A stretch of 64,000 nt of DNA from Shewanella sp. MTB7. Its GTDB lineage: Bacteria > Pseudomonadota > Gammaproteobacteria > Enterobacterales > Shewanellaceae. The notes beneath the pieces are model-generated. The model saw only the letters and a list, made by a program, of their open reading frames with translations, had not been told where the DNA came from and searched no databases. Both the position numbers and the translations under genes were made by a program. Shown piece after piece: positions 1 to 64,000 of the stretch. How positions within the stretch are numbered: position 1 is the first letter of the stretch; every line of letters starts with the position of its first letter. Where the stretch lies: NCBI RefSeq assembly GCF_027571385.1, contig NZ_CP085636.1:1550001-1614000 (forward strand), read 5' to 3'.

Positions 1-2214
1 AAACCCCGTTTCAAAGAGCTCACGATTATCCAGAACTGGACTAAAGTCATCATCATAATTGGTTTTAATTCGATAATGATAACTTAACCTAACGGCCCAG
101 CAACATGATTCATACTGAAAACCAGTGTAAGTTTCTACACTGCGGCTTTCGTTAAGATCATAATACCAGTTACCGACTAAATACCAACTGTCATTAATTG
201 GCCAAGCTGCTCGCATACCTGCTTGAGATATATTGACCGACTCATTGGTATTTGAGTTCAACAGATCTGGTACATAGCGGTAACTGAACTGGAGTAACTT
301 ATTAGCACCAGGTCTAAAGTCGAGTGTTACCTCACTCTTTTTATTCTCGCTTTGCTTAGTGTCATACTGAATAGAGCCACTTATAAACCAGTCTTTATAT
401 AATTTACTGTTTAATTCGGCGGCAAGCACAGAGTTAGAGGTATTTTCTTGGATTAACCTATCATTAGGAATCGAGGGATCACTAATGCCTACTTTACTGT
501 CTTCAAAGTAGTAAATCTGTCCCACACTAAACTTAAATGTTTCAACATTATGTTCATCAAACAAGCGAGTTGTTAGGCCTAGTGTTAATTGATTCGCATC
601 AGCAATTCTATCGATGCCTGAAAAACGCCTGTCCCGGAAAAGACCAAAGTAATCATCTTGTATTATCGCGGTATCATAAATGCCAATGTCGTCTTGGTTT
701 TCATAACCGACATACAAGTATTGGAATTGAGGTTCTAATGTTTGGCGATAGTTTTCATTGAAGTAGCTGGTAAAACGTTCAAAATTTACCTGGCCGTGTA
801 CGCGTACCAGTGGCAAGGTTCGATTGACAAAACTGGCGATTTCATCATCAGCAGCGAACTCATTAACATCCTGCCAATAGTAGGTTTGTAGCAATTTGAC
901 TTCACTGGTCAATGAGCCTGCTGGACCATGAATAGGGTAAGAGATACTGGGTTCAAAATTCAGACGTGTTGCGGTTGTGAATCTGCTGTCTTCATGTTGA
1001 AAATTACTCGCTTCACTGGTAAGTCCGAAATCTAAGCCGTTCCAAAAATCTGGTGCGCGATAGTTAAGGCCTATCTGTGGCATAACCTGATAAGGTTTTT
1101 CGTCGCCACCCAATACTTTGATATTTTGTACTCGGGCAGTGACATCCCAGTTTTGTTCGAAGTAGCTAATCTCACCGATGCGAGATATTTGGTTATCGGT
1201 CGCTCGTTGCACATCGGAATTGAGATCGTTGAAATAGTTGTTATCTGATACATTGGTAAAGTTAGCCATCACTCGCCAATTTTCATTGATAGCGCCCCTA
1301 TGTTCCCAATGATAAAGGTAACGATCAGGTGAGTCGGCTAGCATGTTGTCGCTGCCTATGTACTCTAAATTTAGTTGACCTTGTTGTGACTCTCCCGCCA
1401 GATAGCGGAAATCACTCTTTAAGAATAAACCTCGTGATGACATATAATGAGGAGTAAAAGTGAGATCATACTCTGGAGATATATTCCAATAATAAGGCGT
1501 CGCAATTTCGACACCATTAGTGGTGCTGGTGCTTAGTTCTGGAAATAGAAAGCCAGATTTACGTTTTTCAGATACCGGTATCGTCATATAGGGAATATAG
1601 AATACAGGGACGCCACCAATTTTTAACTTGGCATCCCAGAGTTCGCCCCACTCTTCAGAACTGTCAATCTTGATTGTTTCAGCTTCCAGTAACCAAGAGG
1701 TGTCACCTGGAGGACAGGTGGTAAAGTTGGTCTTAGTCAGGTGTAAGTTGTTATCTGAAGTTATTTCTAGTTTTTCGGCATCACCATGAATTTGTTGACC
1801 GTGCATCCAATACTGTGCACCCCAAAGGGATGCACTGTTACTGCGCATCTCAGCGGTGAGGGAGTCGGCTGTAATGGTTATCATCTGATCTTGAAACACT
1901 AGGTTGCCATTGGCATCCAAGCGTTCATTTTGCTGGTCTAGTATTGCTTCATCGGCAGCAATATGCCGATCACCTTGACTGAATAAAACATTGCCATTAA
2001 ATTTAGCTTGTTTGCCCATTTCTGCTTCAGAGCGATTCGATATGATTCGGATCTCTTGTTGCGCTAGCACCGTTTGGTCACCGCTTGTTGGCGATAGACG
2101 AGGGACGGGAGGCTCGACGATACACTGTAAACCAGCATCGAGAATTTGGGGAATGTCTTCAGCCAAGACTAATTGGGGAAGTAGGCTTAATGCCAATAAA
2201 TAACGGATCTGCAT
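1..2214 (-). CDS. lptD: LPS-assembly protein LptD (3' end outside window)
   Basis: Outer-membrane beta-barrel translocon that, with LptE, inserts lipopolysaccharide into the outer leaflet. The 738 visible codons begin with a signal peptide (cleavage likely after residue 18, VLA). An OstA-like periplasmic domain follows, with repeated strands around 'GNVLFSQGDQHIAADEA', then a long barrel rich in aromatic strands. Four cysteines suit the two LptD disulfides: C31, C167 and the adjacent pair C704-C705 (ESCCWAVRLSY). The reading frame is open to base 1, so only a short C-terminal piece is missing, judging from usual LptD length. It is divergent from amgK. surA and pdxA often lie downstream of lptD, but that side is outside the window. 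Confidence 0.96.
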   Translation of the reverse strand, partial: MQIRYLLALSLLPQLVLAEDIPQILDAGLQCIVEPPVPRLSPTSGDQTVLAQQEIRIISNRSEAEMGKQAKFNGNVLFSQGDRHIAADEAILDQQNERLDANGNLVFQDQMITITADSLTAEMRSNSASLWGAQYWMHGQQIHGDAEKLEITSDNNLHLTKTNFTTCPPGDTSWLLEAETIKIDSSEEWGELWDAKLKIGGVPVFYIPYMTIPVSEKRKSGFLFPELSTSTTNGVEIATPYYWNISPEYDLTFTPHYMSSRGLFLKSDFRYLAGESQQGQLNLEYIGSDNMLADSPDRYLYHWEHRGAINENWRVMANFTNVSDNNYFNDLNSDVQRATDNQISRIGEISYFEQNWDVTARVQNIKVLGGDEKPYQVMPQIGLNYRAPDFWNGLDFGLTSEASNFQHEDSRFTTATRLNFEPSISYPIHGPAGSLTSEVKLLQTYYWQDVNEFAADDEIASFVNRTLPLVRVHGQVNFERFTSYFNENYRQTLEPQFQYLYVGYENQDDIGIYDTAIIQDDYFGLFRDRRFSGIDRIADANQLTLGLTTRLFDEHNVETFKFSVGQIYYFEDSKVGISDPSIPNDRLIQENTSNSVLAAELNSKLYKDWFISGSIQYDTKQSENKKSEVTLDFRPGANKLLQFSYRYVPDLLNSNTNESVNISQAGMRAAWPINDSWYLVGNWYYDLNESRSVETYTGFQYESCCWAVRLSYHYRIKTNYDDDFSPVLDNRELFETGF

Positions 2215-2366
2215 CTTAAGTCGTTTAATATAATTTCTTAGTCTGGACAATAATTGGGGATAAATGTTGTCGATTTTCAGACAACTCAGCTAAATATCGA
2301 GATTGAGCTTATTCGCTGATTCCATTTTGCTTTATAATAAAGCAATTTTTACATAAGAGCCATGAG

Positions 2367-4057
<1,691 letters not shown>

Positions 4058-4133
4058 TTTTGGCTGGTGCCACTCAGTATCCTGAGTCGTGTATCTGGTT
4101 TTAATATTTTTTATAGGTTATTAAGGTTTTTTA

Positions 4134-4913
4134 ATGCGTATTTGGGGTAAGTTTTTTGGCTTTGCCATAGGTTTTATGTTTGGTCGTATTATTGGTGGTG
4201 TCATTGGTCTTTGGTTGGGTCATCTCTATGATAAAAAAAGTGCTCAACTTAGTGGGATTATAGGTAAGGGCGCTAATCGACAGACATTATTTTTTAAGAC
4301 TACCTTTGCCGTTATGGGACATGTGGCTAAAGCGTCAGGACATGTAACAGAAAACGATATCCGTATCGCGACGATGTTAATGGATCAGATGCAACTAAAA
4401 GGGGAGGCTAGAGCTGATGCGCAAGCTGCTTTTAAAGAGGGAAAAGAGAGCGACTTTGATGTTAAGACTTGCCTGAAAACCTTTCGTCTTATCTCTATGG
4501 GGCGTAAAGAGTTGCTACAGATGTTTCTTGAGATCCAGATCCAAACAGCGCTTTCTGATGCCAAATTAGAACCCAAAGAGCATGAAGTATTACTGACGAT
4601 AGCTCAAGAGTTAGGTTTCAGCCGCATACAACTTGATGAGTTACTTAAGCGTTGGCAAGCGGAGTTTAATTTCCATCAAGGTGGAAATAATAACCAAACC
4701 AGTATTGAAGATGCATACTCATTGCTTGGTTTAACCGAAACGTCATCGGATCAAGAGGTTAAGCGCAGTTATCGTAAACTGATGAATGAGCATCATCCTG
4801 ATAAGCTAGTTGCTAAAGGCTTACCTCCTGAGATGATGGAGCTTGCTAACACCAAAGCTCAAGATATTCAAGCGGCCTACGACAGGGTCAAAACAGATCG
4901 CGGTATGCGCTAA
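4134..4913 (+). CDS. djlA: Membrane-anchored co-chaperone DjlA
   Basis: Type III DnaJ-domain protein that stimulates DnaK and is linked to envelope stress and capsule regulation in E. coli. The first 30 residues form one membrane segment with a glycine-zipper pattern (FGRIIGGVIGLWLG), typical of DjlA dimerisation. Residues of about 50-170 form a TerB-like all-helical domain. The C-terminal J domain (about 193-259) has the HPD tripeptide at 221-223. The 259-residue length is usual. It lies 76 bases after murU on the same strand, and lptD-djlA proximity is common in gammaproteobacteria. Confidence 0.95.
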   Translation: MRIWGKFFGFAIGFMFGRIIGGVIGLWLGHLYDKKSAQLSGIIGKGANRQTLFFKTTFAVMGHVAKASGHVTENDIRIATMLMDQMQLKGEARADAQAAFKEGKESDFDVKTCLKTFRLISMGRKELLQMFLEIQIQTALSDAKLEPKEHEVLLTIAQELGFSRIQLDELLKRWQAEFNFHQGGNNNQTSIEDAYSLLGLTETSSDQEVKRSYRKLMNEHHPDKLVAKGLPPEMMELANTKAQDIQAAYDRVKTDRGMR

Positions 4914-4966
4914 ATCAGTATGCCAATATTCAGCTATCTTGCTATTTTTATTGAATAAATATTGGT

Positions 4967-5002
4967 AAAATGTATATTGTATTAAGTATCAATATACATT
5001 TT
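4967..5002. terminator. AT-rich perfect hairpin after djlA
   Basis: A 13-base arm AAAATGTATATTG (4967-4979) is perfectly complementary to CAATATACATTTT (4990-5002) around a 10-base loop, and TTATTATC follows. Its position after djlA and before the next gene suits a terminator. The stem is AT-rich, so an operator for the outer-membrane gene that follows is also possible. Confidence 0.5.
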
Positions 5003-5076
5003 ATTATCTTGTATCAAGGTTCAATAATGCCTAAATCCTGATAACTCATGTTTGATTATTTATGAAAGAGACCGAT

Positions 5077-5721
5077 ATGAAGAGAGCAGGTTATATTTCC
5101 GCATTAGCATTGATTGTCGCTTCCATTTTCGTTTCAAGCTCAGCCCTAGCTGAGGTGTTTATTGCCCCATTTGGGGGTTACAGTTTTGGCGCCAGTGAGT
5201 TCAACATCAAAAGCTCAGGCATTGGTAACTTCGTCCAAGGTGAAGAGGGGGAGTTGAAGGTCTCTGAGTCGGAGCATTACGGATTCATGCTGGGTTTTAC
5301 CACCAAAGACCCTGGTGATATCTATGTGCTTTACAGTCATCAGACCACCGATTTACGTACTGGTAGCAATTCCAGTCCAACTGCCATTACTGATCTCGAT
5401 CTGGATTACTTACATTTAGGAGGTTCGCTCTACTTTCCAAATGGCAATTTGAAGCCCTATGTCACGGCAAGTCTAGGTTTAACGAATATGCGACCCGGTG
5501 GTGAGTACTCTAATGAAACTCGGTTTTCTATGGGCTTTGGTGCAGGGGTAGAGTATCAACTGATCGAATCCTTTTCGATGTTTGCTGATGCCAGAGGTTA
5601 TGCCACTTTTATCAGTAGCGACAGCACCTTGTTTTGTGATGGTGGAGAGTGTCTTTGGTCAATCTCCTCAGATATTATGTGGCAAGGACAAGTGAACTTA
5701 GGCGTAAGGCTAAGGTTTTAG
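5077..5721 (+). CDS. Small outer-membrane beta-barrel protein
   Basis: Predicted 214-residue OmpA/OmpW-size barrel. An N-terminal signal peptide (MKRAGYIS...SSALA, cleavage near residue 25) precedes a mature chain of alternating hydrophobic strands ending in an aromatic residue (VNLGVRLRF), the usual beta-signal for BamA-dependent insertion. I chose ATG 5077 over ATG 5062 because AAAGAG lies 6 bases upstream and because it puts the signal peptide at the N-terminus. A C-x5-C pair (CDGGECLW) could form an extracellular-loop disulfide. Substrate unknown. It is followed after 16 bases by a dehydrogenase gene with its own ribosome binding site, so the two may be co-transcribed. Confidence 0.8.
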   Translation: MKRAGYISALALIVASIFVSSSALAEVFIAPFGGYSFGASEFNIKSSGIGNFVQGEEGELKVSESEHYGFMLGFTTKDPGDIYVLYSHQTTDLRTGSNSSPTAITDLDLDYLHLGGSLYFPNGNLKPYVTASLGLTNMRPGGEYSNETRFSMGFGAGVEYQLIESFSMFADARGYATFISSDSTLFCDGGECLWSISSDIMWQGQVNLGVRLRF

Positions 5722-5737
5722 AGGGAAGAGTCATAAC

Positions 5738-6700
5738 ATGAAAATAGTGGTGCTCGACGGTTATACACTTAACCCTGGGGATTTAAGCTGGGATGGATTA
5801 AGTCACTTTGCTAGTGCAGGAGAGTTTACTTGCTTTGAGAGAACCACTGAAAATGAGTTGTTTAGTCGAGCAAAAGAGGCAGAAATACTCTTTACCAATA
5901 AGACTCATATCTCAGCGGACATACTCTCTAAACTTCCCAAACTTAGTTATATAGGTGTACTTGCGACTGGTACCAATGTGGTGGATCTGCTCGCGGCAAA
6001 GCATCATGGTGTCGTGGTGACCAATGTGCCCGGTTATGGTCCGGATGCTGTGGCTCAGATGGTGTTTGCTCATATTCTTCACCATACTCAGCAGGTCGCT
6101 GCTCATGACCGTGCCGTTGTCGCAGGGGCATGGACAGAGTGTGAGGATTTTTGTTTTACGCTTAATCCTTTGCAATCTCTAAAGGGGAAAACACTCGGGT
6201 TAATGGGGTATGGTGCTATAGGCCAGCAGGTGGCTAATATTGCATTGGCGTTTGGAATGAAAGTATTAGTCAATACGCGTACGCCGCGGTTCGATCTACC
6301 CATTGGTGTGAAATGGAGCAGGCTCGATGAGATGATACCTCTGGTGGATATTCTTTCACTGCACTGTCCACTAACTGATACAACCGATAAGATAATTAAT
6401 AACGCGTTGCTGCAATCAATGCGTTCAACAGCCATTTTGATTAATACGGCCCGCGGTGGACTGATTGATGAGGCGGCGTTGAGTCAGGCGTTACTTGATG
6501 GTGAAATTGCAGCTGCTGGAGTGGATGTACTTTCAACTGAACCACCACAAAAAGATAATCCATTACTGACCGCTGTCAATATCAGTATCAGTCCACATAA
6601 CTCTTGGGCAACACGTGAGTCTAGGCAGAATCTACTGAATATTGCTATTGAAAATGTGGCCGCTTTCTTGAGCGGTAAAGCTAGAAACAGGGTTAATTAG
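5738..6700 (+). CDS. D-2-hydroxyacid dehydrogenase (NAD-dependent)
   Basis: Member of the D-isomer 2-hydroxyacid dehydrogenase family, which reduces 2-oxoacids such as hydroxypyruvate or glyoxylate with NAD(P)H. The Rossmann motif GYGAIG lies at 157-162. The catalytic triad is R239 (NTARGG), E268 (LSTEPP) and H287 (SPHNSW). At 320 residues the enzyme has the HprA/GhrB-like short form without an ACT domain. The PHNSWAT ending of the active site and overall sequence resemble glycerate dehydrogenases, but the true substrate is not decided by sequence. GGGAAGAG lies just ahead of ATG 5738. Confidence 0.88.
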   Translation: MKIVVLDGYTLNPGDLSWDGLSHFASAGEFTCFERTTENELFSRAKEAEILFTNKTHISADILSKLPKLSYIGVLATGTNVVDLLAAKHHGVVVTNVPGYGPDAVAQMVFAHILHHTQQVAAHDRAVVAGAWTECEDFCFTLNPLQSLKGKTLGLMGYGAIGQQVANIALAFGMKVLVNTRTPRFDLPIGVKWSRLDEMIPLVDILSLHCPLTDTTDKIINNALLQSMRSTAILINTARGGLIDEAALSQALLDGEIAAAGVDVLSTEPPQKDNPLLTAVNISISPHNSWATRESRQNLLNIAIENVAAFLSGKARNRVN

Positions 6701-6751
6701 CCAATACTTTTATCGTTACGTGCAGGAGATGGTGTTAAGAGATGTGGTATA

Positions 6752-6778
6752 AGGGCTTTACTGGAGAGATAAAGCCCT
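6752..6778. terminator. Hairpin between convergent genes
   Basis: AGGGCTTTA (6752-6760) pairs perfectly with TAAAGCCCT (6770-6778) around a 9-base loop, between the dehydrogenase gene and the convergent purT. No long T tract follows on either strand, so terminator strength is uncertain. Confidence 0.5.
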
Positions 6779-6786
6779 GTCAGCTA

Positions 6787-7962
6787 TTACAAAATCACCT
6801 TAATTACGCTAGCCGAATGCAAGGCTTTTTCTATTGCATTATCAATCGAGCTACCACGTGCAAGTGCGACACCTAAACGTCGATGGCCGTTTATTTCAGG
6901 TTTACCAAACAAACGAAGCTGGGTATCCGTTTGTTCAAGTGCTTTGCAGATACCTTCAAAACGAATATTGTCAGATTGACCTGATCCTAATATGACTGCC
7001 GATGCACTAGGGCCATGCTGCGTTATGTTGGCAATTGGCAAGCCTAGAATAGCCCTAGCGTGCAGCGCAAACTCTGATAGATCTTGACTGATGAGGGTCA
7101 CCATACCTGTGTCATGGGGACGGGGCGAAACTTCGGAAAAATAAACCTCATCGCCCTTGATAAACAGCTCAACGCCAAATAAACCATAACCCCCTAATGC
7201 CTCAACAACCTTACGTCCGATCTCCTGTGATCTCTTTAGGACTGAAGCGGGCATAGCTTGTGGCTGCCATGATTCGCGGTAGTCACCATCTTCCTGCCTA
7301 TGACCTATAGGATCGCAAAAGTGTATGCCGTTGATTGAACTTATCGTTAGCAAGGTTATCTCATAATCGAAAGGCACAAACCCTTCGACAATTACACGTC
7401 CTCCGCCAGCTCGTCCTCCCTCTTGTGCATATTGCCAAGCGGTCAATATTTGGTTTGCTTCGCGAATAACGCTTTGTCCTTTACCGGATGAGCTCATGAC
7501 AGGTTTAACCATACAAGGTATGCCTATCTTTTCTATGGCCAGTTCGAATTCGGTCTGAGTATCACAGAAAACGTAAGGTGAAGTGGGTAGGTTTAAGGTT
7601 TCAGCGGCAAAACGTCTTATACCTTCTCTGTCCATGGTGAGCTGAGTTGCTTTGGCGGTAGGGATGATATTAACGCCCTCAGCTTCCATCTCTATCAGTA
7701 TTTGAGTCGCAATTGCTTCAATTTCTGGGATAACCAGATGTGGCTGCTCTTGTTTGATAATTGCTTTGAGAGCGTTACCATCGAGCATATCGATCACATG
7801 AAAGCGGTGGGCGACTTGCATGGCTGGCGCATTGGGGTAGCGGTCTACACCAATCACTTCAACGCCCATACGCTGAAGTTCGATCGCAACCTCTTTTCCT
7901 AGTTCACCGCAACCGAGCAACATAGCGCGCAGTGCACCATTGGAGTGTGGAGTGCCTATCAT
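6787..7962 (-). CDS. purT: Formate-dependent GAR transformylase PurT
   Basis: ATP-grasp enzyme of purine synthesis that makes formylglycinamide ribonucleotide from GAR, ATP and formate, the folate-independent alternative to PurN. Residues 12-40 hold the pre-ATP-grasp dinucleotide fold ([19 protein letters not shown]). The ATP-grasp core includes [13 protein letters not shown] near residue 153, the glycine loop [14 protein letters not shown], and the metal-binding GLFGVELF...[14 protein letters not shown]. The 391-residue length is standard. It is transcribed alone. I see no obvious PurR operator in the bases before its start. Confidence 0.96.
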
Positions 7963-8458
7963 TCTGTGGGTACCTTTTATTTTTGTAGATAATAGTGATT
8001 CACACTATTTGGCTATTGAGCTTACTGATGCTCTTTTTAGCGATTATACCCAAACTACGTGAAGATGCAGTATTGGGTATGTCTAGAAGTGATTGAGTTC
8101 AAAGTCATTAATAATTGCTCAGTTCTATCATCCTACTTCTAATTTCCATATCGTCGTGGATGAACGGAATTCACTCTTTTCTGGTATTAATAGTGTTTTG
8201 TTGCGAGAGTGTTTCTTTGTTGCGATTAAGTGTTAATTGATAGAGGCAAGGACGGGTGATAGTTTTGATCGAGATAGAGCATCATGAGATACGAGAGCAT
8301 TTTCCAGTAGGAGTTTCTGGACAAGTTGCTATTTATACTTATCACTTTTCCCAAGCGGCGGTTATGCGTAAAGTGCTACTGATAATGCAGGTTGGCTTAA
8401 TTACCTTTTTAATTAGGCATTTATGCTGGGTAGTTTGCCATTTTTATAAGGATTATCG
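7963..8458. other. Intergenic region between purT and the AAA+ ATPase gene
   Basis: This 496-base divergent region must contain promoters for purT (leftward) and the ATPase gene (rightward). Apart from the hairpin at 8046-8080 I see no gene. A 74-codon GTG-initiated frame at 8256-8480 overlaps the true ATPase start and lacks a ribosome binding site, so I do not accept it. Confidence 0.5.
8046..8080. repeat. Short hairpin, possible dispersed intergenic repeat
   Basis: ATACCCAA (8046-8053) pairs with TTGGGTAT (8073-8080); inner ACT/AGT pairing extends the stem to 11 base pairs with one bulged A. The loop reads ACGTGAAGATGC. I recall similar 'tacccaaactac-tgaagatgc' sequences as frequent intergenic repeats in Shewanella and related genera, but no second copy occurs in this window. 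Confidence 0.4.
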
Positions 8459-9928
8459 ATGCAAGACATTAGAGATTTAACATCAGTTTTAAGATCAAAC
8501 ACCCCAATTGTCATCATCGAAACCTACGAGGAACCCCGTGTTATCGAACTCCTTAAGAGGGTATCGAGTGTGCTTTATCAACCTCTGTTCAGCTGGAGTA
8601 TCACACAAGGGCTAACTCGTGTTGATAAGGTCATGGGCACGCAGGCATTCAACAGTGAGCCTGCTGATATTCTAGGACAGATAAAGTCCACTGAACAGCA
8701 GGGTATCTACATCTTGTGCGATTTCCACCCTTTTGTGGCTGATGCACCTAAGAACGTACGTCTCTTAAAAGAGATAGCTCTTGAGTATGAGTCACTTAAA
8801 CACACTATTGTTTTAGTCAGCCATGCCTTTGAGATCCCAGCTGAAATTAAGCGTTATTGCGCACACTTCAGGTTATCTCTGCCCAATACTGCGCAGTTAC
8901 AAAACGTGATCTATGAGCAAGTCGATAAAGTAAGGAATGAAGGATTGATGTTAGATATAGATGATTCGGCAGTCATCAAATTGGCAGAAAACCTGAGAGG
9001 TTTGACCTTTGATGATGCTCGCCGATTAGCGAATAAGGCGATTGTTGATGATGGAGCGATTACGCATTCTGATGTCGATATGGTTAACAAGGGTAAGTTT
9101 GAACTGCTGGACATGAAAGGTGTGCTGCAGTTTGAATATGACACCAGTGACTTCTCTCAGGTGGCGGGTTTACATAATTTAAAGCAATGGCTAAAACATA
9201 GAGCTCCTTCAGGTCGTACTAAGAACCTTAAAGATCAACCTAAAGGTATCTTGCTCTTAGGAGTACAGGGCAGCGGTAAGAGCTTAGCGGCTAAAGCGGT
9301 TGCAGGTATGTGGCAAAGACCCTTATTAAGGTTGGATATGGCAGCGCTGTATAACAAATATATAGGTGAGACCGAGAAAAACTTACGCCATGCCTTAGAG
9401 CTAGCAGATCTGATGTCTCCCTGTGTGCTCTGGGTTGATGAAATTGAGAAAGGCTTAAGTGGTGGCAGTAGTGATGATGGTGTATCAACACGTATTTTGG
9501 GTACGATTCTAACTTGGATGGCGGAGAGAAAATCCGATGTGTTTATGGTAGCCACTGCAAATGATATCTCAGTACTGCCACCGGAGTTGATGCGTAGAGG
9601 TAGAATGGATGAGATTTTCTTTATCGATCTGCCTGATGATGAGATCCGTAGGGCTATATTTCTGATCCATGCTAAGCGGCGTGAACTTGATCTTGGCTTG
9701 TTCAATTTAGCTGAACTTTCAAGCGCGAGCCAAGGTTTCTCCGGTGCAGAGATAGAGCAAGCGATCATCTCTGCTATCTATACTGCTAGAGCATCAGAAC
9801 AAGTGTTAAATCAAGCGCTGTTAATCGAAGAGTTAATGAAAACCAGACCCTTGTCTGTGGTTATGCGAGAGAAACTTACCGCGTTACGTGAATGGGCATC
9901 AGATCGTACTGTAAACGCGCACAAATAA
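8459..9928 (+). CDS. Ycf46-like AAA+ ATPase
   Basis: A 489-residue protein with an N-terminal alpha/beta domain (about 1-210) that resembles a degenerate ATPase, followed by a complete AAA+ module. Walker A is GVQGSGKS (268-275), Walker B is VLWVDEIE (323-330), and a second region of homology with arginine-finger candidates lies at LMRRGRMDEIFF. Length and arrangement match the Ycf46 family found in cyanobacteria, plastids and many gammaproteobacteria, where it has been linked to inorganic carbon use; its role in heterotrophs is unknown. ATG 8459 follows AAGGA by about 6 bases. It is monocistronic: a strong terminator follows. Confidence 0.85.
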   Translation: MQDIRDLTSVLRSNTPIVIIETYEEPRVIELLKRVSSVLYQPLFSWSITQGLTRVDKVMGTQAFNSEPADILGQIKSTEQQGIYILCDFHPFVADAPKNVRLLKEIALEYESLKHTIVLVSHAFEIPAEIKRYCAHFRLSLPNTAQLQNVIYEQVDKVRNEGLMLDIDDSAVIKLAENLRGLTFDDARRLANKAIVDDGAITHSDVDMVNKGKFELLDMKGVLQFEYDTSDFSQVAGLHNLKQWLKHRAPSGRTKNLKDQPKGILLLGVQGSGKSLAAKAVAGMWQRPLLRLDMAALYNKYIGETEKNLRHALELADLMSPCVLWVDEIEKGLSGGSSDDGVSTRILGTILTWMAERKSDVFMVATANDISVLPPELMRRGRMDEIFFIDLPDDEIRRAIFLIHAKRRELDLGLFNLAELSSASQGFSGAEIEQAIISAIYTARASEQVLNQALLIEELMKTRPLSVVMREKLTALREWASDRTVNAHK

Positions 9929-9937
9929 CAGGTTGTA

Positions 9938-9969
9938 GAAACACTAACAGCATTTACCGTTAGTGTTTC
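9938..9969. terminator. Bidirectional rho-independent terminator
   Basis: GAAACACTAAC (9938-9948) and GTTAGTGTTTC (9959-9969) form a perfect 11-base-pair stem with a 10-base loop between the ATPase gene and the convergent phosphodiesterase gene. The arms carry A/T runs at their bases, as expected of a terminator read in both directions. Confidence 0.75.
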
Positions 9970-9994
9970 TGTGTAGCTTTTATACGGATTAGTG

Positions 9995-11263
9995 TTAAAT
10001 ATCCATGCAGTTTGCGTAGTAAGTGACCGTTGCTGGCCAATCAGAAAAAACCCCTTTAACACCTATATCTTTGGCTAACACATCTAACAATTCGAGGGCA
10101 TCACCTTCATTGTCAATGACATCCGTAATGCTTTGATAATACCAGCCGCCTCCGTTAATCAGTAACCCAGAGCGTTCCAATGTCCAAGCGATAATGTTCA
10201 ACTGTGCACTCTTCGCTGCCTTGGCATATTCAGAGGCAATCAACTTATTATCAGCATCTAAAGTTACTAATACCCAAAGTGGTGGTGCGATATATTCTAT
10301 CCCTTGGCTTTTAAGTTCTTCCATGCTTGGCGACCAAGTATCGGCATGTTGTGGATCAAAGCCTGCATCATCGTATCTGTCATCGAGAAATACAGCCTGA
10401 TTAGCGAATTCGGGTGCATTTGCTATCCAGTATTTGATGTCTTCAAGCTCAAAAGACTGCGGGTAAACATCTGCTGCTGGCACATCAGCAGCTTGGTATT
10501 CGCTTATCATTTTTTGAGCATAATCTTGCTGGCTAAAGCCATCAAATGGCATCTGCACTTCAGCTGATTTAAGCTCTGGCGTCATCTTTATTCCCGCTTT
10601 CTTAAACATCTCAATGCTCTCTGCGTGAGTCATTAAAGTGCCATTGCCAGAATAGAGATCAGTCCGCCAATTAGCCGTTCCTGCCATATACTCTTCAACG
10701 GTGGTGGCATTAGAATTAGCACCGTCCATCTTGCCTTTTAGGGTGTTAAATTGAGCAAGAGTAATGTCGCTTGTGCAGCATTTAGCATTGGCTTTCACGC
10801 CGTTTATAGGATCTGCAGGGCTAAAAGGAACGGAGCATTGTGCTGCAAGTTCTGGGATGGATAAAATATTGGTGGTCGTGGCCAAATCACATTGAGAATG
10901 ACGACAAACTAAGGCTTTGTCAGAAGTGAAAGTGACATCACATTCGATTATCCCAGCACCTGAGTCAATAGCCGCTTGATAAGATTCTTTGGTATGTTCG
11001 GGAAACTGCATAGCAGCACCACGGTGACCAATAGAGAAATCGGTGCGGTAGGAAGGGTTATCTCTGCATTGTTCTAGTGTCGCTTTAAGCTCACTTTCCT
11101 GCATCTGGTTGATTAAAAATAGTGGACGAGGACCGACCTTCGCTGCCACCTTAGTTTCACTATTACTGTTTTCATTACTATCGTTACACCCTGTGAGCAA
11201 AACAGCGGTGATCAGCGTGGCGAGATGGAGATAATATGTTATGTGCTTAGTGTGCATGTGCAA
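9995..11263 (-). CDS. Glycerophosphodiester phosphodiesterase family lipoprotein
   Basis: GlpQ-type TIM-barrel enzyme expected to hydrolyse glycerophosphodiesters to glycerol-3-phosphate plus an alcohol. Catalytic positions of the family are visible: H80-R81 (GHRGAA), E107 and D109 (IIECDV) and H122. The N-terminus is a lipoprotein signal with lipobox LLTGC and acylated C26, so the enzyme is tethered in the cell envelope. A Cys-containing insert of about 70 residues with an adjacent Cys pair (KCCTSD) follows the first strands and distinguishes it from E. coli GlpQ. It is transcribed alone. The exact substrate is not known. Confidence 0.88.
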
Positions 11264-11279
11264 ATTTTCCGTTTAGGTA

Positions 11280-11549
11280 TTATACCAATCAGTATAAAGA
11301 TTTGATCGCTCAGCGAGAATTTAGCGGTCCTGAGGCAAGACAACGAGTGAAGAGCATAGTTATTCTACGGTTAAGCTCGTTAACACAGCATCAGAACCGC
11401 TAAAACTCGCCTGTTAAGGAGTGTTTTTGGCTGCCTACTTCTGTGTTGAATGAACTTACAAGGGAATAACCATTCCATCATCCATTCGCCTTGAATTAGT
11501 TTGCCAAAAACACTCTGAGTAGATCAACTTCTTATACTGATTGGTATTA
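11280..11549. mobile_element. MITE-like element with terminal inverted repeats
   Basis: A 270-base non-coding block between two leftward genes. Left end TTATACCAATCAGTATAA (11280-11297) is the inverse complement of the right end TTATACTGATTGGTATTA (11532-11549) at 17 of 18 bases. Two further inverted repeats lie inside. One is about 20 bases and imperfect (11313-11333 with 11391-11410, sharing the TTTAGCGGT core). The other is a perfect 13-base pair, GAGTGTTTTTGGC (11419-11431) with GCCAAAAACACTC (11503-11515). It has no open reading frame, so it would have to be moved in trans. A solo copy of the right end occurs at 52662-52679. Confidence 0.7.
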
Positions 11550-11721
11550 CAGTAAGTTGGCCAATTTGAGACCAGATTAAGCTGGCTAATCTAACAGAAA
11601 ATGATGCTTGTTTGACTACGGATTTGTGACGATATTATGACTGAAATATATCATTGATGTGAAAGAGGAGGTTTGCTCCTCTTTTGTTATGAGTTATTAA
11701 TATGTGGATACTTATTCTGAG

Positions 11722-12258
11722 TTATTTCTGTGGTGGGAACAGTGCCAGAATTTTGTTTACTGTAGCTAAGGTATCGATAACTTTCTGCTCCCCTCCAGCA
11801 TCATAGTCAAAACCGTCTGTTCCACGCCATATCAGGCGGTTTGTTACAGGGTCAAGAATATCTATCTGTATGGTTTGTATCTTCGCGGTATTACTGCCGA
11901 TGGGAACGCCGACGCTTGTGCCAACGCTGACACCACCACTACTGCCCCAAGTTCCAGTACCTAATCCAATCGATAGCCCTGAATCTTTTGGTTTATCGTC
12001 AACTCTGTAGCCAAAAGTGACCAGAAAGTCTGCTTTGCTCTCAACTCGAGTAAACCCTTTTTCTTCGAGAGTGTTGGCTAAAGCAGTTTGAATCCTTGAC
12101 GTAGTCAGTGGATCATCGGATTGGGGTGGAGCGAGTTCTTGGAAAGTACTGAGCTTAGTAAAATCGTAATCCACATCATAATCGCTCTTTGGCGTGCTGG
12201 TGCAGGCACTCAGGAGTACACATGAAAGAAGTAGACTTGATAAGTTAAATAATTTCAT
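11722..12258 (-). CDS. DUF4136 family lipoprotein
   Basis: Predicted outer-envelope lipoprotein of 178 residues. I start it at ATG 12258, which has AGGAAA upstream and gives a proper lipoprotein signal (MKLFNLSSLLLS...LLSAC) with the lipidated cysteine near residue 19; an upstream ATG at 12318 would bury the signal. The mature part begins YDVDYDFTKLSTFQ, typical of the DUF4136 family, and includes a Gly/Ser-rich stretch (GLGTGTWGSSGGVSVGTSVGVPIG) before a strand-rich end with IWRGTDGFDYDAGG. Function unknown. It is transcribed leftward, with the MITE-like element lying downstream of its stop. Confidence 0.82.
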   Translation of the reverse strand: MKLFNLSSLLLSCVLLSACTSTPKSDYDVDYDFTKLSTFQELAPPQSDDPLTTSRIQTALANTLEEKGFTRVESKADFLVTFGYRVDDKPKDSGLSIGLGTGTWGSSGGVSVGTSVGVPIGSNTAKIQTIQIDILDPVTNRLIWRGTDGFDYDAGGEQKVIDTLATVNKILALFPPQK

Positions 12259-12411
12259 TTTCGTTTCCTGACCTAGGGAGTTGAAGACCAATTTGGTCTG
12301 TTCTGCATACAGATGCAAGGGATTTCTTATTATGACAAAAGAATATTTTTAGCCAGAAGAAGGCAAATCAGTTATGTTTAAAGTAACAAATACTGAGTAT
12401 GGGGGCGATTT

Positions 12412-12723
12412 ATGGAGCAATTAGAGTTTTTTGAAATTCAAAGCCCCTGTATCGGAGTGTGTCAGACTGACGCGCGAGGTTATTGTAAAGGTTGTCTACG
12501 TAATAGAGACGAGAGATTTAATTGGTTAGCGTTTTCTGATGCAAGAAAATATGATGTTATTCGACTCTGTAAACAGAGAAAGCGTCGCCGTCAGTTGGCA
12601 ATAATGAAAGCGAAAAAAGCTCAGTTGCTCCAGGAGCGAGCAGAGCTAAATCCCTCATTCGATTTCAAGTCTCCCGATCCTGAAGAACCTAATTTATCTT
12701 TAGATGATTTCACTCTCGAGTAA
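12412..12723 (+). CDS. DUF1289 domain protein
   Basis: A 103-residue cysteine-rich protein. Residues of about 11-35 carry the DUF1289 signature SPCIGVCQTDARGYCKGCLR, whose four cysteines could bind a metal ion. A basic helix (KQRKRRRQ) and an acidic C-terminal tail follow. Members are widespread in proteobacteria without a firm function. It converges on the histidine kinase gene with only 2 bases between the stops, and no terminator hairpin is visible there. Confidence 0.85.
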   Translation: MEQLEFFEIQSPCIGVCQTDARGYCKGCLRNRDERFNWLAFSDARKYDVIRLCKQRKRRRQLAIMKAKKAQLLQERAELNPSFDFKSPDPEEPNLSLDDFTLE

Positions 12724-12725
12724 CC

Positions 12726-13988
12726 TTATTCAGGTTTAGGCCACGTTAGAATAAAACGGGTGCTTCCATTATGGCTCTCTAGTTTGACAGTTCCATTATG
12801 TCTTTCCATGATCCGCTTGATAATGGCGAGACCTAAACCATGCCCTTTATTGCCATTTTGGACTGATTTGCTGCGGTAGAAAGGTTCAAATATCTTACCT
12901 TGATCTTCCGGCGGGATATCGGGCCCATCGTTGGTGACACTTAGGCTAATAAACTGTTTACTCTGCTTTATCTCTATATCTATGGCATGTTGAGCAAATC
13001 TCTGTGCGTTGGTGACGAGGTTTTGTATCGCTCTTTCAATCAAGGAGGGATCGCCTAAGAGATAGGTGGTAAGTGTGTTTTCGTTATATCGGATAGGCGG
13101 CGTATTCTGTGAAGATAAACGCTTGATTGTTTGCCGAGTGAGCGCTGTTAGATCGCAATGCTCTAAATGAATGTCTTTGCGCTGAGACTCTAGACTGGCA
13201 TAAGTCAACAGTTCCTGTAGCAGCTTGTCTATCTCCTTAACATCAAGCAGCATCTCTTCAATAAATTCGGATCTGCGATGCTTATCGGAATCGGGTTTAC
13301 AGTACTGAGGCATTAACGCTAAAGCAAACTTTAACCTAGCAAGAGGGGTGCGGATCTCATGGGAAACGGCATTCGATAAATGTTTCTGGTTTTCAATTAG
13401 TGTACTAATCTGCCTAGCCATCTCATTAAATGTATTTCCTAAAGGAATCACTTGAGAGCGAGGCGAAAGTTTAATTTGCGTGTCCCATTTGGCTTGACCA
13501 AACTCTTGGGTCGCGTTACGGAGAACTTTTAGATCCCGTGATAATGGCCATACCCAGATAAGTGCAATTAAGCCCAGAGATAGATAGAAAAACAGGGTGA
13601 AAAGCTTACGTAATCGAGCTCTTGGATCTATTTCAATAGGACCTGCAACCAAGATTTGATTGTCAACTTTGATAAAGTGGAGTTCAAAATGGTCACTCAA
13701 TGTGGTGATAAGCACGGCCTTATCTGTTAAGTCGCTTTTATCTGATAAGGCGATCTGACTTGAATCCATTAGTTCAATGGGATAGTTAGGGGCGTGATCA
13801 ATTTGGGCTAAATACCCGATACGATCTTGCTCTGGCAGTTTCGCAAGAAGTTGTGCCAACATGATAAGTGGTGCATCAGCTGCACCACTGTCGTCGACAT
13901 TATTCTGCCAAATATTATCGAGTGTCCAACCTATCCCTAAGATACTTAAACTGATGAGTAGGTATAAGCTGATAAAAAGTCGCTTCAA
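12726..13988 (-). CDS. Sensor histidine kinase, RstB-like
   Basis: Inner-membrane sensor of a two-component pair with the regulator just upstream. Domain order: TM1 (about 5-25), a periplasmic sensor region of about 100 residues, TM2 (about 128-150), HAMP, a dimerisation helix with phospho-acceptor H210 (AVSHEIRTPLARL), then an HATPase_c domain with N, G1 (NDGPDIPP) and G2 (GHGLGLAII) boxes. Overall layout and length (420 residues) resemble RstB. The signal is unknown, but the operon partners MipA/OmpV and DUF3019 suggest an envelope cue. A 53-base gap separates it from the regulator gene. Confidence 0.88.
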   Translation of the reverse strand: MKRLFISLYLLISLSILGIGWTLDNIWQNNVDDSGAADAPLIMLAQLLAKLPEQDRIGYLAQIDHAPNYPIELMDSSQIALSDKSDLTDKAVLITTLSDHFELHFIKVDNQILVAGPIEIDPRARLRKLFTLFFYLSLGLIALIWVWPLSRDLKVLRNATQEFGQAKWDTQIKLSPRSQVIPLGNTFNEMARQISTLIENQKHLSNAVSHEIRTPLARLKFALALMPQYCKPDSDKHRRSEFIEEMLLDVKEIDKLLQELLTYASLESQRKDIHLEHCDLTALTRQTIKRLSSQNTPPIRYNENTLTTYLLGDPSLIERAIQNLVTNAQRFAQHAIDIEIKQSKQFISLSVTNDGPDIPPEDQGKIFEPFYRSKSVQNGNKGHGLGLAIIKRIMERHNGTVKLESHNGSTRFILTWPKPE

Positions 13989-14041
13989 TGTTATTTCCGT
14001 AAATACGTATTTAATTCAAATTGACTTTATCGGGTTCAGGC

Positions 14042-14755
14042 TTAGTTAGTCCAAGCTTCAGGCGCAAATAAGTATCCCTGTCCCCAGACCGTTTTAATTC
14101 TGAACGGTGTATCAATATTATCGCCTAATTTCTTTCTTAATCTCGAGATCCGGACATCAATTTTTCTATCTTTACCGTCAAAATCGATATTGAGCAAGTA
14201 TTGATAGATATATTGACGACTTAATACCTGACCAGCTTGAGATGCGAGTAACCAAAGCAGCTCAAATTCATGGCTGGTTAAGTCAACTTCGAGATCGCCA
14301 AGTCTAATCGCTTGGGTGTGTGGATCTATGCTTAACTTTCCGAATGATAAGCAATGTGACTCTACCTTTGGTGGTTTAGCGTTACGGCGTAGTAAGTTAT
14401 TAATTCTGGCAATAAGTAACGCTGGGTCCACAGGTTTTACCACATAATCATCGGCACCTAATTCTAACCCTTTGATCTGATCTTCATTGGAACCTAATGC
14501 GCTCATCAGTAAGATAGGACCAGCAAAATAGTCTGGTAACTTTTCACATAGGGTTAACCCATCCATGCCTGGTAACATAATGTCTAGCAGTATGATGTCG
14601 GGTTTATAATTTATCAAGCGGGTCAGTACAGTGTCACCGCGACGCTCAACTTCAACATGCATTCCATGGGACTTTAAATAATCCACAATCAAGTTGGCAA
14701 GACGAATATCGTCCTCTACCAATAATACTCTATGGGTCGATTGAGTGGCTGTCAT
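14042..14755 (-). CDS. OmpR-family response regulator, RstA-like
   Basis: DNA-binding response regulator of 237 residues. The receiver domain has the acidic pair in VEDD, phospho-acceptor D58 (LLDIMLPGMDG) and K107 (VKPVD). The C-terminal winged helix ends RIKTVWGQGYLF, typical of OmpR/PhoB regulators. The start is ATG 14755, whose A is the last base of the DUF3019 stop codon (TAATG), so translation is coupled; a frame opening further upstream would run into the DUF3019 gene. It probably regulates its own operon, including the MipA-like protein, but I see no defined operator. Confidence 0.9.
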   Translation of the reverse strand: MTATQSTHRVLLVEDDIRLANLIVDYLKSHGMHVEVERRGDTVLTRLINYKPDIILLDIMLPGMDGLTLCEKLPDYFAGPILLMSALGSNEDQIKGLELGADDYVVKPVDPALLIARINNLLRRNAKPPKVESHCLSFGKLSIDPHTQAIRLGDLEVDLTSHEFELLWLLASQAGQVLSRQYIYQYLLNIDFDGKDRKIDVRISRLRKKLGDNIDTPFRIKTVWGQGYLFAPEAWTN

Positions 14756-15171
14756 TAGAATAAACTCCAAGGGTTACGGTAGCGTCTTCTCACTTTGGGT
14801 CCTGCAGTCGGTGTGACTTTTAGTTTTACCCCAGCGAGCGTTTCATGAGTTACTTTATCTATCATTACAAATTGAACATCTTTCGTTGTGCTTATATCTA
14901 AGCTAAACGAACTAACCTCAGCTTCCTCTGTGCACCATCTGGCCATGTTGTCATAGTCAGATAAAATACAGATAGACTTAGGTATCTGGTTGTTCCACTC
15001 GAGCTTAACAGTGACTTCACAGGTCAGCTGTTCATTCGAGGTTATACAAAATTCGGGAGACACGGAGAGCTTAGCGGTAAACTCTGCTGTTTCTTCAGCC
15101 ATGACTTGATCACTGCTTGTTATCGTGAAGCAGAACAGAAACAAGATAGCTGTTATTTGAGATATTTGCAC
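14755..15171 (-). CDS. DUF3019 periplasmic protein
   Basis: A 138-residue secreted protein with a signal peptide (cleavage likely after VMA, near residue 25). Four cysteines in the mature part (FCITSNEQLTC, ICILSDYDNMARWC) suggest two disulfides. The DUF3019 family is found mainly in Shewanella and relatives, nearly always beside a two-component system and a MipA-like gene. It starts with GTG 15171, 5 bases after the MipA stop, and its stop overlaps the regulator start by 1 base. A role as periplasmic partner of the sensor kinase is plausible but is inference from context. Confidence 0.82.
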   Translation of the reverse strand: MQISQITAILFLFCFTITSSDQVMAEETAEFTAKLSVSPEFCITSNEQLTCEVTVKLEWNNQIPKSICILSDYDNMARWCTEEAEVSSFSLDISTTKDVQFVMIDKVTHETLAGVKLKVTPTAGPKVRRRYRNPWSLF

Positions 15172-15176
15172 CCGTG

Positions 15177-16055
15177 TTAAAACCTATAACTTGAACCGAT
15201 ATAAAAGGTACTCGTATATTCTTCGTTTAGTAGTGGGCTGTCTGCGATGGCATCAGCAATATGTGTATACCGAGCTAAGAACAACAGATCCCAGTGCTGA
15301 GTTATAACGTAACTACTGGTCAATTCAATTCCTGTATTTAATGCCGAACGGGCCTTAAATTCTTGATTCCAATAAGGGCTCTCACTTTCTCTAACCCCGT
15401 AATAGTAATCTACGATCTCTTCACTTTTCCAGTCTAATTTGAGTGCAAACTCGAAATTCCAATCCTGGATGGGAAGATTATAAATCCATTTTAACTGTGC
15501 TTCGGTGCCCTGGTGCACATTTAACATATCGTGGGCCAATGAAAAGTTAATGATACCCGCTCGGGTGTAAATAAAAGCTTCAAGGCCAGCTAAGTAGGTA
15601 AATCTGCGAGTTTCTAAAGGACCTATGACAGGTTCTTGCTCCTCAGTGGTGAATAGACTGCCACCAGCACTAGCTACTGAACCAGTTTTAAACGTATTGC
15701 CACCCGCAAGAAAAATATTAGAGGGATCCCAGCGGTGAAAGTAAGCACTGTCGGTACTGAAGCTGGTTGCTACGTTAATGGTGTACAGCTCTTTTTCGGT
15801 TAAGGTATAACCGAAATTACCATTGTCGAAGAACCCATATTCTCCATAGTAAGCGAAGGTTGGAACCATATAAATTGGAATGTCATCATAATCTTTAAGC
15901 GGATTACTGCGTTTGCCATAACCCAAGGCGACGCCTAAATCCCATTGACCAGCTTCAATGCATTCAAGATTATTTTCACAGGGTGGAACTGTGTCAGCCC
16001 AAGAGAAAAAGGAAAGAAGAAAACAGCTGAGGACTATCAGTTTTAGCCTGTTCAT
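15177..16055 (-). CDS. MipA/OmpV family outer-membrane protein
   Basis: Predicted outer-membrane barrel of 292 residues, first gene of the four-gene leftward operon. The signal peptide (MNRLKLIVLSCFLLSFFSWA) is followed by WDLGVALGYGKRSNPLKDYDDIPIYMVP, the characteristic N-terminal strand of the MipA/OmpV family, and the chain ends with a C-terminal aromatic (FYIGSSYRF). E. coli MipA scaffolds murein synthases and OmpV proteins are adhesin or osmolarity related; neither role can be assigned here. Association with DUF3019 and a two-component pair points to a regulated envelope response. Confidence 0.85.
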   Translation of the reverse strand: MNRLKLIVLSCFLLSFFSWADTVPPCENNLECIEAGQWDLGVALGYGKRSNPLKDYDDIPIYMVPTFAYYGEYGFFDNGNFGYTLTEKELYTINVATSFSTDSAYFHRWDPSNIFLAGGNTFKTGSVASAGGSLFTTEEQEPVIGPLETRRFTYLAGLEAFIYTRAGIINFSLAHDMLNVHQGTEAQLKWIYNLPIQDWNFEFALKLDWKSEEIVDYYYGVRESESPYWNQEFKARSALNTGIELTSSYVITQHWDLLFLARYTHIADAIADSPLLNEEYTSTFYIGSSYRF

Positions 16056-16421
16056 GACACCGCTTATATACTCATTACAGAATTAACAAATCGAATAATA
16101 GAGTAACACCATAGACGAGAGTTAGTCAGATGTTTTGTAGCATTTGATGCAAACTGATACACCAACGAGCGTCATGTTTGCAATATGTTTTACCTTGGTT
16201 GCATTAATGTGCTTGCATGGGGCTTGAGTGTGTTTTTATTGCCTTAATATGTAGTCTGAATTTCTGGGTTATTAAATTCAATAAAACCTGCATATAGGAA
16301 AAACCTATATGAGATAAAGAAAAAGACTATTTTTCCTAAAGATAAATTATGCTTATTGTAACTAACAAATATATTTCTAAACTAACTTTAGTGATCCATT
16401 TTCCTAATTAAGGACAACACC
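16056..16421. other. Divergent promoter region between MipA operon and gcdH
   Basis: This 366-base gap must hold promoters for both directions. It is AT-rich, with A-runs around 16300-16340, and gives way to a purine-rich ribosome binding site (AAGGA) before gcdH. I see no gene, repeat or convincing operator in it. Confidence 0.4.
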
Positions 16422-17597
16422 ATGGCGCGAGTGCATTTTGACTGGACAGATCCACTACAGCTAAACGCTTTACTCTCTGATGAAGAGAGAATGATACGTG
16501 ACAGCGTATATGACTATGCTCAGGATAAGTTGATGAGCCGGGTGTTGATGGCTAACCGGAACGAGCATTTTGATCGAGAGATCATGAATGAGCTCGGAGA
16601 GATGGGGCTGCTGGGTGCTACATTGCCTGAAAAATATGGCTGTTCAAATGTCAATTATGTTAGCTACGGCCTCGTCGCTCGTGAGATTGAACGTGTCGAT
16701 AGCGGTTACCGTTCAGCCATGAGTGTGCAATCGTCTTTAGTCATGCACCCGATACATGCCTATGGCACGGAAGAGCAGCGACTTAAGTATCTGCCTAAAT
16801 TAGCCACTGGCGAGTGGATAGGTTGTTTTGGATTAACTGAGCCTGATGTAGGTTCAGATCCTGGAGGGATGAAAACCCGAGCTGAACGCATTGATGGTGG
16901 TTTTAAGCTTAATGGTGCCAAGATGTGGATCACCAACTCTCCCATTGCCGACGTATTTGTGGTGTGGGCAAAGCTTGAAGGAAAGATCCGTGGTTTCATT
17001 CTTGAAAAAGGAATGAAAGGGTTAAGTGCGCCTAAGATTGAAGGGAAATTCTCACTACGAGCGTCGGTTACCGGTGAGATCGTGATGGATAATGTTGAGG
17101 TACCTGAGACTGCGTTAATGCCTAATGCGGAGGGGTTACAGGGTCCATTCGGTTGTCTGAATAAGGCGCGTTATGGCATAGCTTGGGGCGCTTTAGGCGC
17201 TGCTGAGTTTTGTTGGCATGGCGCCCGTCAGTACACGCTCGATAGGATCCAGTTTAACCGCCCATTGGCCGCAAACCAATTGATCCAAAAGAAATTGGCC
17301 GATATGCAGACTGAGATATCCCTAGGTCTATTTGCCTGTTTGCAAGCCGGTCGATTAATGGATCAGGATGCACTTCCTGTCGAAGCTATCTCTTTAATTA
17401 AACGTAACTCTTGTGGTAAAGCGTTAGATATTGCTCGCATGTCTCGTGATATGCATGGTGGTAACGGTATCTCAGATGAGTTTCATATTATTCGCCATGT
17501 GATGAACTTAGAAGCGGTGAACACCTACGAAGGAACCCATGATATTCATGCCCTTATCTTAGGTCGTGCTCAGACAGGGATTCAGGCTTTTTGTTAA
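16422..17597 (+). CDS. gcdH: Glutaryl-CoA dehydrogenase
   Basis: FAD acyl-CoA dehydrogenase that oxidises and decarboxylates glutaryl-CoA to crotonyl-CoA in lysine and tryptophan breakdown. It shows the N-terminal fold, the FAD/substrate motif [17 protein letters not shown], the substrate-carboxylate arginine R97 ([10 protein letters not shown]) that sets glutaryl-CoA dehydrogenases apart, and catalytic base E370 in [17 protein letters not shown]. The length, 391 residues, is standard. ATG 16422 follows AAGGA. A terminator separates it from the E1 gene, so the two are probably separate transcripts. Confidence 0.95.
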
Positions 17598-17608
17598 GCA
17601 ACAATGTT

Positions 17609-17631
17609 AAGGAGCTTTAGGCTCCTTTTTT
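17609..17631 (+). terminator. Rho-independent terminator of gcdH
   Basis: AAGGAGC (17609-17615) pairs with GCTCCTT (17621-17627) around a 5-base loop and runs into a T tract, 12 bases after the gcdH stop. Confidence 0.85.
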
Positions 17632-17696
17632 GTGTCTGGAACACTGATTTTGTTGTTTTAAGCCTCTTCAATTAGCTAAATGGGTGAGCAAGTATT

Positions 17697-19940
17697 ATGG
17701 AAGATAGGGCGGTAGCGTTAGATAAGAGCTTTATTGAGCGAGTCAATAAGCACGCATTTAGTGATATAGGGCAGGGTTGGGATCATCGTCAATTAGGTTT
17801 ATCAGACAGTGACTTTATTGGCATGTTTGAATCTCAACTTAAGAGTCGACTATTGGATCTTGAGTCGCGAAAGATGCGGGCAAGAAATGAGGGCTTCTAT
17901 ACCATCGGCAGCTCAGGTCACGAGGGAAATGCTGCTTATGGTTTAGCCTTTAAGCCAACGGACATGGCATTCCTGCATTATCGTAGCGGTGCTTTTATGA
18001 TCGAGCGAAGCCGCCAACTTCCTGGAGAGACCATTCTCTACGATATGCTGTTATCTTTTGCCGCATCCAGTGATGATCCCACCTCAGGTGGTCGACATAA
18101 AGTGCTGGGTAGCAAGCGATTGAGCATTCCTCCGCAAACATCGACCATAGCCTCGCACTTACCTAAAGCAGTAGGTGCTGCATTTAGTATCCCTTTAGCT
18201 CAACGATTATCTCTTGATTCTCCCATGCCGTCAGACAGTGTCGTGCTGTGTAATTTCGGGGATGCTTCTGCAAATCATGCCAGTGCGCAAAGCGCGATAA
18301 ATTCAGCTTGTTGGGCTGCATATCAGCAAGTGCCACTGCCTATCGTGTTTATTTGTGAAGACAACGGTATCGGGATCTCGACACGAACTCCCAAGGGATG
18401 GATCGCAGCAAACTTTAGCCTGCGGGCCTCGCTTAAGTATTTTTATTGTGATGGCAGGGACATTCTCGACTGTTACAAAGTGAGCAAGGCTGCGGCAGAA
18501 TATGCCAGAGTTCATCGCAAGCCAGTATTTTTACACGTGAGAACGGTACGCTTAATGGGGCATGCGGGCAGCGATGCAGAAATCGCGTATATGAGCAAAG
18601 AGCAGATTTTTGACAATGAAGCTCAAGATCCCCTTGTTGTCACTGCACAGCAGTTGATCGACGCTGGTTTGATGAACTCGAAACAGATCTCCGAACTTTA
18701 TCAATCTATGAAGGCTCGCATAGAGGCTATTGCCCAAATGGCAGTGACTCGACCTAAGTTGCAGACAGTTGAGCAAGCCATGGCTTCTATTGTGCCACCG
18801 AAACAGATAGTGAAACGGAGCCTATATTTAAATGCAGAACGTAGATCTGAGTTATTCAAAGCCGACAAGCTGGCATTAAATAAACCACTGCATATGGGGA
18901 AATTGCTCAACTTAACCCTGACAGAGTTGATGGCGCGCTTGGAAAATATTGTGGTCTGTGGCGAAGATGTCGGTAAGAAAGGTGGGGTCTACCATGTTAC
19001 CTCTCGATTGGTAGAGCGTTTCGGACCCAATCGAGTGATCAATACCTTGTTGGATGAAACTTCTATTCTGGGGTTAGGAATAGGCATGGCTCATAACGGC
19101 ATCTTACCCATTCCCGAGATCCAGTTTCTAGCTTATGTACATAACGCTGAAGATCAAATAAGGGGCGAGGCGGCGACCTTACCATTCTTCTCTGACGGAC
19201 AGTTTACCAATCCTATGGTGATCCGCATTGCGGGGCTCGGCTATCAAAAGGGTTTTGGTGGGCATTTTCATAATGACAACTCGTTTGCTGTGTTTCGGGA
19301 TATTCCGGGATTGATTATCGCTTGCCCTTCCAATGGTGCCGATGCCGTAGAGATGCTCAGAGAGAGTGTCAGGCTGGCCCATGAGGAGCAAAGAGTTGTT
19401 ATTTTCCTTGAGCCGATTGCACTATATATGACTAAAGATCTTCATGATGCTGGTGATGGTCTATGGTCGAGTCATTATATTCCCGAGCAGGAGTCCAAAC
19501 TGATTGCGGTGGGAGAAATAACCCAAGATGGACAAGGGGATGAGCTCTGTATTATCAGCTACGCCAACGGTTATTATTTGAGTCGTCAGGCGCAAAAGAT
19601 ACTGATGGAAACGGGATTAAAAGTCAGAGTTATCGATATTCGTTGGCTTGCACCCTTAAATATGACAGCAATTATTGATAAGGCTAAAGAGTGTAAACAT
19701 ATTTTGATTGTCGACGAGTGTCGTAAAACCGGCTCGATAAGTGAGGCTATTATGACAGGTTTTACTGAGGTGTTAGGTAATGCATGTCCGCCTATTGCTA
19801 GACTGACCGCAGATGATTGTTTCATTCCTCTTGCCGATGCTGCAACACTGCCGTTACCAACCAAAGAGAAGATTGTCGCAGCTGTGATGGCCTTGATTGG
19901 CAAGGAGCTTAATCAAGCTTTGTTAAAGGAGGCATTGTAG
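17697..19940 (+). CDS. Fused alpha-beta 2-oxoacid dehydrogenase E1
   Basis: Thiamine-diphosphate enzyme of 747 residues that joins both E1 subunits of a branched-chain/pyruvate-type 2-oxoacid dehydrogenase. Residues of about 1-340 are E1-alpha like, with the ThDP-Mg motif GDASAN (188-193) and EDNGIGIST (221-229). Residues of about 395-740 are E1-beta like, with VCGEDVGKKGGVYHVT, the LLDETSILGLGIGMA stretch and the C-terminal transketolase domain. It would decarboxylate a 2-oxoacid and pass the acyl group to a lipoyl carrier, but no E2, E3 or lipoyl domain is encoded nearby. The next gene starts 4 bases after its stop, so the two are one unit. The substrate is unknown. Confidence 0.85.
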   Translation: MEDRAVALDKSFIERVNKHAFSDIGQGWDHRQLGLSDSDFIGMFESQLKSRLLDLESRKMRARNEGFYTIGSSGHEGNAAYGLAFKPTDMAFLHYRSGAFMIERSRQLPGETILYDMLLSFAASSDDPTSGGRHKVLGSKRLSIPPQTSTIASHLPKAVGAAFSIPLAQRLSLDSPMPSDSVVLCNFGDASANHASAQSAINSACWAAYQQVPLPIVFICEDNGIGISTRTPKGWIAANFSLRASLKYFYCDGRDILDCYKVSKAAAEYARVHRKPVFLHVRTVRLMGHAGSDAEIAYMSKEQIFDNEAQDPLVVTAQQLIDAGLMNSKQISELYQSMKARIEAIAQMAVTRPKLQTVEQAMASIVPPKQIVKRSLYLNAERRSELFKADKLALNKPLHMGKLLNLTLTELMARLENIVVCGEDVGKKGGVYHVTSRLVERFGPNRVINTLLDETSILGLGIGMAHNGILPIPEIQFLAYVHNAEDQIRGEAATLPFFSDGQFTNPMVIRIAGLGYQKGFGGHFHNDNSFAVFRDIPGLIIACPSNGADAVEMLRESVRLAHEEQRVVIFLEPIALYMTKDLHDAGDGLWSSHYIPEQESKLIAVGEITQDGQGDELCIISYANGYYLSRQAQKILMETGLKVRVIDIRWLAPLNMTAIIDKAKECKHILIVDECRKTGSISEAIMTGFTEVLGNACPPIARLTADDCFIPLADAATLPLPTKEKIVAAVMALIGKELNQALLKEAL

Positions 19941-19944
19941 AATA

Positions 19945-21000
19945 ATGACAAGTCCTGATAAGAAAACGAAACAGAGAGTCCTTGTCGTTGCCCCTGGAAG
20001 AGGTTGCTATAACAAGGAGGAGTTAGGGTATCTGCAAACACATCATAGCGGTAAAGCAAGATTTATCGATGATATCGACGCTTATAGAGCAGTGTTGGGG
20101 CAAGCGAGTATTAAACAGCTCGATAGCGCTGATAAGTACTCTTTTAAACTGCACACTGCAGGGGAAAATGCATCGGCATTAATCTATGCCTGTGCCATGG
20201 CGGACTTTATGGATATTGATACCGATAAATATGAAGTGGTTGCTGTAACGGGAAATTCCATGGGTTGGTATATCGCGTTAGCGTGTGCTGGTGCCTTAGA
20301 CTCTGATGCTGCCATTGATGTGATCAATAGCATGGGCTCTATGATGCAAACAGGGTTAATAGGTGGTCAGTTACTTTATCCTGAAATGGACAAAGAGTGG
20401 CGACTGGATAAAGCGAAAACAGCGTTAATAGACATTGCTATCGAGCAGATAAATGCAGAAGAGGGCTGTGAGGTTTATACCTCAATATGGCTCGGTGGTT
20501 ACCGGGTATTCGCTGGCAACGAAGCGGGCCTCAAACGACTAGAAACGATGTTACCAAGCATTGATGAACGTTACCCGATGCGACTCTATAACCATGGGGC
20601 ATTTCATTCTCCAATGCTTAATGATGTGTCGAAACGTGGCTTAGAAACGATTGCTGCTTCTCTGTTTAGCTTGCCTCAAGTGCCACTAATCGATGGTGAA
20701 GGACGGATCTGGACACCACAAAGCACTGACACAGATAAACTTAAGCGTTACACCTTAGGTGCTCAGGTGACTCAACCTTATGATTTCACCAAGGCGATTC
20801 AGGTGGCTGTAAAAGAGTTTGCGCCTGATAAGTTAATTGTGCTTGGGCCGGGAAACACGCTGGGTGGACCAATAGCTCAGGCATTAATTGATATCGGTTG
20901 GTTTGATTGGCAAGGTAAAAATCATTTTACACAGGCTCAAGATGAGTCACCCAAGCTGCTAGCTATGGGAAATGAACTGCAACGTCGACAGGTGACTTAG
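19945..21000 (+). CDS. FabD-like acyltransferase with altered substrate pocket
   Basis: A 351-residue member of the malonyl-CoA:ACP transacylase fold. Ungapped comparison by eye with E. coli FabD places nucleophile S105 in GNSMG (usual GHSLG) and catalytic H221 in NHGAFHSPML, so the Ser-His pair is kept. The arginine that binds the malonyl carboxylate (R117 in E. coli, within MRGKFMQ) is replaced by M130 (SMGSMMQ), and Q250 appears as Asp in TQPYDFTKA. Loss of that arginine argues against malonyl-CoA as substrate. It is coupled to the E1 gene, suggesting transfer of an acyl group made by E1. Function is inference. Confidence 0.75.
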   Translation: MTSPDKKTKQRVLVVAPGRGCYNKEELGYLQTHHSGKARFIDDIDAYRAVLGQASIKQLDSADKYSFKLHTAGENASALIYACAMADFMDIDTDKYEVVAVTGNSMGWYIALACAGALDSDAAIDVINSMGSMMQTGLIGGQLLYPEMDKEWRLDKAKTALIDIAIEQINAEEGCEVYTSIWLGGYRVFAGNEAGLKRLETMLPSIDERYPMRLYNHGAFHSPMLNDVSKRGLETIAASLFSLPQVPLIDGEGRIWTPQSTDTDKLKRYTLGAQVTQPYDFTKAIQVAVKEFAPDKLIVLGPGNTLGGPIAQALIDIGWFDWQGKNHFTQAQDESPKLLAMGNELQRRQVT

Positions 21001-21081
21001 CCTTAATTTGATAACAGTTGTTCCTTAACAGTCTGGTTGATTTGCCGGAAAGCGAGTTGATAACTCTTGGATAAGAAAAAG

Positions 21082-22299
21082 TTAGTTGATGACTCTATGA
21101 ACAGCTTCGAGAATTTCTCGTTTAGTTGAAGGCTTGAGAATATAGCCTTTGAGTCCTTGGTCTGCCCAAGTTTTAATTAGCTCCTTATTTTTGTTGCCAG
21201 TTAGCGCAATGATAGGGAGATTTTTCCCTTTTGTGGCAGATTTAATCTGAATGGTCGTGTTGATTCCATCTAAATTCGGCATAAATAAGTCCATTAAAAC
21301 AAGTGAATAATTGTTCTGTTTTATTTTTTTCAGCGCATGCAGGCCATCATCGGCAGCATCAACAGTAAACTTATCTTGTTTTAATATGTTAACGAGCATA
21401 TTCCTGTATAGTTGATTGTCTTCAACCACTAATATTCTTTTAATCTCAGCTTGTTCAATACCATCGCTATGAGAGGGGACTGGTACAGTGCTTGTTGCTA
21501 AAGCCTCCATTACTTTCGTTGGATCTGGTGCTTGAACTTTGTTTTTCATTGACGTTTGTTTTTTTTGTTCTGTTATCCCATCTTGCTTTGTGATTAATTG
21601 ATTTATCATGTTGTCTAGCGTGTTTTTGATATTACACTCTAGCTCAGCAAGTAGAGGTTCAATGTGTTGTTTATTTATTTTATCTAATAATTGTTTTGAG
21701 TTTTGTTTTGTTTCTATTTCATTTTCTTTTATGGCTTCATTAGACTGGTTTAGATTCCTCTTACATCTATCAATTGAGTCCAATAAGGAGCGCTTGCACT
21801 CTCCACCATTATCTATAAGTTGAGCGAGATCGTCTTCAATGTTATCCAGTTGTTCCTCTTGAAGCCCTATATATTGCTCCGTCGTTTGGCTGATAAGTAA
21901 GCCATTATGGACCATCATTTTCAAACGAAATTTTTCATATAAAGGTTGGTATACGAAATAATTGTCGAAGAGCCCTTTTATGCAACAACGAAAGGCCACA
22001 CCAGATTCACGATTCTTACATAACAGAATACTTTGGTGAGGGTAATTCAAGCTCTTATTGGTAATGATTTCGGTATATAACTCGATACTTTTTTGTACTG
22101 TACTGAGGGCTAGTAATATGACAGAAGGCTTAAACTCTCTTATTTTAATGTCTATATCTGTGTTGACAGGAAGGGTTCGATAATCCTCCACTTGTTCGGC
22201 AATAATGCTTGCAGCTCCTAAAATATCGTCTTCATTCTCGAAAATCATAATGACTTTTGGATGACGGCAGGCCAAGCTAGGTTTTGATGGCATTGACAA
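21082..22299 (-). CDS. Response regulator with N-terminal pseudo-receiver (copy A)
   Basis: A 405-residue receiver protein with no DNA-binding or enzymatic output domain. The N-terminal 120 residues look like a receiver fold (KVIMIFENEDD...PSVILLALS) in which the phosphorylated aspartate position is alanine. A long charged, probably coiled-coil linker follows (about 150-250). The C-terminal domain is a complete receiver with phospho-acceptor D337 (LVLMDLFMPNLDG) and the conserved lysine in ILKPS. It is paralogous along its whole length to the protein at 25278-26459. Last gene of the five-gene leftward phosphorelay run, 80 bases after kinase A. Role unknown. Confidence 0.8.
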   Translation of the reverse strand: MSMPSKPSLACRHPKVIMIFENEDDILGAASIIAEQVEDYRTLPVNTDIDIKIREFKPSVILLALSTVQKSIELYTEIITNKSLNYPHQSILLCKNRESGVAFRCCIKGLFDNYFVYQPLYEKFRLKMMVHNGLLISQTTEQYIGLQEEQLDNIEDDLAQLIDNGGECKRSLLDSIDRCKRNLNQSNEAIKENEIETKQNSKQLLDKINKQHIEPLLAELECNIKNTLDNMINQLITKQDGITEQKKQTSMKNKVQAPDPTKVMEALATSTVPVPSHSDGIEQAEIKRILVVEDNQLYRNMLVNILKQDKFTVDAADDGLHALKKIKQNNYSLVLMDLFMPNLDGINTTIQIKSATKGKNLPIIALTGNKNKELIKTWADQGLKGYILKPSTKREILEAVHRVIN

Positions 22300-22379
22300 T
22301 TACTCCCTGTAGTTGCTGTGTGCGAGTTAGTTACACAAATAAACTTCATTATGATTTCTTTTACATTTTTTATTTAACA

Positions 22380-25172
22380 TCAACTTACCTTGTACCATTT
22401 GTCTATCACTTTTTTTAAATCTTTTAATATAATAGGTTTGCTGACAAAATCATTCATCCCCATAGAATAGCAGTGTTCTTCATCACCGTTCATTGCGGCA
22501 CCTGTTATGGCAATAATTGGAACGGGTTTTTTCTTATTTACTTTCTCTAACATCCTGATTTTATTGGTCATACTGTAGCCGTCTAGGTTTGGCATATGGC
22601 AATCGGTTAAAATTAATTTGTAGTCCATGCTTTGCCAATACTTTATTCCTTCAAGTCCATCGTCTGCAAGATCACATTGAAAACCTAATTTATTCAATTG
22701 TTTTACTATTAGCTTTTGATTTAAAAGATTGTCTTCGACAACAAGGATATCTGCAGGTTGAGAGAGAGCTTGATGGCAAATGTCCAAGTTATTGTCTAAG
22801 TCGTTTAATGATATTAAATCTGAATCTAAATCGAGATCTAATGGTTCTTCAACGATACTTTTCACGGAATCGATCAGTTGAAGCTTAGTCATTGGTTTTA
22901 TCGGGAGTATGTGTCCATGGGGTATAAGTCTTCGTGCCTGAGACAACTCAGATCTTGGAATTGTGATTAAGAAATTATTTGCTTGCTTGTATCTCTGGTA
23001 TAGACGTTGAAGTGAGTCTTGAGAGTTAGAAAGTGATCCTGAAAGCAGCATCACGATGTCATAGTTAATAAGGGCTATATCGAGATCCTCGATATTAATG
23101 AAGTCAACATGAGCTCCCTCGACTTTTAGTGGTTCAATGATGAAGTTATAGGCATCTATATTCTGCTTTGGCTTGATGACTGCTATGTTATAACTGTTTA
23201 GTTTTGGTTGAGGTTGATGTTTATCCTCTACTCGTAAAAAAGGGAGTTCAATTGTAAATGTCGAGCCTACATCAGGCTGGCTCTTCAGGCTTATCTCTCC
23301 TCCCATTAGATGAGTTAAATTTCTGCAGATAGCTAGTCCTAATCCTGTACCACCGTACTTCCTCGTGATTGAGTTTTGAGCTTGAGTGAATGGAGCGAAT
23401 AATTTACTTTGATCTGTCTTATTGATTCCGATGCCATTATCCTCAACAATGAGTTTTATGCATATCTCCTCTTTGGTTATTTTAGTTATATCAGAGGTTA
23501 GACAAATCTTACCAGTTTCAAATTCTGAACGGGTAAACTTGATGGCGTTGCTCATTAGGTTATATAAAATTTGTCTTACCTTAACGGTGTCTCCTCTGAC
23601 TAAGTTAGGTATTTGTGGATTTTCTATGATTTGTATATCTATTCGATTTTTCTGGGCATTAGGAAGAAAAATTTGAACTAAGTTGTCGATCATCTCTGTG
23701 ATCGAGAAATCACTATATTCAACCTGCATTTTTCCGGCTTCAATTTTATTTATATCCAGAATATCATTGAGAATACAGATGAGGTTAGTTGCTGAAGTTG
23801 ATGCGGTTTCAATTAGTTCCTTAGATTCATATGATTGCTCTGTGAGGTTAAGTAGATCGAGTGAACCTATGACGGCATTCATCGGGGTACGTAGTTCGTG
23901 ACTCATCATTGAGAGAAATTCGCTCTTGGTCTGGTTAGCTTTTTCGGCTCTTTCCTTTGCCTGTTGAAATTCAATAGTTCGTTGAACGACTCTCATTTCA
24001 AGTTCGTTATTCGCTACTTTTAGTTTTTTCTGGGCTTTGTAAATAGGGGATTGGTCTATACAGATCCCATCAATTCGACAAATTTGATGGTTGTCATCTC
24101 GCCCAACTTTTCCTTTTCCTAATATATATTTAATTTCACCGTTTGGTAAAATTGTACGATATTCTTGATCGAAAAAATCCCCAGTATTGATAGAATGTTT
24201 GATAGCATCATGTACTTGGGGCATATCATCGGGGTGTAACCTTTTGAGCCAAGAACCCAAATTACCAACATCATGGGCCTCCAATGCAAACATTTTGTTA
24301 GCCCGCTCATCCCAGTCCCATATCCACTCCTTTTTTGCACTGTATACACCTCGCCAATTGCCAATTTCACCAGCATCTAGTGCGATATTTCTACTTTCAG
24401 TGGCTTCATGTAAAGCAAATAATGTTTCTTTTTCCTGAGTGCAATCTATCAGAGACCCCGTGATTAATTGTTGATTATTCTTGAGTAGTACGACCTCACC
24501 TCTGAGTTCAAACCATCTGACATTTTTCTTTATCAGGAGCCTGCAATCAAAACAAAATTGTTCACCCGTTTTTAGTTTATTCTCTTGAAATACAGAAAAT
24601 TTATTCTGATCATTGGGGCTTACCATATTGGTAAATTCGTCCCAACTCATTTCAGAAGCTAGATCTATATCAATAAGTGCCTTAAAGCTTGTAGATAAAA
24701 AACTGTGCTGTCTAATAGGATCAAACTCCCAGATCCCGATGTTTGCTACATTGATGGCATGTTCTAGCCGTTCCAGTTTATTGCTTGTTTTATATTTTTT
24801 AGCCGTGCATCTGCTACATTCATTAACGATAAGCCAGTAATCTCCTGCATTTAGTGGACTTTTGTTTATGGCAACGTTGACACAGATATTTCGATCATTA
24901 ACTGTTAAGAAAGAGAAGAAACTCGTTTGAATTTCTAAATGTTGTAGAAATTCATCCTGACTGCTATTTGCTTTATCTTGAAATATTTGAAAACAGCTGC
25001 TAGCCAGCTTTCCTGTAAGACTTGAATTGGATATATCAAATTCATTTTGAAAGTGTGAGTTTATATGAATTATGCATCCTGCTTTATTACAGACCATGAT
25101 AGGAAAAGGGGTAAGATCTATCGATGAGTTCGCGTACATAGTCCTTGTACTCCATAGGGGTAATCCTTTCAT
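22380..25172 (-). CDS. Hybrid sensor histidine kinase (copy A)
   Basis: A 930-residue hybrid kinase without clear transmembrane segments. An N-terminal PAS-like domain (about 20-120) precedes two further PAS/PAC repeats (about 130-390). The dimerisation helix holds H425 ([14 protein letters not shown]), then an HATPase_c domain (GTGLGLAI), a degenerate receiver-like domain, and a C-terminal receiver with D857 ([12 protein letters not shown]). The extra N-terminal PAS is absent from copy B. The start is uncertain: ATG 25172 has no clear ribosome binding site, and an in-frame ATG 11 codons later follows AAGGA closely. It is paralogous to kinase B, but no Hpt gene lies between it and receiver A. 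Confidence 0.85.
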   Translation of the reverse strand: MKGLPLWSTRTMYANSSIDLTPFPIMVCNKAGCIIHINSHFQNEFDISNSSLTGKLASSCFQIFQDKANSSQDEFLQHLEIQTSFFSFLTVNDRNICVNVAINKSPLNAGDYWLIVNECSRCTAKKYKTSNKLERLEHAINVANIGIWEFDPIRQHSFLSTSFKALIDIDLASEMSWDEFTNMVSPNDQNKFSVFQENKLKTGEQFCFDCRLLIKKNVRWFELRGEVVLLKNNQQLITGSLIDCTQEKETLFALHEATESRNIALDAGEIGNWRGVYSAKKEWIWDWDERANKMFALEAHDVGNLGSWLKRLHPDDMPQVHDAIKHSINTGDFFDQEYRTILPNGEIKYILGKGKVGRDDNHQICRIDGICIDQSPIYKAQKKLKVANNELEMRVVQRTIEFQQAKERAEKANQTKSEFLSMMSHELRTPMNAVIGSLDLLNLTEQSYESKELIETASTSATNLICILNDILDINKIEAGKMQVEYSDFSITEMIDNLVQIFLPNAQKNRIDIQIIENPQIPNLVRGDTVKVRQILYNLMSNAIKFTRSEFETGKICLTSDITKITKEEICIKLIVEDNGIGINKTDQSKLFAPFTQAQNSITRKYGGTGLGLAICRNLTHLMGGEISLKSQPDVGSTFTIELPFLRVEDKHQPQPKLNSYNIAVIKPKQNIDAYNFIIEPLKVEGAHVDFINIEDLDIALINYDIVMLLSGSLSNSQDSLQRLYQRYKQANNFLITIPRSELSQARRLIPHGHILPIKPMTKLQLIDSVKSIVEEPLDLDLDSDLISLNDLDNNLDICHQALSQPADILVVEDNLLNQKLIVKQLNKLGFQCDLADDGLEGIKYWQSMDYKLILTDCHMPNLDGYSMTNKIRMLEKVNKKKPVPIIAITGAAMNGDEEHCYSMGMNDFVSKPIILKDLKKVIDKWYKVS

Positions 25173-25277
25173 TAATCATAGCAGCAGTTGTTTTTTTAGG
25201 ATGTCGATTACAGTGATAGGCTTTAACGGTATGCAATCAGTTTGCTAAGTGATAATAAAATATGTTGAAGTATTCGG

Positions 25278-26459
25278 CTAATTAAGTACTTTGTTTACGG
25301 CTTCTAGGATCTCTCTTTTTGTTGATGGTTTAAGGATATAGCCTTTCAAACCTTGCTCAGCCCAAGTTTTGATCAGGTCTTTGTTCTTATTTCCAGTGAG
25401 CGCGATGATGGGGAGTTTCTTACACCCTGTTACAGTTTTTATCTGTTTAGTGGTATTAATACCATCAAGATTTGGCATAAATAGATCCATTAAGACTAAG
25501 TCGTAATGGGTGTTTTTTATTTTTTTTAAGGCATTTAAACCATCACTAGCCTCATCTGTATCGTATTTTTCTTTAACTAGAATGTTGACCAACATGTCCC
25601 TATAGAGTTTATTATCTTCCACGACTAGAATCTTAACTGCTCCTTTAGGAGGATTAGTTAATGAACTCGCTGTATTAGATAAAGCCTCTAGGATGCTTTG
25701 TTGATCTGGCACCGATATTTTGTTCATCTCTTCGACCCGAGCCTCAAGCTCCTTGATCCCAACTTGTTTAACGAGTAGTTGGTTAATCATTTTATCTAAG
25801 CCTGCTTTAATATTACCTTCTAATTCGACGAGTAAAGGTTCGATATGAGTTTTATTAATTTTTTGAATAAGCTGTTCTGAGGCCGAAGGGGTCTGGGTTA
25901 CTTCATTTGCATTTTTAAGATTATTTTTACAGGCTGCAATAGAGTTGAGTAGGTCGTGTTTACATGTACCGGCCTCATCAATAAGTAGCGCGAGGTCCTC
26001 TCCGATACTTTCCAGTTGATTATCTTGAAATCCTATATATTGGCTGGTGGATTGGCTTATCTGTAAACCATTGTGAACGATCATTTTTAGGCGGAATTTT
26101 TCATAAAGTGGTTGGTAAACAAAATAATTATCAAATAGCCCTTTGATGCAGCATCGAAATGCAGCTCCTGACTCGCGGTTTTTACACAGTAAAATACTAT
26201 GATGGGGGTAGTTCAAACTGTGGTCTGTGATTAGTTGGGTGTAGAACTTAATACTTTTTTGAACACAACTTAAGGCTAATAATATGACTGAAGGCCGATA
26301 CTTTTTAATTTTATTGCCTATCTCCTTGTCGACCAATAACGTTCGATAATCTTCTACTTGTTCTGCAATAATGCTTGCAGCACCAAGAATGTCATCTTCG
26401 TTGTCATAGAGCATTATCACCTTGGGATGACGACATGCTGGAGTTGGGTGTGCTGTCAT
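25278..26459 (-). CDS. Response regulator with N-terminal pseudo-receiver (copy B)
   Basis: A 393-residue paralogue of the receiver protein at 21082-22299, with the same three parts: N-terminal pseudo-receiver ([22 protein letters not shown]; Ala in place of the phospho-Asp), coiled-coil linker, and C-terminal receiver with D325 (LVLMDLFMPNLDG) and lysine in ILKPS. The two N-terminal domains are nearly identical over long runs (for example IIAEQVEDYRTL and ILLCKNRESG), which suggests a recent duplication or strong constraint. Its start overlaps the end of the Hpt gene by 56 bases, giving tight coupling; copy A starts at the equivalent residue, supporting this start. Confidence 0.8.
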   Translation of the reverse strand: MTAHPTPACRHPKVIMLYDNEDDILGAASIIAEQVEDYRTLLVDKEIGNKIKKYRPSVILLALSCVQKSIKFYTQLITDHSLNYPHHSILLCKNRESGAAFRCCIKGLFDNYFVYQPLYEKFRLKMIVHNGLQISQSTSQYIGFQDNQLESIGEDLALLIDEAGTCKHDLLNSIAACKNNLKNANEVTQTPSASEQLIQKINKTHIEPLLVELEGNIKAGLDKMINQLLVKQVGIKELEARVEEMNKISVPDQQSILEALSNTASSLTNPPKGAVKILVVEDNKLYRDMLVNILVKEKYDTDEASDGLNALKKIKNTHYDLVLMDLFMPNLDGINTTKQIKTVTGCKKLPIIALTGNKNKDLIKTWAEQGLKGYILKPSTKREILEAVNKVLN

Positions 26460-26796
26460 CAGTAATTACTCCGTGAACTTGTTTTAATGACACTTTCAAT
26501 TTGAGAATTAAATTCTTGCATTGTAATTTATCTTCCGCATTACCAGAATTTTCCAGTGCTTTTAGTAGGTGTGATGTTTGTTCTGCACCTACCGCTGCAG
26601 CTGAGGTTTTTAAAAAGTGAGCTTCCTCTTTAACCCCGATTAACGATCCTTGGTTGTACATGTGAATGATTTTTAGTAGTGACTCTTTTGCCTGCTTTAA
26701 GAAATCAATTTCAAACTGTCTTATCATAACGGGATCATCACCGATTAGATCTAACATGATATTCTTGTTTAATACCTTTAAATTTGATTCAGTCAT
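26404..26796 (-). CDS. Histidine phosphotransfer (Hpt) protein
   Basis: A 130-residue four-helix Hpt protein. The phospho-accepting histidine is H60 in [15 protein letters not shown], which matches the Hpt pattern H-x2-K-S/T. It would carry phosphate from the C-terminal receiver of a hybrid kinase to the separate receiver protein. It overlaps kinase B by 8 bases at its start and receiver B by 56 bases at its end. The last 20 residues are a polar tail ([16 protein letters not shown]). It is the only Hpt gene in the region, so it may serve both kinase/receiver sets. Confidence 0.85.
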
Positions 26797-29263
26797 TCAG
26801 ATACCACTTCTCAATTACTTGTTTTAAATCCTTCAGTAAAATGGGCTTACTAACAAAGTCGTTCATCCCTGTTGATAAGCAGTGCTCTGCATCTCCAGTC
26901 ATCGCGGCTCCAGTAACGGCCACTATAGGCGTCGTTCTCTTGTTATATTGTTTTTCTAGCTGACGAATTTTAGTTGTCATGTCATAGCCGTCAAGATTTG
27001 GCATATGGCAGTCGGTTAAAATAATTTTATAGTCAGTCCTCTCCCAATGTTTTATGCCATCTAAACCATCTTTCGCGATATCGCATTGATATCCTAAGGC
27101 GGATAGTTGTTTTACTATCAACTTTTGATTTAGAGGATTATCTTCGACCACTAACACATCAATTGTGGTAGATAGTTCCTCTATAGGGTTGGATTCACTG
27201 TTGAGGTTATCAACATCGAGATCGTTTAAGTTTAATTCGTCCAAACTTAAATCATCTAAATCTAAGCATAGTTCATTGTCGATTGATTTCTTAACTGAGG
27301 CGATAAGTTGTGACCGAGTCATAGGATGCGTGGGTAATATAGTGCTTTGTGGTAGCTGTTTTCTCAATAAGTGAGCTCGGTTACGTGGTATGCCTATTAA
27401 TATTGAGTGTGCATTACCACATTGTCGATAGAGCTTTTCAATTATAGGGAAATCGGTACTCGTATCAGTGAGTAATATGATGAGGTCATAGGATGTGATA
27501 TCTGTTCCCATGGATTGTACGTCGAGTATCAGGGACTGAGCACCTTCACTGATAAGATGTTGGGTGATGCTCTCTTGGTTCTCTCTATTATCCGTTAAAT
27601 TGATTAAGGCTATGTGTGTTTTATAAAGCACTCCTTGAGGAAATTCCGACTTGTTTTTTGAGCGCCAAAATGGCAGTTCCACGGTGAAGTTAGCCCCCTC
27701 ATTTGGTGTACTGGTTAATGATATTGCCCCTCCCATCAGTTGAGCTAAGTTACCACAGATGGCTAGACCTAATCCTGTACCACCGTACTCTCTTGTAGTG
27801 GAACGTTGGGCCTGAATAAAAGGGGTAAATAGCTTCTGCTGAGTTCCCTTATCTATGCCTATTCCATTATCGGTAATAGATATCGCAAGTTTATAGATAA
27901 TACTATTGTGCTCAACAATATGAACGTCTAAGTGAACTTCTCCCTGTTTTTCCTTTGTTGTTGAGGTAAATTTCAATGCATTGCCTAGTAAATTAAAAAT
28001 AATTTGACGTAGTTTAGTCGCGTCACCTTCTATGGTATTTGGAATATTGGGATCTTCGTTAACATGCAGGTTAATCTGTTTACTCCCGGCGATGGGACTG
28101 TACACTTGAACGACGTTACCTATGATATCTGTGATAGAGAGATCTCTTTGTTCAAGCAGCATCTTTCCGGCTTCAATCTTATTAATATCTAAAATATCAT
28201 TTAAAATAGAGATTAAGTTATTGGCTGACGTCGTGGCGGTTTCGATGAGATCTTGAGATTCAGGTGTTTGCTTAGATAAAGAGAGTAGATCTAGTGAACC
28301 CAATACTGCATTCATTGGTGTTCTGAGTTCATGACTCATCATTGAGAGAAATGCACTCTTGGTTTGATTTGCCTCTTCGGCTCTTTCCTTGGCTTGTTGC
28401 AACTCCTGAGTACGTTCGATAATTCTGGCTTCAGCTTGAGTGTTGGCTTCTTGTAGTTCTGCTTGAATGTTGAAAAAAAGCGTTTGGTTGATACAGACTC
28501 CATCGATACGGCGGATCTTATTGTGACTATCTCGGCCTATTTTTGCTTTGGCATGCACGTAAATCAACTCTCCATTGGGAAGTACGGCGCGATACTGCTC
28601 ATCGTAGAGGTCACCCGTTGTTAACGTGTGACCTAATGCGTTAATTGCCGCTTCTTTATCATCGGGATGAAGTCTTGCTACCCAGGTATCGAGTACACCG
28701 ATCTTTTCTGGTTGCAGTGCAAACATAGCGTTAGCTTGAGTATCCCAACTCCATTCCCATTTGTTTTCTTCATTCAGTTCGGCGTGCCAATTTCCGATAT
28801 TTCCAGCATCCAATGCATTGTTTTTGGCTACTATGGCAAATTTAAGTGCAGAGACGGCCTCTCTTGTTTGAGTACAATCGGTTAGGGAACCGGTGATCGT
28901 GCATTGCTGTTGGTCATTAATGAAAACTTCACTTCTTAATTCAAACCAGAGGTCGGTGTTGTTTACTGTTATTTTAATATCGAAGTTGTGTTGAGAGCCG
29001 ACTTCAAGAGGAGTAGAGCTGAAAACATTAAATTGATCTTGGTGATCTGGATGTGCTCTTTTTATCAAATCGTCAAAAGTAAGAGGGTAATCAATTGATA
29101 GACCAATTAATTCTTTTAGTTTTGGTGAGAAGTAACAAGCTTGGGTTTGAGGTGTATATTCCCAGATGCCAATATTAGCCCCGCTAATAGCATAAGATAA
29201 ACGGAGTAATTTACTCTTTGTTAAGGTCGTTTTAGACGGTTCGTTCTTGTATCGATTAATCAC
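26789..29263 (-). CDS. Hybrid sensor histidine kinase (copy B)
   Basis: An 824-residue soluble-looking hybrid kinase, first gene of the leftward phosphorelay run. Two PAS/PAC repeats (about 20-135 and 140-265) lead into a coiled coil, the dimerisation helix with H311 ([14 protein letters not shown]), HATPase_c ([11 protein letters not shown]), a degenerate receiver-like domain (about 545-640), and a C-terminal receiver with D751 ([13 protein letters not shown]) and lysine in FVSKP. Collinear similarity to kinase A runs from the PAS repeats to the end. Absence of membrane segments points to a cytoplasmic signal such as redox or a small ligand, which is inference. Confidence 0.86.
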
Positions 29264-29742
29264 TACTCAGGCTCGGATGAAAAGCAGCGGAAGTGCATGA
29301 TTCGAATACTATGTTGCAGTAGGTTTGATACTTTTCTCTTAAGTGCATAGATAAACACAGGGTTTGTTTATCGTAAACAGTGATGTGAGATAAAGTCAAG
29401 ATGAATGCTGACATCGTATACATAACTTAATCACGCCTTATTATAATGAACTAGTCATATTTCTAAGAATAGCAGTTACCCCCTGCTTAGCCTTAGTTTG
29501 TGTAAGAAGATTATTTGTCTTCCGGTTCTATGTCGCTTGTTAGTTCTAGATGAAAATATGAACACAAAAATGATATGAGTTGAGATTAAATCTGAGAGGG
29601 ATTAATGGCTAAAATATTACAATGGACTAGAACGACTATCTGCTCACTTGCGCCGACTAAGACCATATTAGCGTCATATTGATCAGTGATAGTCGGAATC
29701 ATATGAATATTGAGGGCCAGTAGCAGCCCTCATTGACAATAT
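29264..29742. other. Intergenic region upstream of the phosphorelay run
   Basis: This 479-base gap must hold the promoter of the leftward phosphorelay run. CCGACTA (29653-29659) and TAGTCGG (29690-29696) form a spaced inverted repeat, and a stronger hairpin lies at 29711-29732. No gene is visible. Confidence 0.4.
29711..29732 (-). terminator. Probable terminator of the YcxB-like gene
   Basis: TGAGGGC (29711-29717) pairs with GCCCTCA (29726-29732) around an 8-base loop, 11 bases beyond the leftward YcxB-like stop. The downstream side on the minus strand is AT-rich but has no clean T run. Confidence 0.5.
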
Positions 29743-30216
29743 TTATCTCAGTTTATTATTGATAAAATCGGTTGAATTAGCGTCTAACGTTCGTTTCGAG
29801 AGGTAGTTGGTTCCTGTAATATGTTTAATTAGATAGCCCCTGTCACTGCAACTATGTTCAGTTATATCTTTCCAGGGGATGTGACTATTTACATATTCTG
29901 ACTGACTATGTATCCCTTGTTCATCGATGACAAGCTGAACTTCATTACCAGCCGCTTTACTCATCATCTGTCGCCACAGCCACCACGTCTTCTTAAATCT
30001 TACGCTTAACCCTTCCACGGCACCTAGACCGACAATAAACAATGATGCATAAGCGTTAACCCCTGTGAGAAGTAGGGAAGTACCGATCAGAAAAAAGCCG
30101 ATAGATTTGTAGTAGGCTCGAATACTTTTATTATCAGTGACAGACTCTTCGAAGCACTCCGTAAAGTACTCTTTGTCTAACACGTAGGATTTTGTATAGC
30201 TAAATGGGCTGCTCAT
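29743..30216 (-). CDS. YcxB-like membrane protein
   Basis: A 157-residue protein with two adjacent hydrophobic segments (about 38-72, SIGFFLIGTSLLLTGVNAYASLFIVGLGAV), then a soluble C-terminal domain (QLVIDEQGIHSQSEYVNSHIPWKDITEHS) resembling the YcxB-like C-terminal domain of small bacterial membrane proteins. Function unknown. No strong ribosome binding site precedes ATG 30216. It is divergent from the DUF1971 gene, with 124 bases between them. Confidence 0.65.
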   Translation of the reverse strand: MSSPFSYTKSYVLDKEYFTECFEESVTDNKSIRAYYKSIGFFLIGTSLLLTGVNAYASLFIVGLGAVEGLSVRFKKTWWLWRQMMSKAAGNEVQLVIDEQGIHSQSEYVNSHIPWKDITEHSCSDRGYLIKHITGTNYLSKRTLDANSTDFINNKLR

Positions 30217-30340
30217 CGGGGCTAGTGTTGTCGGATTATGGGGCTAGTTTAACCTTTGAAGTATCCAAAGCAAATATTGTATTTGTAAGATGTCCCCATC
30301 TACACTGAAATAATGTCCAGTAATTCAGTTAGGCTGTGTT

Positions 30341-30694
30341 ATGTCGTTTATTCCAAAAGGTTATGCTAATTACGAGTCAACGGATATTTTTACCAAAGAG
30401 AGTGTCCCCAAAGTGCTGTTGGCACCCCACTATACAAAAAGTGGAGTGTATGAACAGATCCATGTTCTGAGTGGCGCGCTTAAATACTTAGGTTATGAAC
30501 CCCTCTCCCTTGTTGCCGACAAAGAGGTACTCGTAAAGGCTAATGAGACTGCAATGGCTCACCCTTATTATCTTCATCGATTAGAGCCTGTCAGCGATGA
30601 TCTAAGATTTGAGATCCGTTTCTTTTCCCGAGTAAAGCCAGAGGCAAACTCAAAAATTTTCCCCAATGATTCGGAAAATATCAAACAAAAATAA
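30341..30694 (+). CDS. DUF1971 (TehB/YeaR-like) cupin protein
   Basis: A 117-residue protein resembling the DUF1971 domain of YeaR and the N-terminal part of some TehB proteins. The diagnostic run is FTKESVPKVLLAPHYTKSGVYEQIHVLSGAL, followed by cupin-like strands ending in FEIRFFSR. E. coli YeaR is induced by nitrate and nitric oxide through NarL and NsrR; I see no convincing site of that kind here. The C-terminal tail after residue 100 is polar and poorly conserved. It is monocistronic. Confidence 0.75.
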   Translation: MSFIPKGYANYESTDIFTKESVPKVLLAPHYTKSGVYEQIHVLSGALKYLGYEPLSLVADKEVLVKANETAMAHPYYLHRLEPVSDDLRFEIRFFSRVKPEANSKIFPNDSENIKQK

Positions 30695-30953
30695 GTTTTG
30701 GATGGTTTGCTGAAAATGGTTAATAGTATCTGATATTATGTGTGCAACGCTTGCTAAGCCTTTGGTTAACAAAATTTAACACGACATTTACACTGAAAGT
30801 GCCTAGAGTAACCTTTGTGATCTTCATTATAATTATCGTTTATGTTTTTAACACGATGGGTGTGAAGTAAGTAACAAAGGGGGACCAGTTTAATTCATTA
30901 GAGCTAGACCTATAAATAGTAGTGGTGCCTAGGCAAATAAACGGGGAGACGAT

Positions 30954-31202
30954 ATGTTAATTAGTAGCATAGCAGAGCTTTTTTTCTGGTTTTTTTGGGA
31001 GTTTTTACTCTCCTTTATCCTATATACGACGGGCGCCTTGGTGCTTAGACTTATCACATTTGGCAGAGTACGAAAGCCACTCTTTTCCCCCTCTATCTTT
31101 AGCAATGAGAAGCAACTTGCAAAGAATGACTTTTTTTCAGTGTACATAACAGGCTTCTTTTTCTATCTCATCTTACTGACTCTACTTATTTGGTTAGGAT
31201 AA
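30954..31202 (+). CDS. Small two-helix membrane protein
   Basis: An 82-residue hydrophobic protein with two predicted membrane helices (about 5-33 and 62-81) joined by a basic loop (RLITFGRVRKPLFSPSIFSNEKQLAKNDFF). A strong GGGGAGA ribosome binding site stands 5 bases before ATG 30954, which is the main reason to accept it. I do not recognise a characterised family. It lies alone between the DUF1971 gene and the VOC gene. Confidence 0.6.
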   Translation: MLISSIAELFFWFFWEFLLSFILYTTGALVLRLITFGRVRKPLFSPSIFSNEKQLAKNDFFSVYITGFFFYLILLTLLIWLG

Positions 31203-31292
31203 AATGAGTGTGGACATTGAACATTTGTTATTGCATGTGGCACATGTAAGGAAATTGAGTTGATCAGGTTCAATTCTTTCATCGTTGTTTAG

Positions 31293-31712
31293 TTAATCAT
31301 ATCTATTTCTCTGCCAAGGGGTATCACTTAAGTATTGGACAAACTCTATCTCATAACCGTCAGGATCTATATAATAGACATTCTGTCTGAATTCATCGAC
31401 AGCACCCTCTTTATCGACGACAAAACCGGCTTCAGCCAAACGTGCTATGACACCATCAAGATCTGAGGTGACAAAAGCAAAGTGTGCCAGACCTAGTTGA
31501 TGCCCTGTTAAATCCCTATTGACGCCTACACCGTCATCATTGAAAGTGAGGTACTGATAATCATCGCCAAAATGAACCCAGTTTCGATCTTTCCCATGCC
31601 AATTTGACTCCCCACCTCCTCGGACATTCCAGTGTGGAAAGGCTGCTTGGTAAAACGTTAGTGTGGTTGGGATGTCTGTAACGACTAAGTTAAGATGTTC
31701 TAGATGTATCAT
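31293..31712 (-). CDS. VOC family (glyoxalase-like) protein
   Basis: A 139-residue vicinal-oxygen-chelate protein with two beta-alpha-beta-beta-beta units. It opens HLEHLNLVVTDIPTTLTFYQAAF and closes NVYYIDPDGYEIEFVQYL, the usual frame in which His and Glu bind a metal. The substrate is unknown; glyoxalase and bleomycin-resistance names are generic for this fold. ATG 31712 follows AAGGAG. It lies 97 bases downstream of the FMN reductase gene on the same strand and may share its promoter and regulator. Confidence 0.82.
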   Translation of the reverse strand: MIHLEHLNLVVTDIPTTLTFYQAAFPHWNVRGGGESNWHGKDRNWVHFGDDYQYLTFNDDGVGVNRDLTGHQLGLAHFAFVTSDLDGVIARLAEAGFVVDKEGAVDEFRQNVYYIDPDGYEIEFVQYLSDTPWQRNRYD

Positions 31713-31809
31713 AGCTAACTCCTTTTTTGCTCTTATACTGACAGAGCATTATTGAACTTTTCATGGTGGGTTGAGTTGGTTTTCACCCGCCCAATATAGT
31801 TTGATTTTG

Positions 31810-32442
31810 TTACATACCGTAGATATATTCTTGTTGTTTTGGGTAAGGTTGAAATTGGTGTTTCTCGCGAATAGTACTTAAGGCTGCAGCATATTGATAA
31901 AGCATATGCAAACAGTATTGAATGCGCTCTTTAAGATCCGTATCTCTTGAATTCATGCTCGAATCGCTAATGATATTGTCGTCGGGTTGCTCATTTAGAA
32001 CTTCTGCTACATGACGAATAATCAGGTGGTCAGGAAGAGCGACTAGTTTGTTGTTTTTAAGAGAATTCATCCTTAATTCAGCTATTGGGTAAGCGCCACT
32101 TATTCCGCTGACAACAGAGATCAACAAGGCTGGTTTATGCGCCGTCTCTTGGTTGTCACACATAAGCAGAAAATTCTTGAGTATGGGCGACGCCATTCCT
32201 CCCCATTCTGGTGTGATTAATATCATAGCATCGGCGCGTTTCACTTTCTGACTGATCAAGGGCCATGGATTGCCTTTAGCGAACTTACTCTCCGGCTTTC
32301 CGTCCCAGAAAGGCAGTTCATGGCGACAGAGCTCAATATGACTAACCTCTGTGAAATCGGTTGCAACCTTACTCAAATAGTTGGCAATTTTGGCACTTTG
32401 AGATTGAGTTCTTTGGCTGCCGCTGACAATAAGCAAATTCAT
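31810..32442 (-). CDS. NADPH-dependent FMN reductase-like flavoprotein
   Basis: A 210-residue flavodoxin-fold protein. The phosphate-binding loop VSGSQRTQSQSAK occupies residues 5-17 and the flavin-ring loop TPEWGGMASPILKN is near 88, matching the NADPH:FMN reductase / chromate reductase family. A C-terminal extension (about 180-210) ends PYPKQQEYIYGM. It is divergent from an Fe-S-type regulator across 208 bases rich in AAAGTAA-type half-sites, so it is probably that regulator's target. The physiological electron acceptor is unknown. Confidence 0.82.
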   Translation of the reverse strand: MNLLIVSGSQRTQSQSAKIANYLSKVATDFTEVSHIELCRHELPFWDGKPESKFAKGNPWPLISQKVKRADAMILITPEWGGMASPILKNFLLMCDNQETAHKPALLISVVSGISGAYPIAELRMNSLKNNKLVALPDHLIIRHVAEVLNEQPDDNIISDSSMNSRDTDLKERIQYCLHMLYQYAAALSTIREKHQFQPYPKQQEYIYGM

Positions 32443-32466
32443 TTTGTAAACCTTTTTGTTTATTTA

Positions 32467-32493
32467 ATATAAAGTAATGTAATTACTTTATAT
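32467..32493. promoter_or_regulatory. 27-base palindromic operator candidate
   Basis: ATATAAAGTAAT (32467-32478) and ATTACTTTATAT (32482-32493) are perfect inverse complements around the 3-base spacer GTA. The site lies 25 bases before the FMN reductase start and in the divergent promoter of the regulator. Another half-site AAAGTAAA follows at 32497-32504. Confidence 0.65.
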
Positions 32494-32518
32494 AATAAAG
32501 TAAAGGTGAGATTTTAAA

Positions 32519-32544
32519 TAAAGTAAATAAAAAAGTTTACTTAA
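32519..32544. promoter_or_regulatory. Second operator candidate of the same type
   Basis: TAAAGTAAA (32519-32527) faces TTTACTTAA (32536-32544), matching at 8 of 9 inverse-complement positions around an 8-base spacer. It repeats the AAGTAA half-site of the palindrome at 32467, as expected if one regulator binds both. Confidence 0.5.
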
Positions 32545-32650
32545 TATATGGATCAGTAATAATAGAGGAAGTAGAGTCATTTTCATCATGAATTTCAGCT
32601 GCTGGAAATCATGCTTGCTATGGCAAGTAAAGCTAGATGTAAGAGGTGTC

Positions 32651-33283
32651 ATGAAAACCAGCGAGAAAATTGTTCAACTGCTTAAAGCCCTAGGCCCACA
32701 AACAGCTAAAGTGCTCGCTACTGAGTTGTCATTGACAACTATGGGGGTACGACAACATATGCAAGCTCTTGAGGATGAAGGGGACGTTCGCTTTGAAGAT
32801 ATTAAGGCGAGCCGAGGACGTCCCACTCGTGTCTGGTCTTTGACATCGAAGAGTAATAGTCACTTTGGTGATCGTCATGAAGAGCTTTCTGTGCAATTGA
32901 TTGATTCAGTGATAGCCATATTTGGTGATTCAGGGCTAGACAAGTTGATCACTCATAGAGAGGAAGCTTCATTGGCTCTGTATCAACATAGACTCGTGAG
33001 GGAGACGACACTTCTAGCTAAATTGACAGCCTTAGCTGAGTTGAGAGAGGCTGAAGGGTATATGGCGAGCGTTATCCAAGAAGATGGTTTTTATTGGTTA
33101 TTAGAGAATCACTGTCCAATTTGCGCCGCGGCAAGTCAATGTTTGAGCTTTTGTCGCTCAGAGCTGAACTTATTTCAGACCTTGCTTGATGGTGTTGCTA
33201 CCGTTAACCGTGTAGAGCATATTATTGAAGGTGCTCGTCGCTGTGCTTATAAAGTTATTCCCATTAATCAGTTGATAAAATAG
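32651..33283 (+). CDS. SufR-like winged-helix regulator with cysteine cluster
   Basis: A 210-residue transcription factor. Residues 1-65 form an ArsR/DeoR-like winged helix (AKVLATELSLTTMGVRQHMQALEDEG, wing SRGRPTRVW). The C-terminal part has four cysteines, C155, C158, C164 and C168 (HCPICAAASQCLSFC), the type of cluster that binds iron-sulfur in SufR-like regulators. I start at ATG 32651, which has AGAGGTG upstream; an earlier in-frame ATG at 32588 lacks a site. rsuA starts on the very next base after its stop. It probably represses itself and the divergent flavoprotein gene, which is inference. Confidence 0.82.
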   Translation: MKTSEKIVQLLKALGPQTAKVLATELSLTTMGVRQHMQALEDEGDVRFEDIKASRGRPTRVWSLTSKSNSHFGDRHEELSVQLIDSVIAIFGDSGLDKLITHREEASLALYQHRLVRETTLLAKLTALAELREAEGYMASVIQEDGFYWLLENHCPICAAASQCLSFCRSELNLFQTLLDGVATVNRVEHIIEGARRCAYKVIPINQLIK

Positions 33284-33985
33284 ATGGAATCTAAACGTGG
33301 CCGTTTAGACCGGTTTATCAGTCAGCAACTTCAAATTAATCGCAAAAATGTCCGTTTAATGTTGGCCAAAGGTCAGGTTAGAGTAGACGGTGAGTTGGCT
33401 CGCGATATTGACTTGATTGTGGATGAATTTTCTCATATCTGCGTAGATGACAAGGTGCTACAAGCTAATCAAACTAGCTATGTGATGCTGCATAAACCTG
33501 TAGGTGTAGTTAGTGCGACTGTTGATGATAAACATAAGACAGTGATCGATCTTCTTGAATGGGATAACAAGGAGAGCCTGCATATTGTTGGTCGATTGGA
33601 TCTTAATACATCAGGACTTCTGCTGCTAACCAATGATGGTCGTTGGTCTAAACGCTTGATGGATCCAGAACATAAGGTAGGAAAGCTGTATCGTGTTCAT
33701 CTACACAATACGCTAACTTCAGAGTATATATCTGCGTTCGCACAAGGTATGTATTTTGAGTTTGAAGATATTACCACTTTGCCAGCTGAGCTTGAAATTG
33801 TTGATAGTCATACAGCTCTAGTGACACTTTATGAGGGACGTTATCATCAGATTAAACGTATGTTTGGTCGTTTTAGAAACCCTGTTATTGGTCTACACCG
33901 GATCTCTGTGGGATCAATACTGCTGGATAAAGGACTTGCCGTTGGGGAGAGTCGTGCTTTAACGGAGGATGAAGTTAAGGAATAA
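33284..33985 (+). CDS. rsuA: 16S rRNA pseudouridine-516 synthase RsuA
   Basis: RNA-modifying enzyme of 233 residues. The N-terminal S4 RNA-binding domain (RLDRFISQQLQINRKNVRLMLAKGQVRVDG) precedes the RsuA/RluB-type catalytic core with Asp in GRLDLNTSGLLLLTNDG, and the later YEGRYHQIKRMFG motif. This family makes single pseudouridines; the short length and S4 domain favour RsuA, though RluE/RluF-like enzymes are related. The TAG stop of the regulator gene directly abuts ATG 33284, so expression is probably coupled to it, an unusual partnership. Confidence 0.88.
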   Translation: MESKRGRLDRFISQQLQINRKNVRLMLAKGQVRVDGELARDIDLIVDEFSHICVDDKVLQANQTSYVMLHKPVGVVSATVDDKHKTVIDLLEWDNKESLHIVGRLDLNTSGLLLLTNDGRWSKRLMDPEHKVGKLYRVHLHNTLTSEYISAFAQGMYFEFEDITTLPAELEIVDSHTALVTLYEGRYHQIKRMFGRFRNPVIGLHRISVGSILLDKGLAVGESRALTEDEVKE

Positions 33986-34528
33986 CTAGCATAATGCGTT
34001 TTTTGCGGACAAGTTCACGCTGCTGCTAATTTTGTGATCGTTGACTCGTTAGTTCATTATTTCTACCTTTTGTGGTCCATGAAATTCAGCTGATAATTTC
34101 AATATGTGTGATGATGATCGCTATTATTAAGTAATTGTGATTTTGATGTGATTAGCGTTTTTTGCTTATTTTATATAGCAACAGACAGAATGTGTAACCA
34201 ATTGAAAGTATAATGTATTGTGTGTTATTGTTGGAAATAAGACGCTAGAGAACTGTTATTTAAAAATGTTTATAACTTGTTGATAGTGCTTGTTATTCTG
34301 CATGTGGTCTTGCTGGTTTGTTTCATCTTACACCTCAAGTTTTACCTCGATTTTCTAATGCATAAGCTAGATTTTCTCATTTGCTCTGTGGGATCCCTTC
34401 AACTAGAATGCGCCGCGCACGATTTATACTTTAAGCACTCCTCGATGAAGCATATATAGAATCAGGACGTGGTTTGGCTATATTTCAAATAAATTTAATC
34501 TTGCTTGAAATTCCTGTAGGGAAAATAG
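33986..34528. other. Long non-coding region upstream of the acetate transporter
   Basis: This 543-base AT-rich gap contains the promoter of satP. A weak CRP-like half-match (TGTGA-n6-TCGCT, 34107-34122) is present, but too poor to call. A TTG-initiated hydrophobic 60-codon frame at 34277-34459 has no ribosome binding site and I do not accept it. Nothing else is recognised. Confidence 0.4.
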
Positions 34529-35149
34529 ATGTCAACTAAGCTAGCTAATCCAGCGCCTCTTGGGCTTATGGGTTTTGGTATGACCACCATACTGTTAAAC
34601 ATTCACAATGCGGGTTTCTTCCCTATCGATTCTATGATTTTATCTATGGGGTTATTCTATGGTGGCATTGGCCAAGTAATCGTCGGCATTATGTGCTTTA
34701 AACGTGGCGATACATTCGGCACCACAGCTTTCACTTCTTACGGCCTATTTTGGTTAACCTTGGTTGGCTTACTCGTTATGCCTAAAATGGGACTAAGCGA
34801 AGCGAGCCCTGCAGGTTTTATGGGTTGGTATTTAACTTTATGGGGGATCTTCACCGCATTTATGTTTGTAGGTTCATTACGTTACCCTCGTGCTAAGCAG
34901 GTCGTTTTTGGTTCGCTTACAATACTATTCTTCCTATTAGCAGCAAGAGATTTCACTGGTAGTGCATTAATTGGCACTATTGCTGGTTTCGAAGGTATTT
35001 TCTGTGGTGCAAGTGCTATCTATTTTGCAATGGCCCAAGTGCTAAATGCTGAATATGGCCGTACAATTTTACCTGTTGGTGAGCTTGTAGTGAAAGATAG
35101 TAAGCTATCTCCAGCTGATGAAATTGTCACTCAGTTAAACGCTGCGTAA
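34529..35149 (+). CDS. satP: Acetate uptake transporter, SatP/YaaH family
   Basis: Six-helix membrane protein of the AceTr family (206 residues) that takes up acetate or succinate with protons. The family signature NPAPLGL lies at residues 7-13 (then MGFGMTTI), and six hydrophobic segments follow at regular spacing. ATG 34529 is preceded by AGGGAAAA. It is monocistronic, with a strong shared terminator after it. Acetate transport would suit a marine Shewanella that excretes and re-uses acetate; the substrate is inferred from the family. Confidence 0.88.
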
Positions 35150-35167
35150 TCATTTCGATTTTAATCG

Positions 35168-35200
35168 AAAAAAGGCTGACATTTGATGTCAGCCTTTTTT
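35168..35200. terminator. Strong bidirectional terminator
   Basis: AAAAAAGGCTGACAT (35168-35182) and ATGTCAGCCTTTTTT (35186-35200) form a 15-base-pair stem with a 3-base loop between satP and the convergent transporter gene. U-tracts result in both directions. Confidence 0.9.
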
Positions 35201-35220
35201 ATTTGGGCTAAATATCGAGA

Positions 35221-36753
35221 TTAAGCTTGCTGTAATTTCAACAACCATTTGCCATACAGATAGATACCTACTGCTGATATTGTTCCTATTGCAGCAATAA
35301 TATACCAAGCCATGCCGACATCATGGGTATTGTATAACAAGGTCGTGAGCATTTGTGCTGATTCACCTGTGTAAGCGACTAAAGTCGTGAACGCTTCTCC
35401 TTGGGGGATCGCATTTATCTCTTGGGCACTCATGCCACGTTGTGATAGTAACTCAAGTGAGAAAATCTCTTTTGATGCATAAATCTCATACAGTCTAGGA
35501 CCAAAATATCCCTCTAGGGTCCAACCTATTCCTTGCGGCAGCATCACGAAGCCAAGGTACATGGCTTTTTTGCCTTCAGGGGCAATATTACCCATAAATT
35601 CGTTCTTCTTTGGGCTGATCATCATCTCACCAAATGAGAACATGACAATGGCGAGAACAACCATCCAAGCTGCATTGGTAGCACCAATCAATACGAAAGC
35701 GAAAATACTCAGTAGACATCCAGCTAACATGGCTGTAGTAATGCGGTATTTTGCTGTGAGTGCAGCCACCAAGAAGCAGGTGGTCATGATCATGCCGGCA
35801 TTGAGATTCAGCATGCCTTCAGGCATCACCCTAGTGCCAGTATTATCTAAGCCTAACCAGAATTGAAAGAAACCGTTCGAAGTACCTTCAGGTCCAAATA
35901 GCGAAGTCACGATAACGCTGGTATCAACCCATTCAGCAATATAAATAGGCAAGACATCAAATAATGAGTTGAACAAGAACCAAAATCCTGCAAACACCAG
36001 CATGTAGTAGATCACTACAGGTTTTTTAAGTTCATGGAGCGCATCTTTCCAGAGTGCTTGTTGCTGGATCTCACCGGATTGTATCTTACGCTTACGCTCT
36101 AAACGCTCCTCCTTACCAGGTTCTTTATAGGCGAGTAAAAATAGGAAGTTAAGTGAAATGATAGCGGCACAGGCGTAGAAGACATTGTCCCAAGATAGCT
36201 GGCGCATGTGCACAGCGACCAGTGGCCCTAAGAAACCACCAATATTGACCACTTGATAGAAAATGCCCCAGGCCATAGAGGTGTTTTGCCTGCCGGTTGA
36301 GAGTACCAAGGTACCTTGAATACCCGGTTTGAATATCCCTGTTCCTCCAGCGAGTAATATGGCACCGAACAAAAAGCCATAGAAACTTGGGAAGAAGGCC
36401 ATGACTAAATAGCCGCAAATTTTTATGATGGTGGATGCGAAGATGGTCTCTTTGTATCCGACTCTATCGGATATACCACCGGTAAATACTGGGATAAAGG
36501 TCTGCATCATGGCCCAAACAGCAAGAATGACACCGTAGTCGCTCAGGCTTATTCCTAAGCCTCCCTCTGACACTGGTGCTTTAGCATAAAGGCCAGCACT
36601 GGCCTTTACACCATAATAGGCAATACGCTCAACGAGCTCCATTCCGCCTACAATCCAAAAAATATAACTTAGGCTGGCAATAGAAGCCCACATACCTAAC
36701 TGTTTCACTTCCCGCAGATCGTTATCCGCGTAAGCATCTTTGGAGTCGCTCAT
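35221..36753 (-). CDS. POT/PTR-like MFS transporter
   Basis: A 510-residue major-facilitator protein with about 12-14 membrane helices. The first helix carries GMELVERIAYYGV, a form of the ExxER-x-YYG motif of proton-coupled oligopeptide transporters, and GGISDRVGYKETIF is the MFS loop 2-3 motif. An extended cytoplasmic loop (KEERLERKRKIQSGEIQQQ) lies mid-protein, and a long loop near the C-terminus is rich in polar residues. Substrate is probably a peptide or related compound; this is family inference. It is monocistronic. Confidence 0.82.
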   Translation of the reverse strand: MSDSKDAYADNDLREVKQLGMWASIASLSYIFWIVGGMELVERIAYYGVKASAGLYAKAPVSEGGLGISLSDYGVILAVWAMMQTFIPVFTGGISDRVGYKETIFASTIIKICGYLVMAFFPSFYGFLFGAILLAGGTGIFKPGIQGTLVLSTGRQNTSMAWGIFYQVVNIGGFLGPLVAVHMRQLSWDNVFYACAAIISLNFLFLLAYKEPGKEERLERKRKIQSGEIQQQALWKDALHELKKPVVIYYMLVFAGFWFLFNSLFDVLPIYIAEWVDTSVIVTSLFGPEGTSNGFFQFWLGLDNTGTRVMPEGMLNLNAGMIMTTCFLVAALTAKYRITTAMLAGCLLSIFAFVLIGATNAAWMVVLAIVMFSFGEMMISPKKNEFMGNIAPEGKKAMYLGFVMLPQGIGWTLEGYFGPRLYEIYASKEIFSLELLSQRGMSAQEINAIPQGEAFTTLVAYTGESAQMLTTLLYNTHDVGMAWYIIAAIGTISAVGIYLYGKWLLKLQQA

Positions 36754-37103
36754 ACTTTTCCTTTAATTATTATAATTATTTATTGTTATCTGTGTTATTT
36801 GTTCTGATTGCTTGTGTTTAAACGGGGCAACTGAGTATTTCAATGTGTGCCATAGAACTACTCACTTGTAACGTACTCGACACTTTACCTAATTCGACTG
36901 AGAAACACCAAGCGATTAGCTGAAAATGAAACCTGCTTAGCAAAAGCGTTTAAATTCAATAATTGATATCTAAAAATGAAGGTGAGACTGTTAATCGATA
37001 TCGGTATACAAAGAAGAGGTAATGGGTGACAAAATATGACTAAGCAGAATTAGGTAAGGTAGGTAAGTAAAAAATGGATTGTTTATTTATTATCAATATA
37101 GCT
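36754..37103. other. Intergenic region before the POT-like transporter
   Basis: This 350-base AT-rich segment lies between two leftward genes, upstream of the transporter and downstream of the diguanylate cyclase. I see no gene, no clear hairpin terminator and no recognisable operator. Confidence 0.35.
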
Positions 37104-38900
37104 TCAACCCGTCTGAGTTTTCTCATTGGGCAGTGAGTTTAGCTCATTGGTAAAAGCAAAGTTATTCTTTCCCCTATGCTTGGCGAGATACATGGCTTTG
37201 TCAGCCTTATTGATAAGCTTTGCCCCATCAACACCATCATCGGGAGCAACCGCAATGCCTAGGCTAACGCCTACTTTACATACTGTGTCTTGAATCACGA
37301 AGTCGGTTGTCAGTGAGTCGATCATTGTGCGAGCAATATGTTCGACAATACTGAGATCGCTAACATGGGGAAGAATAACCAAAAACTCATCTCCGCCCAC
37401 CCTGGCGAGGATATCTTCATCTCTAATTGCGTCAGATAATCTTACCGTTACCTCTTTTAAGAGCTGATCTCCTGCCTGATGACCTAAAGTGTCATTGATG
37501 TTTTTAAAATTATCTAAGTCGGCAAATATCACCACAAGCTTGTTACCTTTTGTCTGTAAGGTCTTGAGATAATCTTGCATCTGTTTACCTGCATATTCAC
37601 GAGTTGGCAGGCCGGTTAATGTGTCATGGTGGGCCATGTGTTTAAGCTTTTTTTGCAGTTGATCCCGCTCGATAGCATTATGTTTAAATATCTTCATGGC
37701 TTTGGCCATGTTACCCACTTCATCTTTACGCTCTGATCCTGAGATGTCGATATTCAGATCATTACGTGAGAGTTGGGTCATCATATGAGTCATGGCGACG
37801 AGAGGCAGGGAAATATCAGCAGCTAATAAGTAACCGAGAAAGAAGATAACAATGGCAATAATGGCACCACTTAACATGAGAAAACGGTTCATAGAATAGA
37901 CAGGGCTTAATATCTCATTTGTGTCTATCTCGGCGATAATCGCCCATCGGGTGCCGAGAAAATTGACTGGCGCAAAAGCTGAAAAAACGGAAACACCTCG
38001 GTAGTCCTCTATTCTGGCATTACCGGCTTCTCCGACAAGGGCGCGATGAACCGAAACCGTGTCGACCTGGGTTTTGAGTATGCTTTGGCCCAAAAAGAAG
38101 CGTGAGTCGCTACGCATTAACAGGTCTGGCCCCACCAAATAGGTTTCACCGCTCTTCCCCATACCTGCGGTGACATGCATTACTCGATTAAGGGGGGCTA
38201 TTGGCATCTGGAAGGCGATAATCCCGATATATTGGCGGTTACTGTCGAACACCGGTGATGCAATAAAGCTGGCGGGAGCATTGTTACTTGGCTCATAGGG
38301 TGAGAAGTCGGCAAAAAGATGTTTATTTATGTGTGGTTGATTATTAATTTGTTGTATTAATTCACTTAGATGTGTCTTATTCCAGCGCCCTGTGATCAGG
38401 TTAGTTGCAAAATCCTCCTCCTTCTTAACCGTATAGATAAGCTCCCCTTGAGTGTTAAACAGGAACAGATCATGAAACTCCCGAGTTGAGACTAAGTTGG
38501 TGAATGCGGGGTGATAGTCACCATGATATTGATCGTAAATGGATGCGTTGAGTGCACTTTTTTGTTCATTTGAGAAGGGGCTCATGGGGATGTAGGAGTT
38601 TTGTAGTTTCTGGGTCTGATCTTTATCCAGTGCGATCCAAGCTTGGGAAAAATGTTCGACGGCTGAGATCACTAGCGGACTTTGGGCGTGAAAAATCAGA
38701 TCTTTTTCGATAACTGAAAAGTAAGTATTTAGTGCTGTACTCCTAGACTCTAGCAATGACGAGAGCTTATCCTCGGCAGAGTGTGTCATCTCATTTTTTG
38801 CGATGGTGAAAGCGATAAATGCAGTAATTAAAGCGGAAAGCAGTGCGAAGCAGATCATAACCACAGGAAACTTATGGGTGATCTTTAAATCTGTGAACAT
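37104..38900 (-). CDS. dCache-HAMP-GGDEF diguanylate cyclase
   Basis: Membrane sensor of 598 residues that should make cyclic di-GMP. TM1 (about 10-35) and TM2 (about 338-362) flank a periplasmic double-Cache domain of about 300 residues, followed by HAMP and a GGDEF domain. The active-site motif GGDEF is intact (residues 502-506), with an RxxD inhibitory site (RDED) ending five residues before it, so both catalysis and product inhibition are likely. I prefer ATG 38900, with GGAAGAG upstream, over an ATG 7 codons earlier. The ligand is unknown. It is monocistronic. Confidence 0.9.
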   Translation of the reverse strand: MFTDLKITHKFPVVMICFALLSALITAFIAFTIAKNEMTHSAEDKLSSLLESRSTALNTYFSVIEKDLIFHAQSPLVISAVEHFSQAWIALDKDQTQKLQNSYIPMSPFSNEQKSALNASIYDQYHGDYHPAFTNLVSTREFHDLFLFNTQGELIYTVKKEEDFATNLITGRWNKTHLSELIQQINNQPHINKHLFADFSPYEPSNNAPASFIASPVFDSNRQYIGIIAFQMPIAPLNRVMHVTAGMGKSGETYLVGPDLLMRSDSRFFLGQSILKTQVDTVSVHRALVGEAGNARIEDYRGVSVFSAFAPVNFLGTRWAIIAEIDTNEILSPVYSMNRFLMLSGAIIAIVIFFLGYLLAADISLPLVAMTHMMTQLSRNDLNIDISGSERKDEVGNMAKAMKIFKHNAIERDQLQKKLKHMAHHDTLTGLPTREYAGKQMQDYLKTLQTKGNKLVVIFADLDNFKNINDTLGHQAGDQLLKEVTVRLSDAIRDEDILARVGGDEFLVILPHVSDLSIVEHIARTMIDSLTTDFVIQDTVCKVGVSLGIAVAPDDGVDGAKLINKADKAMYLAKHRGKNNFAFTNELNSLPNEKTQTG

Positions 38901-39076
38901 ACTTTCTCTTCCAATAAACACAGTGAACCATAATTATAGTCGACAATTTATAAGCGGGCAGAAGCCGTTTGTGATTGGAATCAGTTTGGCTCTGTTCTGT
39001 TCAAAATAAGCTAAGAGAAGAACCATAACCGCTGTACTTTTACGATGGGAAATGGAGATAAGCAGCAGGTAATAAA

Positions 39077-39101
39077 AAGGGCTGTCTCAATGACAGCCCT
39101 T
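39077..39101 (-). terminator. Rho-independent terminator of valS
   Basis: AAGGGCTGTC (39077-39086) pairs perfectly with GACAGCCCTT (39092-39101) around a 5-base loop. On the minus strand the hairpin runs into TTTTTATT, about 100 bases after the valS stop. Confidence 0.85.
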
Positions 39102-39200
39102 AGGGTTGGGTAAGCGCTAAAGTCCTAGGTACAATTACCTTGGCGTTATCACTTAGAAACAATCCATTAAGAACAATCCATTAGGAATTAGATCCTTCTT

Positions 39201-42116
39201 TTAACCCTCAAGCTTAGCAAGCTCAGCTTTTTGCTCAGTTAGCTTGTCCATATCACGTTGATATTCAGCTTGCTTAGCCCGCTCTTTCTCAATCACGGCA
39301 GCAGGGGCTTTAGCCACGAAGCCTTGATTAGAAAGCTTACCTTCGATACGGGCAAACTCATTAGCGGCTTTCTCAAGTAACTTGTCGATACGAGCCACTT
39401 CTTTAGCCACATCGATAAGACCAGCCATTGGGATCAACAGCTCCATATCACCAATCAACTGAGTGGTCGACATCGGCGCGACATCGTCTTCAGACATGAT
39501 GGTGATCGACTCTAGTTTTGCCAGTGTAGTGAAGAATACCTGATTTGCTTCAAGACGAACTCTGTCTTTGTAGCTCACACCACGTAACAGGGCATTAAGT
39601 GGCTTAGATGGCGCAATGTTCAGCTCTGCACGGATGTTACGTACCGCAGTGATCACTTGCTTAACCCACTCAAGATCTTCCATCGCCTCTACATCAACTT
39701 TATCAGCTTGATATTCAGGGAAGGCGGCTAACATTAATGTGTCACCTTCAACGCCTGCAAGTGGCTGAACACGCTTCCAGATGGTCTCTGTTAGGTAAGG
39801 CATCATAGGATGCATCAGACGCTGCATCTTTTCTAGTACTGTCACTAGAGTATGACGTGTACCACGAAGTTGCGCTTCACTGCCACTTTGCATAACAGGT
39901 TTAGTCAGCTCTAAGTACCAGTCACAGAACTGGTTCCAAGTGAACTCATAGATGGTGTTGGCCGCTAAATCGAAACGGTAGTTTTCCATGTGCTCGTCAT
40001 AGGTTTTAACGGTTTCATTGAACAGACCGATAATCCAGCGATCCGCAATCGATAGCTCCATTTCTCCCGGTTTGCCGTCAACTAAGATCTGACCGCAATC
40101 TAATGCTTCGCCTACTGCATCATCTGCAGCGTCATCAGCTTGCACTTCAGTGTTCATCAAAACATAACGTGAAGCGTTCCAGATCTTGTTACAGAAACTG
40201 CGGTAACCGTCCAGACGCTTCATATCCCAATTGATATCACGGCCAGTCGATGCCATAGAGGCCAAGGTAAAGCGCAGCGCATCGGTACCGTGTGGCTCAA
40301 TGCCATCGGCAAACTCTTTACGGGTACTCTTTTCAATTTTTGCAGCAAGCTTTGGCTGCATCATGTTGCCAGTACGCTTAGCGACTAATGATTCAAGGTC
40401 GATACCGTCAATCATATCTAATGGGTCAAGTACGTTGCCCTTAGACTTAGACATCTTGTTACCGACTTCGTCACGGATTAGACCTGTCACGTAAACAGTT
40501 TTGAATGGCACCTGTGGCTTGCCGTTTTCATCTTTGATGAAATGCATGGTCATCATGATCATGCGGGCAACCCAGAAGAAGATGATATCAAAGCCAGTGA
40601 CTAATACATCGGTTGGGTGGAAAGCTTTAAGCTCAGCAGTATCTTTTGGCCAGCCTAGTGTAGAGAAGGTCCACAACGCAGAGCTGAACCAGGTGTCGAG
40701 CACGTCGTTGTCTTGGCGTAGCACAACTGAGTCATCCAAGCTGTGCTTAGCACGCACTTCGGTTTCATCACGGCCCACATACACTTTTCCGGTCTCGTCG
40801 TACCAAGCTGGGATACGATGTCCCCACCATAGCTGACGTGAGATACACCAGTCGTTAATGTCACGCATCCACGAGTTGTACATATTCTCATACTGCTGAG
40901 GGACAAACTTGATGTCGCCGTTCTCAACTGCTTCCATGGCAGTCTTAGCCATAGGAGCAACAGAGACATACCATTGGTCGGTCAATAGTGGCTCAATGAC
41001 CACGCCAGAACGGTCACCATAAGGCACTTTCAATCTGTGTGGATCGATTTTGCCAAGCAGGCCTAATGTTTCGAACTCTGCAACAATAGCAGTACGAGCT
41101 TTGAAACGATCAAGACCTGCATAACGCGCTGGTAAGCTGTTATCTAAATCTGTATTGCTGGTGCCATCGCTATTGACCACTTCAGCCGATGAGCGGATCG
41201 CCGCATCGAAGGTCAAAATGTTGTACATTGGCAACGCATGACGCTTACCGACTTCATAATCGTTAAAGTCATGTGCTGGAGTGATTTTCACACAGCCGGT
41301 ACCGAATTCAATATCAACATAATCATCGGCAACGATTGGAATAAGACGGTTGACGATTGGCAGAATAATAAACTTGCCGATCAATGATGCATAACGCTCA
41401 TCATCTGGATGAACCGCTACAGCACTGTCACCTAGCATGGTTTCAGGACGGGTGGTTGCGACTTCTAGGTAATCTTTACCGTCAGCGGTTAACGCGCCGT
41501 TAGCAAGTGGGTAGCGGAAGTGCCACATGCTGCCTTGCTTCTCTTTGTTCTCAACTTCGAGATCTGAGATAGCTGTGTGCAGGGCTGGATCCCAGTTAAC
41601 CAAACGCTTACCGCGGTAGATTAGGTCATCTTCATAAAGACGGACAAAGACTTCTTGTACCGCTTCAGACATACCGTCATCCATGGTGAAACGTTCGCGA
41701 TCCCAATCCACAGATGCGCCAAGACGACGTAGCTGTTTAGTGATGGTGCCGCCGGACTCTTTTTTCCAGTCCCAAATACGGTCGATAAACTTTTCACGAC
41801 CAAGATCATGCCGTGTCTTGCCCTCTTCAGCAGCCAACTTACGCTCAACTAACATTTGAGTCGCGATACCTGCGTGATCGGTGCCGACCTGCCAAAGGGT
41901 GTTTTTCCCCTTCATACGTTGGTAGCGAGTCAAGGTATCCATAATGGTATCTTGGAAAGCATGACCCATGTGCAGGCTACCCGTCACATTTGGTGGCGGG
42001 ATCATGATGCAATAGTTGCCCTTAGACTCGTCGCCGTGTGGCTTAAAGTAACCTTTCTCTTCCCAGCTTTTATAGAGGGACTGTTCAATAGACTGCGGGT
42101 TGTATGTTTTTTCCAT
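39201..42116 (-). CDS. valS: Valyl-tRNA synthetase
   Basis: Class I aminoacyl-tRNA synthetase that charges tRNA-Val, with an editing domain that clears misacylated threonine. The HIGH-type motif is [10 protein letters not shown] near residue 45 and the KMSKS loop is NKMSKSKGN. The connective-peptide editing domain includes [19 protein letters not shown], and the C-terminus has the coiled coil typical of ValRS ([19 protein letters not shown]). Its 971 residues are usual. It lies 12 bases after holC on the same strand, the classical gammaproteobacterial pairing. Confidence 0.98.
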
Positions 42117-42128
42117 GGAGGACGCTTC

Positions 42129-42599
42129 TCAAACTAAATTAGTGGTTGTTTTGCTTCTATCTTGGGTCTGTAATACCACACCCAAGCTTTGATATTGACG
42201 ATAGCGTTCGCGGGCGATCGCTTTAAGTCCAGTATCATTGGCAACGAAATCGATAATTTGACCAAAGTTTACCGCAAATGAGGGTACTTGGTCTGCAAGA
42301 TTAATCAGAAGATGGCGATTTTTATTGGGTCCTAACGTATCAAAGCCAATTTCGACGGGAGCACCTGTTGTTGGCCCTTCACCTTTAAGGTTATGGGGCA
42401 CAAAAGCGGTCGGCTCAAATTGCCATAAAAGTTCGTCAACGTCATAGGCTTGTTCTCTATCCTGAGTATGGATATAAACCAGCTGCTGATTAACAAAAGC
42501 CTCTTGTGCCAGTTCACAGGCTAATCTGTGTACTTGCTCACTTGCCTCTGTGGGGCTGTTGGCCTCTGGTGGCATCACATAAAATAGGGCATTTGGCAT
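42129..42599 (-). CDS. holC: DNA polymerase III chi subunit
   Basis: Clamp-loader accessory protein of 156 residues that, with psi, links the polymerase III holoenzyme to single-strand binding protein. The N-terminus (ALFYVMPPE) and the central DVDELLWQFEPTAFVPHNL followed by GAPVEIGF are typical of HolC. It precedes valS with a 12-base gap. Upstream, pepA would be expected next in many relatives, but here it is about 11.8 kb away. Confidence 0.92.
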   Translation of the reverse strand: MPNALFYVMPPEANSPTEASEQVHRLACELAQEAFVNQQLVYIHTQDREQAYDVDELLWQFEPTAFVPHNLKGEGPTTGAPVEIGFDTLGPNKNRHLLINLADQVPSFAVNFGQIIDFVANDTGLKAIARERYRQYQSLGVVLQTQDRSKTTTNLV

Positions 42600-42734
42600 G
42601 ATTTAGCTCTATATAGACCGAGTTGGGTTTTATTACTGACGAAGGAGGATATTTTACACTAGATGTTGCTAGTGTTCAGCCATTTTTTCAGTGCTCTTAT
42701 TTTCATTTACATCATAAGCCTAAATGTTTGATGC

Positions 42735-42789
42735 AGTGCAAAGATGCACTATGCGGTGGTGACACGGCGGTTCGCAGGGCTGCCGTGTC
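42735..42789. repeat. Two adjacent hairpins in the holC upstream region
   Basis: AGTGCA/TGCACT (42735-42740, 42745-42750) forms a tight hairpin with a 4-base loop. GACACGGC/GCCGTGTC (42761-42768, 42782-42789) forms a GC-rich 8-base-pair stem with a 13-base loop. The second is clearly more GC-rich than its surroundings. It may be an intergenic repeat unit or an RNA element. No gene is accepted in 42600-42896; a TTG-initiated frame there spans both hairpins and resembles nothing. Confidence 0.45.
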
Positions 42790-42896
42790 AAGGAGCGTTA
42801 CAGTCGTATTCATACTTCGAGAAGATTGTCTTTTTGATTTGACCGTGTTTCAGACTCTATTCGGAGGAGGTTGGCTCGAGGTTAGTTAAAAGGGAT

Positions 42897-43106
42897 TTAT
42901 TTTGACAGCTCTTGTGGTTTTTCACCTGTTGCTGGCATCACTATATAGAGATCTTTCAGTTTATACTCATCACCTCTCAATAACGCCTCTCGCACGGCAG
43001 GCACCGAGGTTATAGGTAAGCCTTTGGTAATGAGGAGGAGTAAAGCTTGGGAAAAGTGATATTTATCTGATTCGAGGGTTTTTTGGTTATATATTTCTAC
43101 TTGCAT
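42897..43106 (-). CDS. Small hypothetical protein
   Basis: A 69-residue frame with ATG 43106 and a plausible soluble composition (MQVEIYNQKTLESDKYHF...PAVREALLRGDEYKLKDLYIVMP). The ribosome binding site is weak. I do not recognise a family. It lies on the same strand as holC with about 300 bases between, and upstream of it is the promoter region of the divergent exporter gene. It could be a real conserved small protein or chance; even odds. Confidence 0.45.
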   Translation of the reverse strand: MQVEIYNQKTLESDKYHFSQALLLLITKGLPITSVPAVREALLRGDEYKLKDLYIVMPATGEKPQELSK

Positions 43107-43372
43107 AACGTCCAGATGCTAATCGAGTAATTACTCTGTTTACATTAACACTTAGTTAAACTTAACGATAATGAAAATTGTCATAGTATTGCTTTAACTC
43201 GTAATGATGTCTTATTGAGAAGCTATGTGGTGAAGGGAGATAATCAAAACTCAAGTATAAAATACCTTTCCTATTTCTGAGTGGATAGATATTAGCGTAT
43301 TTCATGCTTGGACAATTGTTAAACACTTAGGTAGGTTACCTGCTTGGTTGTTTATGTTTTAAAAGGGTTATT

Positions 43373-44269
43373 TTGCCGGCTAATCTACTGCTCTTATTTG
43401 CGGCCGCTATTTGGGGATTTGGTTTTGTAGCCCAAAGTTTAGGAATGGAGCATCTGTCTCCCTTTATGTTCAATGGTTTACGATTTCTTATCGGCGCTGT
43501 CAGCTTATTGCCTTTGATTGTATTTTTCTATCGTAGGGGAAAGATTCAGGTTGGGGATAGAAGCTCTTTACTTGTGGGATCGGCTGTGCTCGGAATTCTT
43601 TTGTTTATAGCTGCCTCGTTTCAACAAGTAGGCTTGCAGTATACAACAGCTGCCAATGCGGGATTTATTACTGGCTTATACATTGTTTTAGTGCCGATTT
43701 TAGGGTTAGCATTAAAGCACAAAACTGGGATGAACACTTGGCTTGGATGTGCTGTTGCAGTGTTTGGCTTGTACTTTCTCAGCATTACAGATGATTTTAG
43801 TATGGGCTATGGTGATGCACTGCAGCTTTTTGGAGCGTTATTCTGGGCTATGCATATCTTAGCGGTAGGCCATTTTGCCCGAAAAAACTCTGCTATATTG
43901 CTAGCCGGTTTACAATTTATCATCTGTGGTTTGCTTAGTTTACTCGTTTCCAGCGGATTAGAGTTCACGCAAGTTGAACATATTGCTGCAGCATGGGGCT
44001 CATTAGCCTTTGCGGGTATCGTCTCCGTTGGCATCGCTTACACCCTACAGGTTGTGGCACAAAAACGGACCCATCCGGCTCATGCGGCGATAATTTTAAG
44101 TTTGGAAACCGTATTCGCTGCAATTGGTGGCATCTTATTTCTGGGTGAAAACATGGATTCACGTGCCTTATTTGGCTGTGGTTTGATGTTAGTTGGTATG
44201 TTAATTTCTCAAGTTCCACTTAAGTATTTGGTTAAAACAAAGACGCAAAAGTTAGAGCTTGAAAGTTAA
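43373..44269 (+). CDS. EamA/DMT family exporter
   Basis: Drug/metabolite transporter of 298 residues with ten predicted membrane helices in two EamA repeats. It opens LLLLFAAAIWGFGFVAQSLGMEHLSPFMFNGLRFLIGA, typical of EamA proteins, and the second repeat ends SLETVFAAIGGILFLGENMDSRALFGCGLMLVGM. I use TTG 43373, 6 bases after AAAAGGG, since no ATG is placed to include the first helix. Its stop overlaps that of the convergent sodX by 4 bases. Substrate unknown. Confidence 0.85.
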   Translation: MPANLLLLFAAAIWGFGFVAQSLGMEHLSPFMFNGLRFLIGAVSLLPLIVFFYRRGKIQVGDRSSLLVGSAVLGILLFIAASFQQVGLQYTTAANAGFITGLYIVLVPILGLALKHKTGMNTWLGCAVAVFGLYFLSITDDFSMGYGDALQLFGALFWAMHILAVGHFARKNSAILLAGLQFIICGLLSLLVSSGLEFTQVEHIAAAWGSLAFAGIVSVGIAYTLQVVAQKRTHPAHAAIILSLETVFAAIGGILFLGENMDSRALFGCGLMLVGMLISQVPLKYLVKTKTQKLELES

Positions 44270-44556
44270 GCCGATATCACCCAAGTGACCTTACTTATGA
44301 CTCTTGTTTGCCTGATCGGCCCCATCTCTTGGGTTGATATACTGTTACCGTTCTCTCCTTTAAACCAAAGGTTGCCAGCACTGTCGATAGTAGACAGGGT
44401 TTTAATTAACTGGCCAAACCTCGGGTGTTCAAATAGGTAGATGGCACCGGGTGTTAATTTTGTGCGTAGAGCCCCCATGCAGAGGACAAAACTTCCCGCA
44501 GGGATACGAGGTTGCATACTGACTCCTGATACACGGTAAACGTTTATTCCAAACAT
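44266..44556 (-). CDS. sodX: Nickel superoxide dismutase maturation protease SodX
   Basis: S26-type (signal-peptidase-like) serine protease of 96 residues thought to remove the N-terminal extension of pro-SodN so that its histidine becomes residue 1. The catalytic serine is in VSGVSMQPRIPAG (S13) and the lysine general base in QLIKTL (K52). I begin at ATG 44556, with AGGAG 5 bases upstream, instead of the GTG 10 codons earlier. It is the last gene of the NiSOD operon, 45 bases after sodN. Confidence 0.85.
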   Translation of the reverse strand: MFGINVYRVSGVSMQPRIPAGSFVLCMGALRTKLTPGAIYLFEHPRFGQLIKTLSTIDSAGNLWFKGENGNSISTQEMGPIRQTRVISKVTWVISA

Positions 44557-44601
44557 AGGGACTCCTAACATCGTTGGACAGCTCACTGACGACTAAACCG
44601 T

Positions 44602-45102
44602 TTAAGCCAGTTTGGGGTAGATCAAGGTTTCTGATGGTGGATAAGGACAGCTTGCCAGATAGGTTGTTAGCCCTTTGGTTCGCCAGAATATATCGGCAAA
44701 TTGATTTACTTTTTCCAATAAGCTTACACAGACATCACGACTGATATGTTGTTTTGCTTGTGAGGCATTGAGCATGATGCTGTGGACCAGCTCATGGAGC
44801 TCCGGAAACTTATCCAGCTGGGGCTGTTTAATATAATCTCCCCATATCACATTGATCTCTTCTTTCACTTTACGACCATGAGTTTCTTTCTCTGCAACAA
44901 GACGTGAAAATTGAGCATGATCACTTGGGCTTGGATCTGACTTTGCTGCGAGTTGTTCGAGTAGGTCAACCATGCGGATCATGGTCAGAACGGCAAGTTG
45001 GGCCGTGATGGGATCATAGATCTTGCAAGGAATATCACAATGAGCTGATACACGTGAAAATTGTTGCTTTCTATCCCTAATATTTAACAGTGAATAAAGC
45101 AT
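44602..45102 (-). CDS. sodN: Nickel-type superoxide dismutase
   Basis: Cytoplasmic Ni superoxide dismutase, which converts superoxide to oxygen and peroxide. The 166-residue precursor has a 20-residue extension ending VSA, then the nickel hook HCDIPCKIYDP (residues 21-31). After cleavage His1, Cys2 and Cys6 would bind nickel. The canonical Streptomyces hook is HCDLPCGVYDP, so Leu-Ile, Gly-Lys and Val-Ile changes occur at positions 4, 7 and 8. The rest is a four-helix bundle (VLTMIRMVDLLEQL...ELHELVHSIMLNASQAKQHI). GGAG precedes ATG 45102. It is followed by its protease gene. Confidence 0.95.
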   Translation of the reverse strand: MLYSLLNIRDRKQQFSRVSAHCDIPCKIYDPITAQLAVLTMIRMVDLLEQLAAKSDPSPSDHAQFSRLVAEKETHGRKVKEEINVIWGDYIKQPQLDKFPELHELVHSIMLNASQAKQHISRDVCVSLLEKVNQFADIFWRTKGLTTYLASCPYPPSETLIYPKLA

Positions 45103-45111
45103 GATCGCTCC

Positions 45112-45315
45112 TTAGTGTTCAGACTGTGTCGTGGGTTTACGACGGTACAAGTGTATGGCAATCCCAATGGCAATCATTGCGGGTAGGATCCAAAGCAGGT
45201 GTATTATGGAAGATGACCAGTGTTGATGGTCATGACCTGAGTGGGCATAGACTAATGGTGAGATAAGAGCCGTAACGAGTAACATGAATCTGGTCGTAAT
45301 GAGTCTATTTTTCAT
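45112..45315 (-). CDS. Small His-rich membrane protein in the NiSOD operon
   Basis: A 67-residue protein with a signal-like N-terminal segment (about 8-24, ending VYA), then a histidine cluster HSGHDHQHW (25-33), one further membrane helix (about 38-58) and a short basic tail. The His cluster would face the periplasm and could bind nickel or another metal. It lies 9 bases upstream of sodN on the same strand, so it is translated from the same message. I do not recognise a named family. A role in metal supply to SodN is an inference from position and histidines. Confidence 0.75.
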   Translation of the reverse strand: MKNRLITTRFMLLVTALISPLVYAHSGHDHQHWSSSIIHLLWILPAMIAIGIAIHLYRRKPTTQSEH

Positions 45316-45392
45316 AAAGCGATGACCTTAAAATAGTGCTTGCTATGTATTGAAGTGAGTGTGAAATATTGATCTGTTTTGATCGATATAGG

Positions 45393-45797
45393 TCAGTGAA
45401 GTGTCTGGTATTGGTATTTAACGTTGACGCCTCCAGAGCGTTCAAGTTGTTGCTTTTGATATAAATAGAGCTCCTTACAGCTCAGACTTATACCGTGGAG
45501 GATTGCAGCATAAATAGGTTCATGATCTGCTTGTGTCATCAACCTATTTTTCAGTTGATGGTAGGGATGCATGATGTGAGAGAGCTGTGCATCGACGTTT
45601 CCTAGTCTGCCGTAAAGCTCCGATAGATTATGGTAACTGGCTAACCATGCCATCAATATCTGCTCATTATCCGCATAGTCTTTATAGAGATGAGCGACCC
45701 TCTCCATTGCGGTTAAATAGTGGTTTTCGGCATTCTGCCAATCACCGATTTTAAATGATTGGTTTGCTGTGCAAATCAGTTGGCGCCAAGTTTCCAT
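45393..45797 (-). CDS. TPR-like helical protein, first gene of NiSOD operon
   Basis: A 134-residue all-helical protein whose N-terminal half reads as tetratricopeptide-like helices (NQSFKIGDWQNAENHYLTAMERVAHLYK and ASYHNLSELYGRLGNVDAQLSHIMHPYHQLKNRLM). ATG 45797 is chosen because AAGGAT stands about 7 bases before it; a GTG two codons earlier is too close to that site. It begins 32 bases inside a Fur-like box and is followed, after 77 bases, by the His-rich protein gene. Function unknown. TPR folds usually bind partner proteins, so a chaperone or assembly role is possible. Confidence 0.75.
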   Translation of the reverse strand: METWRQLICTANQSFKIGDWQNAENHYLTAMERVAHLYKDYADNEQILMAWLASYHNLSELYGRLGNVDAQLSHIMHPYHQLKNRLMTQADHEPIYAAILHGISLSCKELYLYQKQQLERSGGVNVKYQYQTLH

Positions 45798-45828
45798 AAT
45801 CACTATCCTTACGTTAACTCAAATGTTA

Positions 45829-45847
45829 AATGAGAATTAATATCATT
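45829..45847. promoter_or_regulatory. Fur box upstream of the NiSOD operon
   Basis: AATGAGAATTAATATCATT matches the 19-base Fur consensus (AATGATAAT-n-ATTATCATT) at 16 of 18 defined positions, and the flanking bases extend the dyad to AAATGA...TCATTT (45828-45848). It lies 32 bases before the first start codon of the operon, where binding would block transcription. Iron-dependent repression of sodN is the natural prediction. Confidence 0.75.
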
Positions 45848-46180
45848 TGCGATTTTAAGTCGTTTGTAAAGTAAATGGGGTCATTTTTAGGCAGGATTTA
45901 CATTTGTTAACAAGTGCTGGAGAGCTTTGAATCTAATGGGGACTAGTGATTCAATCATCATAGAGGTTTATTTTATTGGAAAACACACTTCACGCTTTCT
46001 TCACGGCCTATTCGCTATAATATTTAGATTACAAATTAACACCAAGATTAACTCATACTATTGGATTGATTACTAACGATGCCATAAAGCGTATAGTCAT
46101 TGGTGATGGTAGTGAGTTTAAAAACAATGTTTGAAGCAGTATTGCAGGTGTAGATATTGATTAATAAAGGAAATAACTAA
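45848..46180. other. Intergenic region between NiSOD operon and ygiW-like gene
   Basis: This 333-base divergent promoter region contains a perfect TATAAT (46016-46021) about 160 bases before the ygiW-like start, but no good -35 element at the usual spacing. AATAAAGGAA precedes that start codon as ribosome binding site. No gene is seen. Confidence 0.35.
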
Positions 46181-46543
46181 ATGAAGAAAATAATATTAGC
46201 AAGCGCATTAGTATTAGCATCAACCAGTGTATTCGCAGCTCAAAGTACTGAACAAAAAGGTGGCTTCACTGGCCCCAGTGCGGTAACTGTCAACACAGTC
46301 CAAGTCGCTTTAGATTCAAAAGATGATACGCCAGTGACATTAACGGGTTATATCCTTTCTGCATTGGGTGATGAAGAGTACAAATTTAGTGACGATACCG
46401 GTGAGATAATTATTGAAATTGATAATCGTGATTGGAATGGCATTGAGGCAACGCCTGAAACACAAATCGTTATTCAAGGTGAAGTAGACAGCAATTGGTC
46501 ATATACCACGATTGATGTTAATTCTGTTCAATTAGCAAAGTAA
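46181..46543 (+). CDS. YgiW/YdeI family periplasmic OB-fold protein
   Basis: A 120-residue secreted protein. The signal peptide (MKKIILASALVLASTSVFA) is followed by GGFTGPSAVTVNTVQVAL and a bacterial OB-fold (VTLTGYILSALGDEEYKFSDDTGEIIIEIDNRDWNG), characteristic of the YgiW/YdeI/VisP family linked to stress tolerance and biofilm in enteric bacteria. The ligand is unknown. It is monocistronic, with its own terminator. Confidence 0.9.
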   Translation: MKKIILASALVLASTSVFAAQSTEQKGGFTGPSAVTVNTVQVALDSKDDTPVTLTGYILSALGDEEYKFSDDTGEIIIEIDNRDWNGIEATPETQIVIQGEVDSNWSYTTIDVNSVQLAK

Positions 46544-46580
46544 TACTTTCATATGATGTAACTTAAACCTAAAGGCTAGG

Positions 46581-46602
46581 GGTTATTCTCTAACCTTTTT
46601 TT
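46581..46602 (+). terminator. Rho-independent terminator
   Basis: GGTTA (46581-46585) pairs with TAACC (46591-46595) around a 5-base loop, extended by two G-U pairs, and a run of seven T follows. It ends the ygiW-like transcript. Confidence 0.75.
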
Positions 46603-47018
46603 ATTGAGCGGTGGCAGTCACATTCAAGTTACTCTCATCTTTATTCTGACTTCGAACATGTTATCGAACTGCATGATTAGTTCTATTAGGTAAGAATTTA
46701 CTTAATTCTGCATTTCCGAGTGGCTTGAGTTATTGCTTGTTCTTTTAAAGGCTAAAATGTTTTAGATAGAGCCAATATATTACCCATCTGATAGCTTGTA
46801 ATTATAAAACCCATTCAAATTTGCGATATAGCTCACACATGAATAAATATTAATTACCAATTCATCTTTGTTTGATGAAATCTACCACTTCAGTGATTTT
46901 CGATATACAGATGCCTTAACTTAGGCTGATGTCGAAGACACCATTCGATACATTTGTATTAAACAAGGTATCGAATGACTTAGTGCGACTCGCACACACC
47001 TTGGATAAACGTAAAACA
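46603..47018. other. Intergenic region upstream of the TerC-CBS gene
   Basis: A 416-base AT-rich gap. An in-frame extension of the next gene to ATG 46929 exists, but the added 30 residues are not part of the family. I see no other gene or clear regulatory site. Confidence 0.35.
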
Positions 47019-48545
47019 ATGGAATTTCTGCTTGAACCCCAATTATGGGTTGGTTTAATTACGCTGATTATTATCGAGATTGTACTGGGTATCGACAACC
47101 TAGTTTTTATCGCCATTCTTGTGAAAAAATTACCGCCAGAGCAAAGAGATAGAGCCAGAACTATAGGCTTGTCTTTAGCGCTAATCATGCGCCTAGGTCT
47201 GCTCAGTGTGGTCTCCTGGTTGGTGACGTTAACTAAGCCTATTTTCAGTGTATTTGAGTTCACGTTCTCAGCGCGAGATCTGATCCTTATTGTTGGTGGA
47301 CTCTTTTTGCTTTATAAGGCAACTCATGAACTTCATGAGCGAATGGAAGGTGATTTAAGTCAACAACAAAATACCAATGTATATGCTTCATTCGGGGTTA
47401 TTATTGCCCAGATTTTGGCTTTGGACGCGGTATTCTCACTCGATTCAATCATTACTGCGGTGGGCATGGTAGATAGTTTATCTGTCATGATGGTGGCCGT
47501 GATTATATCTATGATAGTCATGCTAGTGGCGTCTAAATCGATAACGAATTTTGTCAATGCACATCCGACTGTCATCGTATTATGTTTAAGCTTCCTATTG
47601 ATGATCGGCTTTATTCTGGTTGCCGAAGGTTTTGGTTTCCATATTCCTAAAGGTTATCTCTATGCAGCGATTGGTTTCTCTATCTTGATTGAATTTTTGA
47701 ATCAATTGATTCAATCAAATAAGGCTAAAAAAGCGGAAAGACAGCCACTGCGTCAACGTACCACCGAAGCCATTTTTAGATTAATGGGTAATAAGCATTA
47801 TAACCAACAACACGAAGAAGATGAGGGCCAAGAACCTGCTCCCGTCAGTTTTGATGCCGCCGAGCGAGACATGGTCACTGGAGTACTTTCACTGGCAGAG
47901 CGTAATGTCCGCACAGTAATGACGCCAAAAAATGAAGTTCAATGGCTAAACATTGCCGATGATATCTCAAATATAAAAGAGACGATTAAGAACAGCTGCC
48001 ATCAGCAATTTCCTGTATGTGACAACTCTCTCAATAAATTAATTGGTATCGTACGCAGTAAAGATCTGTTGTTGGGGATTGAAGCGGGAGAAGATATTGC
48101 CCAAATTGCAGCGCGACACACAGCTTATATTGTTCCAGACTCCATTAATGTTATTCGCCTATTAGATGGTTTTAGGGAATCTCGTGCTGGCATGGCGATT
48201 CTTGCCGATGAATTTGGTGATATTCAAGGTATTGTCACGCTACATGATCTACTCGAATCAATAGTGGGGGATTTCCCTGATATCGGAGAAACACCTGAAA
48301 TCAGTCTGCTCGAGGGTGCCTGGTTAGTAAAGGGCTCGACCACACTGCATGATCTGGAGTGCCGTTTAGAAGTACAAGGCTTGAATGATAAGAGTCAAGA
48401 CTACATCACCCTTGCAGGCCTCTTATTAACTTTGAGTTCAAGCATTCCAAAAGTCGGTGACGTGATTGAATATGCTAAGTTGAAATGTGAAATTGTTGAG
48501 GCCGATGACTTTAAGATATCACTGGTGAAAGTCAGTCATATTTAA
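47019..48545 (+). CDS. TerC-CBS-CorC membrane protein, YoaE/YegH-like
   Basis: A 508-residue inner-membrane protein with three modules. The TerC domain comes first (about 1-230; [31 protein letters not shown], with paired acidic residues in membrane segments), then a pair of CBS domains (about 300-420; [17 protein letters not shown]) and a C-terminal CorC/HlyC domain. Starts of E. coli YoaE and YegH align at MEFL, so I choose ATG 47019 despite a weak ribosome binding site. TerC-type proteins are linked to manganese export; transport by this fused form is not established. It is monocistronic. Confidence 0.88.
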
Positions 48546-48591
48546 GTCTTTACGGGTTAGTGTTTCACTTTTCTAACCTAAGGTAGATATT

Positions 48592-48633
48592 GATTAATCC
48601 GTCGAAAATATGGATGTTTTCGACGGATTAATC
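48592..48633. repeat. Perfect 17-base inverted repeat
   Basis: GATTAATCCGTCGAAAA (48592-48608) and TTTTCGACGGATTAATC (48617-48633) are perfect inverse complements around an 8-base loop, 47 bases after the TerC-CBS stop. A weaker stem GGTTAG/CTAACC (48555-48560, 48573-48578) precedes it. No T tract follows the long hairpin. A transcription terminator, a protein-binding site or a repeat are all possible. The rest of 48546-48838 holds no gene. Confidence 0.6.
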
Positions 48634-48838
48634 TAGCCAACTCTGTTCAGCCCCTATATTTTATTCCTACCTTTGAACCATAGTGAACAGATGTACTACT
48701 AACAGTCTTATGGCTTAATGTTCATCGTGTTATCAATAGCAAATAAATTATGGATATTGTTCAATGTTATGTTCCAGCTCGTTTAGATAAAAAATAATTT
48801 GCATCTTGAAGCTCCTCTAAAGGAGTGATTAAGTGGGG

Positions 48839-49159
48839 TCAAGAGATAAGACCTGATTTAGCTAGTAGTTGACAAAATTGACGTTTAATAAGCGTTTCAC
48901 TGATATAAATAATCGTAACAGTGTCGTCCTCATAAATATAAGCAACTCTACACGTCAGTTGTTTATCTGCCACAATCTTGTACTCATGAATTCTAAAGCC
49001 ATTAAATCGAAGTGGATTTGCAAATTTAATTTTAGGGCTATTTTGGGTAATGAGGCGAGGCAAACGTTCAGCGATATCTTTGCGAATAGCAGCTTCAGAT
49101 TGACTGTGTTGATTTAAAAAGCTGCGTAAATGGCGGTTATTATCATAGGTGATAAGCAT
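48839..49159 (-). CDS. Small hypothetical protein, possibly RelE-like fold
   Basis: A 106-residue protein beginning MLITYDNNRHLRSFL at ATG 49159, with GAAGAG 7 bases upstream (an upstream ATG would add a hydrophobic stretch without a ribosome binding site). The order helix-helix-strands, with strands around FRIHEYKIVADKQLTCRVAYIYEDDTVTIIYI and a short C-terminal helix, recalls RelE/ParE toxins. No antitoxin gene lies next to it, so this is weak. Family not firmly recognised. Confidence 0.55.
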   Translation of the reverse strand: MLITYDNNRHLRSFLNQHSQSEAAIRKDIAERLPRLITQNSPKIKFANPLRFNGFRIHEYKIVADKQLTCRVAYIYEDDTVTIIYISETLIKRQFCQLLAKSGLIS

Positions 49160-49322
49160 AAGTAAACTCTTCAAAAATGAAATGCCATTAACTATAACGC
49201 TAATCATCTTAAGCATCACGGTGTTTATCAGTATAAGTATTTAACTGATGTAATCAATTGGTTTTAATTGAGAAATAAATAGATTTCGTGAATAACACCG
49301 TAGGCTTAAAGTGAAAAGTTAG

Positions 49323-50264
49323 CTATTCCTCTTTACGCAGCGCACTGGGAGTAAATCCATAGTGACGTTTGAAAGCTGTTCGTAACGTTCTGGCATCGGT
49401 GTAACCAATGCTCTCTGCAATGTAGTCTAAGCTATGGCTGGAGTTTTTAATTAGTTGATAAGCCTTAGCAATTCGCCAACGACTGAGGTAGGCCATGGGG
49501 GAGAGGTTTAGCTCGGCATTAAATTTGCGTTGCAGACTCGCTCGTGACATGCCCACTTCATGACACAGAGTGGCTAAGGTCCAAGGTTTTTGAGGGTGTG
49601 TATGTAGTAGTTGGAGCACTTTAGCCAGTCTTGGGTTACGAAGGGCGGCTAAGAATCCGTGTAGGTGCTGATTCTCATTGATATATCTATGTAGTAGCTG
49701 GAAAAACAACACTTCCGTTAGGCGATCGATAATGACACTTTTTCGGCTGTTTGTACGTTGAATTTCACCATCAATCAGCTGTACAGTTACCCAAATATTG
49801 TTATTGGATTCGATATCAGTGAAATGAAATATAGAAGGTAGGGCGTCTAAAATTGGATGGGATATCGCTTCATCATATTCAACCATGCCGCACATGATAC
49901 GGTTGGTGATCACCCCTTCTTGAAACAGTGGCCTACCTAGCTCACAGGCATCGCCTGCTAGCTGACAAGGTACTAAGTTGCTGCTCGTTTGATCAGCGAT
50001 CCAGTGCATATCCCCCTTAGGCAATATCACTATATCCATAGGCATGATATCGAGCTGAGTTTCACCCGTGCCGATAAAAAAACTGCCATCTAATGCAATA
50101 TGAAATCTAGGTGTAGGCTGCTGAGGAAGAGAGATCCCCCAGGGAGCAGCAAGACTGGAGTGGAAAAAAATACTGCCACGAAACCTTAAAGTTTCGATGA
50201 CATCATCGAGGACGTCAAATGTCGAATTCTGATTTTTGAGCTGTTCAGAGCCTTCTTTGAGCAT
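49323..50264 (-). CDS. AraC family regulator with cupin_6 domain
   Basis: A 313-residue transcription factor. Residues of about 15-190 form a cupin_6 ligand-sensing domain (FFHSSLAAPWGISLPQQPTPRFHIALDGS). The last 100 residues are the AraC double helix-turn-helix (LATLCHEVGMSRASLQRKFN and DYIAESIGYTDARTLRTAFKRHYGFTPS). It is divergent from the cytochrome P460 pair with 74 bases between, so it probably controls them. Effector unknown; cupin_6 AraC proteins often respond to small organic or oxidative compounds. Confidence 0.9.
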   Translation of the reverse strand: MLKEGSEQLKNQNSTFDVLDDVIETLRFRGSIFFHSSLAAPWGISLPQQPTPRFHIALDGSFFIGTGETQLDIMPMDIVILPKGDMHWIADQTSSNLVPCQLAGDACELGRPLFQEGVITNRIMCGMVEYDEAISHPILDALPSIFHFTDIESNNNIWVTVQLIDGEIQRTNSRKSVIIDRLTEVLFFQLLHRYINENQHLHGFLAALRNPRLAKVLQLLHTHPQKPWTLATLCHEVGMSRASLQRKFNAELNLSPMAYLSRWRIAKAYQLIKNSSHSLDYIAESIGYTDARTLRTAFKRHYGFTPSALRKEE

Positions 50265-50298
50265 ATTAGATACCTGAGTTTTTGGTTACTAGTCTATC

Positions 50299-50328
50299 AT
50301 CTTGTTTGTAACTTATTCATAACAAGAT
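50299..50328. promoter_or_regulatory. Inverted repeat in the AraC/P460 divergent promoter
   Basis: ATCTTGTT (50299-50306) and AACAAGAT (50321-50328) are perfect inverse complements 14 bases apart, just before the first P460 gene. Position suits an operator for the divergent AraC protein or an mRNA hairpin near the start codon. Confidence 0.45.
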
Positions 50329-50338
50329 TGGAGTAAAA

Positions 50339-50971
50339 ATGAAAACATTTAAAACGTTACTGGTATTACTGATGACTTGTTTTCCTCTATTTTTTACAAG
50401 TTTAGTGCAGGCCGGACAAGCTTATGAGTTTAAAGATGGTGAACTTAAAAGACCTACGGGTTACCGAGAATGGATCTACGTGGGGACGCCAGTCACGCCA
50501 AATGAAATGAACAATGGTAAGGCGGCTTTTCCCGAACATCATAATGTGTACATCGATCCTAAGAGTTGGGAGCATTGGAAAAAGACCGGTACCTTCAGAG
50601 ACGGAACCATATTAGTTAAGGAGCTTGTGAGTGTTGGTTCTAAGGCGGCGGTGAGCGGACAAGGTTATTTTCAAGGTGAGTACATTGGTTTAGAAGCCAC
50701 GATTAAGAGTAAAGCTGATTTTCCCAATGAACCTGGTAATTGGGCCTATTTTAGCTTCTCGGGTAAGAAACATAAGACATTATCCAAAACAGCAAAAGCT
50801 TTCCCTGCAGCTTCATGTAATGGCTGTCATTTAGTGTCAGCTGCCGATGACTTTGTCTTCACACAATTCTATCCTGTATTAAGTGCGGGCAAAGGTACTG
50901 GAGAACAGGCTACCGGTGGCCACTTAACAAATTTAGAGAATAGCTATGTAGAGCCTAAGGGAGCGAAATAA
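50339..50971 (+). CDS. Cytochrome P460 family protein (first of tandem pair)
   Basis: Secreted monohaem cytochrome of 210 residues. A signal peptide (cleavage after residue 25, VQA) precedes a beta-sheet domain with YREWIYVGTPVTPNEMN and FRDGTILVKEL, typical of cytochrome P460, and a single haem site CNGCH at residues 160-164. In the Nitrosomonas enzyme a lysine is bonded to the haem and hydroxylamine is oxidised; here K94 in the DGTILVKEL strand is one candidate, but its role is not shown. It overlaps the second P460 gene by 1 base (TAATG). Confidence 0.9.
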   Translation: MKTFKTLLVLLMTCFPLFFTSLVQAGQAYEFKDGELKRPTGYREWIYVGTPVTPNEMNNGKAAFPEHHNVYIDPKSWEHWKKTGTFRDGTILVKELVSVGSKAAVSGQGYFQGEYIGLEATIKSKADFPNEPGNWAYFSFSGKKHKTLSKTAKAFPAASCNGCHLVSAADDFVFTQFYPVLSAGKGTGEQATGGHLTNLENSYVEPKGAK

Positions 50972-51522
50972 TGAAGAAGAAGGCTCTTATGTTTGGTGCT
51001 GTAGGGCTCTTGATGATGGGGTTATCCTCAATGTCTATTGCCCAGGGCACATTAGCTCCTAATGTGGATGAAAAAGGTAATATCAGCTTTCCGGCTGATT
51101 ACCATAGCACTATGTTGCATTTAGGCTCATGGTTTGTCCCAACAGGTGGAGCGAGTGGTTTTCATCATGTTTATACCCAAAAAGAGAGCGTTGAGTATTT
51201 TCAACAGCATGGAGTCTTTCCTGATGGTGCCGTATTGGTAAAAGAGTTGCTTGTCTCCAAAGGAGGCGATTACACCACTGGTAATGGGGTACATTCGGCA
51301 ACTGGAGAGTATAAGCAGTGGTTTGTGATGGTTAAAGATAGCCAAAACCGTTTTGTTGATAATCCTTTATGGGGGGAAGGCTGGGGCTGGGCGTTGTTTA
51401 AACCAAATGAGCAAGATAAAAATTTGGCTACAGACTATAAGACGGATTGCTTATCGTGCCACGTTCCTGCCAAAGACACAGATTGGATCTATACCCAGGC
51501 TTACCCCGCCTTAACTCAATGA
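50971..51522 (+). CDS. Cytochrome P460 family protein (second of tandem pair)
   Basis: Secreted monohaem cytochrome of 183 residues, paralogous to the one before it. The signal peptide ends near residue 25 (SIAQG). The P460 fold shows STMLHLGSWFVPTGGASGFHHVYT and FPDGAVLVKELL (K91), and the haem motif CLSCH is also at residues 160-164. Translational coupling to the first gene suggests they act together, perhaps as electron-transfer or enzyme/partner subunits, for example in detoxifying hydroxylamine or nitric oxide. That role is inference. Confidence 0.9.
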   Translation: MKKKALMFGAVGLLMMGLSSMSIAQGTLAPNVDEKGNISFPADYHSTMLHLGSWFVPTGGASGFHHVYTQKESVEYFQQHGVFPDGAVLVKELLVSKGGDYTTGNGVHSATGEYKQWFVMVKDSQNRFVDNPLWGEGWGWALFKPNEQDKNLATDYKTDCLSCHVPAKDTDWIYTQAYPALTQ

Positions 51523-51912
51523 ACAGGCTTGTGTCTTGGTTGAAAATCCCGCTTTGAATCGTTTATGAAGTTGTCTCATAAGTGTAAATAGAGACTTAAA
51601 GGAGAGTTAATGAAGCCGAATTAATGAATATTTAACAGGGTATTCTATATGGGTTATTTATGGCTGCGGGTTGTTTATGCTATTATGCGTCCCTGATCCG
51701 ACCTATTCCGCTGGGTTTGCTGCGAGTTTTGTGTGGTTTTCGCTAATGCAGGTAGGGCGCTTCCTAAGAAAATACACCTAGTACCAGTAGTAAGCCGAGC
51801 TTTAGCATGGACTTTTGGCAAACTTGCTTACGTGCAATAAACTCGACATTCATATTGGAATATTTTATTTAGGTGTCTCATTATTGAAAACAATTACTTA
51901 AGGAAAGCTGAT
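51523..51912. other. Intergenic region between P460 pair and hdeD-like gene
   Basis: A 390-base gap. Around 51670-51690 the bases GGTTGTTTATGCTATTATG look like a weak -10 region (TATTAT). No gene, strong hairpin or repeat is recognised. Confidence 0.35.
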
Positions 51913-52446
51913 ATGAATTCGATATCTGATACCAAAAAACGTGTGTCACGTTGGAGCATGGGTTATGGAATTTTAGTTGTAATATTAGGCATGATAGCAA
52001 TAGCCGCTCCTTATTTTGCCGGATTAAGCGTTAATGCTTTGATTTCGTTTTTGTTAATTTTTGCAGGAATAACTAAAACGGCGTTTGCATTTAAAGCCGA
52101 CTCGTTTGGAAGTGGAACGTTACAGTTTTTATTTGGCGGTTTGACCATCATTTGTGGTGTTGGCTTAATTTTATTTCCAATGTTCGGACTCGCATCGATA
52201 ACACTATTACTGATAAGTTATTTTTTTGTTGATGGATTTTTCACCGTTACCGCTTCTTGGGCAATGAAACCAATGAGTGGCTGGGGCTGGATGCTTATTA
52301 ACGGATTAATAACGATATTTCTAGGTATCATAATTGCGAGCGATTGGCCGATATCTGGTGCATGGGCAATTGGTCTGTTATTGGGAGTGCGGCTTATGAT
52401 GTCAGGATTTGCCATGCTGATGTTGGGACGAGTAAGCGTAGATTAA
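51913..52446 (+). CDS. HdeD family (DUF308) membrane protein
   Basis: A 177-residue inner-membrane protein with six predicted helices in three hairpin-like pairs, as in E. coli HdeD, an acid-resistance membrane protein. Typical features are WSMGYGILVVILGMIAIAAP at the start and the Gly/Trp-rich MSGWGWMLINGLITIFLGIIIASDWPISG near residue 117. AAGGAAAG precedes ATG 51913. Its biochemical action is unknown. It is monocistronic and followed by a strong terminator. Confidence 0.87.
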   Translation: MNSISDTKKRVSRWSMGYGILVVILGMIAIAAPYFAGLSVNALISFLLIFAGITKTAFAFKADSFGSGTLQFLFGGLTIICGVGLILFPMFGLASITLLLISYFFVDGFFTVTASWAMKPMSGWGWMLINGLITIFLGIIIASDWPISGAWAIGLLLGVRLMMSGFAMLMLGRVSVD

Positions 52447-52480
52447 TAACTCATATCACCACTGACAGTAGTTGGAATTT

Positions 52481-52507
52481 AAGGTGGCCATTCAGGCCAC
52501 CTTTTTT
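52481..52507 (+). terminator. Rho-independent terminator
   Basis: AAGGTGGCC (52481-52489) pairs with GGCCACCTT (52495-52503) around a 5-base loop and continues into a T tract, 35 bases after the hdeD-like stop. Confidence 0.9.
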
Positions 52508-52661
52508 GTGTATACAAGCCGATTAAATCTGTAGTAGGTTTGAATCTAGGTTGGCTAATTCGGTTCAATCCACTATAGCTAAAACCTCAATATCGGATTC
52601 ATTACCATCAAGGTCGCAGGCTGGCTTTTCCCGTTAAAATCACGGGAGACTCATCAGTTTA

Positions 52662-52679
52662 TTATACTGATTGGCATAA
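52662..52679. repeat. Solo terminal repeat of the MITE-like element
   Basis: The first 13 bases, TTATACTGATTGG, are identical to the right end of the element at 11280-11549, with a degenerate last few bases (CATAA). No matching left end lies within a few hundred bases, so it appears to be a remnant. A short CCCGT/ACGGG hairpin lies just before it (about 52630-52646). Confidence 0.45.
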
Positions 52680-52805
52680 ATGATCCAGCTTGTTTATTTA
52701 TTTTGTGGTGAGTTAAATAATAAGCAGATATACTCCGCATCTCAGAATTACCCGTCAAATAATGATTAACTATAAGTCTTTGTAAATAAAGTTGTTTGTT
52801 TAAAG

Positions 52806-52839
52806 CGTTGGCTTCGTAAGTCAACGGGGAACTTCTCCC
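52806..52839 (+). promoter_or_regulatory. Structured 5' leader of the ytfL-like gene
   Basis: Two hairpins stand side by side: CGTTGGCTT/AAGTCAACG (52806-52814, 52818-52826; nine pairs with one G-U, 3-base loop) and GGGA/TCCC (52827-52830, 52836-52839). They end 27 bases before the start codon. This could be a cis-acting RNA that controls a metal-related transporter gene, or an attenuator. It does not match a riboswitch class I can name. Confidence 0.4.
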
Positions 52840-52866
52840 AGATAAGTCTATTTCTATAGGTGCTAA

Positions 52867-54207
52867 ATGAGCTTCTTTGATAACGCTATGATTATCTTGT
52901 TCTTAATCGGGACAAGTTGTTTCTTCTCTATGTCGGAAATTGCCTTGGCGGCATCGCGTAAAATTCGCCTTAGACAGATGGTCTGTGATGGCGACAGTCG
53001 AGCCGAAAAAGTACTGCACCTGCAGGCTAACCCCGGTAATTTCTTCACCGTCGTCCAGATTGGTTTAAATGCTGTCGCCATTATGGGCGGTATTGTTGGT
53101 GAATCTGCTTTTACCCCCTATATTCATACATTTCTCACGCCATGGGTGAGTGAACCTTGGTTAGGAAAGTTGAGTTTCTTTCTATCTTTCGCGTTAGTGA
53201 CCAGTTTATTTATCTTGCTGGCAGATCTTATGCCTAAACGCGTGGCGATGGCGGTTCCAGAAAAGGTTGCATTAGTCTTAGTTGGCCCCTTGATGATCAG
53301 CATTACTGTTTTCAAACCGCTAGTTTGGTTTTTTAATAGTTTAGCGAACCAGTTATTTCGCTTATTGCAAATTCAAACCTTACGTAATGATGCGGTAACC
53401 TCAGATGATATCTATGCAGTGATGGACGCAGGGGCTGAAGCCGGCGTCTTAGATAAAGATGAGCAGTTGATGATGGAGAAAGTGTTTGAGATGCAAACCA
53501 TTCCTGTTACTGCCGCGATGACGGCTCGGGAAAGTTTGTCCTATTTTCTGTTACAAGACAGTGAGGAGGAGATTAAACGTAAAATTACAGAGGATCCTCA
53601 TTCGAATTTTTTAGTCTGTGATGGACAACTCGATACAGTCAAAGGCATTGTAAATGCTAAGAAACTGCTTATATGTGTGTTAAACGGTCAGAGTATTAGT
53701 CTGAGAAACAATGAGCTGGTCGAGAGCTGCTTTATTATTCCTGATACCTTGAGTTTGTCTGAGTCGATGGAGTATTTTAAAAATAGTCGTGCCGATTTTG
53801 CTGCAGTGATAAATGAGTACTCCTTGGTTGTGGGGATTGTAACAGCGAAAGATCTTCAAGATGCGGTGATGGGCGCTTGGTCACTGCCGGAATGTGAGGA
53901 GCAGATCATCGCTCGTGATAATAACTCTTGGCTAATGGATGGTGTTACGCCGATAACCGATGTGATGCGTGCGCTAGACATTGATGAGTTCCCTCAGAAT
54001 CATAACTATGAAACCATTGCTGGTTTCATGATGTTTAAACTGAGAAAAATCCCAAAGTGTACCGACTCAGTCAATTTTGCAGGCTTTAAATTTGAAGTCG
54101 TTGACGTGGATGCCTACAAGGTTGATCAGCTGTTGGTAACCCGGCTCGATAATATCAATACGGATGTGGTTGAAGTGAAGTTGGTTCCTGAGCCTCAAAT
54201 TAATTGA
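52867..54207 (+). CDS. ytfL: CNNM/CorC-type membrane protein, YtfL-like
   Basis: A 446-residue protein (E. coli YtfL is about the same length). Order: DUF21/CNNM membrane domain with four helices (about 1-190; MSEIALAASRKIRLRQM, FTVVQIGLNAVAIMGGIVGES), two CBS domains (about 215-340) and a C-terminal CorC_HlyC domain (NHNYETIAGFMMFKLRKIP). 'Hemolysin' labels for this family are historical. Roles in magnesium or cadaverine/cation handling have been proposed. Its mRNA leader is structured and a terminator follows, so it is monocistronic. Confidence 0.87.
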   Translation: MSFFDNAMIILFLIGTSCFFSMSEIALAASRKIRLRQMVCDGDSRAEKVLHLQANPGNFFTVVQIGLNAVAIMGGIVGESAFTPYIHTFLTPWVSEPWLGKLSFFLSFALVTSLFILLADLMPKRVAMAVPEKVALVLVGPLMISITVFKPLVWFFNSLANQLFRLLQIQTLRNDAVTSDDIYAVMDAGAEAGVLDKDEQLMMEKVFEMQTIPVTAAMTARESLSYFLLQDSEEEIKRKITEDPHSNFLVCDGQLDTVKGIVNAKKLLICVLNGQSISLRNNELVESCFIIPDTLSLSESMEYFKNSRADFAAVINEYSLVVGIVTAKDLQDAVMGAWSLPECEEQIIARDNNSWLMDGVTPITDVMRALDIDEFPQNHNYETIAGFMMFKLRKIPKCTDSVNFAGFKFEVVDVDAYKVDQLLVTRLDNINTDVVEVKLVPEPQIN

Positions 54208-54221
54208 GATAAATAAAAAAG

Positions 54222-54245
54222 GTGAAGCATCTGCTTCACTTTTTT
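54222..54245. terminator. Rho-independent terminator between ytfL-like gene and pepA
   Basis: GTGAAGC (54222-54228) pairs with GCTTCAC (54233-54239) around a 4-base loop. T6 follows on the plus strand and A6 precedes, so it can act in both directions. Confidence 0.88.
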
Positions 54246-54383
54246 GTGTCAGGAACACTTATGTAAATTTACCATGGATGGATATAAATTTACTTTGTAT
54301 CTGGCTATAAACGTTCTCTACATTTAAAGGCGTTTCCTTCGCCCTTGGAGGTCAGAACATTTATGTCACAGTTTTACTTATGC

Positions 54384-55892
54384 TTAATCGCCTTGAACTA
54401 CGCCAGCTCGGTTGATTAAGAACTGCGTAAGCAAAGGTACTGGGCGACCAGTAGAGCCTTTATTTGCACCACTGTTCCAAGCCGTACCTGCCACATCTAA
54501 GTGGGCCCAATTGTACTTCTTGGTAAAGCGAGAAAGGAAACACGCTGCTGTAATAGAGCCTGCAGCACGACCACCTAAGTTAGTCATATCGGCAAATGGG
54601 CTCTCTAAATGCTCCTGGTATTCATCCCATAATGGCATACGCCATGCACGGTCACCACTTTGCTCACCGGCATTTAATAGCTCGTGTGCCAGTGGGTTAT
54701 GACCAGAGAATAGACCTGATGCGTGTTTACCCAGTGCAACGACGCAGGCGCCAGTTAGCGTGGCTGTATCGATAACTAATTCAGGGTCGTAGCGCTCAAC
54801 GTAGGTTAATACATCACACAATACCAAGCGACCTTCTGCATCTGTGTTTAACACTTCAACAGTTTGGCCTGACATAGTCGTGAGAATATCACCTGGGCGA
54901 TAAGCGTTACTTGATGGCATGTTTTCACAGCCAGCAAGTATACCAATCACATTGATAGACAGCTTCATTTGACACAATGCCTTCATTGCACCAATCACAC
55001 CGGCAGCTCCACCCATGTCGTATTTCATCTCATCCATGGCTTCGCCAGGCTTAAGTGAAATACCACCAGAGTCAAACGTTAGGCCCTTACCGACGAGTAC
55101 AATTGGTTTCTCAGTGTTGTCGACTGCGCCCTTGTACTCCATGATGGTCATGATGGATTCGTTATCGCTACCACGACCTACGGCTAAGTATGCATTCATG
55201 CCCAATTTAGCCATCTGTTCTTCACCAAGGGTCGTGACCGTTAGTTCTTCACATACTTCGCCAATTTGACGTGCTTGTGAGGCAAGATAGGCAGGGTTAC
55301 AGATATTAGGGGGCATGTTAGCCACGTCGCGGCACAACTTCATACCAGAAGAGACGGCCATACCATGCTCAATTGCGCGATCACCAACGGTTAATTCACG
55401 ACGAGTTGGTACATTGAAAACCATTTTACGCAGGGGACGACGAGTCTCGTCTTTACTGGTTTTCAGTGCATCGAAACTATAAAGGCTGTTCTGTGTAGTC
55501 TCAACTGCTTCACGTACTTTCCAATAAGTATCGCGGCCTTTGACATGTAATTCTGTTAGAAAGCAAACCGCTTCCATAGAGCCTGTTTCATTAAGCGTCT
55601 TAATTGTTTTAGTGATGATCTGCTTGTATTGGCGTTCGTCTAACTCACGCTCTTTACCACAACCGACCAGTAATACACGCTCACTGAGCACGTTAGGCAC
55701 ATGATGCAAGAGAAGCATCTGACCTGGCTTTCCTTCTAAATCACCACGACGAAGTAAGTTACTGATGTAGCCTTCACTTATTTTATCAAGCTGTTCAGCA
55801 ATACCTGATAGACGCCTTGGTTCATAGACGCCAACTACTATACAAGCCGAGCGTTGCTTCTCTGGACTGCCGCTCTTAACGCTAAACTCCAT
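54384..55892 (-). CDS. pepA: Leucyl aminopeptidase (cytosol aminopeptidase)
   Basis: M17 di-zinc aminopeptidase of 502 residues; in E. coli it also binds DNA in Xer recombination and carAB control. Metal and active-site motifs are present: [17 protein letters not shown] (Lys and Asp), YDMGGAAGV and [12 protein letters not shown] (the M17 signature). The C-terminus [17 protein letters not shown] is typical. It is divergent from lptF across 222 bases, the usual arrangement, but holC-valS, often directly downstream, lie about 11.8 kb away. Confidence 0.97.
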
Positions 55893-56114
55893 GAGCTCTC
55901 CTAGATTCTTAAAGACAAATATTATTATTTATTAGATAATGTCTGCTTGTGCCCAAAAGCGGGCCTGAAATTGGTACACCAATAGTTTGTTTTTTAGGTG
56001 TTTCCCTGCCATTTTTAGTTCATGGCTGGTCACAAAACTACCAAAAGTAGACAGTCTACATGAAAGTGTGACTGACACCAGCATAATTATAAGTTTAGAG
56101 ACTGGATCCTGCCT

Positions 56115-57227
56115 GTGATTGTATTTAGATACCTGATTCGTGAAGTTTTTAAGGCACAAATTGCAGTACTTTTCGTGTTATTAGCTATTTTTATTAGCCA
56201 ACATTTTGTTCGTGTACTTGCTAATGCATCGGACGGCGATTTTCCAGCTTCATTAGTGCTAACGCTGTTAGGACTCAACTTACCCTACCTCGCTGTTTTA
56301 GTGCTTCCTTTAAGCCTCTTTCTTGGTATTTTAATGGCTCATGGCCGTATGTATGCCGAAAGCGAGATGGTGGTTTTACACAGTGTAGGGGTCAGTGAGT
56401 GGTACATTACCCGCGTTACATTATTGTTAGCTGTGCTCAATATGCTGATCACGGGTATCCTATCCGTTTACGTTACCCCTTGGGCTGAAGAGAGGCAAAA
56501 TCAGGTATTGGAACATGCCCAATCTGAAGCGGGTTTAGCTGCCATCACCCAAGGCCGTTTTCAGACCAGCCCCAATGGCAGAGCCGTTCTTTTTGTCGAG
56601 CGGATTGGTAGAGATAATCAACTCGATAAAGTCTTTGTTGCCCAGTTACCCGATCCTGATGCTGAATTTGGACAGAGTAATATCGTGCTCGCTCAGGGAG
56701 GTAAGGTCATCGAAGATGCTACGGGCGGTCAACGTTTGCAACTCCATGATGGAGTGCAGTATCAAGTGACACCTAAGCAAGTCGATTTTCAGGTGATCGA
56801 GTTTGGGGGTTATCAAATGCAGATCAAAGAGCAGGAGGTGAATGAGCGTCGTCGCAAGCTCTCTGCACTTCCAATTAAAGAGTTAATGGCGCTAGACAGC
56901 CCTGAGAGTAATGCGGAATTTCATTGGCGTCTGGCTATCCCTATTTCTATCCTCATGTTGACCTTAATTGCAGTGCCTATGTCTCGAGTTAACGTTCGAC
57001 AAGGCAAGTTTGCCAAGATGTTCCCGGCTATTTTACTCTACCTTGGTTATTTTGGCCTGATGATCGCGGGAAGAAAAGCCTTAGAAGATGGAGTGATACC
57101 AGGTTATCTGGGCATGTGGTGGATCCACCTTTCAGTCTTGTTCCTCGGGGTTCTACTACTTGGTAAAGAACGGCCGTCGGGCATTAAGTTAACTGGCTTG
57201 TTTAAGCGTAAGAAGGTGGCAGCATGA
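56115..57227 (+). CDS. lptF: LPS export permease LptF
   Basis: Inner-membrane subunit of the LptB2FG ABC exporter that extracts lipopolysaccharide and passes it to LptC. It has 370 residues with six membrane helices, three before and three after a periplasmic beta-jellyroll. The start is GTG 56115 (MIVFRYLIREVFKAQIAVLFVLL), typical of YjgP. It overlaps lptG by 4 bases (ATGA). Together with lptD at the window start, two ends of the same LPS transport machine are encoded here. Confidence 0.95.
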   Translation: MIVFRYLIREVFKAQIAVLFVLLAIFISQHFVRVLANASDGDFPASLVLTLLGLNLPYLAVLVLPLSLFLGILMAHGRMYAESEMVVLHSVGVSEWYITRVTLLLAVLNMLITGILSVYVTPWAEERQNQVLEHAQSEAGLAAITQGRFQTSPNGRAVLFVERIGRDNQLDKVFVAQLPDPDAEFGQSNIVLAQGGKVIEDATGGQRLQLHDGVQYQVTPKQVDFQVIEFGGYQMQIKEQEVNERRRKLSALPIKELMALDSPESNAEFHWRLAIPISILMLTLIAVPMSRVNVRQGKFAKMFPAILLYLGYFGLMIAGRKALEDGVIPGYLGMWWIHLSVLFLGVLLLGKERPSGIKLTGLFKRKKVAA

Positions 57228-58282
57228 GAATTTTAGATCTCTATATTGCCCGCACTCTGGTGAGTACCTCTGCGCTGTGTTTACTTATTCTTACTGGTTT
57301 ATCTGGCATTATTAAATGGGTGGATCAGTTACGTCTTGTGGGCCGCGGTTCTTATAGCATGATAGATGCTGGCATCTATGTATTGTTTTTGATCCCACGG
57401 GATATTGAGATGTTTTTCCCTATGGCTGTGCTATTGGGCGCCTTGATCGGCATGGGAATGTTGGCATCGAACTCTGAGCTAGTCGTGATGCAGAGCGCTG
57501 GGTTATCACGATTTCAAATCACGCTTTCAGCGATGAAGACCGCGGTTCCCTTGATGCTGATTATTATGGCGCTAGGTGAGTGGGGAGCCCCCGTTGCTGA
57601 ACAGAGGGCTAATGAACTACAAGCAACCAAAATATCAGGCGGTAGTCTGATCAAGTCCAGTCGTGGGATCTGGGCCAAAGATGGTGATCTGTTCGTTAAT
57701 ATTGGTGAAGTTGAGGATATAAATAATCTTCGTAATATCACCTTGTATGAGTTTAATTCAGATCTCGCTTTGACCCGTACCATTCATGCCGAGCGGGGCA
57801 TATTCTCTAATGACCATTGGCGTTTACTCGATGTCAGACAAACGGATCTGACTGAAGATAAGGTGACCTTAACAGACTTGACCCTGTATCGCTGGGATTC
57901 GACTTTAACGCCGGATAAGCTGAGCGTGGTATCGGTTAAACCTGAATCCTTGTCTATACAAGGTTTGATGGGCTATTTAGATTACCTAAAGCTGAATAAT
58001 CAGGACTCGGCCCGTTATGAATTGGCGTTATGGCGCAAATTTATGCAACCGGTTACTGTTGCTGTGATGATGCTGGTGGCACTGTCATTTGTTTTTGGTC
58101 CCCTCAGAACCGTCACAATGGGTGCCCGTGTGCTGTTAGGTGTGATTGCTGGTTTTAGTTTCTATATAAGTAGTGAGATATTTGGTCCATTGACCTTAGT
58201 TTATGGATTACCCGCGTACGTGGGAGCCATGATGCCAGCACTGATATTTGGTATCGGTGCTATCTATTTTATTCGAAAATAG
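57224..58282 (+). CDS. lptG: LPS export permease LptG
   Basis: Partner permease of LptF in the LptB2FG exporter, 352 residues, with the same six-helix plus periplasmic jellyroll layout. Family features include the N-terminal RILDLYIARTLVSTSALCLL and the cytoplasmic coupling region LASNSELVVMQSAGLSRFQI. Translation is coupled to lptF by ATGA overlap. It converges on the peroxidase gene with 37 bases between; a modest hairpin there (58291-58314, TTCCTAG/CTAGGAG) may act as terminator. Confidence 0.95.
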   Translation: MRILDLYIARTLVSTSALCLLILTGLSGIIKWVDQLRLVGRGSYSMIDAGIYVLFLIPRDIEMFFPMAVLLGALIGMGMLASNSELVVMQSAGLSRFQITLSAMKTAVPLMLIIMALGEWGAPVAEQRANELQATKISGGSLIKSSRGIWAKDGDLFVNIGEVEDINNLRNITLYEFNSDLALTRTIHAERGIFSNDHWRLLDVRQTDLTEDKVTLTDLTLYRWDSTLTPDKLSVVSVKPESLSIQGLMGYLDYLKLNNQDSARYELALWRKFMQPVTVAVMMLVALSFVFGPLRTVTMGARVLLGVIAGFSFYISSEIFGPLTLVYGLPAYVGAMMPALIFGIGAIYFIRK

Positions 58283-58319
58283 GATTAAGTTCCTAGGTTC
58301 TAGTATCTAGGAGTTTGCT

Positions 58320-59858
58320 TTATCTGATAAAGGGATCACTGAATTTCTCATCATTTAAAAACTCTTCATCGGTTAAAGTACTCAGAAAGGCAATTAAGTC
58401 TGTCTGTTCTTGTGGCGTAAAGTTATAACGCACAGGTGCACCATTTTGATCTTTCAATAGTTGTTGCAAAGTTGGGTGAGGCTTTATACCGCTGCTGTAG
58501 TGTTCAATAGTTTCCTCTAAACTGGCAAAGCGACCATCGTGCATATAGGGTGGACGCACGGCAATGTTCCTCAAGGAGGGCACTTTAAATTTCCCTGTGT
58601 GACCATTTATACCCGTCGACTCAAATACTCCTAAATCATCATCAGAGCTCTCATCTAAACCATTATTACTCGCAATGGTGGTTGCATTAGAATCCGGTGC
58701 GATAAGCGGGCCGACAAAGGCTTCTGAGCTGTGACAACTTGAACAGGGCGGGATGCCATTTCTGAAGGTCATAAACAGACGTTTTCCATCATTCTCTTCA
58801 GGGGTAAAGTTGGGAAATGCCTGTAATGGATCATTGACTGCAGCGCGGCCCTGATCATATTTGGCATCTATGTTAACCATGGCTCTGACAAATTGGGCTA
58901 ACGCCATTGCTATACGTTCACTGTTAATCAGGGCATCACCAAATGCATCGCTAAAGAGCTGTGGATAGTAGGGTTGGGCTGATACATTGGCGACCAGCTC
59001 CGCTAAGCTCAATCCCATCTCTACTTCATCTTGAATAGGGGTTAATACTTGAACTTCCAGCGAGCTTGCTCTCTCATCCCAAAAGAACTTGCCACTCTGA
59101 TAAAAACGAGCATTGGCCAACCCCATGGAATGCCGACGCGTTTCGCCACCATCAAAGCCAATACTTAATGCTCTTGAGTCAGAGAACCCTAACTCTTGAA
59201 CATGGCAAGAAGCACAAGAAACAGTGTCATTGGCACTTAGTTTAGTATCATAAAAAAGGGCTCTACCAAGCGTGGCGCCAGCATTAGTCATTAAGTTATT
59301 TGCAGGTGTGTTATCACTTTCAATTGCTGCACTCTGAAACTGAAAATTCACAGGAAACGCATTTTGAAGATAATGTTGTGGAAGGGGGATATCGGCATAG
59401 TTAAAAGGAACTTCCGGCAGTAGCAATGAAACTGTGGTAAGCGCAGGTATCAGGGTGACGTTTATATCTTGTGAGACAATCTCGATCCCGTCACTGAGTG
59501 ACACAGTGATGGACTCTAGTTGTTCTACTTGGATATTGGTCGCGGTTAACGTGAGTTCATTATTGCCGTAATTGCTACTAATAAGTGTGCTTGTTGAAAT
59601 ACTGATAGTGAGGTTGTCATCATCAGGATCACTGGCTGAAACCACAATAATAACCGAGCTGTTGGCTTCTAGCGAAACGACTCGGGTCGATAAGGTAAGC
59701 GTTGGAGGAGTATTTGTTGAAGGTGTATCCGGCGTTTCAGGAGTGTTGCTCACGGGAACTTCATTATCTGAGCCACAAGCAGAAATCAATAGTGCGCCAA
59801 TTAAGAGCAATATGCTGTTTCTCTGGTTCCCCAATGCTGGAAATGAAGTCTCACCCAT
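58320..59858 (-). CDS. Di-haem cytochrome c peroxidase-like lipoprotein
   Basis: A 512-residue MauG/CcpA-type di-haem protein with haem sites CASCH (215-219) and CSSCH (372-376) and the usual RLFYDT-like start of the domain (ALFYDTKLSANDTVS). It has an unusual N-terminus: a lipoprotein signal (LLISAC, lipidated C28), a Pro/Thr-rich linker, and an Ig/cadherin-like domain of about 90 residues (EANSSVIIVVSASDPDDDNLTI) before the enzyme. ATG 59858 follows GAGGAG. It may reduce peroxide or oxidise an envelope substrate; unknown. It is monocistronic. Confidence 0.85.
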   Translation of the reverse strand: MGETSFPALGNQRNSILLLIGALLISACGSDNEVPVSNTPETPDTPSTNTPPTLTLSTRVVSLEANSSVIIVVSASDPDDDNLTISISTSTLISSNYGNNELTLTATNIQVEQLESITVSLSDGIEIVSQDINVTLIPALTTVSLLLPEVPFNYADIPLPQHYLQNAFPVNFQFQSAAIESDNTPANNLMTNAGATLGRALFYDTKLSANDTVSCASCHVQELGFSDSRALSIGFDGGETRRHSMGLANARFYQSGKFFWDERASSLEVQVLTPIQDEVEMGLSLAELVANVSAQPYYPQLFSDAFGDALINSERIAMALAQFVRAMVNIDAKYDQGRAAVNDPLQAFPNFTPEENDGKRLFMTFRNGIPPCSSCHSSEAFVGPLIAPDSNATTIASNNGLDESSDDDLGVFESTGINGHTGKFKVPSLRNIAVRPPYMHDGRFASLEETIEHYSSGIKPHPTLQQLLKDQNGAPVRYNFTPQEQTDLIAFLSTLTDEEFLNDEKFSDPFIR

Positions 59859-60050
59859 TAGTTTTCTCCTCAACAAAATAGTAACTGTTCAACTATAGGT
59901 CAGGGAAAGGTAAACGTATCTCAGGCTAGTGTAAACAAGTGCAAAATAATGAGGTGTTAAATTAAAAAGTTACGAGTCACGGGCTGTTTCTCGTTCGATT
60001 CTCGCAACTTTCTTTGCTCTGTCTTTAACTTGCGACTCGAAGCTTTGAAT

Positions 60051-60575
60051 TTACACTCCGTGCCAGTTGCGCATCTGATTCGCTTCTTTAGAGAGGACAA
60101 CGATCTCAGAGCTAGTCATCATATCTTGCAGTGCTAACTTATCACCGTTGATCAAGATCCACAGATTGCCTATGCCAAGCAGTGACCAGATTAATCTTGC
60201 TGATGCAGTGATAAAACTCAGGTTTTGACCGTTAGGGTGTTGCACTTTGAGTCGCCATGCTCTCATGCCTAAGGTTTGCCCACCATAGCTCCAAAAAGCA
60301 ACATAAAACAGACCCACACAGAGGGCGATCCAAAACTGGTATATCCCTTTGTATAGTGGTGTTTGATTGAGTAGATCTGACACTAGCTCAGTGCTACCCA
60401 TGTTGATAACCCCAGAAGAAATTAGCGCTGTAAAAACAGCAAATCCGATAGCCCCTGCAATCATATAAACTGCTACTGCTAGCAAGAGATCATAGATGAT
60501 GGCACCGCAGCGGCGAAAGAAACCGGCACGAGGAAAATTAGCATGCTCACTATTGGGCATTGAACTCTCTTTCAT
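60051..60575 (-). CDS. RDD family membrane protein
   Basis: A 174-residue protein with the RDD domain: FPRAGFFRRCGAIIYDLLLAVAVYMIAGA (conserved Arg and Asp) in the first helix region and three to four membrane helices, including FWSYGGQTLGMRAWRLKV. Two possible ATGs, 60575 and 60560, each follow a GAGAG site; I keep the first. Some RDD proteins act in Na+/H+ exchange, but function here is unknown. It lies downstream of the DUF2960 gene on the same strand, 60 bases away. Confidence 0.85.
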   Translation of the reverse strand: MKESSMPNSEHANFPRAGFFRRCGAIIYDLLLAVAVYMIAGAIGFAVFTALISSGVINMGSTELVSDLLNQTPLYKGIYQFWIALCVGLFYVAFWSYGGQTLGMRAWRLKVQHPNGQNLSFITASARLIWSLLGIGNLWILINGDKLALQDMMTSSEIVVLSKEANQMRNWHGV

Positions 60576-60635
60576 TGTTACTCTCTTTAGTCTGAGGACT
60601 TGGTAGGGCTAGAACCTGATCAACTAACCCTGATT

Positions 60636-60893
60636 TTATGACTTTGCTTTAGGTTCGTCTTTAATGTAATAAATGTCGCTAAACCCCATTTTAGCAAACT
60701 CTTTATCTCTGAAATCACGAGCCGCAGATGTACCTTTTGATGAAGTCACAACCTGCTGCTCCATCATATGATAGCGGGTGAGGTCTATCCCTTCGGCTGC
60801 AGCAACAGCTTCATGAATATTGTTAAATTTGTCATAGGCAAAGTTTATTTCTCTTGCCTGTTTTTTGTATTTATAGGTAATTCTACGAGCCAT
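60636..60893 (-). CDS. DUF2960 family protein
   Basis: An 85-residue soluble basic protein opening MARRITYKYKKQAREINFAYDKFNNIHEAVAAAEGIDLTRYHMME, which I recognise as the DUF2960 family of Shewanella, Vibrio and relatives. No function is known. It lies in a leftward series with the GNAT and RDD genes, with short gaps (32 and 60 bases), suggesting co-transcription. Confidence 0.82.
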   Translation of the reverse strand: MARRITYKYKKQAREINFAYDKFNNIHEAVAAAEGIDLTRYHMMEQQVVTSSKGTSAARDFRDKEFAKMGFSDIYYIKDEPKAKS

Positions 60894-60925
60894 AATTTTC
60901 TCTAACTAATTGATTGTTAATATAT

Positions 60926-61405
60926 CTAAATGTTCAATACCATATAACAGGCATCAGGGGGATAGCTCTCAAGACTCTTATCTATTTCTTGAGTGATAAA
61001 ACCTTGTTTACGCCAATAACCATCAGCGCCTTGTACCGCGACCAGTGAAACAGTAGTCAGTGAGGCATCTGTAGCACTCTGCACTAACTTGTCGAAGGCC
61101 AACTTACCCGCTCCTTTTCCCTGAACTTTGGCCGACAGGGCTATGTCATGCAGATATAAGGTGTCTGGGTGAGCCAGTGCGTCAACCGCTTGTTCTAGTG
61201 TGGGCGGAGTGCCTAGTTGCCAAGGGTGAGCTAGGCAGTAACCAACGGGCTGATTATCATGTTCAATCACAAAACATGTTTGAGGTGACAGTTGCCATTT
61301 ACTTTGCAATACACCGAGAGACTCGGGGACGATTTGGGGATAACACTCCTGTTGGATATCAAGAATGGCTTCCCAGTCGTCAGGTGTTATACCTCGTAGT
61401 TGCAT
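60926..61405 (-). CDS. GNAT family N-acetyltransferase
   Basis: A 159-residue acetyltransferase. The acetyl-CoA binding region is the helix after LHDIALSAKVQGKGAGKLAFDKLV (motif A, Q-x-x-G-x-G/A), and strand TTVSLVAVQGADGYWRKQGFI follows. I choose ATG 61405, with GAGGAA upstream, over a TTG 7 codons earlier. The substrate is unknown. It lies 40 bases downstream of the carboxypeptidase gene on the same strand. Confidence 0.85.
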   Translation of the reverse strand: MQLRGITPDDWEAILDIQQECYPQIVPESLGVLQSKWQLSPQTCFVIEHDNQPVGYCLAHPWQLGTPPTLEQAVDALAHPDTLYLHDIALSAKVQGKGAGKLAFDKLVQSATDASLTTVSLVAVQGADGYWRKQGFITQEIDKSLESYPPDACYMVLNI

Positions 61406-61445
61406 GAAATTCCTCAGACCTTGCAAACAAATGCTATATAGTACT

Positions 61446-62936
61446 TTATTTAAGGTACCTTTGCTCTAGGTGATGTTTGAAATATTGTGGATTTAAGGTT
61501 TCACCAGTGGCTTGCTTGACGAGATCATCGGTAGATAACAAGCAACCTTTTGACCAGATATTATGCTCAAGCCAATCAAACACCGCTTGTATATTGCCTT
61601 GTGCCACTATAGTGTCGATTGAGCCTAAGCTTTTCTCGATAGCGTAACGAAATTGTGCTGCGTACATGGCACCTAAAGTATAACTAGGGAAGTACCCTAG
61701 TTCACCGACAGCCCAGTGAATATCCTGCATACAGCCATTTTGGTAATTATCGGTGGTATCGACGCCGAGAAGACTCTTCATGTTTTCAGCCCAAAAGTTG
61801 GGCAGGTCGGCAACCTGTAAACTGCCATCTACTAATGCTTTTTCTGCTTCAAATCGCAATAAGATATGACAAGGATACGTCACCTCATCGGCGTCGACTC
61901 GGATAAAGCCGGGTTTGACACGAGTGTAGATATTGGTCAGTGCGTTTGCATCTAGGGCTGAACCTAGGTGTCGAGTAATAAGGGGCTGGATCTGGGTTAG
62001 GAACCCTTTGCCGCGACCGAGTTGCATTTCACAGAATAAGCTTTGGCTCTCATGGATTGCCATGGATCTGTGACTACCAACAGGCTGACCACGCCACTGT
62101 TTAGGTAATCCCTGCTCATATCTAGCATGACCAGTTTCATGGACGATGCCCATTAAACCTTGGGTAAAATCAGCTTCATCATAACGAGTGGTTAAGCGAA
62201 TATCACCGGGGACGCCACCACAGAAAGGGTGACTACTGATATCCAGACGACCTTGGTTAAAGTCAAAACCCAGAAATCCCATGACATCTCGGCCTAATGC
62301 TTCTTGCTTAGTGGTCGAAAAGCAGGGAATAGGGAAAAGTGTCTCACTGACTTGCTCGGCTTGCACTTGGGTTATCAGCTCTGGTAGCCAGCTTTTTAAA
62401 CTGCCAAATATCTCCTCTAAACGCGCGGTGGTCATTCCTGGTTCGAACTTGTTTAATAGCGAATCATAGGGGCTGAGGCCTTGAGCTTGGGCGCGGATCT
62501 GTGCCTCCTCTTTGACGAGTATGATTAACGCCTCTAGATTAGGCTTAAATCCTTGCCAGTCATTATTTTTACGTTGCACACGCCATGCATGTTCACATTG
62601 GTAGGCCAATTGAGTCTTAGACTGGACCAGTGATACGGGCACTATGTTGGCTTGCAAATACTGATATTGCATTTCTCTTAGATTGGCCACTTGTTCAGTA
62701 TTTAGTTGCTCGTCAGCAGCAAGCCCTAGCATCTCCTCTAGAAAATCAGCGGTTTTAAGTTCATGTATATGGCCAGCAAGTTCTGCCATGGCGGCCCCTC
62801 TGGCTTCACTGCCACCACTGGGCATCATGGTGGCTTGGTCCCAGTCTCCTAGAGCGCTTAAGTGCTCAAAATGAGAGATTTTTTGAAAGTGTTGAGTGAG
62901 CTTTTGGTAATGAATACTTGCGTTGGAATGGGTCAT
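61446..62936 (-). CDS. M32 family metallocarboxypeptidase
   Basis: Zinc carboxypeptidase of 496 residues (carboxypeptidase Taq type). The zinc motif is H266-ETG-H270 (GIVHETGHARYEQGLP), and other family blocks are present: DWDQATMMP near the N-terminus, IRLTTRY, HESQSLFCEMQLGR, RVDADEVTYPCHILLRFE and WAVGELGYFPSYTLGAMYAAQF. It acts in the cytoplasm on peptide C-termini. It appears to be first of a leftward series with GNAT, DUF2960 and RDD genes. Confidence 0.93.
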   Translation of the reverse strand: MTHSNASIHYQKLTQHFQKISHFEHLSALGDWDQATMMPSGGSEARGAAMAELAGHIHELKTADFLEEMLGLAADEQLNTEQVANLREMQYQYLQANIVPVSLVQSKTQLAYQCEHAWRVQRKNNDWQGFKPNLEALIILVKEEAQIRAQAQGLSPYDSLLNKFEPGMTTARLEEIFGSLKSWLPELITQVQAEQVSETLFPIPCFSTTKQEALGRDVMGFLGFDFNQGRLDISSHPFCGGVPGDIRLTTRYDEADFTQGLMGIVHETGHARYEQGLPKQWRGQPVGSHRSMAIHESQSLFCEMQLGRGKGFLTQIQPLITRHLGSALDANALTNIYTRVKPGFIRVDADEVTYPCHILLRFEAEKALVDGSLQVADLPNFWAENMKSLLGVDTTDNYQNGCMQDIHWAVGELGYFPSYTLGAMYAAQFRYAIEKSLGSIDTIVAQGNIQAVFDWLEHNIWSKGCLLSTDDLVKQATGETLNPQYFKHHLEQRYLK

Positions 62937-63155
62937 ATAAACTCAAAATCAGATCATCTGTTCATCTATGGTACTGACTTTTAATGCAATATAAAAATAT
63001 AAAAATACAAAAAATAAGCATGATCTACATCGATAAATTAAGTTTTCAATTTGTTTTTCATTTGTTATAGTTTTGGGGGTTTGTCAAAGGTGAAAGTTTA
63101 TTTTTTATCTTTGTTTTCAATAAAATGGATTGTTGTACTGTACATGGAGGCTACG

Positions 63156-63785
63156 ATGGTTGAATTTTTATTCACCCAAGCAAATTTACCATTTTCTATC
63201 TCACTCTCATTTGTTCTCCTGTTGGGGATATTCGAAGCATTCTCCTTAGTTGTTGGCTATAGCTTAGTTGGTGCTCTGGATGAGTGGGCGCCTATTGATG
63301 TGGATTCCGATATTTCAACTAGCGGGTTTACCAGTGTGTCAGGTTGGTTGTGTCTCAATCGATTGCCTCTGCTTATCTGGTTTGTACTTGTATTAGTGAG
63401 TTTTTCATTAGCAGGGTATACAAGTAATTTTCTCTCTCTATTGCTGGTAAAGCAAACACTTCCTCAAATCGTCAGTCTGCCTATTGCGCTGATATTTACG
63501 GCTATATCCTGTCGATACTTGGGGGTATCACTTGCTAGAATCTTACCGAAGAATGAGAGCAGTGCCGTGTCTATCGATACTCTACAGGGCTGTATTGCTA
63601 CTGTGACTTTAGGTTGTGCGATTAAAGGAAACCCAAGTGAGGCCCTAGTGAGAGATAAATATCAGCAGCGACATTATGTACTGGTTGAACCTGAGATTAC
63701 TGGTGTCGAGTTTCGTACCGGTACTCAAGTCGTGCTACTTAAGCGTGATGGTACCGTTTGGTCTGCTGCTAAATTCAATTCTTAA
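63156..63785 (+). CDS. yqiJ: YqiJ-like inner-membrane OB-fold protein
   Basis: A 209-residue membrane protein of the YqiJ/NfeD-like type: several membrane helices (about 15-40, 70-105, 108-130), then a C-terminal OB-fold domain (LQGCIATVTLGCAIKGNPSEALV...TGTQVVLLKRDGTVW). Such proteins partner flotillins. ATG 63156 follows GGAGG; a longer frame to 63051 has no site. The yqiK-like flotillin gene begins 32 bases downstream, confirming the pairing. Confidence 0.88.
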   Translation: MVEFLFTQANLPFSISLSFVLLLGIFEAFSLVVGYSLVGALDEWAPIDVDSDISTSGFTSVSGWLCLNRLPLLIWFVLVLVSFSLAGYTSNFLSLLLVKQTLPQIVSLPIALIFTAISCRYLGVSLARILPKNESSAVSIDTLQGCIATVTLGCAIKGNPSEALVRDKYQQRHYVLVEPEITGVEFRTGTQVVLLKRDGTVWSAAKFNS

Positions 63786-63817
63786 TTCAAAAAATAGTTA
63801 AATTTTAAGGGATAAAA

Positions 63818-64000
63818 ATGGATCAAATTCAAGATATAGGCTCAACCTTGGGCGCTAGCTTTGTGTTTATTGTGGCTGGCTCAACGTTATTGGGCTTATT
63901 CGTGATCGGGCTTATCTTTGCCAAGTTATATCAACGAGCGTCGAAAGAAACGGCATTTGTTAGAACAGGTTTTGGTGGAGAGAAGATCGTTAAAGATGGT
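63818..64000 (+). CDS. yqiK: YqiK-like flotillin (3' end outside window)
   Basis: The first 61 codons of a flotillin/prohibitin-type protein. An N-terminal membrane helix (FVFIVAGSTLLGLFVIGLIFAKLY) is followed by YQRASKETAFVRTGFGGEKIVKDG, the characteristic start of YqiK. AAGGGA lies 7 bases before ATG 63818. It forms a two-gene unit with yqiJ, thought to organise membrane microdomains. The rest is outside the window. Confidence 0.88.
   Translation, partial: MDQIQDIGSTLGASFVFIVAGSTLLGLFVIGLIFAKLYQRASKETAFVRTGFGGEKIVKDG

Follow-up and report, generated by a model that had tools for sequence, protein, structure and literature searches.

An E1 gene of the 2-oxoacid dehydrogenase type that has no E2 gene at its side, and that is followed immediately by a gene for a FabD-like protein, raises the question of which acyl group the E1 generates and what becomes of it. 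Such a pair was analysed in a 64,000-nucleotide stretch of the genome of Shewanella sp. MTB7, referred to here as the window. Our reading, to which we give a probability of about one half, is that the E1 acts on 2-oxoadipate and that the FabD-like protein handles the glutaryl thioester in the service of E1.

The gene pair

The fused alpha-beta E1, a protein of 747 amino acids proposed to be a 2-oxoadipate dehydrogenase E1, is encoded on the forward strand at 17697..19940. After a gap of 4 bases there follows, on the same strand at 19945..21000, the gene for the FabD-like protein (351 amino acids), a serine acyltransferase or thioesterase of FabD fold whose proposed substrate is glutaryl-lipoyl. 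This is the arrangement described in the original prediction, which also held the two genes to be coupled and would have been refuted had they usually lain apart; a genome survey supports the coupling. The E1 occurs in 29 of the 398 genomes sampled, 16 of these with the FabD-like protein and 13 without, and in all 16 the two genes adjoin on the same strand, the distance between matched segments being -4 to 128 bases. No genome in the sample has the FabD-like protein without E1.

Nine of the 13 genomes lacking the FabD-like protein form a separate, deep clade of E1; the other four (G007, G336, G083 and G086) fall inside the clade that carries it. These four look like losses, three of them being draft assemblies, and the FabD-like protein is thus not strictly required. 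A stand-in was sought at ten of the 13 E1-only loci by scanning ten neighbouring ORFs, not every one of them downstream of E1. Seven matched asparagine synthase, DnaB, ABC proteins (two), NnrS, a cyclase and a lactonase-like protein, three gave no match, and none resembles an E2 or an acyltransferase. No transferase-like stretch was found at the E1-only loci, where the best match had an E value of 0.05.

The E1 and the E2 genes of the genome

The Pfam domains of E1 (E1_dh at residues 66-355, Transket_pyr at 398-571 and Transketolase_C at 607-716) are those of the PDH/BCKDH type, and the OGDH-type E1 model gives 20.6 bits against a cut-off of 764. The active-site histidines H289, H523 and H525, which lie in both halves of the chain, are present in all 46 aligned E1s, and their motifs match the PDB alignments. 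In its domain set and active-site histidines the protein thus resembles the alpha2beta2 E1 of BCKDH and PDH. It differs from them in being a single fused chain, in belonging to a cluster without E2, and in having the polar residues H482, N483 and R489 in one stretch on the pocket side. H482 is found in 46 of 46 sequences and N483 and R489 in 45 of 46 (the remaining row being unread), whereas the E1 beta of T. thermophilus has F, P and V there.

An E2 gene in the same cluster is usual, though not universal, for an E1 of the PDH/BCKDH type. Here the original prediction, that no E2 is near, holds: the genome has three E2 catalytic domains, at 3.02, 3.76 and 5.75 Mb, so that the nearest is about 1.4 Mb from the window (1.55-1.61 Mb), and no lipoyl domain was found within the window. 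Since the cluster is without an E2 gene, the partner would be encoded elsewhere. General borrowing of a third, BCKDH-type E2 was considered and rejected, because four genomes with the FabD-like protein (G115, G135, G388 and G390) have only two E2 genes. Replacement of the FabD-like protein by an extra E2 was likewise rejected, the E2 counts showing no clear separation (2-4 in the 16 genomes with it and 3-5 in the 13 without).

Association with lysine catabolism

Directly upstream of E1 lies the gene for a glutaryl-CoA dehydrogenase (GCDH) of 391 amino acids, on the forward strand at 16422..17597, which is closely similar to solved GCDHs (E 1e-182 to human GCDH 1sir). It scores 205.7 bits, against a cut-off of 470, with the Acd model NF045552, which covers another subfamily. 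The 99 bases between the end of GCDH and the start of E1 contain a terminator-like hairpin with an 8-pair stem, followed by a T run, on the forward strand at 17609..17627. This is a consensus match only, in a region with 8 such sites against 4.5 expected; it means that E1 and the FabD-like gene may form a separate or attenuated transcript.

GCDH is found in the same position in 15 of the 18 loci compared as well as in the window. Elsewhere the pair is bordered by genes for the preceding and the following reaction: the order aminotransferase-GCDH-E1-transferase occurs on two Ruegeria plasmids and at one further locus (L045), and GCDH-E1-transferase on a Shewanella aestuarii plasmid. A gene for L-piperidine-6-carboxylate (P6C) dehydrogenase scoring above the curated cut-off adjoins the FabD-like gene in 4 of the 16 genomes that have the latter (G135, G229, G388 and G390, the G390 copy having two stops), and at another locus (L020) P6C dehydrogenase and a saccharopine-dehydrogenase-like gene belong to a divergent gene set beside E1. 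In raw counts, which ignore phylogeny, P6C dehydrogenase is present in 18 of the 29 genomes with E1 and in 64 of the 369 without, and GCDH in 28 of the 29 and in 15 of 51 others. The neighbouring GCDH, aminotransferase and P6C dehydrogenase point to glutaryl, a C5 dicarboxylic group, as the acyl group concerned. Given this context we regard it as well supported, and probable, that E1 acts on 2-oxoadipate.

Several observations count against a role in lysine breakdown. GCDH lies away from E1 in 8 of the 16 genomes with the FabD-like protein, and in G380 it is absent at the limit used. No curated model is above its cut-off for the aminotransferase neighbour, the best reaching 438 of 617 bits.

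In the genome of the window, three families leading to 2-oxoadipate (P6C dehydrogenase, the saccharopine-dehydrogenase C domain and lysine 6-aminotransferase) are all below cut-off. For the best aldehyde-dehydrogenase match other models score higher, and no recognised lysine genes lie around it. The scores below cut-off and the hairpin between GCDH and E1 were both counted against the lysine reading. As a separate matter, HglS was examined as an exclusive alternative to E1, and this was rejected. Of the 82 genomes that have P6C dehydrogenase, 18 contain E1, 29 full-length HglS, 5 both and 40 neither, which is no significant exclusion (Fisher p 0.58); the HglS count rests on 45 rows with E < 1e-100, and the 33 genomes with weaker matches only are left out of it.

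The original prediction envisaged E1 and the FabD-like protein loading a monocarboxylic, perhaps branched, acyl group onto a carrier as a starter unit. The PDH/BCKDH type of the E1 is in keeping with this, as is the loss of Arg117 described below. We nevertheless dropped that reading because of the gene context and now consider it very unlikely: the surroundings are those of lysine and glutaryl-CoA metabolism, there are no PKS or FAS genes among the annotated neighbours (genes of about 90 codons or more), the same genome has a separate alpha-plus-beta E1 with an E2 at 3.02 Mb, and the FabD-like family has an invariant arginine, Arg19.

The FabD-like protein

Residues were compared in 154 aligned sequences, namely 120 database proteins among the matches listed, 33 loci and the window, a set that is partly redundant. 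The protein has the FabD fold with a Ser-His dyad. The nucleophile Ser105, in the motif G-N-S-M-G-W-Y (codon at 20257..20259, forward strand, as are those that follow), and His221 (20605..20607) are invariant in all 154; the original prediction named both residues correctly. Its placing of Met130 (20332..20334) at the position of the malonate-binding Arg117 of FabD was also borne out, by gapped alignments in which E. coli FabD and the FabD encoded in the same genome served as references, and Met130 is again present in 154 of 154. The assignment of an aspartate to Gln250 was a misalignment; FabD Gln250 aligns with Gln274, which is invariant in the set, and Asp250 aligns with FabD Asn230. Two further replacements had been overlooked, each in 154 of 154: FabD Gln11 is Arg19 (19999..20001), the proposed carboxylate ligand, and FabD His91, of the GHSxG motif, is Asn104. 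A preference for monocarboxylic acyl groups, which had been deduced from the missing arginine, does not follow, because an invariant arginine stands where FabD has Gln11.

Relative to FabD, the malonyl-CoA:ACP transacylase, the protein therefore has Met for Arg117, Arg for Gln11, GNSMG for GHSxG and Trp for the Glu after the motif, and its identity to 1mla is 18% in a structural alignment, which places Arg19 against Gln11 at the same offset as the sequence alignment. The genome's own FabD (L002), by contrast, keeps the usual residues. The FabD model TIGR00128 gives 55.3 bits (cut-off 260.9), and that for the malonate decarboxylase epsilon subunit MdcH (TIGR03131) 52.5 of 297.9 bits. Family members are mostly called ACP S-malonyltransferase by those sources that name them, and the proposed role suggests that this is a misannotation.

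If the protein served E1 as a docking or regulatory subunit without catalysis of its own, it would adjoin E1 in every sampled genome that has it, and might be missing in some lineages, both of which are seen. We think such a role improbable, since invariance extends to the Ser-His dyad, the oxyanion region and the counterpart of Gln250.

Proposed pathway

The pair would serve lysine (2-aminoadipate) catabolism. The fused E1 would decarboxylate 2-oxoadipate on thiamine diphosphate and reductively glutarylate an E2 at its lipoyl arm. Next, the FabD-like protein may take glutaryl from the dihydrolipoyl arm onto Ser105 by means of the Ser105-His221 dyad, the distal carboxylate being held by Arg19 in place of the lost Arg117. 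With CoA as acceptor the product would be glutaryl-CoA, which the neighbouring GCDH would convert to crotonyl-CoA, and the FabD-like protein would be a dedicated dihydrolipoamide glutaryltransferase that stands in for the E2 catalytic domain with one acyl group. We put this transfer forward tentatively and judge it less likely than not.

There are precedents for parts of the scheme. The human 2-oxoadipate E1 recruits E2o, and its cognate glutaryltransferase gene was unidentified as of 2021 (PMC8146983); the lipoyl domain of E. coli E2o is glutarylated by 2-oxoadipate via E1o (PMC5986005). The resemblance to DHTKD1, the 2-oxoadipate dehydrogenase, is in the proposed reaction and in the lack of its own E2, whereas DHTKD1 is OGDH-like and the E1 here a PDH/BCKDH-type chain. 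In the titles and abstract openings of the open-access literature, among the matches listed, a FabD-like protein was never tied to 2-oxoadipate or glutaryl, and the parts available of PMC9007349, PMC12543098 and PMC4334477 contain nothing on the E1/transferase step.

With water as acceptor, the FabD-like protein would instead be a glutaryl-lipoyl, or general acyl-lipoyl, thioesterase that releases the free acid and prevents blockage of the borrowed E2, glutaryl-CoA being made by an E2 itself. This variant of the same explanation, in which the function is one of repair, we judge unlikely, although several observations are consistent with it. Mammalian ABHD11, a serine enzyme, strips glutaryl off lipoyl arms (PMC12643935), and the FabD-like protein is missing from four genomes of its own E1 clade. 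PksD-type acyl hydrolases of trans-AT polyketide synthases share its FabD fold and typically lack both Arg117 and the GHSxG histidine (PMC11775670), here Met130 and Asn104, and in one AT replacement of that histidine by alanine raised hydrolysis 7.7-fold (PMC4186864). The likeness to ABHD11 is confined to the proposed chemistry; ABHD11 has the alpha/beta-hydrolase fold of another family, is a distant relative at most, and is not linked to an E1 gene in the parts available of that paper (PMC12643935). The PksD-type hydrolases have Gln or His as the oxyanion residue (PMC11775670), as opposed to the Arg found here in 154 of 154, and they differ further from our protein in its coupling to an E1 gene and its annotated neighbours without PKS genes. 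Moreover, PksD tolerates a change of the residue before the serine with little effect, and the Arg-to-Gln change in the AT PedD gives acylation without hydrolysis (PMC11775670), so that the motif changes alone are not enough for a hydrolase. Housekeeping repair would also need less than the strict coupling seen with E1.

The FabD fold would also suit movement of glutaryl from glutaryl-CoA to acyl carrier protein, for instance towards pimeloyl/biotin or another product, and in alphaproteobacteria lysine-derived glutaryl-CoA feeds biotin synthesis via BioZ (PMC7645780). That destination is distinctly unlikely: BioZ prefers glutaryl-CoA, evidence that glutaryl-ACP exists inside cells was not known to the authors of that work (PMC7645780), and the annotated neighbours, genes of about 90 codons or more, are catabolic.

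Significance

Most likely the pair performs or assists one of the later reactions in lysine breakdown, the one yielding glutaryl-CoA, and the FabD-like gene would then be a candidate for the glutaryl-handling partner. In bacterial lysine breakdown the 2-oxoadipate step may accordingly have an E1 gene that has gone unrecognised. According to the 2021 review, the human 2-oxoadipate dehydrogenase lacks a dedicated E2, and no candidate gene was known (PMC8146983). A glutaryltransferase on a FabD fold would, if the proposal is true, be a gene candidate for this missing 'E2a', distributed among marine and other proteobacteria, where it is labelled ACP S-malonyltransferase. The bacterial FabD-like family, associated with both an E1 gene and GCDH, could fill, or protect, the glutaryl step.

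Results and Discussion

The fused E1 gene (17697-19940, plus strand, 747 aa) lies between two others, the transferase (19945-21000, plus strand, 351 aa) downstream and glutaryl-CoA dehydrogenase (GCDH, 16422-17597, plus strand; E = 1e-182 to the human enzyme) immediately upstream, with a terminator-like hairpin located between GCDH and E1. In the 18 named-record loci, one of which (L015) is cut at a contig end, E1 adjoins the transferase in 17 (in L014 it is split in two frames) and GCDH is directly upstream of E1 in 15. A divergent LysR gene (cluster c3, one member scanned) precedes GCDH in 12/18, and is absent from the window (16056-16421) and from the S. hanedai (L003) and S. nanhaiensis (L004) loci. 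An aminotransferase gene stands ahead of GCDH in L045 and on two Ruegeria plasmids, and L-piperidine-6-carboxylate (P6C) dehydrogenase is encoded close to the pair in L048, L020, L045 and L052 (817, 815, 789 and 782 bits, respectively; cut-off 730). L020, from Marinosulfonomonas, also carries a gene resembling saccharopine dehydrogenase, along with an Lrp-type regulator scoring under the LysM cut-off. These neighbouring genes encode steps on either side of the conversion of 2-oxoadipate into glutaryl-CoA; of the annotated genes in the neighbourhood, E1 is the one that fits the missing step between them.

The active-site histidines of E1 are kept. Where one branched-chain-type E1 has F, P and V, the fused E1 has H482, N483 and R489, residues that would be well matched to a distal carboxylate on the substrate.

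The predicted coupling of E1 and transferase was borne out by a survey of 398 genomes of the phylum (limits E ≤1e-40 for the transferase, E ≤1e-150 for E1). The transferase was found in 16 genomes, all of them within the 29 that have E1, and in 16/16 the two genes are adjacent on the same strand. GCDH adjoins E1 in eight of these 16, and P6C dehydrogenase adjoins the transferase in four. Ignoring phylogeny, P6C dehydrogenase exceeded the cut-off in 18/29 genomes with E1 vs 64/369 without (Fisher, 4e-7), and in 8/16 with the transferase vs 74/382 without (p = 0.007); GCDH (1e-90) was present in 28/29 genomes with E1 vs 15/51 others taken in handle order, again ignoring phylogeny.

No route into 2-oxoadipate was found in the window's own species with the three enzyme families tried. 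For the roseobacter Phaeobacter inhibens, labelling is described as supporting lysine breakdown via 2-aminoadipate towards glutaryl-CoA, 2-oxoadipate itself being undetected in that account (PMC5653290). At G000:C1:5163715-5166484 a class-III-type aminotransferase match adjoins an aldehyde dehydrogenase match, perhaps a pair converting 5-aminovalerate to glutarate that could also feed glutaryl-CoA metabolism.

Two similar gene sets (405/930 aa and 393/824 aa) directly follow the transferase on the minus strand (21082-29263), resembling by eye hybrid histidine kinases with response-regulator-like partners. Related sets follow it, not always directly, in L003, L004, L011 and L012; most other related loci are without them. 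The GCDH-E1-transferase trio is also found on a 231-kb Shewanella aestuarii plasmid (L134, NZ_CP050314.1, 5106-10038), which has nitrate reductase genes and a transposase of ISNCY type close by, and on the Ruegeria plasmids; the unit may therefore move between replicons.

Gapped alignment with the genome's own FabD, with which E. coli FabD agrees, places S105, H221, M130 and Q274 of the transferase at Ser92, His201, Arg117 and Gln250. The original prediction was thus right that the nucleophile and histidine are kept and the malonate arginine lost; its replacement of Gln250 by Asp was an alignment error. R19, N104, S105, M130, H221, D250 and Q274 are invariant in 154 partly redundant aligned sequences (120 listed database proteins, 33 loci and the window). 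The 120 were the best of 5,408 candidates past 1e-3 (7,999 scored) and, where named, are mostly called ACP S-malonyltransferase or a synonym. Since R19 occupies the position of Gln11, whose backbone amide forms the E. coli FabD oxyanion hole with that of Leu93 (PMC10054515), Arg19 is a candidate carboxylate ligand.

Both Arg117 and the GHSxG histidine are missing from the transferase, as is known among FabD-fold acyl hydrolases (PMC11775670), and removal of that histidine from one AT raised hydrolysis 7.7-fold (PMC4186864). What speaks against a simple hydrolase is that the residue preceding the serine is reported to be of little consequence in PksD, and that an Arg-to-Gln variant of PedD gave acylation without hydrolysis (PMC11775670).

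The transferase can be absent from E1 genomes. Thirteen have none at 1e-40 genome-wide, and their fetched E1 loci hold no clear transferase-like stretch (best E 0.05). When 46 E1s were placed in a tree, nine rows lacking the transferase (families f14 and f24, which we guess are perhaps Xanthomonas-like) formed one deep clade, and four more were scattered among the other 37, with 5 changes on the tree. GCDH adjoins E1 in 3/4 of the scattered rows and lies inside the fetched stretch in 5/9 of the clade (L078, L080-L087); the E1-GCDH link is therefore independent of the transferase. The E1 of the nine sampled genomes in this sister clade is possibly an alternative version of the enzyme.

No E2 gene occurs in the window cluster and, as predicted, none is near E1, the genome's three E2 catalytic domains all lying at least about 1.4 Mb away; two or more occur in each of the 29 genomes with E1. 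Human 2-oxoadipate dehydrogenase recruits a borrowed E2, E2o, and according to the same source no cognate glutaryltransferase gene had been identified for it by 2021 (PMC8146983). The E. coli E2o lipoyl domain is reported to be glutarylated by 2-oxoadipate via E1o; when 2-oxoglutarate, the natural substrate, is supplied, the slow step is transfer to CoA (PMC5986005). In human cells, inhibition of the serine hydrolase ABHD11 is described as causing glutaryl-lipoyl adducts to build up and impairing OGDH (PMC12643935). A serine acyltransferase encoded right after E1 would fit one of two jobs: it could hand glutaryl on from the lipoyl arm to CoA, or clear the arm of it. We would rank transfer to CoA first, given how strictly the two genes are coupled and that the framework of a transferase is retained. 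Clearing would come second, in view of the hydrolase-like changes in the motifs and of the genomes that lack the gene.
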